DNA of 33,216 nucleotides, from positions 1 to 33,216 of the IMG/VR virus record IMGVR_UViG_3300036715_000889. One strand, 5' to 3'. Positions within the stretch are counted from its first letter, which is position 1. Every line of letters begins with the position of its first letter. This DNA is from a virus. The notes beneath the pieces are model-generated. The model was not told the origin of the DNA, made no database searches, and saw only the letters and a program-made list of their open reading frames with translations. Below, piece after piece: positions 1 through 33,216 of the stretch. Position numbers and translations under genes: made by a program.

Positions 1-2
1 CA

Positions 3-449
3 ATCTCGGGCTGCATTGCGTTTGACGAAGCCGAGCAGACAAAGCTGCAACTGCCTGGGCATATGGCGTATGAGGCGCTGCGCATAGGCAAGGCCAGCGA
101 AGAAGCCGGGGACTTCGACACGCTCGCAATCATCGCGAATGTCTGCCTCGTGCGGGCGGAACAGATCGACAAAGTAGCCAAGCGCGACGGTAAGGGCGCC
201 AGCGAAGCGGACTTCCTGGTGCCCGTCGTGCAAGACGCACAGGAAGCCCTGATGCACATCCAGGCGCGAGGAATTCGCACCGGGCGCATGGTCGCCACCG
301 GGCCTGAGCTTCAGGCGCTGGCGACGATGCTCGACATTCACGATCAGCTTGTCGCCAATTCGACGCCGCGACAGATGGAACTTGCGCTTCGCGAGGTCGC
401 TGCCCGCATGCAGCGGCAGCAGGTGTATCGGCTGGAGGTTGCGCCATGA
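3..449 (+). CDS. Unknown phage protein, 5' end missing
   Basis: The reading frame is open from the window edge (codon at 3), so the gene starts upstream; the ATG at 63 is probably internal. The 148 visible residues are soluble and largely helical, rich in Ala, Glu and Arg, with no membrane segment and no motif I recognise. Its TGA overlaps the ATG of the next gene (446-449, ATGA), which indicates translational coupling in a plus-strand run of small early genes. I assign no function. The coding call is supported by frame length and coupling; the true start cannot be seen. Confidence 0.75.
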   Translation: MSGCIAFDEAEQTKLQLPGHMAYEALRIGKASEEAGDFDTLAIIANVCLVRAEQIDKVAKRDGKGASEADFLVPVVQDAQEALMHIQARGIRTGRMVATGPELQALATMLDIHDQLVANSTPRQMELALREVAARMQRQQVYRLEVAP

Positions 450-748
450 GCACAGCCGATGCAATCGAACGGCAGCGACAACTGCCGGGTTGGAAGCAGC
501 GAATGGCACTTGATGCCCGCGAGCGCAGGCGTGCGATTTGGCGAGCGCTTCGAGAGGAAGGTGGGTACTGGAGCGCGCGCGAGCTTATCTACCATCTGCG
601 CTAGATCGGCCCTGGCGGCGCGCATTGGACTCGATCAGTCACCAGGGCGCTGAACAAGTTCAAGGCCGACGAGGGCGCGGCGGCAAAGCCAAACAGGTAC
701 GGGGTTGAAACCTACGGGGTGACGATCTTGTGTGGCGAGCCGGAATGA
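446..748 (+). pseudogene. Winged-helix protein gene interrupted by in-frame TAG
   Basis: The ATG at 446 overlaps the previous stop (ATGA). Codons 1-52 are open, codon 53 is TAG (602-604), and the same frame then runs 47 more codons to TGA at 746-748. The whole 101-codon frame aligns without gaps to the intact gene at 32635-32868: both contain EGGYWSAREL before the stop position and share spaced R..V.R.LN, KP, G.E.YGVT and C..P residues after it. The TAG sits opposite a GAG Glu codon of the paralogue, so a single G-to-T change explains it. The product would be a small winged-helix-like DNA-binding protein. It is either a recent pseudogene, a truncated 52-residue product, or an amber-readthrough gene; a sequencing error is also possible. 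Confidence 0.75.
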
Positions 749-812
749 CGACCGTGAACGGCTAGCTACAAATTGATCTTGAATCTGTGAAGTATTTCAA
801 TTGAGTGATGAC

Positions 813-1076
813 ATGAGCACGAGAATCAAAACAACTTCCGATCTTCGAGCGTTCCTGATCGAAGAAATGATCGCAACTGCTCAAGGCATGCGTGAGTCAA
901 GCACGGCTAAAGCTGTGTGTAACTACGCGCAGCAGATTTACAACACTATCAACATGGAGATCAAGTATGCGCATGCGCTGGCAAAGCATGGGGCCGGAAA
1001 ACTCGAACCGGTGTACCTTGACGACCGAGACGAGGAATGTGTTGATGCCAACGCAAAAGAAAAAATGGACGTTTGA
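813..1076 (+). CDS. Small unknown phage protein (87 aa)
   Basis: I chose the ATG at 813; a TTG four codons upstream (801) is possible, and neither has a strong ribosome binding site. The first half (TSDLRAFLIEEMIA, then repeated Ala and Gln) looks like the small helical phage proteins that begin with a KT.DLR.FL pattern. The C-terminal third is acidic, with DDRDEE. There is no membrane segment and no cysteine motif. The gene overlaps the start of the next one by 32 bases in another frame. Its function is unknown; it sits in a run of early accessory genes ahead of dUTPase. Confidence 0.65.
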   Translation: MSTRIKTTSDLRAFLIEEMIATAQGMRESSTAKAVCNYAQQIYNTINMEIKYAHALAKHGAGKLEPVYLDDRDEECVDANAKEKMDV

Positions 1077-1584
1077 CGAGTGGTATGCCAAGTATGGCGA
1101 CGGCCTGCCATTCACGCCTGAGAGTTCATATTCAAAGCATCGCAGGCATCCTGTCAAACGAGTCCCCGGAATAATGCGTGACTTTGATTTTGAGGAAGGG
1201 CATTTCCCATGCGTGATGCTTGGGGCAGGGCATTTCCGCTCTTTGAAATATGGTGGAAAATGTCATTACTCGGAGCATGTTCTTGCCAGATTCATAAGAA
1301 TGAAAGCCATCACTATCATTCATGCTGAAGATGCAGAATCGCTTTACAAGTTTGTTTTCAGCAAGCGCAGACCAAGCTGGCATAACTTTTCGCACCTTCA
1401 CAGCATGTTTGGGTTTTTCCCGATGCGCAGTAAAGACTTTATATTCTGCGCTCATGTGTGCGGCGTCAGAATTGATGTGCTATCAAACGAACAAGTGGCT
1501 CGTATTGAAAAACTTCGCGCAGTCGGCGAGAAAATTGACAGGATTTTCATGCAGATAGACAAGAACGCCGGCGAACAGCGCTAG
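1045..1584 (+). CDS. Unknown protein (179 aa)
   Basis: The start at ATG 1045 is supported by GAGGAA at 1031-1036, 8 bases upstream. The frame is open further upstream, but that part overlaps the previous gene and has no better start. The product begins MPTQKKKWTFDEWYAKYG and is rich in His, Phe, Arg and Lys, with a predicted pI that must be basic. I see no Walker, HNH or zinc-finger pattern, although several Cys and His residues (FPCVM, KCHYSEH, FCAHVCG) could bind metal. It reads TAG as a stop at 1582-1584. It precedes dUTPase by 26 bases. Function unknown. Confidence 0.7.
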   Translation: MPTQKKKWTFDEWYAKYGDGLPFTPESSYSKHRRHPVKRVPGIMRDFDFEEGHFPCVMLGAGHFRSLKYGGKCHYSEHVLARFIRMKAITIIHAEDAESLYKFVFSKRRPSWHNFSHLHSMFGFFPMRSKDFIFCAHVCGVRIDVLSNEQVARIEKLRAVGEKIDRIFMQIDKNAGEQR

Positions 1585-1610
1585 AGTAAATCTGCTACGA
1601 AGGAGTAGAC

Positions 1611-2060
1611 ATGAAGATAAAAGTGAAACGGACGCACCCGGATGCGCGGATTCCGGTCTATGCGACCGATGGGGCAGCGTGTTTCGACCTGTATGCGGCG
1701 ACGGTTCACGACGATAGGTATGACGGATGTTTATATCCGTGGAGCCAGATTGTTGTCGGCACAGGTCTGGCGTTTGAGATTCCTCCAGGATACATGATGC
1801 GGCTCGCGCCTAGAAGCGGCCTCGCCTTCTCTTACGGCGTCGAGGCGTTTCAGGGTGTCATTGATTCTGACTTCCGAGGCGAGGTAAAGGTACTGCTTCG
1901 CTGCTGGCCTGGTGGCGACATCGAACCGCTGCTTATCAAGCCCGGTGACAGGATCGCGCAGGCGTTTGTCTGCGAAGTCCCTCGGCTTGAGTTTGAGGAA
2001 GTGGGCGAATTGGCAGAGACGGAGCGCGGGGCTGGTGGGTTTGGTAGCACAGGGGCTTGA
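1611..2060 (+). CDS. dut: dUTP diphosphatase (dUTPase)
   Basis: This enzyme hydrolyses dUTP to dUMP and pyrophosphate, lowering uracil incorporation and supplying dUMP for dTTP synthesis. At 149 residues it has the normal length of the trimeric family, and all five motifs are visible: TDGAACFDLYA (19-29), PRSGLA (67-72), GVIDSDFRGE (82-91, with D85 as the expected catalytic Asp), PGDRIAQA (111-118) and the C-terminal RGAGGFGSTG (139-148). The start at ATG 1611 has AAGGAG at about 1600. It sits between unknown early genes and the helicase-methyltransferase pair, consistent with nucleotide metabolism during phage DNA synthesis. Confidence 0.97.
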   Translation: MKIKVKRTHPDARIPVYATDGAACFDLYAATVHDDRYDGCLYPWSQIVVGTGLAFEIPPGYMMRLAPRSGLAFSYGVEAFQGVIDSDFRGEVKVLLRCWPGGDIEPLLIKPGDRIAQAFVCEVPRLEFEEVGELAETERGAGGFGSTGA

Positions 2061-2061
2061 A

Positions 2062-2466
2062 ATGGACAAGGACTTGGAAGAACTTGAGCATAGCGTAATT
2101 GACCGCGCGAAGTTTTGGGATGGATACATCGGTATGCTCATCAATGTGCGCGAAGGCGGCCTGTACATGGCAGAAAAAATGGACGCATGGAAGTCCGCAC
2201 ATCTTGAGGAAAGACTGCGCTCCGGGTTGCAACAAGCGATTGACGCTGCTACGGAGATACAGCGCTTAGAGCTTTCGGCGTGCTTCATGCTTGACGGAAT
2301 TGGCGGTAACCGCGCTGAGAAATATGCGCGAGATCGCGCAAGAGCAATTCTTGGCAAAACCGCTATCGAGTTCGCCAGCGCGATGGAGTGGGCGCCTACG
2401 TATTGGCACACAAGATCGAAACATGACAATGGACTCGGTGACGAAAACGGAGCATCACATGGATGA
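2062..2466 (+). CDS. Unknown helical protein (134 aa)
   Basis: The ATG at 2062 follows the dUTPase stop by one base and has an AGGGG-like element upstream; the open frame extends back inside dut, but there it is antiparallel to a firm gene, so I place the start here. The product is mostly helical and charged (MDKDLEELEHSVIDRAKFW at the start, then a long EERLRSGLQQAIDAATEIQR helix-like stretch), with a Gly/Asn/His tail. There is no recognisable domain. The last 8 bases overlap the helicase start at 2459, so the two are probably coupled. Function unknown. Confidence 0.7.
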   Translation: MDKDLEELEHSVIDRAKFWDGYIGMLINVREGGLYMAEKMDAWKSAHLEERLRSGLQQAIDAATEIQRLELSACFMLDGIGGNRAEKYARDRARAILGKTAIEFASAMEWAPTYWHTRSKHDNGLGDENGASHG

Positions 2467-3850
2467 CAGCTATACCGAGTTTGTGCGCACAAAGTTGGCG
2501 GCGATTCCGCCTGTAGGAATCACGCTAGACCTGCCGCTCATTGACGGACTGTTTCCGCACCAGATAGCGCTTGTGCGGTGGGCACTACGCCGTGGGCGTG
2601 CAGCCATTTTCGCCGACACGGGGCTTGGGAAGACGCGCATGCAAATAGCGTGGGCCAACGCGGTTCACATGGAGGAAGGTCATGACGTGCTAATTCTTGC
2701 CCCGCTTGCAGTAGCGCAGCAAACGGCGGCCGAGGCGGAGTCAGTGGGAATCACAGTGAATCATGCGCATGATGAAAGCGAGGTCAAGCCTGGTATCACA
2801 ATCACCAACTACGACAGATTGCACAAGTTCGACACCGGTCGATTCGGCGCTGTTGTGCTCGATGAATCCAGCATCATCAAGCACCACAACAGCAAGACGC
2901 TCCAATCATTGCTAGATGCGTTTGCTCGCACGCCATACAGGCTATGCGCTACTGCGACCCCGGCACCCAATGACTGGACAGAACTCGGCACACACGCAGA
3001 GTTTCTCGGTATTAGGTCGCGCGCCGAAATGCTGGCGGAGTTCTTTGTTCACGATGGCGGTGAGACCCAGACTTGGCGACTTAAGGGGCATGCAAAGCAT
3101 GCGTTCTGGCAATGGGTGGCGACTTGGGGCGCGATGTTACGCAGCCCGGCGGATTTGGGGTTTGACGCGAGCGCGTACATACTGCCCCCGCTGCATGTTC
3201 ACCAGCACACGGTAAAAGCCGACAACTCAACTGTTACGCCGGGTATGTTGTTCGCGATGGAGGCGACAGACCTAATGGAGCGCAGGAACGCGAGAAAGGA
3301 TAGCCTTGATGCGCGAGTCAGGGCGTGTGCCGACATTGTGAATGACAGTGATGAGCCGTGGGTCATCTGGTGCGACCTGAACGCCGAAGGCGATGCCTTG
3401 CGGGCCGCGATTCCTGATGCAGTAGAGATACGCGGATCTGACACTGCGACAGATAAGGAGCGCAAGCTAATCGATTTCTCCGTCGGGAAGATACGCGTGC
3501 TTGTCACGAAACCATCAATCGCTGGATGGGGGCTGAACTGGCAACACTGCCGTAATGTTGGATTCGTCGGCGTAACCGACTCTTGGGAATCATACTATCA
3601 GGCCGTTCGCCGTTGCTGGCGATTTGGGCAAAAGCGCGATGTTCACGTTCATATCTTTGCCAGCGAGCAAGAAGGCAGCGTAGTCTCAAATCTGAGGCGC
3701 AAAGAGAAAGACGCAATGGCGATGGCTGATGCGCTTGCCGCCGAGGTTATTGATAGCGTAAAGGCCGATGTATTGGGTCAGAGACGGGAAAGCAACGAAT
3801 ACAACGCTTCTACAAAAGTACAACTTCCTTCCTTTATGAGGTCAGCATGA
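2459..3850 (+). CDS. SNF2-type superfamily 2 helicase/ATPase
   Basis: This is an ATP-driven DNA translocase of superfamily 2. In the 463-residue product I see motif I DTGLGKT (53-59), motif II as DESS (135-138) in place of the more usual DEAH/DEAD, motif III ATATP (164-168), motif V-like KPSIAGWGLNWQ (351-362) and motif VI QAVRRCWRFGQ (381-391), an SNF2-like arrangement. The start at ATG 2459 has CGGAG 6 bases upstream and overlaps the previous gene by 8 bases; an ATG at 2423 is an alternative. It overlaps the methyltransferase gene by 4 bases (ATGA), so the two are made together. The pairing is common in phages; its exact role (replication, modification or protection) is not established here. 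Confidence 0.9.
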   Translation: MDDSYTEFVRTKLAAIPPVGITLDLPLIDGLFPHQIALVRWALRRGRAAIFADTGLGKTRMQIAWANAVHMEEGHDVLILAPLAVAQQTAAEAESVGITVNHAHDESEVKPGITITNYDRLHKFDTGRFGAVVLDESSIIKHHNSKTLQSLLDAFARTPYRLCATATPAPNDWTELGTHAEFLGIRSRAEMLAEFFVHDGGETQTWRLKGHAKHAFWQWVATWGAMLRSPADLGFDASAYILPPLHVHQHTVKADNSTVTPGMLFAMEATDLMERRNARKDSLDARVRACADIVNDSDEPWVIWCDLNAEGDALRAAIPDAVEIRGSDTATDKERKLIDFSVGKIRVLVTKPSIAGWGLNWQHCRNVGFVGVTDSWESYYQAVRRCWRFGQKRDVHVHIFASEQEGSVVSNLRRKEKDAMAMADALAAEVIDSVKADVLGQRRESNEYNASTKVQLPSFMRSA

Positions 3851-4728
3851 ACTGCATAGATCAATTCCACGGCAATAACTTTAGTATCTTCAACGGAGAC
3901 TGTGTCGAGGTGCTTCGAGGGCTACCTGATGCGAGCATTGATTACTCAATCTTCTCGCCTCCTTTCGCTAGCCTATACACATACTCAAACAGCCCGCGCG
4001 ATATGGGCAACGTTCGCAATGACGATGAGTTCTTCGAGCACTTCGATTTTCTTGTGCGGGAGTTGCTGCGCGTTGTAAAGCCAGGACATAACGTCAGCTT
4101 TCATTGTATGCTGCTGCCTACCAGTAAAGAGCGCGACGGGTATATTGGGCTGAAGGACTTCAGAGGCGACTTGATTCGCGCGTTCCAAAAACACGGATTC
4201 ATATATGCCAGTGAAGTGTGCATCTGGAAAGACCCAGTGACGGCTATGCAGCGCACGAAGGCGCTCGGGCTGCTGCATAAGACAGTACGCACGAATGCAA
4301 CAATGTGCCGACAGGGCATCCCCGATTACCTTGTCACGATGCGCCGCCCAGGAGAAGTCGAGTACCGCGTCACGCATGACCCGGAACAATTCCCCGTCGA
4401 GAAGTGGCAAAAGATAGCAAGTCCTATCTGGATGGACATAGACCCGTCCGACACGTTGCAATACCGCAGCGCGCGCGAACATGATGATGAGCGGCACATT
4501 TGCCCGCTTCAGCTTGAAGTAATCAGGCGCGGCATCGACCTTTGGACTAATCCTGGCGACATCGTGCTGTCTCCGTTTGCCGGTATTGGGTCTGAAGGTT
4601 TTGTATCGATTGAGATGGGGCGCCGTTTCGTTGGCATTGAGCTGAAGGACAGTTACTACCGGCAGGCCGTCATCAACTTGCGGGGAGCAGAGTCAGCCAA
4701 GACGCATGATATGTTTGCAGAATACTAA
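3847..4728 (+). CDS. Site-specific DNA methyltransferase (beta-type order)
   Basis: This SAM-dependent DNA methyltransferase has the catalytic motif IV SPPF (37-40) ahead of the SAM-binding motif I LSPFAGIGSEG (about 241-251), the beta-class order. SPPF rather than DPPY is typical of N4-cytosine enzymes, though SPP-type enzymes can also methylate N6-adenine, so the target base is uncertain. The 293 residues are a full-length enzyme; the target-recognition region would be the middle segment, residues 100-230. The start overlaps the helicase stop (ATGA). No restriction endonuclease gene lies beside it, so it looks like an orphan phage methyltransferase that may shield phage DNA from host restriction. 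Confidence 0.92.
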   Translation: MNCIDQFHGNNFSIFNGDCVEVLRGLPDASIDYSIFSPPFASLYTYSNSPRDMGNVRNDDEFFEHFDFLVRELLRVVKPGHNVSFHCMLLPTSKERDGYIGLKDFRGDLIRAFQKHGFIYASEVCIWKDPVTAMQRTKALGLLHKTVRTNATMCRQGIPDYLVTMRRPGEVEYRVTHDPEQFPVEKWQKIASPIWMDIDPSDTLQYRSAREHDDERHICPLQLEVIRRGIDLWTNPGDIVLSPFAGIGSEGFVSIEMGRRFVGIELKDSYYRQAVINLRGAESAKTHDMFAEY

Positions 4729-4747
4729 TTTTGGCAAGCACAGTGGG

Positions 4748-4924
4748 ATGAAGCTAGACGTGAACACGTACAACATAGTAGAAGCATATCGGTACGCAGA
4801 CTTGCTTGACCATGCCGAGTTTCATCAATGCTTCGGACTTGGAAATGGAGACGATAGCGTGGCGTATGGATGGCCGCTTGCAGAAAATCCATGCCACGAT
4901 GCGGCTTGTATGCGGTCATCGTAA
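4748..4924 (+). CDS. Possible small protein (58 aa), doubtful
   Basis: A 58-residue frame starts at ATG 4748, just after the methyltransferase stop, with no clear ribosome binding site. An ATG at 4706 in the same frame would overlap the methyltransferase. A second frame starting at ATG 4812 (MPSFINASDLEMETIAW) runs to 5003 through the terminator hairpin and competes with it. Neither shows a known motif. The gap before the convergent lysis genes is small, and one of the two may be a real last gene of this operon; the sequence alone does not decide. Confidence 0.35.
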   Translation: MKLDVNTYNIVEAYRYADLLDHAEFHQCFGLGNGDDSVAYGWPLAENPCHDAACMRSS

Positions 4925-4949
4925 ACAGATCGGACGCGCCCATAAAAGA

Positions 4950-4972
4950 GACGCCCTCCAAGTGAGGGCGTC
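4950..4972 (-). terminator. Terminator between convergent operons
   Basis: A perfect 9-bp stem (GACGCCCTC / GAGGGCGTC) with a 5-base loop lies between the plus-strand early operon and the minus-strand lysis operon. Read on the minus strand it is followed by a T-rich run (TCTTTTATG), so it should end the late transcript; on the plus strand there is no T-run. Confidence 0.75.
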
Positions 4973-5011
4973 GGGCTGTAGATGCTATCTACATCGGAGC
5001 TAAGGTCGTGA

Positions 5012-5530
5012 CTACCGAGTGCCGTTTGTCACTTCATCCCACTTCCTGATTGCGTCAATCCTTGCCCTGCATTGTTCGTAGAGGTCTGCTGCGTCGATGA
5101 TCCACGCTGCGACATCTGCGTCCGTGCTGTCGCCGGAATCGGCGGCAACGGCGGCAGGGGCTGAAGCAGCGCCGCCGTTGGTCGTGGGCAGCTTGAGGCT
5201 GAAAGCGGGGGATTGCTGGAGCACGCTCCGAGCGTCAGCAGACAGGCAAGGGCGGCCAGTGGTAGCGGTCTGAAGGTCATGGCGAAGTCTCCGGTTGACG
5301 GCATCGAGTTCTGCCAGCCGTGCGTCGCGTGCTGCGACGGCTGCGTCTGCGGCTTTCTGCGCAGCTTCGATGCGGCGGTGTGATTCCTCAGCGGTTGCGG
5401 CTTCGCGCTTGGCAATGTCAGCCTTGATTGAGGCCACTTCAGCGATGCGGGAGCGGCGCTCGATGCCGTAGCCAGACGAAAAGCCGAGCGCGAACAGGAA
5501 GGCTGCAATGATCAGGCTGACCGGGTTCAT
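5012..5530 (-). CDS. i-spanin (Rz-like inner membrane spanin subunit)
   Basis: The protein has an N-terminal membrane anchor (residues about 4-22, VSLIIAAFLFALGFSSGYG), followed by a long Ala/Glu/Arg coiled-coil region reaching the periplasm, the plan of Rz-type i-spanins. At 172 residues it is in the usual range. An o-spanin gene is embedded in the +1 frame (5029-5280), which is the strongest support. Its start overlaps the stop of the upstream small membrane protein (ATGA at 5527-5530). It acts last in lysis by joining inner and outer membranes after the endolysin degrades peptidoglycan. The family is recognised by architecture and context, not sequence identity. Confidence 0.88.
   Translation of the reverse strand: MNPVSLIIAAFLFALGFSSGYGIERRSRIAEVASIKADIAKREAATAEESHRRIEAAQKAADAAVAARDARLAELDAVNRRLRHDLQTATTGRPCLSADARSVLQQSPAFSLKLPTTNGGAASAPAAVAADSGDSTDADVAAWIIDAADLYEQCRARIDAIRKWDEVTNGTR
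5029..5280 (-). CDS. o-spanin (Rz1-like outer membrane lipoprotein), embedded
   Basis: This 83-residue protein is encoded entirely inside the i-spanin gene in another frame. It starts at ATG 5280 with GGAGA about 8 bases upstream. Residues 1-19 form a lipoprotein signal (hydrophobic LPLAALACLLTLGA) ending in a lipobox LGAC with Cys20 as the lipidation site. Ser at +2 favours the outer membrane. The mature part is short and Pro-rich (LLQPLPPLPPIPA), as in Rz1. The open frame extends to 5508, but only the ATG at 5280 gives a lipoprotein. It partners the i-spanin. Confidence 0.9.
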   Translation of the reverse strand: MTFRPLPLAALACLLTLGACSSNPPLSASSCPRPTAALLQPLPPLPPIPATARTQMSQRGSSTQQTSTNNAGQGLTQSGSGMK

Positions 5531-5709
5531 GACTGTTCCGAACTACGAAACCAGTACCCCAACGCCATGCCGAAGCTAGGGCCAAGGCCGCTGATGAAGC
5601 TCTGCACATCTGGCCGGTCATGCAGCATCGCCCACAGGAGCGCACCGACGTAGACCGCCCCGAGTGAGAGTGTTGCGACAGCGCGGAAGTTGAATAGCCC
5701 TCGGCTCAT
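5527..5709 (-). CDS. Small membrane protein in lysis cassette (holin candidate)
   Basis: The 60-residue product has one clear hydrophobic segment (about residues 10-30, AVATLSLGAVYVGALLWAML) and a weaker second one near FISGLGPSFGMALGYWF, with a charged tail. It overlaps the endolysin stop and the i-spanin start by 4 bases each (ATGA both times), so it is translated as part of the cassette. Small two-helix proteins between endolysin and Rz occur in several lysis cassettes and may act as a holin or antiholin, but family membership is not proven. The upstream frame extension to 5949 is antiparallel to nothing but overlaps the endolysin, so it was dropped. Confidence 0.8.
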   Translation of the reverse strand: MSRGLFNFRAVATLSLGAVYVGALLWAMLHDRPDVQSFISGLGPSFGMALGYWFRSSEQS

Positions 5710-6194
5710 TCCAAGCCTCCGATGCACATCTGATATTCGGCCTGACGACGCTTGACTAGGCCCGGGAGTTCGCGCCCACCGGCCCGAGTCCACTTGAGCA
5801 GTTCGCGGCAGGCTCCGGTATAGTCCGGTGGGTATTGCTTTAGCTTCTTCACCAGCGTCGAATTGCAGGCCGCTCCGGTGCCGACGTTGTATGACCATGA
5901 CACGTATGCGTCCCACTCGCCTTTCGAGAGCGGAACGTCTCCGATGCACTCGGCAAGCTGTCTGGCCCGCTGATCCGCTCCGCGCTGCAAGGCAATCACG
6001 GCGCGCACGGGATCGGTTTTGTCTCCGGGCTTGACCTTGCCGGCATCGGTTTGAGTTGTGCCAAACCCGAGGGTCTGCACACCCACGCCGTCGTCATAGG
6101 ATTGGTCGCGGTATCCCTCGAACGAAGCAATGGAGGCAACCACGGCAGCCGTAGCGCCGATGGCCTTCCATTTCGTCGTCGAGATTCGCTCCAT
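5706..6194 (-). CDS. SAR-type endolysin, GH24 lysozyme
   Basis: This muramidase cleaves the MurNAc-GlcNAc bond of peptidoglycan. The 162-residue product carries the catalytic triad of T4-type lysozymes at the exact spacing: E26, D35 and T41 (E-8-D-5-T). The residues before E26 form a weakly hydrophobic Ala-rich segment (WKAIGATAAVVASIAS) after a basic N-terminus, typical of a signal-arrest-release domain. The enzyme would therefore be exported by the host Sec system and held in the membrane until triggered. I chose ATG 6194, which overlaps the upstream stop as TGATG; the longer frame start at 6269 lies inside the previous gene. Confidence 0.93.
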   Translation of the reverse strand: MERISTTKWKAIGATAAVVASIASFEGYRDQSYDDGVGVQTLGFGTTQTDAGKVKPGDKTDPVRAVIALQRGADQRARQLAECIGDVPLSKGEWDAYVSWSYNVGTGAACNSTLVKKLKQYPPDYTGACRELLKWTRAGGRELPGLVKRRQAEYQMCIGGLE

Positions 6195-6508
6195 CAGAAT
6201 AGACCTACACGGTGCGCGATGAACATAGCTGCAACGCTGCCAGCCGCCCACAGAGCAGACTGAACCCACTCGCTTGTCTTGGCCTGCATCGGCTCGGCGA
6301 CTTCTAGTGATCGCACGCGCTCATCAATCTTTTCGACGATGGACATGACGCGCTCGATGGCTTGCGATGCTGCGGCTTGACGCTCCTCGACGATGGCGAG
6401 CCGGGTCACAGCCTCACTCATCCGCTCGATGGCTGCCCGCATCGTATCTTGGTTTTCTCGGATGTGCTTGATGTCTCTTGAGAGCGCCGAGATCTGATCG
6501 TCGGTCAT
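6194..6508 (-). CDS. Coiled-coil membrane protein, putative holin
   Basis: The 104-residue product has a long charged coiled coil (about residues 11-75, many Ile, Glu and Arg at heptad spacing) and one C-terminal hydrophobic segment (about 81-99, WVQSALWAAGSVAAMFIA). This tail-anchored plan directly before an endolysin fits phage proteins often annotated as holins, although it may have another lysis role. It is coupled to neighbours on both sides (ATGA at 6505-6508, TGATG at 6194). With a SAR endolysin next door, a pinholin that only depolarises the membrane would be enough; whether this protein or the 60-residue one does it is open. Confidence 0.78.
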   Translation of the reverse strand: MTDDQISALSRDIKHIRENQDTMRAAIERMSEAVTRLAIVEERQAAASQAIERVMSIVEKIDERVRSLEVAEPMQAKTSEWVQSALWAAGSVAAMFIAHRVGLF

Positions 6509-6771
6509 TTATCATTCCTGTAGGACGATGGAAGCTGCGCGCCGGATAGCTCTGATTGGTAACTAAGCCAACAGTGCTCTTTCTCGAATGGGCGGAATAG
6601 TGTATCAATCAATGGCCGAAGAATACGGCCCGCGATTTTCCCGTCGCGTTCCATCCTCCATGCTGCGGCGCTGATTGTCTCGTCTGGCTCGCCGTTTCCA
6701 AGAGTCGTGAGAACCCATAGAAACTGGTCAATAGCAATCAAGATATTCAATAGCCGTTTTCGTAATTCCAA
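6505..6771 (-). CDS. Conserved lysis-adjacent phage protein (88 aa)
   Basis: The pattern ILIAIDQFLWVL...GEPDETISAAAWR followed by a basic stretch and a C-terminal HCWLSYQSEL resembles small proteins often found beside lysis genes in Gram-negative phages, with a hydrophobic segment near the N-terminus. Function is unknown. The longest frame begins at GTG 6813, but a TTG at 6771 has AGGAG with 8-base spacing and lies downstream of a promoter candidate at 6823-6851, so I prefer TTG 6771. Its stop overlaps the next gene (ATGA). It is the first gene of the lysis transcript if that promoter is real. Confidence 0.72.
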   Translation of the reverse strand: MELRKRLLNILIAIDQFLWVLTTLGNGEPDETISAAAWRMERDGKIAGRILRPLIDTLFRPFEKEHCWLSYQSELSGAQLPSSYRNDK

Positions 6772-6822
6772 GATATCCACTCCTGTTGTGTTATAGAAAT
6801 GAACTCGCAGCACAACAACATA

Positions 6823-6851
6823 AAGATAGTATAAACTTTACACCATGACAA
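6823..6851 (-). promoter_or_regulatory. Candidate sigma70 promoter for lysis genes
   Basis: On the minus strand TTGTCA (6846-6851) and TATCTT (6823-6828) are separated by 17 bases. They lie in the 130-base gap between the transglycosylase stop and the lysis genes. The same gap holds a TTTACAC element (6837-6843, plus strand) seen at other control regions of this phage. Confidence 0.5.
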
Positions 6852-6901
6852 CAGATGAACTTGCCAGAATTGCAGCCGGGTCAGTTGGCATTATCTTCTG
6901 G

Positions 6902-9040
6902 TCATGGCTGATTGAGAAGGCCCGCCGCAGTCTGGCCCGCCGCAGGGAGCAAGAAGGGCACACTTTTCTCTATTCCATTGGCAAGAAGTCCGGCAAATTC
7001 TGGTCGCTGTGTCGCCAGCAAGTTAAGCACACGCTGCACTGCTGGCGTGTAGAGCGCTGACGCTCCGATAAGCCCGGCAGGAATCATCGGGTTGTAAAAC
7101 CCCGCGCCGAGTCCAGCGCCGCCAAGCAACAGCCGCCCCGCCGTCCCTGAATCCGGGTATTTGTTGCCAAGCACTTGCTGACCAGCATTGGCAAGGTCTT
7201 GCAGCAACGCCGTGCCGCGAGCCACCGCACGGTTGCGCACGCTGTTGTCGGCTGACTGCACACCCATGTTCAGTTGCGCAGGAGTGAAAATCCCCTCACT
7301 GTTCTTCGCTGCTTTCGCCGCCGCCTCAACGCGCACGAGATTTGCCCATCCTGCATCAGCTTTGTCGAGCATTGCAGCAACATCAGGGTTTGTGTTGCGC
7401 ATCTGCTGGTTGAGTAAGTCTTTTAGCTGTAGGAGCTTATCGCCAAGCTCCTGCTCGTACACATTGCTTGATCCACGGTATGACGAAGCCATTGATCCAA
7501 GATCGCTGTCAATGGCCTTATAAGCCTGACCGGGAAGGATGCCATCATTCGGAACGCGAGACAGCACTATGTCGCCGACTGTTTTATCGAACTTCCGCGT
7601 CATGTCCGGTACAAGACTCTTGGACGCGTCAGAAAGATTCGCAAGGCCGTCAAGAAATGCTTGATCGTTGAGCGGGACACCTTTAACTTGGCTCAACGCT
7701 TGGTTGTAGTATTGGCTGATTGCGTCTCCAGCCTGCTTTACTCCGGCCTGACCAATGTCATCGACCTGCGACCCGACCTGCGATGCCGCCCGGTTGATCG
7801 CGGCATTGTTGAATTGCTCAACAGCTCGCCTACGCGCTGCCGTGATTGCGTCACCTACGAACGGCACGCTCTGTAGCTTTTCCTCGACGCGGTTGGCCGT
7901 GCCGCCGAGCGATTGACCGATAGTAGGCTGTACTCCTTCATCTCGCAAAGCAGCAAGATTAGGGTTTCTGGAAGCTGCTGGACTGATAATCGAAGAAAGG
8001 GCAGCGCCGATTGCGGGGATCGCGCCTCCGACCACCGCGCCGCTGATAACTTGCTTGGTCTTTTCGTCTCCGAAATCTCCCGAACTAACCGGCGTCAGTG
8101 CGCCGAATCCTGCTCCAGACAGTGCTCCAACGCCGATTTTCCCGGCCAATGTTGCCGCCTGCGGAATCTTGGAAGCTGCGGCAATGTTTGCAGGGCTGAG
8201 GATGTTGCCAGCCATGCGATCCCAATCGATGCCGTCGCTACCTGCTGCTTTGCGAGCGGCTTGGTACTGCTGTTCCGCATCGCGCACCTGTTGGTCAACA
8301 CCGCCCGTCGGAAGTCTCCCCACGAGGCCAGTTTTGTCGGCAAGCCAGTTGTTGAGTTGGTTCCCGGCCTGAACGATATTTCCAGGAAGCACATTCGTTA
8401 GAAGCTGCGCCCCGGCATCAATGGGGTCGCGCATGCCTTTGAGAACGCGGTCGGCCAATGTCAACGGCGGCGAGGATTGCTGTGGCTGCGCCGCTTGCTG
8501 TGGCTGTACTTGTGCAGACTTTGCATTGACAGCGCGTCCGCTGCCGGCAGAGTTTCCGAAGATGTCGGAGTCGTCGTTTACCTGCCGTCCGCTTCCCCTC
8601 TGTGCAGCCGATCCGCTCGGAGCGCCGAAAATGTCCGAATCATCCGGCGCGGGCTTCCCTGCATACTGCTGCGGGTCAGAGTTGCCTTGGGTGATCGCGT
8701 CAACATACCGCTGCGTCTCCGGGTATGGGGGAACGCCACCAAACTTGCGCACTGCGCCGGGGCCAGCGTTGTAGGCCGCAAGCGCAAGTTCTGGCGAACC
8801 GAAGCTCTTGAGTTGCTGTGCCAGATACCGAACGCCGCCGCGAATGTTGTCTAGCGGGTCATTTGGGTTAACACCTAGGTCTTTTGCCGTCGCAGGCATA
8901 AGCTGCATTGGCCCGATCGCGCCTTTCGATGAAACCGCATACGGGTTCCCTCCCGATTCCGTCTGCATGACGCGCAGGACGAGGTTCGGGTCTACGCCGT
9001 TTCGTTGCGCTTCCTGGATGGCAAAATCGAATAGGTTCAT
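6902..9040 (-). CDS. Ejection protein with N-terminal lytic transglycosylase domain
   Basis: The first 110 residues are an SLT-type lytic transglycosylase: catalytic E28 in QTESGG, GPMQLMP (43-49) and AAYNAGPG (88-95). This cuts peptidoglycan without hydrolysis during DNA entry. The remaining 600 residues include Gln/Ser-rich linkers, two similar DDSDIFG segments near residues 133 and 155, Ala/Gly-rich hydrophobic stretches and helical regions, fitting a virion protein ejected ahead of DNA. In P22 gp16 and in T7 gp16 the last or largest ejection protein has this job; here it is last in the structural run, just before lysis. The 712-residue product looks complete. Confidence 0.92.
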
Positions 9041-9046
9041 GATGCG

Positions 9047-10669
9047 TCACTGAGCTGGCTGAGCGAACAACGGGTTGCGCGCCGCCCATTCTTGCAGGTT
9101 GTCGTAGAAGCTCTTGCCAGTAGCAGGGTTGACGGCATCAAGCCTTCCGTATCGCTGCGCCCATTTCCTAGCCATTGCCGCTGTATCGGCCTGACGCTGT
9201 AGTAGTTGGATCTGCATATCAATCAACTGCCGACGGCCCTGCGCAGTTTGCATCAGGTTCGGGACAGATTTGACCACAAATTCGCGGTCTGCATCCGAAA
9301 AGTTGCCCGGCATGCCTTCGCCATTTGCCGGATTGCGCATCGCTAATGCTAGCTCATTCGTAAGCGCAATGGATGCCTCTTTGTTTGGCAGCTTTGGGTC
9401 TACATTCAATCCGAGAGACTTGGCAAATTGTGCAAGCTCCATGCCCATCGGTGACAGCTTACTGCCATTGAAGTCATCGAGGAGCTTCCCAAGTTGTTGC
9501 AACTTAGCGCTTTTTGTAGCCGCAGCAAATCCAGCATCCTGAATCTTATTGTATTGATCTGCCGCAGCCTTGGCCGCCTCGTTTTGATAGGTCTGATCGC
9601 CTTGGCTTTGAGAGACGCCGAACCCTGGCGTCAATGCATATGGCGATCCACTTTGCGAGCCAAAGCCTTGCTGCTGGCTCTGCCCGGACTGTTGCACTCC
9701 GCTCGGCATCATGGCTTGGCCGCCTAGAATTGATACGGCTTGAGCACGGGGCATCATCACCGTCCTGCCGTCACCACTTGGAACTGAAACTAGGTCGAAG
9801 GTAGCATTAGCTTGAGCTTTCGCAAGCTCCTGAGCACTTGTATTCGCCGCGTTAAATTCAATAGACCCAGGAATCGGGACAATACGACCGTCATTTGTCA
9901 GTGTCGCGCCCTCTTGAACCTTGGGTGCGTATGTATATTCGCCCGTGTATGGGTTGAAATAGTGCGTGCCAGGCTCGCGTTTGACGCCCTCGATTGAATA
10001 CTTCGCCATGTCGAATAGCTCTTTAGCACCAGGCGCACCCAAAACGCTCAACGCGGCAATTTGGTTCAACGAGAACGGGAAAGCGCCGGGCTTGGGCTGC
10101 ATCCCGCTTGGTGCCGGTTGCCCAAACGGCTGGAGGCCATTGGTAGCCGCCGTTTGCGGCTGCGCAGCCGGGTTGCTGCTATCGGGTTTCGGTTGCGCCG
10201 AGAAAATATCGGTGCTTGGCGCACGCAGGCCAATGCCGCCGTCGATACTTGGAACTTGCAAACCAGGCGGCATGCCGATTCGCAATCCGGTGCCTTGCGT
10301 TTGATCGGGTTGTTGTCCGCCCACCTGTGGCGAGCCTTGCGACGATTGATTTGTGGGCAAGCCGAAACCGAGAATTCCTGCGACATAGTTTTGCAGCGCC
10401 TGCTGCCGTTGTGCCTGCAAGATGGCCTGATTTGTCTGCGCCTGTAGCAAATCGCCTTTCTGCTTTTCCAGTGCCATTTGCTGCCCGGATTGATAGCCGG
10501 CCATTCCTGTTTTCAGACCTTGGCCCATCGCCTCGGCTAGCGTGATTCTCCTAGGAGAAGGTCCTGCAGCACTAAGCAGACCAGCAGCAGCACCGAGCAC
10601 GCCAAGCGTGCGCGGGTCGTCGAATCCGGTGCCGAATCCAAAGTTTGATTGATCTAGTAGCCCGGCCAT
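9047..10669 (-). CDS. Internal virion/ejection protein (540 aa)
   Basis: The N-terminus (MAGLLDQSNF..., then LGVLGAAAGLLSAAGPSPR and GQGLKTGMAGYQSGQQ) matches the pattern seen in internal or ejection proteins of many podoviruses: a Gly/Ala hydrophobic hairpin, then a Gln-rich helix. The middle is Pro/Gln/Gly-rich and of low complexity, the C-terminal third is helical. The position between the 422-residue protein and the transglycosylase corresponds to gp20 in P22 order. No enzymatic motif is visible. The start at ATG 10669 follows a TAA (10670-10672) that ends an open in-frame stretch behind the upstream gene. Confidence 0.82.
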   Translation of the reverse strand: MAGLLDQSNFGFGTGFDDPRTLGVLGAAAGLLSAAGPSPRRITLAEAMGQGLKTGMAGYQSGQQMALEKQKGDLLQAQTNQAILQAQRQQALQNYVAGILGFGLPTNQSSQGSPQVGGQQPDQTQGTGLRIGMPPGLQVPSIDGGIGLRAPSTDIFSAQPKPDSSNPAAQPQTAATNGLQPFGQPAPSGMQPKPGAFPFSLNQIAALSVLGAPGAKELFDMAKYSIEGVKREPGTHYFNPYTGEYTYAPKVQEGATLTNDGRIVPIPGSIEFNAANTSAQELAKAQANATFDLVSVPSGDGRTVMMPRAQAVSILGGQAMMPSGVQQSGQSQQQGFGSQSGSPYALTPGFGVSQSQGDQTYQNEAAKAAADQYNKIQDAGFAAATKSAKLQQLGKLLDDFNGSKLSPMGMELAQFAKSLGLNVDPKLPNKEASIALTNELALAMRNPANGEGMPGNFSDADREFVVKSVPNLMQTAQGRRQLIDMQIQLLQRQADTAAMARKWAQRYGRLDAVNPATGKSFYDNLQEWAARNPLFAQPAQ

Positions 10670-10672
10670 TTA

Positions 10673-10735
10673 GATTCTCCCGTAGTTCACGTAATCCACG
10701 CCATCAATGGTGATGACCCCATCAGTAAACAGAGG
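10673..10735 (-). other. Open in-frame stretch after the 422-aa gene stop
   Basis: Directly after the TGA at 10736-10738 the frame continues for 21 sense codons to TAA at 10670-10672. The peptide is protein-like (it includes GVITIDGVDYVNYGRI), with no usable start codon of its own. It may be the decayed end of a longer gene, a readthrough extension or chance. Confidence 0.3.
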
Positions 10736-12004
10736 TCATACAATAAGTCCAAGCAACGCGCCAAGACCAGCACCAGTGCTTGATCCCATCAGCCCAGTCA
10801 TATTGGCAAGCTGCGCTCCTGCTAGTGCGCCACCAAACGCCCCGGAAATTGGATTGGTGTAGTTCGGCTGCGACATCGTTGCAGTTCCACCAAGTCTTGC
10901 ACCGTTTTGCACGATGGACGAGTAATTGTTCAGGTTGTTCCAGTTGTGTTGATCTTGAGCATCGAGAAGCCCTAATCGCTGCTGATAATTCTGATCCTGT
11001 AGCGCGTTCCCGACGCCAAATGCATTGAGGCCGGCTGTCCGGTTTGCTAGTTGCTGCTGCGCCAGTTGCATTGCCTGTTGGTTTTTCTGCAAAGCTAGGG
11101 TAGCGTTAAACGTCTGTGCCGCCAATTGGTTAGACGCATTACTAGTTTGTGCCGACAAATCGCGGCTAGCGTTCGACTGAGAGTTATTGATACCAAGGCC
11201 GGCCATGTTGTTTGCCGTGCCATACATATTTTGTTGCGCTTGTTGATAGGCTTGGTTATACATATTGTTCGCAACGTCGCCCATCGAATACAGAAGGCCA
11301 CGACTTGCCAAGCCTTCTGCAATTCCTTGTCGTGAGCCACCATATTGCCCCGAAGCAATAGCATTGCCACGAATACCTGGGAGTACCTGTTCATTAAATC
11401 CCTCTCCCAACCGGCGAAATGCTGATTGAACAACCGGGTCTAGGGTTGAAGTATCAGCCCTACCGGTAAGCATCTGCTGAATCGCGCCCGTAGGATTCGC
11501 TGCGCCAAGCGAAGCAAATGCCTTGGTTGGGTCTACCATCTGCGCGACAATTTTGTCTGCCCCTTGAATGTTCCCAACGCTGGAAATCCTAGGGTCAAAC
11601 TGACCATTTATCGCGGCATTTCCAACGCCATAAGCGCTACCGGCCTGATTCACCCTGCTTCCAAGGTTCTTGTTTTGCTCATCAACTAGAGCTTGCTGTT
11701 CAGGCCGCCAGCCGCCGCTTTGGTATAGGCGCTGCGCTTCTGCGAAAATTCCTGGTGAACCTATGGTTTCATAGTCGGACACCGGGTTACTGAGGACGTT
11801 TTTCGTTTCCACTGCACTTGGGATTGCCCCGCTGTCCCAAAACGTACCCACGCCTGCGCTCGGATTCCCGACTTGCTCCGTCTTATAGATCGGCGTAACG
11901 CCTTGCTTCAAGCGCGTTGTTTGCGACCCAAGCAAATAGGGCTGCACGCCAGACCAAGGCTCAGACTTTTGCGTGGTCGTTGTAGGACTGGCACCTTTAG
12001 ACAT
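10736..12004 (-). CDS. Ejection-type virion protein (422 aa)
   Basis: The N-terminus (MSKGASPTTTTQKSEPWSGVQPYL) is the start pattern of a podovirus structural family, with an Asn/Gln/Ala-rich helical body (repeated QQAQQN, NNMAG) and a Gly-rich hydrophobic C-terminus (GALAGAQLANMTGLMGSSTGAGLGALLGLIV). This suggests membrane interaction during DNA injection. It lies where P22 gp7 would be, first of the three ejection proteins. The stop is TGA at 10736-10738; the same frame stays open for 21 more codons (see findings). The start overlaps the GNAT-like gene end by 8 bases. Confidence 0.8.
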   Translation of the reverse strand: MSKGASPTTTTQKSEPWSGVQPYLLGSQTTRLKQGVTPIYKTEQVGNPSAGVGTFWDSGAIPSAVETKNVLSNPVSDYETIGSPGIFAEAQRLYQSGGWRPEQQALVDEQNKNLGSRVNQAGSAYGVGNAAINGQFDPRISSVGNIQGADKIVAQMVDPTKAFASLGAANPTGAIQQMLTGRADTSTLDPVVQSAFRRLGEGFNEQVLPGIRGNAIASGQYGGSRQGIAEGLASRGLLYSMGDVANNMYNQAYQQAQQNMYGTANNMAGLGINNSQSNASRDLSAQTSNASNQLAAQTFNATLALQKNQQAMQLAQQQLANRTAGLNAFGVGNALQDQNYQQRLGLLDAQDQHNWNNLNNYSSIVQNGARLGGTATMSQPNYTNPISGAFGGALAGAQLANMTGLMGSSTGAGLGALLGLIV

Positions 12005-12434
12005 GATTGATCTCCTTTACATATGTCACAACGACATCACGCCATCCAAGTTCGCTGAGGGTTGGCTTCCAACCCTTGCGCCCATGTGCTTCGATTGCTT
12101 TGCATCCCTGTGCCACAGCATAGCGAGTCAACGTGTCATCTAGGGCGCAAACCCAATGCGGCATATCATTGCCTGCTACGATAATAGCTGTCAAGATTTT
12201 GGCTTGTGGCCATTGCCTAATCTCGGTCACGCAAACCGCTTTTAGCTCATCGTTTTCATGCACCACCCAAAGCTGCATGTCGCGCTGCTGGATGGCGGTC
12301 AAAATATCTTCAAGCGAATAGCACTCGCCGCCATGCGCCAGAGCGTCTGCCACCCATTGCGATACTCTCGGCCACCAATCGCAGGCTTCACTTGAGAGAA
12401 TTCCGCGCACCGTTATTTGCATTTCGTGGCTCAT
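11997..12434 (-). CDS. GNAT-like acetyltransferase in structural block
   Basis: The 145-residue product has the features of a small GNAT-like fold: a central DMQLWVVHENDELKAVCVTEI (a strand pair of the substrate core), then ILTAIIVAGNDMPHW and a C-terminal GCKAIEAHGRKGWKPTLSELGWR resembling motif B (the G..A.E...R.GW pattern). The classical acetyl-CoA loop R.G.G/A is not obvious, so activity is uncertain. The start at ATG 12434 overlaps the preceding stop (ATGA); an in-frame ATG at 12449 lies further inside the upstream gene. Such proteins occur among podovirus tail genes; the substrate is unknown. Confidence 0.72.
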   Translation of the reverse strand: MSHEMQITVRGILSSEACDWWPRVSQWVADALAHGGECYSLEDILTAIQQRDMQLWVVHENDELKAVCVTEIRQWPQAKILTAIIVAGNDMPHWVCALDDTLTRYAVAQGCKAIEAHGRKGWKPTLSELGWRDVVVTYVKEINHV

Positions 12435-12703
12435 CCGAGAATATGCCATGCCCCATTGTAATAGGCATAGACGCCAGCGCCGTTGCCAGGATTCCAGTTC
12501 GTGCCGTCAGCAAACCGGATGTCTCCCTCGCGCGGTTTCGCTGGCGCAGTTGTAGTTTTGTCTAGATGTCCCGCTGCTAGTAAAGAGATTGCCGAAGCTA
12601 CCTTTCGCAGTTCTTCCTCTACATACCGACGAAACTGTTCTGCGTCATCTGGTACGTTGGCCGGAGCGTAAAAGACGCTAGACGCGCTCGGAGTCCTCAC
12701 CAC
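12431..12703 (-). CDS. Small virion-region protein (90 aa)
   Basis: It starts with GTG at 12703 after a G-rich GGGGGT stretch; its first bases overlap the end of the gp10-like gene. The first half is a charged helix (DDAEQFRRYVEEELRKVASAISLL) and the C-terminal half has the pattern KPREGDIRFADGTNWNPG...GVYAYYNGAWHILG. This latter pattern recurs in small proteins next to tail genes of podoviruses and resembles a tail-associated binding module. It is coupled to the GNAT-like gene by ATGA. I infer a minor structural or tail-accessory role. Confidence 0.75.
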   Translation of the reverse strand: MVRTPSASSVFYAPANVPDDAEQFRRYVEEELRKVASAISLLAAGHLDKTTTAPAKPREGDIRFADGTNWNPGNGAGVYAYYNGAWHILG

Positions 12704-14253
12704 ATACCCCCGTTCTCGACATCTATGTCATAGCTGTCGAGCCGCCATTGATAGGCCGTTCCAGTCTCAAAACGTAGCGCAATGTAGCGACCAGAGACAA
12801 GGCAGTCATCTGAAATCGTGGTTCCGATTACGTGATCCATAACCCTACCCCACGTAGGTTCTGCATATGGGTCATGGTTAGACCAACCGACACGTATCTT
12901 TACAGTTTCTCCGGCATTTCCGATGATGCGTGGGCGAATGCCGCGTATAAGTTTGATAGCTTCAGGGGCACCGAAGGACAACCCGCGCCGCTCGATGTAT
13001 GCCTGCGGGATCGCTCCATCAAAGCTCGCTGACGAGTCCATCATGTAGAGCTTTGTGTTGGCGCTTGCCATGATCGAACGCGCTGCGCTAGGAACAAAGT
13101 CCGGTCCGTTCCAAAGCGTCAAATCAGAATCCCACGGCGCGGAATCCTGCGCCCAATTGCCAATCAGGCCGTTATCTACCGGCCCTGGCGCTGCGTGATT
13201 CAGGTTCGGAATCTCGCGGAAGCTCACCGTCCGGTCTTTGTAGTTCCACACCATCGCCATGTTGCACGACGATGAGCCGATGGACGGGTAACAGACAAAC
13301 ACCTCGTTGAAAAATGGGTTCTTGAATACAAAGCACTTATCCGGGTTGTCAACGTCGATATTTTGGAACAGATGCCGGCGCGTTTGCTTGTCGAGGACGG
13401 ATTGTGCGCTCTGCCCATCATGGACGATCACATCGGAGCCTGTCAGCACAACATGGAAGCCGTCAACCTCCACCACACAGTTCGGATTCAGCGCCCCGCT
13501 TGTGCCAAGCACTTTCGAGAACTGGAACACATACGGGCCGCCGATATAGTCCATGCGCCAGCAGGAAGCCTGCTTGTAGATCATAAACGAATTGCGTAGC
13601 TGCAATCCGTCTACGATTGGATCGTAACCCTCTGCTAGATCGGCCTCGCCAGCATCCTTTGTGGCATCAGTCTGATCCCACGTTACGGGCAACGACCCGG
13701 GGTCTGCGGGGTGCGACCACTTTACCATGAATGGGTAATTCTGGCCCGACTTAGTGACGTTCAGCGCCACCAAGAAATTCTTGAAAGATCGCAGCGACTT
13801 GCAATAGGTGTTGGCAGGCCAATTTGGAAGCTCGGCAAACTTGTTCGCCGTATTAAGGCTCCAATACATTGGGCCGGTGCTGGTGTCTCCGCTGTTCAGG
13901 ATCGGGATACCAGACAGTAGGGTGCCAGTCCACTTGTTAGGGACGCCGATCCGCGCGGACGATGGCGTTATATCAGTATGAACCGCCACTCCACCCGTAA
14001 TGGTCACACAAAACACCTTAGATGCGGTAGCATAGACCCAGTATCTATTGCCTCCAACGTTGCACGGCATTACATACTGCGGAGCTACAGACGGTGAGTT
14101 ATAGACCTCTCCATGCCCGTAGAACTGATAAGCGTATCCATCTAAGAACCGGATGTTTTTCGCATCCGTCCAGGCATTGTTTGGCAGTTCGTGCTGGCTT
14201 AGGTCTTTGATGACCCCGACAGCGCCAACGTCAGGCACGCGCACCAATGGCAT
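12697..14253 (-). CDS. Packaged-DNA stabilisation/tail tube protein (P22 gp10-like)
   Basis: The 518-residue product is beta-rich and full of Trp, Tyr and Asn, beginning MPLVRVPDVGAVGVIKDLSQHELPNNAWTDAKNIRFLDG. That N-terminal pattern (PD.G...DL...ELP.NAWTDA.N.RF.DG) is the recognisable start of podovirus proteins annotated as tail tube or stabilisation proteins, the functional equivalent of P22 gp10 or T7 gp12. It closes the head and forms the nozzle below the adaptor. Start ATG 14253 overlaps the previous stop (TAATG). The order adaptor, fibre-like genes, then gp10-like differs from P22, where gp4 and gp10 are adjacent. Confidence 0.8.
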   Translation of the reverse strand: MPLVRVPDVGAVGVIKDLSQHELPNNAWTDAKNIRFLDGYAYQFYGHGEVYNSPSVAPQYVMPCNVGGNRYWVYATASKVFCVTITGGVAVHTDITPSSARIGVPNKWTGTLLSGIPILNSGDTSTGPMYWSLNTANKFAELPNWPANTYCKSLRSFKNFLVALNVTKSGQNYPFMVKWSHPADPGSLPVTWDQTDATKDAGEADLAEGYDPIVDGLQLRNSFMIYKQASCWRMDYIGGPYVFQFSKVLGTSGALNPNCVVEVDGFHVVLTGSDVIVHDGQSAQSVLDKQTRRHLFQNIDVDNPDKCFVFKNPFFNEVFVCYPSIGSSSCNMAMVWNYKDRTVSFREIPNLNHAAPGPVDNGLIGNWAQDSAPWDSDLTLWNGPDFVPSAARSIMASANTKLYMMDSSASFDGAIPQAYIERRGLSFGAPEAIKLIRGIRPRIIGNAGETVKIRVGWSNHDPYAEPTWGRVMDHVIGTTISDDCLVSGRYIALRFETGTAYQWRLDSYDIDVENGGMW

Positions 14254-14693
14254 TACTGAAGCGTCCCGTCAAGAATCTGTGCCTTGCGATCTTCAGTGAG
14301 GATGCCTTTCGCCACCAAATATCCAAGCGCATCCTGCGTCGATTTCAGGTTTAAGTCCACGTAAGTCAATCGCTGATCTTCAACGATTTCCATGAAATCT
14401 TCGATCACCGGGTCATTCGCTCTCGCTGATTTGATCGCTACTCGCTCTTGTGGGGCGAACAACAGCTTGAACTCGACCGGTGAGACACGCGGGCGCTGGA
14501 CAGGTTCCTCGATGTGCTCCTGCGCTGGTGCTGGCCGTTTTACCAATGCTCCATCAACCCACCCGTCACCATTTGCGGCGTTGTCTGGAACATCGGCGCT
14601 GTAAAGCTCGGAAACCTCAGGCCGGTACAGTTCGTTTGGGTCTCCGGGACAAATGTCACGAATGACGCCGTTTTCGATCCATGCTTTTTTCAT
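14253..14693 (-). CDS. Fibre-accessory or assembly protein candidate (146 aa)
   Basis: I placed the start at ATG 14693, just after the Gly-rich gene stop; the frame stays open upstream only because it reads the low-complexity Gly repeats as Arg-rich nonsense. The N-terminal half (MKKAWIENGVIRDICPGDPNELY, then GDGWVDGALVKR) resembles small tail-fibre assembly chaperones, and the C-terminal half (KLLFAPQERVAIK..., EDQRLTYVDLNLKSTQDALGYLVAKGIL) is a helical domain seen next to phage fibre genes. Location directly after the Gly-rich adhesin candidate supports a role in its folding or attachment. Not proven. Confidence 0.75.
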   Translation of the reverse strand: MKKAWIENGVIRDICPGDPNELYRPEVSELYSADVPDNAANGDGWVDGALVKRPAPAQEHIEEPVQRPRVSPVEFKLLFAPQERVAIKSARANDPVIEDFMEIVEDQRLTYVDLNLKSTQDALGYLVAKGILTEDRKAQILDGTLQ

Positions 14694-14695
14694 GC

Positions 14696-15955
14696 TCAAT
14701 AGCCCTCCGTCCACGCTAGAAGCACCATTCCATTTCCGCCTGCGCCGCTGCTGTTTCCGCCTCCGACTCCACCGCCTCCGCCTCCAATTCCGCCACTTCC
14801 TCCGACTCCGCAACTGCCTCCTCCGCCTCCTCCAATGCCGCCACTCCCACCGTTGCCGGTGGAGCTTCCGCAACCACCACCGCCGCCACCAACGCCGCCG
14901 ATGCAGCCGATGCCAGCTCCACTTCCTCCACCACCGCCGCCACCAATACCGCCTATGCCGCCTGGGTAATTTGCCCCACCGCCGCCGCCAGAACCATTAA
15001 AGATACCAGGCGTAATGAAAGCCAACAGGTAATTGAAGTCTGCGGATGTAACGCTCGTGCTTGCCCCGTTTCCGCCAACGCCGGAGCCATTCCCGGCTCC
15101 GCCAGCATTGAGTATTCCTGGGCCACCGTTTGTCCCTTGGGTTGACGTTGAAGTTACGTTTGCAGTTACGCCAGTGCCGGCACTGCCCCCACCGCCCGTG
15201 CCGACGGTGCCACTCCCACCACTGCTCCCGCCATCCCGGTCGCCTCCCTTGTATATCCCGCCGCCTCCGGTTCCGAAATTGGACAGTGCGCCCGTCGCTG
15301 TGCTTGGGATAGACCCGCCCTTTCCGCCAAAACCTCCGCCGCCCGTGCCGAACGTGCTATGCGCAGCGTTCCCATCCATCGTGCCGCCCTGTCCGCCGGC
15401 CCCAAAGATCGAGCCAGCACCGCCACCGCCGAATCCGCTGCTATTCGACGTGTTTGCTACGGTTTTGCCTCCACCTGCCCCGCCTGATGCCGTAAAAGCG
15501 CCACGCAGACTTGGCGCAGCAGTACCGGAACCACCGGAGCCGCCAGCTACTGTTGCAGATGTTCCGCTTGCCTGAGTCAGGCCTGCGCCCCCGCCCGTCG
15601 CGGTTAGTAAAGTCCCCACGGAGGACGTGCCTCCTGCAACACCGTTCGACGCGCCCGTCACCGATGCGCCGCCGGCTCCTACAGTGATCGTTGGGAGCGT
15701 CTGCCCCGGCACCACGTCAATGATGCCCATTGCAAAGCCGCCGCCGCCGCCGCCCGTGCCCGTGCCGCCATTGTTACTGCCGCCAGACCCACCAGCACCA
15801 ACGACGACCGCTAGAACCTGAAAAACGTTCTGCGGCACTACGAAATCGTTGTATGTGCCAGGAACAAGATACGCCTTGACGTTCTTCCAATACGGCGGAG
15901 CCACGCGCGTGGGCGCATTCGGCGGGAGCGGATACCCGTAGTTTCCTTTGTTCAT
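14696..15955 (-). CDS. Glycine-rich virion protein, receptor-binding candidate
   Basis: The 419-residue product has a short non-repetitive N-terminus (residues 1-50, with KAYLVPGTYNDFVVPQNVFQ), then about 350 residues dominated by Gly, Ser, Thr and Ala in short runs (GGGG blocks), interrupted near residue 310 by ADFNYLLAFITPG. It ends with GMVLLAWTEGY. This layout is that of Gly-rich domains that can form polyglycine-II sheets, as in the receptor-binding gp38 adhesin of T-even-like phages (S16). Three Cys residues lie in the C-terminal repeats. The start at 15955 overlaps the upstream stop (TAATG). Receptor binding is inferred from composition and context. Confidence 0.75.
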   Translation of the reverse strand: MNKGNYGYPLPPNAPTRVAPPYWKNVKAYLVPGTYNDFVVPQNVFQVLAVVVGAGGSGGSNNGGTGTGGGGGGFAMGIIDVVPGQTLPTITVGAGGASVTGASNGVAGGTSSVGTLLTATGGGAGLTQASGTSATVAGGSGGSGTAAPSLRGAFTASGGAGGGKTVANTSNSSGFGGGGAGSIFGAGGQGGTMDGNAAHSTFGTGGGGFGGKGGSIPSTATGALSNFGTGGGGIYKGGDRDGGSSGGSGTVGTGGGGSAGTGVTANVTSTSTQGTNGGPGILNAGGAGNGSGVGGNGASTSVTSADFNYLLAFITPGIFNGSGGGGGANYPGGIGGIGGGGGGGSGAGIGCIGGVGGGGGGCGSSTGNGGSGGIGGGGGGSCGVGGSGGIGGGGGGVGGGNSSGAGGNGMVLLAWTEGY

Positions 15956-16329
15956 TAGAAGTCACCCCCATTGATGACGGTAACGCGGAATGTCTCTGCG
16001 TTATTTGTCGCTACGCTTAGCGTCGCACCAGAACCTAGCACAAGTCCGTTCTCAAAAACAACGTCGGCAGACCATGCAGGTACTGCCGACGATGGAGTAA
16101 TCGGAAGCACTGGAATCTCTCGGATCAAAGAAGAATTAACAAAGAACCTAATCATGCCCGCCGTTGTCGTACCCGTTGCAGTGATATTCAACCGGTCAAC
16201 GCGCGAGCCACTTGTCCCAGCTGTCATTAGCGTAACAAGCGTGCCCGTGCCGTCACGGTTTGCATTTGCAGTCGAGATAGTAACGGACGGCGATTTCGGC
16301 GTGCCGACGTATTGCGGATTAGATGCCAT
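15955..16329 (-). CDS. Beta-rich structural protein (124 aa)
   Basis: The product (MASNPQYVGTPKSPSVTIS..., then many short strands of Thr, Val and Ile, ending FRVTVINGGDF) looks like a single beta-sandwich domain with no Cys, no membrane segment and no enzyme motif. Proteins of this look accompany fibre genes in podovirus tail regions. The stop overlaps the Gly-rich gene start (TAATG). It may decorate the virion or act as a base for the adhesin; the sequence does not decide. Confidence 0.75.
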   Translation of the reverse strand: MASNPQYVGTPKSPSVTISTANANRDGTGTLVTLMTAGTSGSRVDRLNITATGTTTAGMIRFFVNSSLIREIPVLPITPSSAVPAWSADVVFENGLVLGSGATLSVATNNAETFRVTVINGGDF

Positions 16330-16330
16330 A

Positions 16331-17155
16331 TCAGATTACTCCTTGAGACATAAGTAAGAAATCGGGATACCTAACGCCCCAATATGCAACGCCGTTTTGC
16401 GATGTAAGAACGTACTGCGTCCCGTTATTGATCTGCGCTGGCAGTGCCGCTTGGAACGCCTGCTGGACTACGAAGGCTGTCGTTGCAATCTTGGTGCTGT
16501 TGTCACCTAGCGCCGGGGTAGGGGCAATTGGCGTGCCCGTGAATGTCGGAGAGTCAATCGGTGCTTTCGTAGCATCCACAGACGCCCTGATTGCGGCCTC
16601 CGTTGCCGTGCTCGTATCAACATAGGCTGTACTCGCTGGCTTCGCCGAGTTATCACCCTGGGTTTGCGTTGCAACGTTGACCGTTGCGACTGTGAAATCG
16701 TGCGTTCCGCTGTAGGTATCACCGTGGCGGTTCGCTCGGTCGTTGCCACTGACCAGATAGAAGTTCACGCCGTCGTAGTAGGCCGCGACGATGCCGCCGT
16801 TATCGATATCGCCAGACTTTAGCGTAGTTGCATCGACCGCAAGCAACGACTTAGCCGTTAGGCTGTTGATCGTCAGTGTTGCCGCTCCTGTATTAGCGTG
16901 TCCCGCCTTGAACAGCACCAGCATTGATGCCGTGTATGCAGATGGTGATGGGCTGACAGTGACAACGTAGTCGTTGGCCGTTGCGCCCTGCGCTTCGCTG
17001 CCGGTCACGACAACCATGCCAGGGAAACCGGCGAAGCTATTTTGCAGTACCGACTTAATCATCCGAAGATGATCGTCTCCCTGACTCTTTGGGTCTGTGG
17101 ATGTTGGGTTTGTCGCGTCAAGATTAGCGACATAGGTTGCAGTTTCGAGCGGCAT
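16331..17155 (-). CDS. Tail fibre protein with phage-fibre repeats
   Basis: The 274-residue product begins with a fibre-type head-binding pattern (MPLETATYVANLDATNPTSTDPKSQGDDHLRMIK). The body has beta repeats, and two copies of the phage fibre repeat are visible: TQTQGDNSAKPASTAYVD (about 164-181) and TPALGDNSTKIATTAFVV (about 213-230). The first repeats also carry T.TGTP, as in many side tail fibres. It is shorter than most fibres and has no catalytic tailspike domain, so the Gly-rich protein downstream may supply the tip. Start at ATG 17155 has GGGGA 6 bases upstream; the TTG at 17161 is unlikely. Confidence 0.85.
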   Translation of the reverse strand: MPLETATYVANLDATNPTSTDPKSQGDDHLRMIKSVLQNSFAGFPGMVVVTGSEAQGATANDYVVTVSPSPSAYTASMLVLFKAGHANTGAATLTINSLTAKSLLAVDATTLKSGDIDNGGIVAAYYDGVNFYLVSGNDRANRHGDTYSGTHDFTVATVNVATQTQGDNSAKPASTAYVDTSTATEAAIRASVDATKAPIDSPTFTGTPIAPTPALGDNSTKIATTAFVVQQAFQAALPAQINNGTQYVLTSQNGVAYWGVRYPDFLLMSQGVI

Positions 17156-17157
17156 AA

Positions 17158-17802
17158 TCAATCCCCGCCATAGAAGTTGAACGCGCCGTTTCGAAGTCCT
17201 AGATCGGTGCGGAGCGTTGCGCCTCCTACATAATCGACGCTTCGGGCATTAATGAGCGCGGCTTGGTACTTTTGTTCGGCCATCGGCGCAAGCGTAACAT
17301 CCCGGCTGAACATAGCCGCCTCATGGCAAGCCCCCCATAGGTACAACGCTGGGAAACGTTTCAAAATCACGTTCGTCGGGTTGCTGTCCGATAGCGGATC
17401 AAGGGTGTTCTGATAGAAATAGTCGACGGTGTACGCACCGTTCGGCGTCGGGTGTAGCACCAGATATGCTCCATCGAACGCGATGAAATTAGGAAGGCTT
17501 GTATATTGCTCGAACGCGTATTTTTGGGCAAGAACCCGCGCCGGGACGATTTGCATCGGAGTAGATGCCGGCTCTTTTCTCCGCGCATACTCGACCTTAA
17601 TCAGTCCGACGGGCGCATCATATGTCCGCTGTCCAGCCACTGTAACAAGTTGCGCCTCAGACCGAAGCAGTGCAATGTCGCTAATGTCCTGACTGAGCCG
17701 TGATTCCGTGAGCGCGATGAAGTCAGGGATGTGATCGCCCAAATCAGATCGCTGCGACCAGGCCGCTACCGCATCCTTCAGTTCTGAGTACGTCGAGATC
17801 AT
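17158..17802 (-). CDS. Head-tail adaptor (P22 gp4-like)
   Basis: The 214-residue, mostly helical product starts MISTYSELKDAVAAWSQRSDLGDHIPDFIALTESRLSQDI, the characteristic start of phage adaptor proteins of the gp4 type that bind below the portal ring. The middle (LPNFIAFDGAYLVLHPTPNGAYTVDYFYQ) and C-terminal alpha-helical part (LYLWGACHEAAMFSRD) fit the same family. It follows the coat and a 64-residue protein, in the expected place. It overlaps the upstream gene by 4 bases (ATGA). Confidence 0.87.
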   Translation of the reverse strand: MISTYSELKDAVAAWSQRSDLGDHIPDFIALTESRLSQDISDIALLRSEAQLVTVAGQRTYDAPVGLIKVEYARRKEPASTPMQIVPARVLAQKYAFEQYTSLPNFIAFDGAYLVLHPTPNGAYTVDYFYQNTLDPLSDSNPTNVILKRFPALYLWGACHEAAMFSRDVTLAPMAEQKYQAALINARSVDYVGGATLRTDLGLRNGAFNFYGGD

Positions 17803-17993
17803 TTGCGGCGGCCTCTGGTTGCCCGTTTTTTCGTGCCGTCATTATCGCCAATCTTCTGATCGTTGAGCGAAATGTAGCCGCTGCCAACGTATGTTTTTTC
17901 TTCCTCGGTGTCGTAAATGATTACGAAGTCCGAGTAGTCGTCCCATGTCTTTTGCCTGAACAGCACTTTTGGGTACTCTTGAATTTGCACCAT
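17799..17993 (-). CDS. Small unknown protein (64 aa)
   Basis: The product is MVQIQEYPKVLFRQKTWDDY..., with a short acidic middle and a strongly basic C-terminal tail (GTKKRATRGRRK). It starts at ATG 17993 after a hairpin and overlaps the adaptor gene by 4 bases. There is only a weak ribosome binding site. The basic tail could bind DNA or RNA. Small proteins at this place, between coat and adaptor, are often head-completion or unannotated; I assign no function. Confidence 0.7.
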   Translation of the reverse strand: MVQIQEYPKVLFRQKTWDDYSDFVIIYDTEEEKTYVGSGYISLNDQKIGDNDGTKKRATRGRRK

Positions 17994-18003
17994 ATCGGGA
18001 AAG

Positions 18004-18026
18004 CCCGGCCCACATTAGGGGCCGGG
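18004..18026 (-). terminator. Hairpin after coat gene, weak terminator
   Basis: A perfect 8-bp GC stem (CCCGGCCC / GGGCCGGG) with a 7-base loop follows the coat stop on the minus strand. The following CTTTCCC is a poor T-run, so it probably reduces rather than ends transcription, which would give more coat than tail mRNA. Confidence 0.6.
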
Positions 18027-18036
18027 TATCACTTCA

Positions 18037-19233
18037 TCAGTTAGACAAGATTCGGCAGGCAAGCTGCGGTCGGATCGTCTTATAGCCGTACAGCACATCA
18101 ATACGACACGGCAGGGCGTCGTTGTTGATGTCGTAGGCGCGAACAATCCGCATACTGATGCCGTCGTAGACCTCACGAGCCGAGAAGTCTACCCCCTTTG
18201 GCATGATCAGGTCGGCAGTTGCGAAGGCGAACGCATCCTGATGGAACACCAGCGAAGGCTTATAGACTGCGCTTGCCCCGCCAACCTTGTTCACCGCTGC
18301 GCTGTTCGGGATGCCGGATGCCGTGACGTTTTGCATGCCGCCAGACGTATAGACAGCCGGCGAGATCGAGATCGTGCCAGCGCCACCTGCGTAGTCTGCC
18401 GTAACGACGAACTGCTGCAGCACTCCTGTATCCGCCTTCGTCTCAGGGTGTACCCGGTTGCAGCCTGCGAAGGTGATGATGTCGCCCCTCTTAAACGTGG
18501 TAGTGCCACTAGCAAGCGTTACGGTCGTAGAGCCGTTTGCCGTAACCGCACCGTTCACGGTGTAGCCAGTAGAAGCCGCCGATGTGCCAGTCGTTTGAGT
18601 AGGAAGCAGGGTGTTTTCGTAGAAGTCAAACCCTGCCGACCGGCCCATTTTCCCCTCTCGGTATTGCTTGGCAACCTCACCGCTGTCCTGGAACAAACCC
18701 TTGAGGGTATCAACAAGGTCGACCTGATCCTGCGTGTTCAGCAGTGCCGTTCGATTGTTGTCCATTGGCGCAAGGTTATCGTTGAGTACCTTGCGGCCCA
18801 TCAGAATCTGCCGCAGCGCAATTGCAGAGCCGATATTGTTGACGTTGTTGTAAACGTCAAGGAACATCGACATCGCGTCCGACTCGATGTTAGCCGCAAG
18901 AACAGCCATTGCCGGTTCAAGAATTCGCTGGCTGAAATCGTCGAGGCTCAAGGTCAGTTCAGCAGAGCTGAAGTTGACATCAACGCCTTTTTGCGTACCG
19001 ACAGTCAACGGCACTTGGTTTTCCGTCGTGTCTTGTGCCGAGAGCGTCTTGCCTGTGCGAACCGTGTATTGGTTCGGCAGGCGAATCTTCATCGTATCGC
19101 CGATCTTTGCGCCAGTTTTGGCAAAAGAGTCGTCGTACTGCCGATTGATGTTCCCAACGAAGTTGAGTTTTTGGTGCAGAACACGCAGAGCTTCCCGCGT
19201 GATCATCTGCGGAGTGAGAATCGTATTAGCCAT
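18037..19233 (-). CDS. Major capsid protein, P22 coat type
   Basis: The 398-residue product begins MANTILTPQMITREALRVLHQKLNFVGNINRQYDDSFAKTGAKIGDTMKIRLPNQYTVR, the recognisable N-terminal pattern of P22-type coat (gp5-like) proteins, which have the HK97 fold. A Thr/Gly/Ala-rich insertion (about residues 215-310) corresponds to the surface domain position of that family. The protein follows the scaffold gene by 6 bases, and a hairpin follows it, consistent with high expression. It builds the icosahedral head around the scaffold and portal. Confidence 0.93.
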   Translation of the reverse strand: MANTILTPQMITREALRVLHQKLNFVGNINRQYDDSFAKTGAKIGDTMKIRLPNQYTVRTGKTLSAQDTTENQVPLTVGTQKGVDVNFSSAELTLSLDDFSQRILEPAMAVLAANIESDAMSMFLDVYNNVNNIGSAIALRQILMGRKVLNDNLAPMDNNRTALLNTQDQVDLVDTLKGLFQDSGEVAKQYREGKMGRSAGFDFYENTLLPTQTTGTSAASTGYTVNGAVTANGSTTVTLASGTTTFKRGDIITFAGCNRVHPETKADTGVLQQFVVTADYAGGAGTISISPAVYTSGGMQNVTASGIPNSAAVNKVGGASAVYKPSLVFHQDAFAFATADLIMPKGVDFSAREVYDGISMRIVRAYDINNDALPCRIDVLYGYKTIRPQLACRILSN

Positions 19234-19239
19234 GATTGA

Positions 19240-20106
19240 TTACCGTCCTTTTGATTTCCGAAGTTGTTCGCTACGCGCCTTCATCCAGTCATTGATTGGA
19301 AGCGATCCCATATCACGCCGGGCGGGGGCATTGGTTCCACCGACCTTCGTGACGGGCTTCGCCGCCTGATTGGATTGTGCGCTTCCCTGTTGCTTTTTAA
19401 GCAACTGTGCGCCGACCATTGCGTTATGCAAGACCTTGACAATGCGCGGGTCTACGATCTGCGCTAGTTCCTGCGGCTGGAACCCGTATTCCTTGGCCGC
19501 AAACTCATTGATCTGCTTCGCTACGTCCGGCCCCCAATTGGGGATTTCGCGCTTCAGAACCGCATGGCCTTCTTCGAGCCGCTTGACAATTTCTTGTTGC
19601 GTCTCGAAAGCTCTCTGCTGCTCCATCTGTTGCACTCGCGTTGCAACCTGTTGCCGCGCGTCTTTAAGCTGCGTGTATTGCATCCACAGCTTTTGCGCTT
19701 GCACCGGGTCGGTATCGGACAGTTGCTGCCAGTTGATTTGATCGAACTGCTGCAATTGCTGATCCAATGCCGTCACCGTTGCCAGCGCCTGCACTTGTTC
19801 CGCATTTGCTTGCTGGAACCGCGTTTTCTCGGCCTCTGCCGCTCGGCGTAGTTCCGCAAGCTCCTGCGTCTTGCGCGTGTAGTCCGCCTGCATCATCAAA
19901 GCGCCTTTCAGCGCCTTGGGCACGCGGTACTTTTTGCCGTCTACATCGACCTCTTCCTCTTCCTCATCCGGCTGATTGGCTTGGCCGTCTTGCGGCTGCT
20001 CATCCTCTGGAGATTCTTCGGAAATGGTCTGATTTTCGTCGGCTTGTGCGACTTCATCCGGCAATTCGTCGGATTCCGGCTGATTGGTCGCGGTTGATTC
20101 ATTCAT
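19240..20106 (-). CDS. Scaffolding protein
   Basis: The 288-residue protein has a disordered acidic N-terminus (poly-Glu near residues 50-55), the pattern VDVDGKKYRVPKALKGALMMQADYTRKTQE, a long Gln/Glu/Ala coiled coil (about 80-200), and a basic C-terminal end (ARSEQLRKSKGR), as needed to bind coat. This arrangement is typical for scaffolds of P22-like podoviruses and of others with the same DYTRKTQE motif. It lies between portal and coat, in the usual order; the start overlaps the portal stop by 8 bases. It guides procapsid assembly and is then released. Confidence 0.92.
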   Translation of the reverse strand: MNESTATNQPESDELPDEVAQADENQTISEESPEDEQPQDGQANQPDEEEEEVDVDGKKYRVPKALKGALMMQADYTRKTQELAELRRAAEAEKTRFQQANAEQVQALATVTALDQQLQQFDQINWQQLSDTDPVQAQKLWMQYTQLKDARQQVATRVQQMEQQRAFETQQEIVKRLEEGHAVLKREIPNWGPDVAKQINEFAAKEYGFQPQELAQIVDPRIVKVLHNAMVGAQLLKKQQGSAQSNQAAKPVTKVGGTNAPARRDMGSLPINDWMKARSEQLRKSKGR

Positions 20107-22201
20107 GGATCACTCCTGGTGCGGTTGGTGACATAAAAAAGTTGCCTTCTGGCTGCTCGGGCTGAATCGGAGGCGCGACAGGCAAAATGTCCGGAGACGA
20201 TAGCACCTGCTGCACCGTTTGCAATACAAGGGCTTGCACTTCCTGTGGATTCATACCTGATTGAACAGCCTTTAGGCGTTGCGTTTCTGCATTGTATGCG
20301 TCGATCTCGATTTTGCGCAACTCAAGTGCTGTTTTCTCTTTTGCTTCCTGAAGCTGCTGCTGCAAATCTTGCGCCTGTTGCTGAAGTTGCTGGATTTGTT
20401 GGCCGGCCTGCTGTTGCAGTTGTTGCATCTGTTGCTGCGCCTGCTGTTGCGCCTGATCCTGCATTTGCCCCTGCCCTTGGATTTGAGCAGGTAGCATGGC
20501 CTTAAACCGTGCCGCGATTTCTTCAGCATCCGGCCAATCGAGGCTCTTAACTAGCAAGTCGCCGATCAACGGGGCCGCTGGCGGGTAGGCTCTCAGCAAT
20601 TCTGACATTTGCGCCGCGATTTCCTCTCGCCGGGTAGCAAACGACGGGCCGGCCTCCACCACTACGTCATAGCGCCCGACCGAAAGGTCATAGATACGCG
20701 AGACGGCCTGCTGAGTCTCATCCAGTTCTTCCTGTGGCGACTCAGCGCCTACCGTGAGCGGCTGATTTACTGGCACTTTAGACACACTGCCGTCCTCTCC
20801 GAGCACTCGCAAGATACGCGGCCCGGAGTACACATGCGGGATCAGATCGACCACTACGCGGCCCAGGTGCCGGATAGCGCGGGTCATGTTGTCGAGGAAA
20901 TGGAAATTGGTCAGGCTGCTTTGCATCTTCCTGGCATTGATGGCAATGCCGGATGTTTCATTGCTGCGCTGGCCTAGAGACGGGTCGAAGATGCCCATGA
21001 TGGCCTTCATGTCGTCGCTCGCGGCCAATGCCTCGCTCATTGCTCCAGCCGCGCCACCAGTGTCGAGCGGCTGACGTTGCGGTGGTGTTGGGCCGTCATA
21101 CTCGACGTAGGGATGCGATGTGGTGTTAATCGTCGCCCATTTAGCCCCATCCGTTGCGAAAGCTCCACGCGGGCCAATGAATGGCACACGCGGGGCCAGC
21201 GCAACCAGTTCCGTGCTCGTGGTGCGCCAATAGTTGAACATCCGTTGAGCATCTTTGGAGTCACGGATTAGGCTTCGCCAATAGCGTTTACCCTCTACGT
21301 TAATATCATCCCCATAGACAGGAACGATCGGGATATAGATGCCAGGCCAATCGTTTTCTTCTAGCACTTCCGCGCCCGTGATAACGCGCTGCTTTACCTT
21401 CCACGATTTCGTCTCTCTATCTCCGCGAACCGTAATTCCAAGCAGGTCGAAATAGTCTTTGGCCTTGTTATATTGCTCGGCATCGAGAATAGAGCCATCC
21501 GAAAGCTGAACGATTTTTCGGGCTACTTCCTCGCGTGTCCACCATTCAGCAATCTGAATTGCCTCTCCGTCCGCCCACGGCGCTGGCAAGCTGCCATATC
21601 CTGCGCCTTCCCAATCGACTTCTTCCGCGCCTTTGTATTTTTGACGAAAGGCGTCTTTTGTCATGCGGTCAACGATAAACGCGGTATTCCAATCGCTCGA
21701 ATCCGCCGCTTCGCTCATCGGGTCGCCATATACCGAAAATGGGTTAGGCACCCGCAAAATGCGCACGTCCATATCGAACGTGTCATCGTGAGCATAGTCA
21801 ATATCAACGCGCAGATAACCGATCCCGCATGAAACCGCGTATTCGACAGCGGTGTCATAAGCAACGTCGGCGTTGCTGATGTACTCGATATTGCGAAGCA
21901 GGCCGTTGATTACTTCAGCCGTTTCAGGATCGGCCTTGTCATCGACTGGCTTGACCTTAATCGACGGCTTGTTTTGCCGCGCGTCATTCACGACCTGACG
22001 GATAAATGACGGAAGCCGGTTGATTGTCAGGCACGGGCGGCCTTCTAACTCGCGCTGTTTGCGCACAGATTCCGGCCACTGTTCAGAGAGCCGCGCGAAT
22101 CTCAGGTCATCTAGGGCATCCGCGCGGTTATCTGATTCCGCCTGTACGGCCTCGTCAAACGCCTCTCGCGCGTCTCTTAGCAGGTCATCATCTTTTGCCA
22201 T
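20099..22201 (-). CDS. Portal protein, P22-like
   Basis: At 700 residues this matches the large P22-type portal. Recognisable parts are EQWP..VRKQRELEGRPCLTINRLPSFIRQVVNDARQNKPSIKV near the N-terminus, NPFSVYGDP, and QRSNETSGIAINARKMQSS in the crown-proximal region. The C-terminus contains a Gln-rich segment (about residues 575-640) that would form the helical barrel and coiled coil. I chose ATG 22201, where the protein starts MAKDDDLLRDAREAF, one base from the terminase stop; the frame's upper ATG at 22264 overlaps terL. It forms the dodecameric channel for packaging and ejection. Confidence 0.94.
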   Translation of the reverse strand: MAKDDDLLRDAREAFDEAVQAESDNRADALDDLRFARLSEQWPESVRKQRELEGRPCLTINRLPSFIRQVVNDARQNKPSIKVKPVDDKADPETAEVINGLLRNIEYISNADVAYDTAVEYAVSCGIGYLRVDIDYAHDDTFDMDVRILRVPNPFSVYGDPMSEAADSSDWNTAFIVDRMTKDAFRQKYKGAEEVDWEGAGYGSLPAPWADGEAIQIAEWWTREEVARKIVQLSDGSILDAEQYNKAKDYFDLLGITVRGDRETKSWKVKQRVITGAEVLEENDWPGIYIPIVPVYGDDINVEGKRYWRSLIRDSKDAQRMFNYWRTTSTELVALAPRVPFIGPRGAFATDGAKWATINTTSHPYVEYDGPTPPQRQPLDTGGAAGAMSEALAASDDMKAIMGIFDPSLGQRSNETSGIAINARKMQSSLTNFHFLDNMTRAIRHLGRVVVDLIPHVYSGPRILRVLGEDGSVSKVPVNQPLTVGAESPQEELDETQQAVSRIYDLSVGRYDVVVEAGPSFATRREEIAAQMSELLRAYPPAAPLIGDLLVKSLDWPDAEEIAARFKAMLPAQIQGQGQMQDQAQQQAQQQMQQLQQQAGQQIQQLQQQAQDLQQQLQEAKEKTALELRKIEIDAYNAETQRLKAVQSGMNPQEVQALVLQTVQQVLSSPDILPVAPPIQPEQPEGNFFMSPTAPGVIHE

Positions 22202-22202
22202 A

Positions 22203-23525
22203 TCATCCCATCCAGCCGCCATACATTGCGGAATTTTGTTGTGTCTTTGGCTTGGCAACCTCAAATAGCTGCTCTGCGCATATAGCCATCAATCCAAATG
22301 CATCCGCAGCGTGGCTTGACCAGTCATGCTCCGGCCCTAGGCCGATGCCCCGGGCTTCGTCGCGTTTTTCGTGATACCAGCCCAATGCCTCAAGCCCTGC
22401 CGCCGTAGTGTATTCGTTAAACCAACACGCGGGCAACCAACGCCGCACCGCCTCAATTCGCTGACGCGCCGCGCCTTTGCCCTGATTCGGAACTACAGAA
22501 ACGAAATACCCGGCCTGTCTCAAAGCCGATTCATAGCTGACAGAATACACTTTGTCATTCTGTGCACCGTCATGCGGTAGCCAGACCTGCGCCCGCTCTG
22601 GCGTATATCCACGGCTTCGCATCCAGTCCAAATGCACCGCGAGCGGCTGGCCCACGGCCTCATAGTAGTCGAGCACGCGAATTTCTTTGCCGATGATTTG
22701 CACTGCCCATATCGCGCAGGCATCCGCTCGCGCACCAGTGCCGCCGATGTCCCAAAAGAGCCGGATTGTCATGAGCGGATCGGCTGCCACGCGGCCAATG
22801 CGACCCTCCGAACGCGCTTCGGCCAATCCCTTAGCGAAATATGCTCCGGTGGATACCGATGCGTAATCGCCTTCCCATATGTGCGCGTATTGATCCGGGT
22901 CATTGCGCAAGCAATCTTGCCGCTCTTGTTCCAGCACTTCGGGAAAATACGGGTTATCCGCCCAATTGGCCCGCACCACGACGGAATTAGTCGGGGGATT
23001 CGGCCCACGTAGCATTGCGTCCACCGGGTCGGTTTTCCGGCGCGGGTTCCAGGAAAACCACAATTCAGAGCCGTCAGAGCGAATTGTGGGCCGCAATAGT
23101 TGTAGCGACCGCTCAGATAGCGTCTGCGCTTCTTCAACCCATGCGCGGCTAAAGCCTTCCATTGACTTCACGGATTCGGCGGTGTGGTCTTGCATGCCCT
23201 GGAAAACGATCACGCCATCGCCAGGGGTCTGGATCACGTCTGCAAACACCTTAAACCCGTCGCGCTCACCTAGGCCGTATTTCTGCAATGCGTCCTCAAT
23301 GAGCCGCTTGCTTGATTCCTTGAGCGACTTCTGAACTTCGCGGATGCAGACCGCCCGCATGCCAGCGCCGCCATTGGCACCTGGGAAAAGCAAACATTCT
23401 TCGACTAGCAGTGTAGCGAAGAACCACGATTTGCCCGAACCGCGCCCGCCGTATGCGCCTTTATACCGCGCAGGCTGTAGCAGAGGCTCAAAGACTCTTG
23501 GAGTCTCAAAGACTACCGCCGCCAT
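22203..23525 (-). CDS. Terminase large subunit
   Basis: The ATPase-nuclease motor that packages and cuts DNA. In 440 residues I see Walker A GGRGSGKS (26-33), Walker B AWVEE (128-132), the coupling motif SWNP (158-161) and a nuclease domain with D259 in FWDIGGTGARAD, D268 and D408 in HDWSSHAADAFG. It belongs to the Terminase_3-like group. The gene overlaps the small-subunit end by 20 bases and is followed immediately by portal. The product is complete in length. Confidence 0.96.
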   Translation of the reverse strand: MAAVVFETPRVFEPLLQPARYKGAYGGRGSGKSWFFATLLVEECLLFPGANGGAGMRAVCIREVQKSLKESSKRLIEDALQKYGLGERDGFKVFADVIQTPGDGVIVFQGMQDHTAESVKSMEGFSRAWVEEAQTLSERSLQLLRPTIRSDGSELWFSWNPRRKTDPVDAMLRGPNPPTNSVVVRANWADNPYFPEVLEQERQDCLRNDPDQYAHIWEGDYASVSTGAYFAKGLAEARSEGRIGRVAADPLMTIRLFWDIGGTGARADACAIWAVQIIGKEIRVLDYYEAVGQPLAVHLDWMRSRGYTPERAQVWLPHDGAQNDKVYSVSYESALRQAGYFVSVVPNQGKGAARQRIEAVRRWLPACWFNEYTTAAGLEALGWYHEKRDEARGIGLGPEHDWSSHAADAFGLMAICAEQLFEVAKPKTQQNSAMYGGWMG

Positions 23526-23976
23526 CCGGCTCCTTTTTCGGGTCTACGATCCGGCGCACGACCTCTTGAACCACCGGGCCGCCATTCGCTCCGGTCAACT
23601 CCATCGCGGTTCGGTCGCCGTATTTCTCAGGGCACCACCTAGCCAGCAACTGCAAGCGCGTCCAGATTTGTAGCTTCCGATGCCCGAGCATGTCGGCACG
23701 CTTGACCTTTACCCGATCTCCGTCTTCTTCGATTTCCTCGCCCATGACCGGTGTGTTGGCAATCTCGAAGGCTTCTTCGGCAATGGCGTCAAATCCGAGT
23801 TTTCTGGATTTCGCGAAGCGTGCGGCAAAGTCTTGATTGACATTCAGCCAGTCATATACCGTCCTCCATGACGGCATATGCTCATCCCGACAAATGGCGC
23901 GCAGCGTTTCTCCTTCTGCGATGCGATCACATATTTCGTCGGCAATTGCTTCTGTGTATGTCGAATGTCTGCCCAT
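23506..23976 (-). CDS. Terminase small subunit
   Basis: The product begins MGRHSTYTEAIADEICDRIAEGETLRAICRDEHMPSWRTVYDWL, an N-terminal helix-turn-helix DNA-recognition domain of the terS type that recognises the packaging site. The C-terminal half (LQIWTRLQLLARWCPEKYGDRTAMELTG...) is the usual terS oligomerisation and tail region. I prefer ATG 23976, giving 156 residues; the in-frame ATG at 24003 adds nine residues. Neither has a Shine-Dalgarno sequence, and a promoter-like pair lies just upstream (see findings). Confidence 0.9.
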   Translation of the reverse strand: MGRHSTYTEAIADEICDRIAEGETLRAICRDEHMPSWRTVYDWLNVNQDFAARFAKSRKLGFDAIAEEAFEIANTPVMGEEIEEDGDRVKVKRADMLGHRKLQIWTRLQLLARWCPEKYGDRTAMELTGANGGPVVQEVVRRIVDPKKEPDGGGSL

Positions 23977-24161
23977 GCGCGGATAATATACTATGGTGCG
24001 CATGGGCGCAATTGCGCCGACGATTTAGCTCCGCCCCACCTAAATCCAGCAGAGCGGAGCACTGGCCTATTGTTCCCTAGCGGCCCCATGAGCCATATCC
24101 AATCTGCTAGCCCGCGCCTGGGCCTGCCAGTAGTGAAGTCATGTCGGCGCTGTCGCCCATT
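23977..24161 (-). other. Gap upstream of terS with palindrome
   Basis: No supported gene lies in these 185 bases. They hold a perfect 14-base palindrome at 24005-24018 (GGCGCAATTGCGCC), a 7-bp inverted repeat GCTCCGC/GCGGAGC (24028-24034 with 24054-24060), and a TTGCGC-17-TATTAT promoter-like pair on the minus strand (24006-24011 and 23983-23988). It may be a late promoter or packaging-site region. Confidence 0.35.
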
Positions 24162-24365
24162 TTACCGGCGTCCGTCGTCTGGATAAGTCTCGCGCCACAG
24201 CACGCGATCAAGGCAATACCACGAATCGACCTCGGGAATGTCGATGGTGATGTACTCACGCCGTAGCTGCGCAGCCGTATGCAGCGCACGAATCCTTGCA
24301 AGCCACGGAGCGGCCCAACCGCCCGGCTTGCGCTGTACTTTGACCGTGTTCGCTTCTTTGTCCAT
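24162..24365 (-). CDS. Small unknown protein (67 aa)
   Basis: The start at ATG 24365 has AAGGAG with good spacing (AAGGAGCGCAGAC before ATG). The product is basic in its first half (KVQRKPGGWAAPWLARIRALHTAAQLRREY), then ends in IPEVDSWYCLDRVLWRETYPDDGRR. No known motif is visible. It faces away from the plus-strand promoter at 24428, in a divergent region that contains a TTGGTAACAA element. It may be an early regulator or a host-takeover protein. Confidence 0.7.
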   Translation of the reverse strand: MDKEANTVKVQRKPGGWAAPWLARIRALHTAAQLRREYITIDIPEVDSWYCLDRVLWRETYPDDGRR

Positions 24366-24390
24366 GTCTGCGCTCCTTCGTTGCCAGCAC

Positions 24391-24408
24391 GTTTACACTT
24401 GGTAACAA
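24391..24408. promoter_or_regulatory. Candidate operator (GTTTACAC + TTGGTAACAA)
   Basis: GTTTACAC (24391-24398) touches TTGGTAACAA (24399-24408) in the divergent region between the genes at 24365 and 24520. The reverse complement TTGTTACCAA also occurs at 32063-32072, and TTTACAC at 29241 and 32028. It is probably a regulator binding site; the regulator is unknown. Confidence 0.4.
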
Positions 24409-24427
24409 TTTTCTTGGGCTAGACCGC

Positions 24428-24455
24428 TTGACAGGTAAACATTTCCGTGTATCAT
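24428..24455 (+). promoter_or_regulatory. Sigma70-type promoter for the 24.5-25.4 kb genes
   Basis: TTGACA (24428-24433) is a consensus -35 box; TATCAT (24450-24455) lies 16 bases later. It points toward the three small plus-strand genes starting at 24520 and leaves a leader of about 55 bases. It is the best promoter match I found in the window. Confidence 0.75.
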
Positions 24456-24519
24456 ACCTACTCATGGACAGCACAGAGCTGCCACCCGATCCACGGGGTT
24501 CAGTGGGAAGGAGCAAGAT

Positions 24520-24819
24520 ATGCAAGCCGCATCCCATACGTTCGACATTAAGGTTCAGCTCGGTTATGAAACATGCCCTGAGTGGTATCAAGACGCGGCG
24601 CGAGCACTTGCACACTCGTTCGACAAAATGACCTGGAGCACAGGAGCAAAAAATGAAATCATCATCAATGGGCGCAGTATCACGCTTGGATACTCAGGCG
24701 GCCATGAGTATTGGATAAAGATGTTCGGAGCTAAGCACACTACGTTGTGCGCAGTTTGCGAAGAGCTAGCCGAGGAAGTGATGCAGTACTACTGCGAACA
24801 TGCATTTGCGCACAACTAA
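24520..24819 (+). CDS. Small unknown early protein (99 aa)
   Basis: The start at ATG 24520 has AAGGAGCAAGA at 24508-24518. The product (MQAASHTFDIKVQLGYETC...) has Cys19, a later CAVC pair and a final Cys in YYCEHAFAHN, so it may bind metal. The rest alternates strands and helices (EIIINGRSITLGYSGGHEYWIKMF). It matches no family I recognise. It is the first gene behind the promoter at 24428. Small proteins of this size in phage early islands are often anti-host or anti-defence factors; that is conjecture. Confidence 0.72.
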   Translation: MQAASHTFDIKVQLGYETCPEWYQDAARALAHSFDKMTWSTGAKNEIIINGRSITLGYSGGHEYWIKMFGAKHTTLCAVCEELAEEVMQYYCEHAFAHN

Positions 24820-24843
24820 ACGTGCAATCAAAGGAGCAAGACA

Positions 24844-25113
24844 ATGACCACCTACACAATCGCACTTATTGATGGCGCCCTATACGGAGTCGTGCCAGAC
24901 GGTTGCGACATCAAGGCCGAGGTTATGTACGTGCTGGACTCGGTAGGCATTGATCCGGAAGAGTTTGACTTGAGCGGCCTTGAGAGCGTTAAAGGATGCA
25001 CCCTCTCCGATGAGGTGAAGGAAGGCGATGAAGTGATCTACAAATGCCGCGACGTCGGGTATCTCTACGACGAGCACGGCCGCCGGTACTGCGCGGCGGT
25101 AATCCGCAAGTGA
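24844..25113 (+). CDS. Small unknown early protein (89 aa)
   Basis: The start at ATG 24844 is preceded by AAGGAGCAAGA at 24831-24841, nearly identical to that of the previous gene. The product is acidic (LDSVGIDPEEFDLSGLESVKG, then SDEVKEGDEVIYKCRDVGYLYDEHGRRYCAAVIRK), with three Cys. No motif is recognised. Its even spacing with the genes before and after suggests co-transcription from 24428. Function unknown. Confidence 0.72.
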   Translation: MTTYTIALIDGALYGVVPDGCDIKAEVMYVLDSVGIDPEEFDLSGLESVKGCTLSDEVKEGDEVIYKCRDVGYLYDEHGRRYCAAVIRK

Positions 25114-25162
25114 GAGCAGTTTGGCAAAAGTCATCTTTACAAAATCAAAGCCGGAGCAAGAC

Positions 25163-25438
25163 ATGGAAACCGCATACAACACCTTCAACACCGTGCATGG
25201 ACCCGTCACCGTTGCCCTCTACATCTTCGTCATGGGCCGAGCTGAAGCGGTTGACGTCTACGCACTCGACAGCTTCCGCTTCGGCTGTGGAGGGTGGCGC
25301 ATCGATGGTGTTATCAACGGAACCCCGATCGGGACGCGCTTCTACCCAAATGGAATCTTCTGCTCTTCCTACTTTGGCGGCGACACGGAGGACGTGGCTC
25401 GCGAGTTCCTAGCGGCGGCGCGCCAGGATGGACATTGA
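25163..25438 (+). CDS. Small unknown early protein (91 aa)
   Basis: I chose ATG 25163 because it carries GGAGCAAGA (25153-25161), the same leader as the two preceding genes, rather than the TTG at 25121. The product has a hydrophobic strand near VTVALYIFVMG, two Cys (GCGGW, FCSSYF) and a helical end (DTEDVAREFLAAARQDGH). No family is recognised. It ends 25 bases before the convergent RusA-like gene, with no clear terminator hairpin between. Confidence 0.7.
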   Translation: METAYNTFNTVHGPVTVALYIFVMGRAEAVDVYALDSFRFGCGGWRIDGVINGTPIGTRFYPNGIFCSSYFGGDTEDVAREFLAAARQDGH

Positions 25439-25463
25439 GACTGGTGGCTATTGGTAATCAGTT

Positions 25464-25838
25464 TCATGCTGACTGTCCATATGTGTCTATCACAACATCG
25501 ACGCGTCCGCCTTTGACGATCTCCGGAAGCATCTCTATTCCGAGCCTGAATCGGGAATCATCAATGCCAAGCGCATCCGAGATGCCGTCAAGCCCGGACT
25601 TGAGAGACGCCACGATGTTGTCCCAATCTCTCCGGCGCTTATCTGGAGGATAGACGCGCAGTGTGACGCACAGCGGATCGCCCTGTGGCAACGACTGAGC
25701 CATGTAACGAGCGCCAGCAGCAATCGCAAGGATGCGGGCATCGGATCGATACCGAGCGCGTGCTCTGTGAAGCGCGGCCCAGTGCATCCGAGCGTTCGGA
25801 CTCAGAGAGCGAGGCGGCCAGGGCAATGATACAAGCAT
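25464..25838 (-). CDS. RusA-like Holliday junction resolvase
   Basis: RusA-type enzymes cut four-way DNA junctions. The 124-residue product shows the signature PPDKRRRDWDN (64-74) with D71 and D73, K80 and D84 in LKSGLDGISDALG, and GIDDSR (D93, D94), matching the acidic metal-binding residues of the family. The N-terminal LPWPPRSLSPNAR is also typical. It is the last gene of the minus-strand replication run and would resolve recombination or replication junctions before packaging. The start is ATG 25838. Confidence 0.93.
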   Translation of the reverse strand: MLVSLPWPPRSLSPNARMHWAALHRARARYRSDARILAIAAGARYMAQSLPQGDPLCVTLRVYPPDKRRRDWDNIVASLKSGLDGISDALGIDDSRFRLGIEMLPEIVKGGRVDVVIDTYGQSA

Positions 25839-25880
25839 TTTTGCGCCTTGTTACAAAAAATACACGGTATTACTTGAGCG

Positions 25881-26204
25881 TCACGAAATTGCGGCCATGA
25901 CTTCGGCCAATAGGTCATCCTGGCGCCCGTACTTCGCTTCAAACCTAGCCCGCCATGGGTGAACCGCTATTAACCCGGGGATTCCTGTCCCGTCTTGATG
26001 GTGTCCGGCGCATAGTGGAAGCACCCGGCGATGCGCCCATGGCTTCGTCCGCCCGTCGATATGGTGGATAGACACGGATGGATTGTTCCAGCCGTCCTTA
26101 CGACAAGCGACGCACCCATAAGCTGCGATTCGATCCCATAGCGCCCGCTCTTCTTTGGTCGGAGTACGTCCCTTCACAAATCCCCCGTATGCTTTAGCGC
26201 CCAT
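25881..26204 (-). CDS. Ref-like RecA-dependent nuclease (HNH type)
   Basis: The product MGAKAYGGFVKGRTPTKEERALWDRIAAYGCVACRKDG shows the HNH-like zinc pattern C31, C34, H47 and H48 (SIHHIDGRTKP), C65 and H68, H69 (LPLCAGHHQ). This arrangement and the KGR.PT..E motif are those of the Ref (phage P1) family, in which RecA filaments target DNA cleavage. Length 107 is close to the core domain. The start is ATG 26204 with no clear Shine-Dalgarno; the preceding gene stops at 26221, and a 15-codon frame starting at 26224 (TAATG) bridges them. Confidence 0.9.
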   Translation of the reverse strand: MGAKAYGGFVKGRTPTKEERALWDRIAAYGCVACRKDGWNNPSVSIHHIDGRTKPWAHRRVLPLCAGHHQDGTGIPGLIAVHPWRARFEAKYGRQDDLLAEVMAAIS

Positions 26205-26220
26205 CGGATCAGGCCGGGCA

Positions 26221-26472
26221 TTATGTCCGCTCCGTCCTTGACGGCATCGAGGATCGCCTTTGCGCGTGCAGCCGCTCCATCGCGGCCTTCAATTCTTCGA
26301 CCGATCCGCGCACTTTCTCCCGCGCAGCAAGCGCCGCGCGTCTTGCATACAGAGGCATCGTAAGCAAGTGCCTCGCCTCGCACTCCATCAGCCACTCCCG
26401 GCACCATGTGCAGACAGTCCGGCCATCCGATAACGGCGCCGTCTTTTCTCGCGCGCATTGTTCGCACCCCAT
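26221..26472 (-). CDS. Small zinc-finger-like protein (83 aa)
   Basis: The product begins MGCEQCAREKTAPLSDGRTVCTWCREWLMECEARHLLTMP. The pairs C3/C6 and C21/C24 form a likely zinc ribbon. The rest is an Arg/Ala-rich helix (LYARRAALAAREKVRGSVEELKAAMERLHAQRR). This design resembles small proteins in phage replication regions with the pattern DGR.VCTWC.EW...CEARH. The ATG at 26472 overlaps the preceding stop (TAATG). Possible nucleic-acid-binding accessory factor; not proven. Confidence 0.8.
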   Translation of the reverse strand: MGCEQCAREKTAPLSDGRTVCTWCREWLMECEARHLLTMPLYARRAALAAREKVRGSVEELKAAMERLHAQRRSSMPSRTERT

Positions 26473-26672
26473 TAAAACGTTCCTGGCAGACCACAAACCG
26501 GCGCATTTTGCAATTCGACGCGAGCAACGCCGCAGCAAGCCCGCGCAAAAGCCACTAGAAGGCCAGCAGAGCCGTTTTTTTGCACCAGCCTATACCAAGG
26601 TGGCGGCCAACCAAAATAATCGCTCCTAGGCCCGATTTTCCCGGCATCACTGCCAGCGCCGTTCTTGCCCAT
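26472..26672 (-). CDS. Small unknown protein (66 aa)
   Basis: The ATG at 26672 has a strong GAGGAG with 7-base spacing, and its stop overlaps the zinc protein start (TAATG), so translation is well supported. The product (MGKNGAGSDAGKIGPRSDYFGWPPPWYRLVQKNG...) has a Trp-Pro-rich centre and three Cys near the end. No domain is recognised. It lies 3 bases after the DUF1367-like gene. Function unknown. Confidence 0.72.
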   Translation of the reverse strand: MGKNGAGSDAGKIGPRSDYFGWPPPWYRLVQKNGSAGLLVAFARACCGVARVELQNAPVCGLPGTF

Positions 26673-26675
26673 GTT

Positions 26676-27137
26676 TTACTCCTCAACGAAAGATTCGGCC
26701 ATCTGCTCCACCTGCTCCGGCGTCATGCTAGGCCAGTATTTTCCCGAGATGAACCGGCACATCGCCCTGGCCGTCTCGTGAAATTCGCCCTCGTCCATCG
26801 TGCTAAACGACAGGCTTTTTGGGATCGTAACAAGGCATCGACCGATTCCAGGCATGTCCACCGCTTGCTGCTCGCACGCAATTCCGCCTTCGAGCTGTAT
26901 GCGCTTGATCGCCTCGTGTGCTGTCATGCCAGCGAAGTCCTCGATGTTTGCCGCCGCAAGTGCGCCGATGTGGTGAACCAGCCGATGAAACCGAGGGTTG
27001 CGCAGTTTCACGAGGTCGGCCTGCAAGATGTCTCCGACTTTGAATCCACGGCTGCGGAGCTTGCTTGCAGCGCAGTCATCCGCAGGCACAAGTGCCCCCT
27101 TGACCACGCGTAGGAAGATTTTTTCGCGTCCCATCAT
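26676..27137 (-). CDS. DUF1367-like protein (153 aa)
   Basis: The product (LRVVKGALVPADDCAASKLRSRGFKVGDILQADLVKLRNPRFHRLVHHIGALA) shows the pattern of DUF1367 phage proteins: V.G.L.PAD..A...L...K.GD......RNP.FHR..H. A second half (EGGIACEQQAVDMPGIGRCLVTIPKSLSFSTMDEGEFHETARAMCRFISGKYW) fits. Such proteins lie in replication or nin-type regions; no biochemical role is established. It starts with ATGATG, the first ATG overlapping the upstream stop (ATGA). Confidence 0.85.
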   Translation of the reverse strand: MMGREKIFLRVVKGALVPADDCAASKLRSRGFKVGDILQADLVKLRNPRFHRLVHHIGALAAANIEDFAGMTAHEAIKRIQLEGGIACEQQAVDMPGIGRCLVTIPKSLSFSTMDEGEFHETARAMCRFISGKYWPSMTPEQVEQMAESFVEE

Positions 27138-27751
27138 TTCGCCTGAAGCAGTTTTGCTATCCCGCCGATTTGCGTCTTGCCGCCGCCCAGTTTGTAGACC
27201 GCCCGCGCATTTTCGGGGTCGCCGATTGGCACCGGCTTCGGAGGCTCAAGCCCGCGCCTCCGGTAAACGTCATCCGAGCTTCGGTCGCCACTGAGCTTGC
27301 GCGGGTAATCGAACGCCCCACGCTCGGAATAGGCTCGGTATGACTCGCAAAAGCGGTGTTGCAGATAGGACAGGTCTTTAGTCTCGGCTCGGCAAAACTT
27401 CGGCCATCCTCCCATGTCCTCGATGGCCGCATGGATGGCTGGATCATCGAACACCACGTCGGAATACGCACCGATGCGCTGCGCGGCTTCGAGCGCCTTG
27501 CCCCAGGCCAGGGCAGCCTTGTCCTCTGTCGTCCCCTCCAGCAGCCGCACGATATCGGCAACCTTCGGCGCAAACTGCCCGGCGTCCGCGTGCATTGCGT
27601 GTCGGGTGAGCGCCTTACGAACCTGCTCCATCGTGTACCGCTCGCACGCGGCCCACCACACCGACAGCACGTAGGGGCTTGCGTTCTTGCCGTAGTACGC
27701 CATCGCGTCGGTCAACAGCTGCATGAATTGGTCTCGGTCTTCTGGTCTCAT
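27134..27751 (-). CDS. DUF6475-like replication-region protein (205 aa)
   Basis: The sequence MRPEDRDQFMQLLTDAMAYYGKNASPYVLSVWWAACERYTMEQVRKALTRHAM, then GQFAPKVADIVRLLEG and later VVFDDPAIHAAIEDMGGW and RFCESYRAY, matches the DUF6475-type proteins that often lie next to a phage replication initiator. Their role may be helicase loading, by position analogous to lambda P, but that is not shown. I chose ATG 27751 because it overlaps the O-like stop (ATGA). The upstream frame extension to 27940 was rejected. Confidence 0.85.
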   Translation of the reverse strand: MRPEDRDQFMQLLTDAMAYYGKNASPYVLSVWWAACERYTMEQVRKALTRHAMHADAGQFAPKVADIVRLLEGTTEDKAALAWGKALEAAQRIGAYSDVVFDDPAIHAAIEDMGGWPKFCRAETKDLSYLQHRFCESYRAYSERGAFDYPRKLSGDRSSDDVYRRRGLEPPKPVPIGDPENARAVYKLGGGKTQIGGIAKLLQAK

Positions 27752-28635
27752 TCGTGCCCTCCTTGCGACTCTCGCTGCCTCATCTGTGCCAGCCACTCTT
27801 GGCCGACGCGCCGGTTTTCTTCCTCGAGCGCGATCTGTCGATTGAAAAATGGCCGCTGCCCCTGCGCCTGTTGCCCGCCGGACTGCTTCGCCGACGTGTA
27901 CCAGTCCGCTCTGAAGCCCTGCCAGCCGGATAGGCAGCAATGGGCGATAGCGTCTTGCAGGTTGATCCCGGCCTTGTCGGCTTCGCGCCTCATGCTGTCG
28001 AGTACGGTTTGCGTGACAGGCCCTGCTCGCTTGGCTTTGCGGACTTCGAGCCAGTCGCCGAACACCTGCTCGTCAACGTCATCAGGGCACGCTATGGCTG
28101 CTGACGGTTTCGACGTGCGCGCGGTCGAGCGTGCGCGCTTATCTATTGACGGTTCATTTGGTGGTTCTATTGGTGGTTCTATGATGGTTAGGGTGACATC
28201 CATGTCACCCGTCTGCGTCATGGATGTCACCCGTCCCATGTCATAGATGTCACCCGTCTGCGTCATGGATGTCACCCGTGACACTGGTGTCACCCCTGAC
28301 ATTGGTGTCACCCGTGTTTTGCTATTGACGTGCGTATCCTGTCCGATATTCGCCGCGTCAGTTAGCTTGTGCACATTGATCTGGTAGTGCCTGACGGCCC
28401 CGGGCTTGCCGCCGTGTTCGTTTCCTACAACTGCGATCCAGCCGGCATCAATTAGACGGTGCAGCACCCGCTGCGCCTGCCTTGTAGAGCAAGAAAGACG
28501 TTCGGCGAGCCTTGCGATGCTTGGGTATAGGCTGCCGCCGTCGTCGTTCGCCCAGTCGCACATTGCTAGTAGTGAAAGTTTCTCACTCGCCGAAATATTC
28601 GCCCGCCAAGCAGCCACCATCAACTTTATGCTCAT
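27748..28635 (-). CDS. O-like replication initiator with internal iterons
   Basis: The N-terminal 90 residues form a winged helix-turn-helix (SEKLSLLAMCDWANDDGGSLYPSIARLAERLSCSTRQAQRVLHRLIDAGWIAVV), as in phage replication initiators. Residues 108-149 contain repeated peptides (VTSMTQTGD twice), whose DNA is a cluster of iterons; this matches lambda, where the origin lies inside gene O. After a Pro/Glu linker (EPPIEPPNEPS) comes a C-terminal helical domain that would contact the replication partner. The gene is coupled to both neighbours by ATGA. It would bind the iterons and recruit helicase through the downstream protein. Confidence 0.85.
   Translation of the reverse strand: MSIKLMVAAWRANISASEKLSLLAMCDWANDDGGSLYPSIARLAERLSCSTRQAQRVLHRLIDAGWIAVVGNEHGGKPGAVRHYQINVHKLTDAANIGQDTHVNSKTRVTPMSGVTPVSRVTSMTQTGDIYDMGRVTSMTQTGDMDVTLTIIEPPIEPPNEPSIDKRARSTARTSKPSAAIACPDDVDEQVFGDWLEVRKAKRAGPVTQTVLDSMRREADKAGINLQDAIAHCCLSGWQGFRADWYTSAKQSGGQQAQGQRPFFNRQIALEEENRRVGQEWLAQMRQRESQGGHE
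28191..28315. repeat. Iteron cluster, predicted replication origin
   Basis: Six direct copies of (A/G)TGTCACCC(G/C)T start at 28202, 28224, 28247, 28269, 28287 and 28305, with spacings of 22, 23, 22, 18 and 18 bases. One inverted copy (GGGTGACAT, 28191-28199) lies in a palindrome with the first. A 33-base unit is repeated exactly at 28202-28234 and 28247-28279. The cluster lies inside the O-like gene. Next to it, 28151-28186 has short repeats of GGTGGTTCTAT that may be the unwinding side. Confidence 0.85.
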
Positions 28636-28943
28636 GGTGTTCCCCGTTCGATGATGTATGTGACGCCGGCCATCTTCCCGTCCTTGCCTCTGCGCTGCTC
28701 ACGGCGCACATAGCCCGCCTTGATGAGCTCGTCTAGCAGGGAATAGGTTGCGTCTCGGCAAGTAGGCTTATCGGTACCAGCAACCTCGTTGACAAGGGCG
28801 GCGGCTGACACCCGCCAGTTGTCAGGCTTTCCGAGGATGTATATCAGCAGGCCGCGCGCCGCCCATGAAAGCCGCTTGTCCTCGCTGATGCGCTTGTCCA
28901 GCAGGTAGAAATTGCTTTCCGGATTAGGTGATCGGACGATCAT
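28632..28943 (-). CDS. Winged-helix DNA-binding protein (103 aa)
   Basis: The product starts MIVRSPNPESNFYLLDKRISEDKRLSWAARGLLIYILGKPDNWRVSAAALVNEV and continues through SLLDELIKAGYVRREQRRGKDGKM to an AGVTYIIERGTP end. This is a helix-turn-helix with a wing, as seen in phage replication and regulatory proteins that precede O-like genes. ATG 28943 overlaps the YdaS stop and its own stop overlaps the O-like start (ATGA both). It could help load or regulate replication. Confidence 0.82.
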   Translation of the reverse strand: MIVRSPNPESNFYLLDKRISEDKRLSWAARGLLIYILGKPDNWRVSAAALVNEVAGTDKPTCRDATYSLLDELIKAGYVRREQRRGKDGKMAGVTYIIERGTP

Positions 28944-29170
28944 TTTTCGCCCCCGAATTTCTGGCGCATGTAGCCCCAATTGATATCCGGGCGCAGTTCC
29001 TCGCACGGCACACCTGTCTCGGCCTCTATCTTGGGGCACATTTTGACCGGCACCTGACGACGATTCGCCCACATCCAGATGCCCTGCTTGGTACTGCCAA
29101 TGGCTCTGGCAAGCTGCGTTAGCCCACCTGCCGCCTTGATCGCTCGATGTAGTCCATGTGCTTGTTCCAT
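28940..29170 (-). CDS. YdaS/Cro-like transcriptional regulator
   Basis: The 76-residue product (GLHRAIKAAGGLTQLARAIGSTKQGIWMWANRRQVPVKMCPKIEAETGVPCEELRPDINW) has a helix-turn-helix at about residues 16-38 followed by the ECP/C.IE..TG..CEELRPD..W pattern of YdaS-type Cro-like proteins. It heads the minus-strand replication run and lies next to the divergent promoter region, as Cro or CII-like proteins do. ATG 29170 has AAGGAG with good spacing. It probably regulates both directions from 29171-29356. Confidence 0.9.
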   Translation of the reverse strand: MEQAHGLHRAIKAAGGLTQLARAIGSTKQGIWMWANRRQVPVKMCPKIEAETGVPCEELRPDINWGYMRQKFGGEK

Positions 29171-29196
29171 GCCTGCTCCTTAGTGGCGGGGGCGGT

Positions 29197-29225
29197 ATGG
29201 TACGCGCAACCGAGAACGGGGGCAA
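29197..29225 (-). promoter_or_regulatory. Candidate leftward promoter
   Basis: On the minus strand TTGCCC (29220-29225) and TACCAT (29197-29202) are 17 bases apart, with the YdaS-like start 26 bases further. The next region, 29241-29278, has TTTACAC and the direct repeats CTGTTACG (29259 and 29269, 10 bases apart), possible operator sites. Confidence 0.45.
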
Positions 29226-29258
29226 GACGGGCGCATTAGTTTTACACGCCGATTCACA

Positions 29259-29278
29259 CTGTTACGCGCTGTTACGTG
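29259..29278. promoter_or_regulatory. Tandem CTGTTACG operator-like repeats
   Basis: Two 10-base copies (CTGTTACGCG and CTGTTACGTG) lie head to tail in the divergent control region, one DNA turn apart, so both would face the same side. The core TGTTAC matches the TTGTTAC element found at other intergenic sites. Confidence 0.4.
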
Positions 29279-29307
29279 TTTTCGTATGTTTGCCGTGTTT
29301 TCTGCGG

Positions 29308-29338
29308 TATACTCACGCCGCCGAACAACAATTCGGCG
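29308..29338 (+). promoter_or_regulatory. Rightward -10 box and leader hairpin before ERF gene
   Basis: A TATACT at 29308-29313 is a good -10; no good -35 is present at 17 bases (TATGTT), so it may need an activator. Just downstream a 7-bp hairpin (CGCCGAA / TTCGGCG, 29319-29325 and 29332-29338, 6-base loop) lies in the mRNA leader of the ERF gene. Confidence 0.4.
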
Positions 29339-29356
29339 TCAACAAAAGGAGCACCC

Positions 29357-30040
29357 ATGAACACTGAACCGAAGGACGAACAAGACAAGCCGCGCACGGT
29401 CTATCAGCTCATCGCAGCGGTTGCTGGCGAGCTGGCTCAGGCCGGGATTAGCAAGAACCAGCGCAACACCCAGGGAGCGGGCTACAACTTCCGGGGCATT
29501 GATGACGTTTACAACGCGGTCGGCCCCGTGCTGGCAAGGCACGGGTTGGTGATCCTGCCGCGCTGCATATCGCGCGAGTGCATCGAGCGCGTGAGCGGCA
29601 AGGGTAACGCCCTGTTTTACGTCACGGTCGAGGCCGAGTTTGATTTCGTCAGCAGCATCGACGGGAGCAAGCACACCGTGACCATGTTCGGAGAGGCGAT
29701 GGATAGCGGTGACAAGGCCACGAACAAGGCGATGAGCGCGGCCTATAAATACGCGATGTTCCAAGCCTTCTGCATCCCGACCGAGGGCGACAATGACGCG
29801 GACGCGCAGACTCATACGGTTATGTCTCGTGACAACGAGCAGGTAGAAACATTGCACGCCGATCAGGTAGCCGCGATTAAATCTCTTGCCTCTGCTGTCG
29901 GCGTCGATATTGGAGCGATTTCCAAGTTCTACCGCGTCCGGTCAATCGATGACGTGCCTGCGGCGTACTACGAAAGCATCATGCGGTCACTCGAAAAGAA
30001 ACGCAAGCCGACTGAACAAGCTCAAACTGCGGAGAATTGA
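29357..30040 (+). CDS. ERF-family single-strand annealing protein
   Basis: The 227-residue product has the ERF core: VYQLIAAVAGELAQAGISKNQRNTQGAGYNFRGIDDVYNAVGPVLARHGLVILP, then VTMFGEAMDSGDKATNKAMSAAYKYAMFQAFCIPTEG. These proteins anneal complementary single strands in phage recombination. The start at ATG 29357 has AAAGGAGC upstream; the open frame begins earlier, in the leader. It works with the exonuclease and SSB of the same run, a Red-like recombination set. Confidence 0.94.
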   Translation: MNTEPKDEQDKPRTVYQLIAAVAGELAQAGISKNQRNTQGAGYNFRGIDDVYNAVGPVLARHGLVILPRCISRECIERVSGKGNALFYVTVEAEFDFVSSIDGSKHTVTMFGEAMDSGDKATNKAMSAAYKYAMFQAFCIPTEGDNDADAQTHTVMSRDNEQVETLHADQVAAIKSLASAVGVDIGAISKFYRVRSIDDVPAAYYESIMRSLEKKRKPTEQAQTAEN

Positions 30041-30041
30041 A

Positions 30042-30326
30042 ATGAAAATCACCATCCCGGGATATATCTGCGCTCAAATGTACGAGTGGGACAAAAAACC
30101 CACGTTCATTTGGACTTCGATTGAACCTTCCAGCGATCATTGTGTCGTAGTGAGGGCGCATGATCTTGACGTTGAAGTTCCTGATGATTTCGACTTCAAT
30201 GCATTCAGACTTGCATCGCTTGTCAAACGCAAAGCAGAAATTAAGGAACGCGAAATCCCGCGAATTGATGAGCAGATCAAAAACGTTCTTGAGAAAATCG
30301 TGCAGAAGCGGGAAGATGTGAAATGA
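30042..30326 (+). CDS. Small protein between ERF and exonuclease (94 aa)
   Basis: The ATG at 30042 follows GGAG closely. The product begins MKITIPGYICAQMYEWDKKPTFIWTSIEPSS, then has an acidic strand region and a long charged C-terminal helix (VKRKAEIKEREIPRIDEQIKNVLEKIVQKREDVK) likely to form a coiled coil. Its stop overlaps the exonuclease start by 4 bases (ATGA). The position suggests an accessory to recombination; no family is recognised. Confidence 0.78.
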   Translation: MKITIPGYICAQMYEWDKKPTFIWTSIEPSSDHCVVVRAHDLDVEVPDDFDFNAFRLASLVKRKAEIKEREIPRIDEQIKNVLEKIVQKREDVK

Positions 30327-31153
30327 AAACAGAAGTTATGCTTGAACAAGGTTCGCAGGAGTGGCTTGATTTCCGGCGTAAGTACCGCATGGCGTCTGAA
30401 ACTCCGGCAATTATGGGGCTAAGCCCATATCAAACTGTCTATGACGTGCGCTCCGCGAAGCTTGGTAAAGTCGCATTCGCAACCGAAGCTATGCGCCACG
30501 GCATTGAGCAAGAAAAAGAAGCGCGTGCAGAATACGAAAAGATGTTCGAGCCAATGCGCCCCGCCATGTTTGTTTCCGGCGATTATGGGTGCAGCCTAGA
30601 CGGAATCAATATCGACGGGAGCGTCATCATTGAGATTAAAACGCCGTACAAAGACGCCCGCAATTCTGATCGGTGGCTGGCAGTTTCGCGTGGAAATCTA
30701 CGGCCAGACGACTACGCGCAGGTGCAGCATCAACTCATGGTGACGGGCGCAAGTGAGGCGCACTTTCTAGTCTTTGACGCTGAATCTCGGCAGTTCATTA
30801 TGACAACGGTCGCGCCTGATCCAGCGTTTTGGGAACAAATCCGCGCCTCATGGGATGCAGTGTGGCCTATCCTTTGTGACAGACATGACCCTGAATGGGC
30901 AGAGGCAGCGAACGCCTATCGTGCGGCAAAGGAAGCCCTTGAACTGGCAACTGCTGAAGTTGAGAAAGCTAAGAAGCGGCTGATTGAAATGACACAAGGG
31001 CCATTCGCTTCCGGTTGTGGTGTAGAGGTCAGGAAAATCGAGCGGGTTGGAGCTGTGGATTGGGCTGCTGTAAAAAAACAGATTCCAGACCTAGACGTTG
31101 AGCCTTTCAGAAAAAAGGCAACGGCATATTTCGAGGTCAGAGTTGTCGACTGA
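30323..31153 (+). CDS. YqaJ/lambda-exo-like exonuclease
   Basis: This 276-residue enzyme chews the 5' strand at ends to give a 3' single strand for annealing. Its PD-(D/E)XK-type residues are D93 in SLDG and E104-K106 in IIEIKTP, followed by QVQHQLMVTG (133-142), and the N-terminal RMASETPAIMG matches the family's R.G.SE...ILG pattern. The C-terminal part after 200 is helical and Glu/Lys-rich. It follows the ERF gene as expected for a Red-type pair. Confidence 0.93.
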   Translation: MKTEVMLEQGSQEWLDFRRKYRMASETPAIMGLSPYQTVYDVRSAKLGKVAFATEAMRHGIEQEKEARAEYEKMFEPMRPAMFVSGDYGCSLDGINIDGSVIIEIKTPYKDARNSDRWLAVSRGNLRPDDYAQVQHQLMVTGASEAHFLVFDAESRQFIMTTVAPDPAFWEQIRASWDAVWPILCDRHDPEWAEAANAYRAAKEALELATAEVEKAKKRLIEMTQGPFASGCGVEVRKIERVGAVDWAAVKKQIPDLDVEPFRKKATAYFEVRVVD

Positions 31154-31181
31154 GTTGTTACAAAACGAAAGGAATTGAACA

Positions 31182-31622
31182 ATGATTAACAAAGTCCAAT
31201 TGATTGGCCGCGTCGGGAAAGACCCTGAAATGCGTCACATGGCAAACGGGGATGCTGTCGCGAATTTCACTATCGCCACATCGGAGCGTTTGAAGGACAA
31301 GCAGACGGGAGAGGCAACGGAGCGCACGGAATGGCACAACGTATCAGCGTTTCGCCGTCTGGCTGAGATCGTCGGCGAATACGTGCGCAAGGGGTCGCTT
31401 GTCTATGTCGAGGGGAAGATTCAGACAAGGAAATACATGAAGGACGGCGTAGAACACTATGCCACCGGCATCCTCGCATCTGAACTTAAGCTGCTCGGCG
31501 GCAAGAGCGAAAGCCGAGAACAGCAGCCGCAGGATCGCCGAGCGCCCGCTGTAAGGCAAAACACTCAGAAGCCTAACCAGGGCATCGGGTTCGATGATCT
31601 TGACGATGACGTGCCGTTTTGA
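31182..31622 (+). CDS. ssb: Single-stranded DNA-binding protein
   Basis: The OB-fold start MINKVQLIGRVGKDPEMRH, the central TEWHNVSAFRRLAEIVGEYVRKGSLVYVEGKIQTRKY and the acidic C-terminal tip DDDVPF identify a bacterial-type SSB. At 146 residues it is shorter than chromosomal SSB, with a short linker (about 110-138). It binds phage single strands during replication and recombination, and its tail would contact partner proteins. A TTGTTAC element lies in its 28-base leader. Confidence 0.97.
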   Translation: MINKVQLIGRVGKDPEMRHMANGDAVANFTIATSERLKDKQTGEATERTEWHNVSAFRRLAEIVGEYVRKGSLVYVEGKIQTRKYMKDGVEHYATGILASELKLLGGKSESREQQPQDRRAPAVRQNTQKPNQGIGFDDLDDDVPF

Positions 31623-31635
31623 TTAGGAGGCGAAG

Positions 31636-31773
31636 ATGAAACCGGAAACCAAGTTTGTATCTATTCGGATGCCTGTCGAGCTTGTTAAGCAGATAGACGC
31701 GCTTGCAGCAGAATCGCTGCGCAGCCGAACAGCGCAGATTCTTGTGCTTTTGATGCAAGCAATGAAGCGGTGA
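31636..31773 (+). CDS. Ribbon-helix-helix protein (45 aa, Arc-like)
   Basis: This short gene starts at ATG 31636 with AGGAGG upstream, 13 bases after the SSB stop, and ends at TGA 31771-31773. The product KPETKFVSIRMPVELVKQIDALAAESLRSRTAQILVLLMQAMKR has the ribbon strand (FVSIRMP), the first helix (VELVKQIDALAAE), then SRTAQILVLLMQAMKR, the Arc/MetJ fold. P22 Arc is about 53 residues, so the size fits. It may repress an early promoter. It sits just before the terminator. Confidence 0.82.
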   Translation: MKPETKFVSIRMPVELVKQIDALAAESLRSRTAQILVLLMQAMKR

Positions 31774-31813
31774 TATACTGCGCCCGCTCCTTCGGTGCTT
31801 TTCGCACCACTTC

Positions 31814-31838
31814 GCCCCGCCCCGTGCGGGGCTTTTTT
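31814..31838 (+). terminator. Strong rho-independent terminator
   Basis: A 7-bp GC stem (GCCCCGC / GCGGGGC, loop CCCGT) is followed by six T residues (31833-31838). It ends the plus-strand recombination run. It also lies at the stop of the convergent HTH gene at 31837. Confidence 0.9.
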
Positions 31839-32019
31839 ATTTCGGCCAAGCAGGGTCGGCAAGTTTCTCGCTCAAGTACAGACGCCATGCATACGTGAGC
31901 CGCTTCCGATTGCGCCACTGGTACGCGGTGATCGGCTTCACGCCAAGGACTCGGGCCAGCGCTCGGACGGTGCCGCCGCATCTGGCAACGGCTGCATGGA
32001 TGATTTCTTCGTCAGTCAT
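31837..32019 (-). CDS. Small Cro-like HTH regulator (60 aa)
   Basis: The product MTDEEIIHAAVARCGGTVRALARVLGVKPITAYQWRNRKRLTYAWRLYLSEKLADPAWPK is a minimal helix-turn-helix: helix VRALARVLGV, turn, and recognition helix ITAYQWRNRKR. It is on its own, facing a plus-strand early gene run; the gap has an inverted repeat (32050-32067) and TTTACAC sites. It probably represses its own and the plus-strand promoter. The stop lies inside the terminator region. Confidence 0.82.
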   Translation of the reverse strand: MTDEEIIHAAVARCGGTVRALARVLGVKPITAYQWRNRKRLTYAWRLYLSEKLADPAWPK

Positions 32020-32180
32020 AGCCCGAGTTTACACCGGTAGCGCACGGGAAACAAGGGTTGCCTTGTTACCAACTTTTACACTTTATTCTCGCGTCCTCTA
32101 GAGTTTGCTGGCGATTTGTAGTATACTAGCGTAAACGTAGCGACGGGATGCTGCGGGATCAAAAGCAACAGGAGCAAGCA
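32020..32180. promoter_or_regulatory. Divergent control region with inverted repeat and -10 box
   Basis: No gene is here. It holds GTTTACAC (32027-32034), an 18-base inverted repeat AACAAGG-GTTG-CCTTGTT (32050-32067), TTGTTACCAA (32063-32072), TTTACAC (32075-32081) and a plus-strand TATACT (32122-32127) with a weak -35 TAGAGT (32099-32104) at 17 bases. Together they look like an operator-promoter for the genes on both sides. Confidence 0.55.
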
Positions 32181-32402
32181 ATGGGAACACCATACAAGAC
32201 AAAGAAAGGCATAAAGATCGGTTCTGCCTACTACCAAAAACTCCAGCGCTACGGAATAGACAGCGATGCCAGTCTGCTTCAGGATGCGCTTCTTCGAAAA
32301 GACACTGGGCGGCGCGAGTTTCTAACAGAGGGACGCATGACGGCTTTCATGCTTGCCATGATCGTTGTCGTTGTATCGTGCATCGCTGCGGGGTGGCTGT
32401 GA
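32181..32402 (+). CDS. Tail-anchored membrane protein (73 aa)
   Basis: The ATG at 32181 has GGAGCAAGC (32171-32179). Residues 1-45 are basic and polar (MGTPYKTKKGIKIGSAYYQKLQRYG...); residues 53-73 form one hydrophobic segment (MTAFMLAMIVVVVSCIAAGWL) at the very C-terminus. This tail-anchored plan in the first early gene could fit a superinfection exclusion or host-membrane factor, which is conjecture. The stop overlaps the next start (TGATG). Confidence 0.75.
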   Translation: MGTPYKTKKGIKIGSAYYQKLQRYGIDSDASLLQDALLRKDTGRREFLTEGRMTAFMLAMIVVVVSCIAAGWL

Positions 32403-32638
32403 TGGACATTGAAACACGCGTGGCAGGCATCCCATGCGTTGTGCGCGTGACGTATTTCGCGCCCGCCGACCTTGGGTGCATGGGTGGCGAGGCTGATTTT
32501 TGGCGTCCGCCGTCTCCACCTGATATGGAGTATTACGTTCTCGACCGGAGCGGTCGCCCTGCTGAGTGGCTTGAGAAAAAGCTCAATGCCCGCGAGCGTG
32601 CGCGGCTCGAAGATGAGATTGCCGAGGCGCTGTCATGA
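32402..32638 (+). CDS. Small unknown protein (78 aa)
   Basis: The ATG at 32402 overlaps the previous stop (TGATG), and the stop overlaps the next ATG (ATGA). The product MDIETRVAGIPCVVRVTYFAPADLGCMGGEADFWRPPSPPDMEYYVLDRSG... with an acidic helical C-terminus resembles small phage proteins carrying a GIPC.V.V......P...E.....PP pattern. No function is known. It belongs to the early run that continues to the window edge. Confidence 0.75.
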   Translation: MDIETRVAGIPCVVRVTYFAPADLGCMGGEADFWRPPSPPDMEYYVLDRSGRPAEWLEKKLNARERARLEDEIAEALS

Positions 32639-32868
32639 CGGAATCACTAAAAGAGCGCGTATGGCGGACATTGCGCGATGAGGGCGGGTATTGGAGTGCT
32701 CGTGAGCTACTGGCACATCTGCGAGAGAACGATCCAGACGGCACCTATCACAAGCGGAACGTGTCGCGCACGCTCAATGCCCTTGTGCGCGATGGTTGTG
32801 TTGTTTCCAAGCCGTCAATGATCGGCATTGAAATCTACGGCGTCACATTGCGATGCCGTGCTCCTTAA
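32635..32868 (+). CDS. Winged-helix protein, paralogue of 446-748
   Basis: The 77-residue product MTESLKERVWRTLRDEGGYWSARELLAHLRENDPDGTYHKRNVSRTLNALVRDGCVV is a complete winged helix: helix 1, the ARELLAHL helix, recognition helix HKRNVSRTLNALVRDG and a wing ending EIYGVTL. Its identity to the broken gene at 446-748 runs the full length without gaps. The start overlaps the previous stop (ATGA). It is probably a DNA-binding early regulator. Confidence 0.82.
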   Translation: MTESLKERVWRTLRDEGGYWSARELLAHLRENDPDGTYHKRNVSRTLNALVRDGCVVSKPSMIGIEIYGVTLRCRAP

Positions 32869-32892
32869 ACCTTTACCCGATTAGGAGAAATC

Positions 32893-33216
32893 ATGGCTAG
32901 AGAGAAACTAACAGCGTCGGAATCAAGATACCTATCAATCATCGGTCGCCTTGGAGGAACTGCGACCGTCCGACAGGTGGCAAATATGTTGGGGGTTAAA
33001 AGGAAACTAGAAGGAGTGCGCGAAGAACTGCTCGCAATGAGCGTGTGCGGACTAATCAGCATGGAGAAGGGGGCCGGCGGGATATACATGGTGTCGCTGA
33101 CCTCGCGCAAAGCAGCAAGTGAAGAAAACGCAGCCGTCGCCAAAATTCGGACAATTGTCAACGCATCGAGCAATGACGCATATGACGGAGCAGACCTGCT
33201 ACCGATTCCGGGACTG
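32893..33216 (+). CDS. Winged-helix protein, 3' end missing
   Basis: The ATG at 32893 has AGGAGAAATC directly before it, and the frame is open for 108 codons to the window end. The product (MAREKLTASESRYLSIIGRLGGTATVRQVANMLGV..., then LEGVREELLAMSVCGLISMEKGAGGIYMVSLTS) looks like a winged helix that reads DNA, followed by a helical and then Pro/Gly region. It continues beyond the window, probably into the region leading to the genes at the start. Function is inferred only from fold pattern. Confidence 0.75.
   Translation, partial: MAREKLTASESRYLSIIGRLGGTATVRQVANMLGVKRKLEGVREELLAMSVCGLISMEKGAGGIYMVSLTSRKAASEENAAVAKIRTIVNASSNDAYDGADLLPIPGL

Follow-up and report, generated by a model that had tools for sequence, protein, structure and literature searches.

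In phage lambda the replication origin lies inside gene O, where four iterons, spaced 20, 24, and 23 bases apart and set in all three frames, are followed by 60 nt with 50% A. Likewise, the Stx phages P27 and 933W have their origin within the O gene, and the two iterons that they carry beyond those of lambda add 13 residues (PMC7466680). Repeats have also been noted inside an O-like gene of a non-lambda phage, gp56 of Pseudomonas phage MD8, and in the accessible part of that account neither an iteron sequence nor a helix comparison was found (PMC8508860). In the PLE satellites of Vibrio cholerae, the RepA_N initiator keeps a conserved C-terminal domain, while its DNA-binding domain covaries with an iteron-bearing origin and is swapped together with it as a module (PMC8263062).

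The virus sequence analyzed here comes from IMG/VR and comprises 33,216 bases (the window, meaning the whole stretch of DNA under analysis); no terminal repeat was found in its full length. By analogy with the lambda system, a cluster of repeats at 28191-28313 is highly likely to be a replication origin of lambda-type build; in other words, copying of this phage's DNA very probably starts at repeats inside its own initiator gene. The lambda-like location claimed in an earlier note on this DNA was borne out, with the origin candidate in the middle of the initiator gene, and the likeness extends to the dyad symmetry of the iterons, their use of several frames, and the A-rich strand directly after them. 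Lambda O also matches phrog_678 and phrog_391, as the window protein does. In contrast, phrog_277, which is lambda O's own family (1.2e-152), gave no match to the window protein at E <= 0.1, lambda O was not found by the HTH_36 profile of the window family, and the lambda iteron, ATCCCTCAAAACGAGGGA, differs from the GGGTGACA-N4-TGTCACCC of the window. The origin architecture is known, and the origin itself is the lambda design. The iteron class and the helix-iteron code described below appear to be unreported, since a literature search that covered few subscription papers returned neither the GGGTGAC class nor a residue-level helix-iteron rule for phages. What would matter is the generalization, by which initiator-origin specificity, classically known from a handful of lambdoid phages, would become predictable and testable from sequence.

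The initiator gene and its repeats

The gene that carries the cluster (Table 1) encodes a winged-helix initiator, as the earlier note had proposed. The protein matches Pfam HTH_36 (PF13730) at 3.3e-14 (52.9 bits, cut-off 25), a family that is matched by 62 of 62 aligned relatives at E <= 0.001, and it matches two PHROGs annotated as 'replication initiation O-like', phrog_678 at 2.1e-28 and phrog_391 at 3.9e-22. An AlphaFold2 model of residues 1-101, made with 62 aligned family members, has a mean pLDDT of 91.5 and places helices at 40-47 and 51-64, followed by strands at 67-71 and 83-86. Residues R52, Q55, and R56, which correspond to alignment columns 53, 56, and 57, occupy positions 2, 5, and 6 of the recognition helix. 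The closest solved relative is the N-terminal domain of DnaD, both as the top Foldseek match of the model (2v79, E 5.7e-3) and by sequence (2vn2, E 1e-5), yet the relation is weak, and the match to Pfam DnaD_N stays below the curated cut-off (best 24.1 bits versus 27). DnaD is a helicase loader and not an iteron-binding initiator. A further structure comparison placed numerous winged-helix regulators at Z 8-9; this shows a common fold and nothing beyond it.

The initiator gene is followed by the DUF6475 gene and then by a NinB-like gene. The DUF6475 protein matches the helicase loader family phrog_2289 at 0.0037, which weakly suggests a P-like identity. On the other side, at 28940-29170 (minus strand), a protein in the Cro position matches both Pfam 'YdaS toxin' (5.8e-19) and Cro/CI regulators; it is more likely a Cro-like phage regulator.

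In the entire 33,216-base record, the word GGGTGACA occurs seven times, and all copies fall within 28191-28313, in the linker between the DNA-binding and C-terminal domains (7/7). Six are direct on the coding (minus) strand and one, at 28191-28198, is inverted, just as the earlier note had described them; its 33-base exact duplication was likewise confirmed (28202-28234 is identical to 28247-28279). Its near-helical spacing is true in part, the direct copies following each other at 18, 18, 22, 23, and 22 bases in coding order. Iteron 6 and the inverted iteron 7 together form a perfect palindrome, GGGTGACAT-CC-ATGTCACCC, over 28191-28210. As a functional unit, the imperfect palindrome GGGTGACA-N4-TGTCA(CCC) is the more fitting description.

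Table 1. Positions of the features discussed, in window coordinates
Feature	Position	Strand	Source
Gene for the O-like replication initiator (295 aa; HTH_36 winged helix, then linker, then C-terminal domain)	27748..28635	-	Pfam, PHROGs
Winged-helix DNA-binding domain, residues 1-86	28378..28635	-	AlphaFold2 model
Recognition helix, residues 51-64 (T51 R52 Q53 A54 Q55 R56 ...)	28444..28485	-	Model
Iteron 1, GGGTGACA	28306..28313	-	
Iteron 2, GGGTGACA	28288..28295	-	
Iteron 3, GGGTGACA	28270..28277	-	
Iteron 4, GGGTGACA, second reading frame	28248..28255	-	
Iteron 5, GGGTGACA	28225..28232	-	
Iteron 6, GGGTGACA, second reading frame, right arm of palindrome	28203..28210	-	
Iteron 7, inverted copy, pairs with iteron 6 into palindrome GGGTGACATCCATGTCACCC (28191-28210)	28191..28198	+	
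33-base exact duplication, copy 1	28202..28234		
33-base exact duplication, copy 2, offset 45 bases	28247..28279		
A-rich tract on coding strand, directly after iterons; candidate unwinding element	28138..28190	-	
C-terminal domain (DDVDEQVFGDWLEVRK...WQGFRADW), residues ~174-245	27901..28116	-	
Next gene, lambda P position, DUF6475 protein, possible helicase loader	27134..27751	-	Pfam DUF6475 2e-29

Selection on the repeated word

A chance origin of the cluster was excluded by two computations. In genomes simulated with equal dinucleotide composition (200 runs), no stretch of 130 bp contained more than 1 copy of GGGTGACA, and when the linker was recoded synonymously 200,000 times with the codon usage of the phage, the count did not exceed 4, versus the 7 observed.

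The iteron is read as R/G-V-T in four copies, as T-G-D in two, and as D-V-T in the inverted copy. Given that it is thus coded in two reading frames and one inverted setting, it is the DNA and not the peptide that is conserved. Of 87 representative family genes with the iteron, 83 place it in more than one frame/strand setting; all five stop-free settings are used across these genes, and the sixth, which would read a TGA stop, never is. We consider it extremely improbable that the repeats are kept for their peptide, as a flexible or structured linker of which the DNA repeat would be a by-product. It is true that the 45-nt unit repeats a peptide, RVTSMTQTGD, which occurs twice, and to this extent the repeated peptide of the earlier note is real. 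Beyond that unit the description fails: two frames and an inverted setting are in use across the cluster. Linker peptides also vary widely among genes that share the iteron, and recoding with synonymous codons cannot regenerate the cluster. On the combination of multi-frame use and recoding, selection at the peptide level was rejected.

L007, at 57% identity the nearest relative, has five direct copies, one fewer than the window, at spacings of 18, 18, 23, and 22 and with the frames switched. Its copy number, spacings, and frames imply that expansion is not limited to multiples of three while the linker stays open. Hence, the proposed growth in multiples of three describes the 45-nt, two-iteron duplication and does not serve as a general rule. 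A coding sequence can apparently hold a changing array of binding sites without loss of frame.

The iteron word and the recognition helix

A gene-blind scan of IMG/VR for clusters of GGGTGAC (three copies in about 60 bp) returned at least 120 contigs, and in 74 of the 120 listed the cluster lay inside a winged-helix ORF. The reversed word CAGTGGG also gave at least 120 contigs in the same scan, so that raw contig counts say nothing and gene context alone counts; for this control, 0 of the 120 listed contigs had the cluster in a winged-helix gene. In bacterial chromosomes, the same pattern hit mostly unrelated repeats, with 4 of 118 loci in a winged-helix ORF, and a plasmid collection contained 10 relatives, all of them weak. 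Alignment A2 was too diverse to serve as a scan query. The GGGTGACA-type iteron, which the earlier note did not recognize, is very common in the O-like/HTH_36 family. That the cluster might be a neutral tandem duplication, a microsatellite-like accident, has a negligible likelihood in our view: the 33-base exact duplication fits such an origin, but the iteron word is found in unrelated phages and is tied there to the recognition helix, the control word was absent from winged-helix genes in all 120 listed contigs, and the covariation of helix and iteron described below opposes it, unless this is a sampling artifact.

The geometry of the sites is conserved. In the GGTGAC class, distances between neighbors on the same strand center on 21-23 bp (147 pairs) and, to a lesser extent, on 17-18, and those between converging sites on 11-12 bp. 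The GGTGCA (Y) class keeps the same distances despite its different half-site, and the small GGTGAAC (K) class is similar. The averaged site consists of GGGTGACA, then its inverted half some 4 to 5 bases on. One close relative of the GGGTGAC group, L566, carries four copies of GGGGAGAC after the winged helix, a one-base change made throughout the array.

Relatives were then sampled by protein similarity and not by iteron, giving 154 representatives with less than 90% identity in the winged helix, and GGTGAC was counted after the winged-helix domain, with three or more copies scored as positive. Genes with the helix R-x-x-[QKIS]-R (columns 53, 56, and 57) were positive in 48 of 59 cases, a fitted figure in that the motif was picked after the data had been seen and some scan queries came from iteron-bearing genes. 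The remaining 11 of the 59 lacked three copies, and none of the 95 genes with any other helix was positive. Column 57 was the most informative on iteron class among 70 alignment columns, and a pairwise test that allowed for identity outside the helix found that four columns of the recognition helix, 57 first and then 56, 51, and 53, best explained which genes have repeat words in common. Close relatives with unlike motifs were also compared in 35 disjoint pairs: the iteron differed as predicted in 26 of these, showed no difference in 9, and changed in the opposite sense in none. Restricting the comparison to well-supported branches of a tree left 5 pairs, too few for significance, with 3.5 as predicted and 0 opposite (median p 0.125).

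Other helices go with other words. A Y or K at column 57 accompanies GGGTGCAA or GGTGAAC; R-Q-Y helices have GTGCAA in 22/22 genes, R-Q-K helices GTGAAC in 11/13, R-R-R helices CGGACA in 5/7, and S-Q-R helices GTCGCA in 3/4. These sequence comparisons, over hundreds of related phages, suggest that a few residues of the recognition helix in the initiator decide which repeat sequence is read. On balance, we think that the HTH_36 O-like initiators of many unrelated phages probably belong to a single system, with the origin encoded in the linker and the iteron selected by columns 53, 56, and 57 (R..[QK]R for GGTGAC, R..QY for GGGTGCAA, R..QK for GGTGAAC, R..RR for CGGACA, and S..QR for GGGTCGCA), so that initiator and origin would switch specificity together. 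If true, phages could be assigned to replication specificity groups by sequence, and origins could be annotated in many genes now listed as 'hypothetical protein', such as gp54 of JBD68.

The records of JBD68, Mesorhizobium phage P1, the Arsenophonus phage-plasmid, and Arthrobacter phage Coral were fetched after the sampling on which the rule is based. JBD68 gp54 (helix SERTVQYKL) contains seven GGGTGCA, and GGGTGAC and GGTGACA are present in Mesorhizobium phage P1 (SPRQVQREI) and the Arsenophonus phage-plasmid (SKRTVIRHI), respectively. Coral is an exception, having R at column 57 but one GGTGAC, and the GGGGAGAC variant of L566 is another. With the rule fixed, 66 genes from bacterial genomes, taken in three overlapping draws (299, 300, and 246 genomes) and counted irrespective of any prophage context, had at least three GGTGAC in 2 of the 6 with the motif and in 1 of the 60 without it (Fisher p 0.02). 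The single motif-negative gene with three copies retains R at 53 and 57. From these counts, the motif would be nearly necessary, and sufficient among closer relatives only.

The Arsenophonus element (L817, Arsenophonus nasoniae plasmid paNv_UK9) is a circular phage-plasmid that combines an O/P module containing GGTGACA with a separate replication initiation gene and parM, and is thus a case of two replication systems in one element. It was dropped as natural evidence for replication because of this other initiation gene.

Probable origin layout, competing readings, and possible domain exchange

The coding strand directly after the iterons is A-rich, with 43% A and 13% T over 60 nt, and 28138-28182 are the most A+T-rich 45 bp of the initiator gene. 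This is a family trait: averaged over 80 genes, the last iteron is followed by about 45 nt of A-rich coding strand, with up to 42% A versus 22% in the winged-helix part. The proposal of an origin inside the O-like gene with a lambda-like layout is supported by the O-like PHROG matches, the multi-frame iterons, the A-rich tract, and the covariation of helix and iteron. The strongest new support is the last of these: in the 154 relatives compared, the iteron of a gene follows that gene's own recognition helix.

By analogy with lambda, we envisage that the winged helix at the N terminus of the initiator would bind, as a dimer, imperfect palindromes of the form GGGTGACA-N4-TGTCACCC and half-matched variants, the bound sites being the very DNA that encodes the initiator's own linker. 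The resulting row of bound initiators, a nucleoprotein complex, could open the adjacent A-rich tract, and the C-terminal domain together with the product of the next gene may load the host helicase. Specificity would stem mostly from R52, Q55, and R56.

The main rival to the origin reading is an autoregulatory role, in which the O-like protein would bind the iterons to regulate its own transcription, as at an operator, or to control copy number, with replication starting elsewhere. Most of the same features would be expected of such an operator, and the covariation points to binding by the gene's own helix and not by itself to initiation. We nonetheless consider this role unlikely, since the sites lie in the middle of the gene, about 320 bases into the ORF and not at a promoter, the A-rich tract adjoins them, and lambda and the Stx phages have exactly such a layout as their origin (PMC7466680).

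The earlier note had also suggested cumulative GC skew as a check on the origin. Agreement was weak: the minimum, at 29,179, falls within 1 kb, but transcription diverges there too, so that the coincidence is not independent evidence. The minimum is near the origin in the Arsenophonus phage-plasmid as well, and near the end of the record in JBD68 and Mesorhizobium phage P1. With the minimum elsewhere in these two complete phages, GC skew was set aside as uninformative. In a separate part of the window with strong C skew on the plus strand, 14696-15955 (minus strand) encodes a 419-aa glycine-rich protein that contains long GGG/GGA-like repeats.

Directly upstream of the initiator gene, ORF 28632-28943 (minus strand, 103 aa) is identical at 82 of 98 positions to the N-terminal domain of an O-like protein in a relative, L022, whose C-terminal domain is identical to that of the window at 64 of 88. 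Judged by these identities, the ORF is a putative orphan, an alternative initiator DNA-binding domain beside a complete initiator. Conceivably, this protein or a host factor could be the one that reads the iterons, given that the ORF encodes the DNA-binding domain of an alternative initiator. We find this very unlikely, as the same domain is accompanied in L022 by different repeats, CCGCATACGGCTCAG, and GGGTGAC follows the HTH_36 helix. The initiator itself, in our preferred reading, would be what binds the cluster.

The C-terminal domain of the window protein is common to proteins with different N-terminal domains. The WQGFRADW domain of L022 follows an N-terminal domain like that of ORF 28632-28943 and goes with the CCGCATACGGCTCAG repeats, and that of a second relative, L008, is joined to a DUF1376 N-terminal domain and goes with GGCAATGCC repeats. 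It looks as if the DNA-binding domain and the repeats are exchanged as one cassette. Such exchange resembles that of the RepA_N/ori modules of the Vibrio cholerae PLE satellites, which differ in having a RepA_N initiator, a separate origin, and swaps of whole domains instead of the residue-level rule seen here. In the DUF1376 relatives, as at L008:5860-6000, the linker carries GGCAATGCC / ATGCCGTGGCA repeats and then a run coding for (TP)n; these repeats are probably another iteron class.
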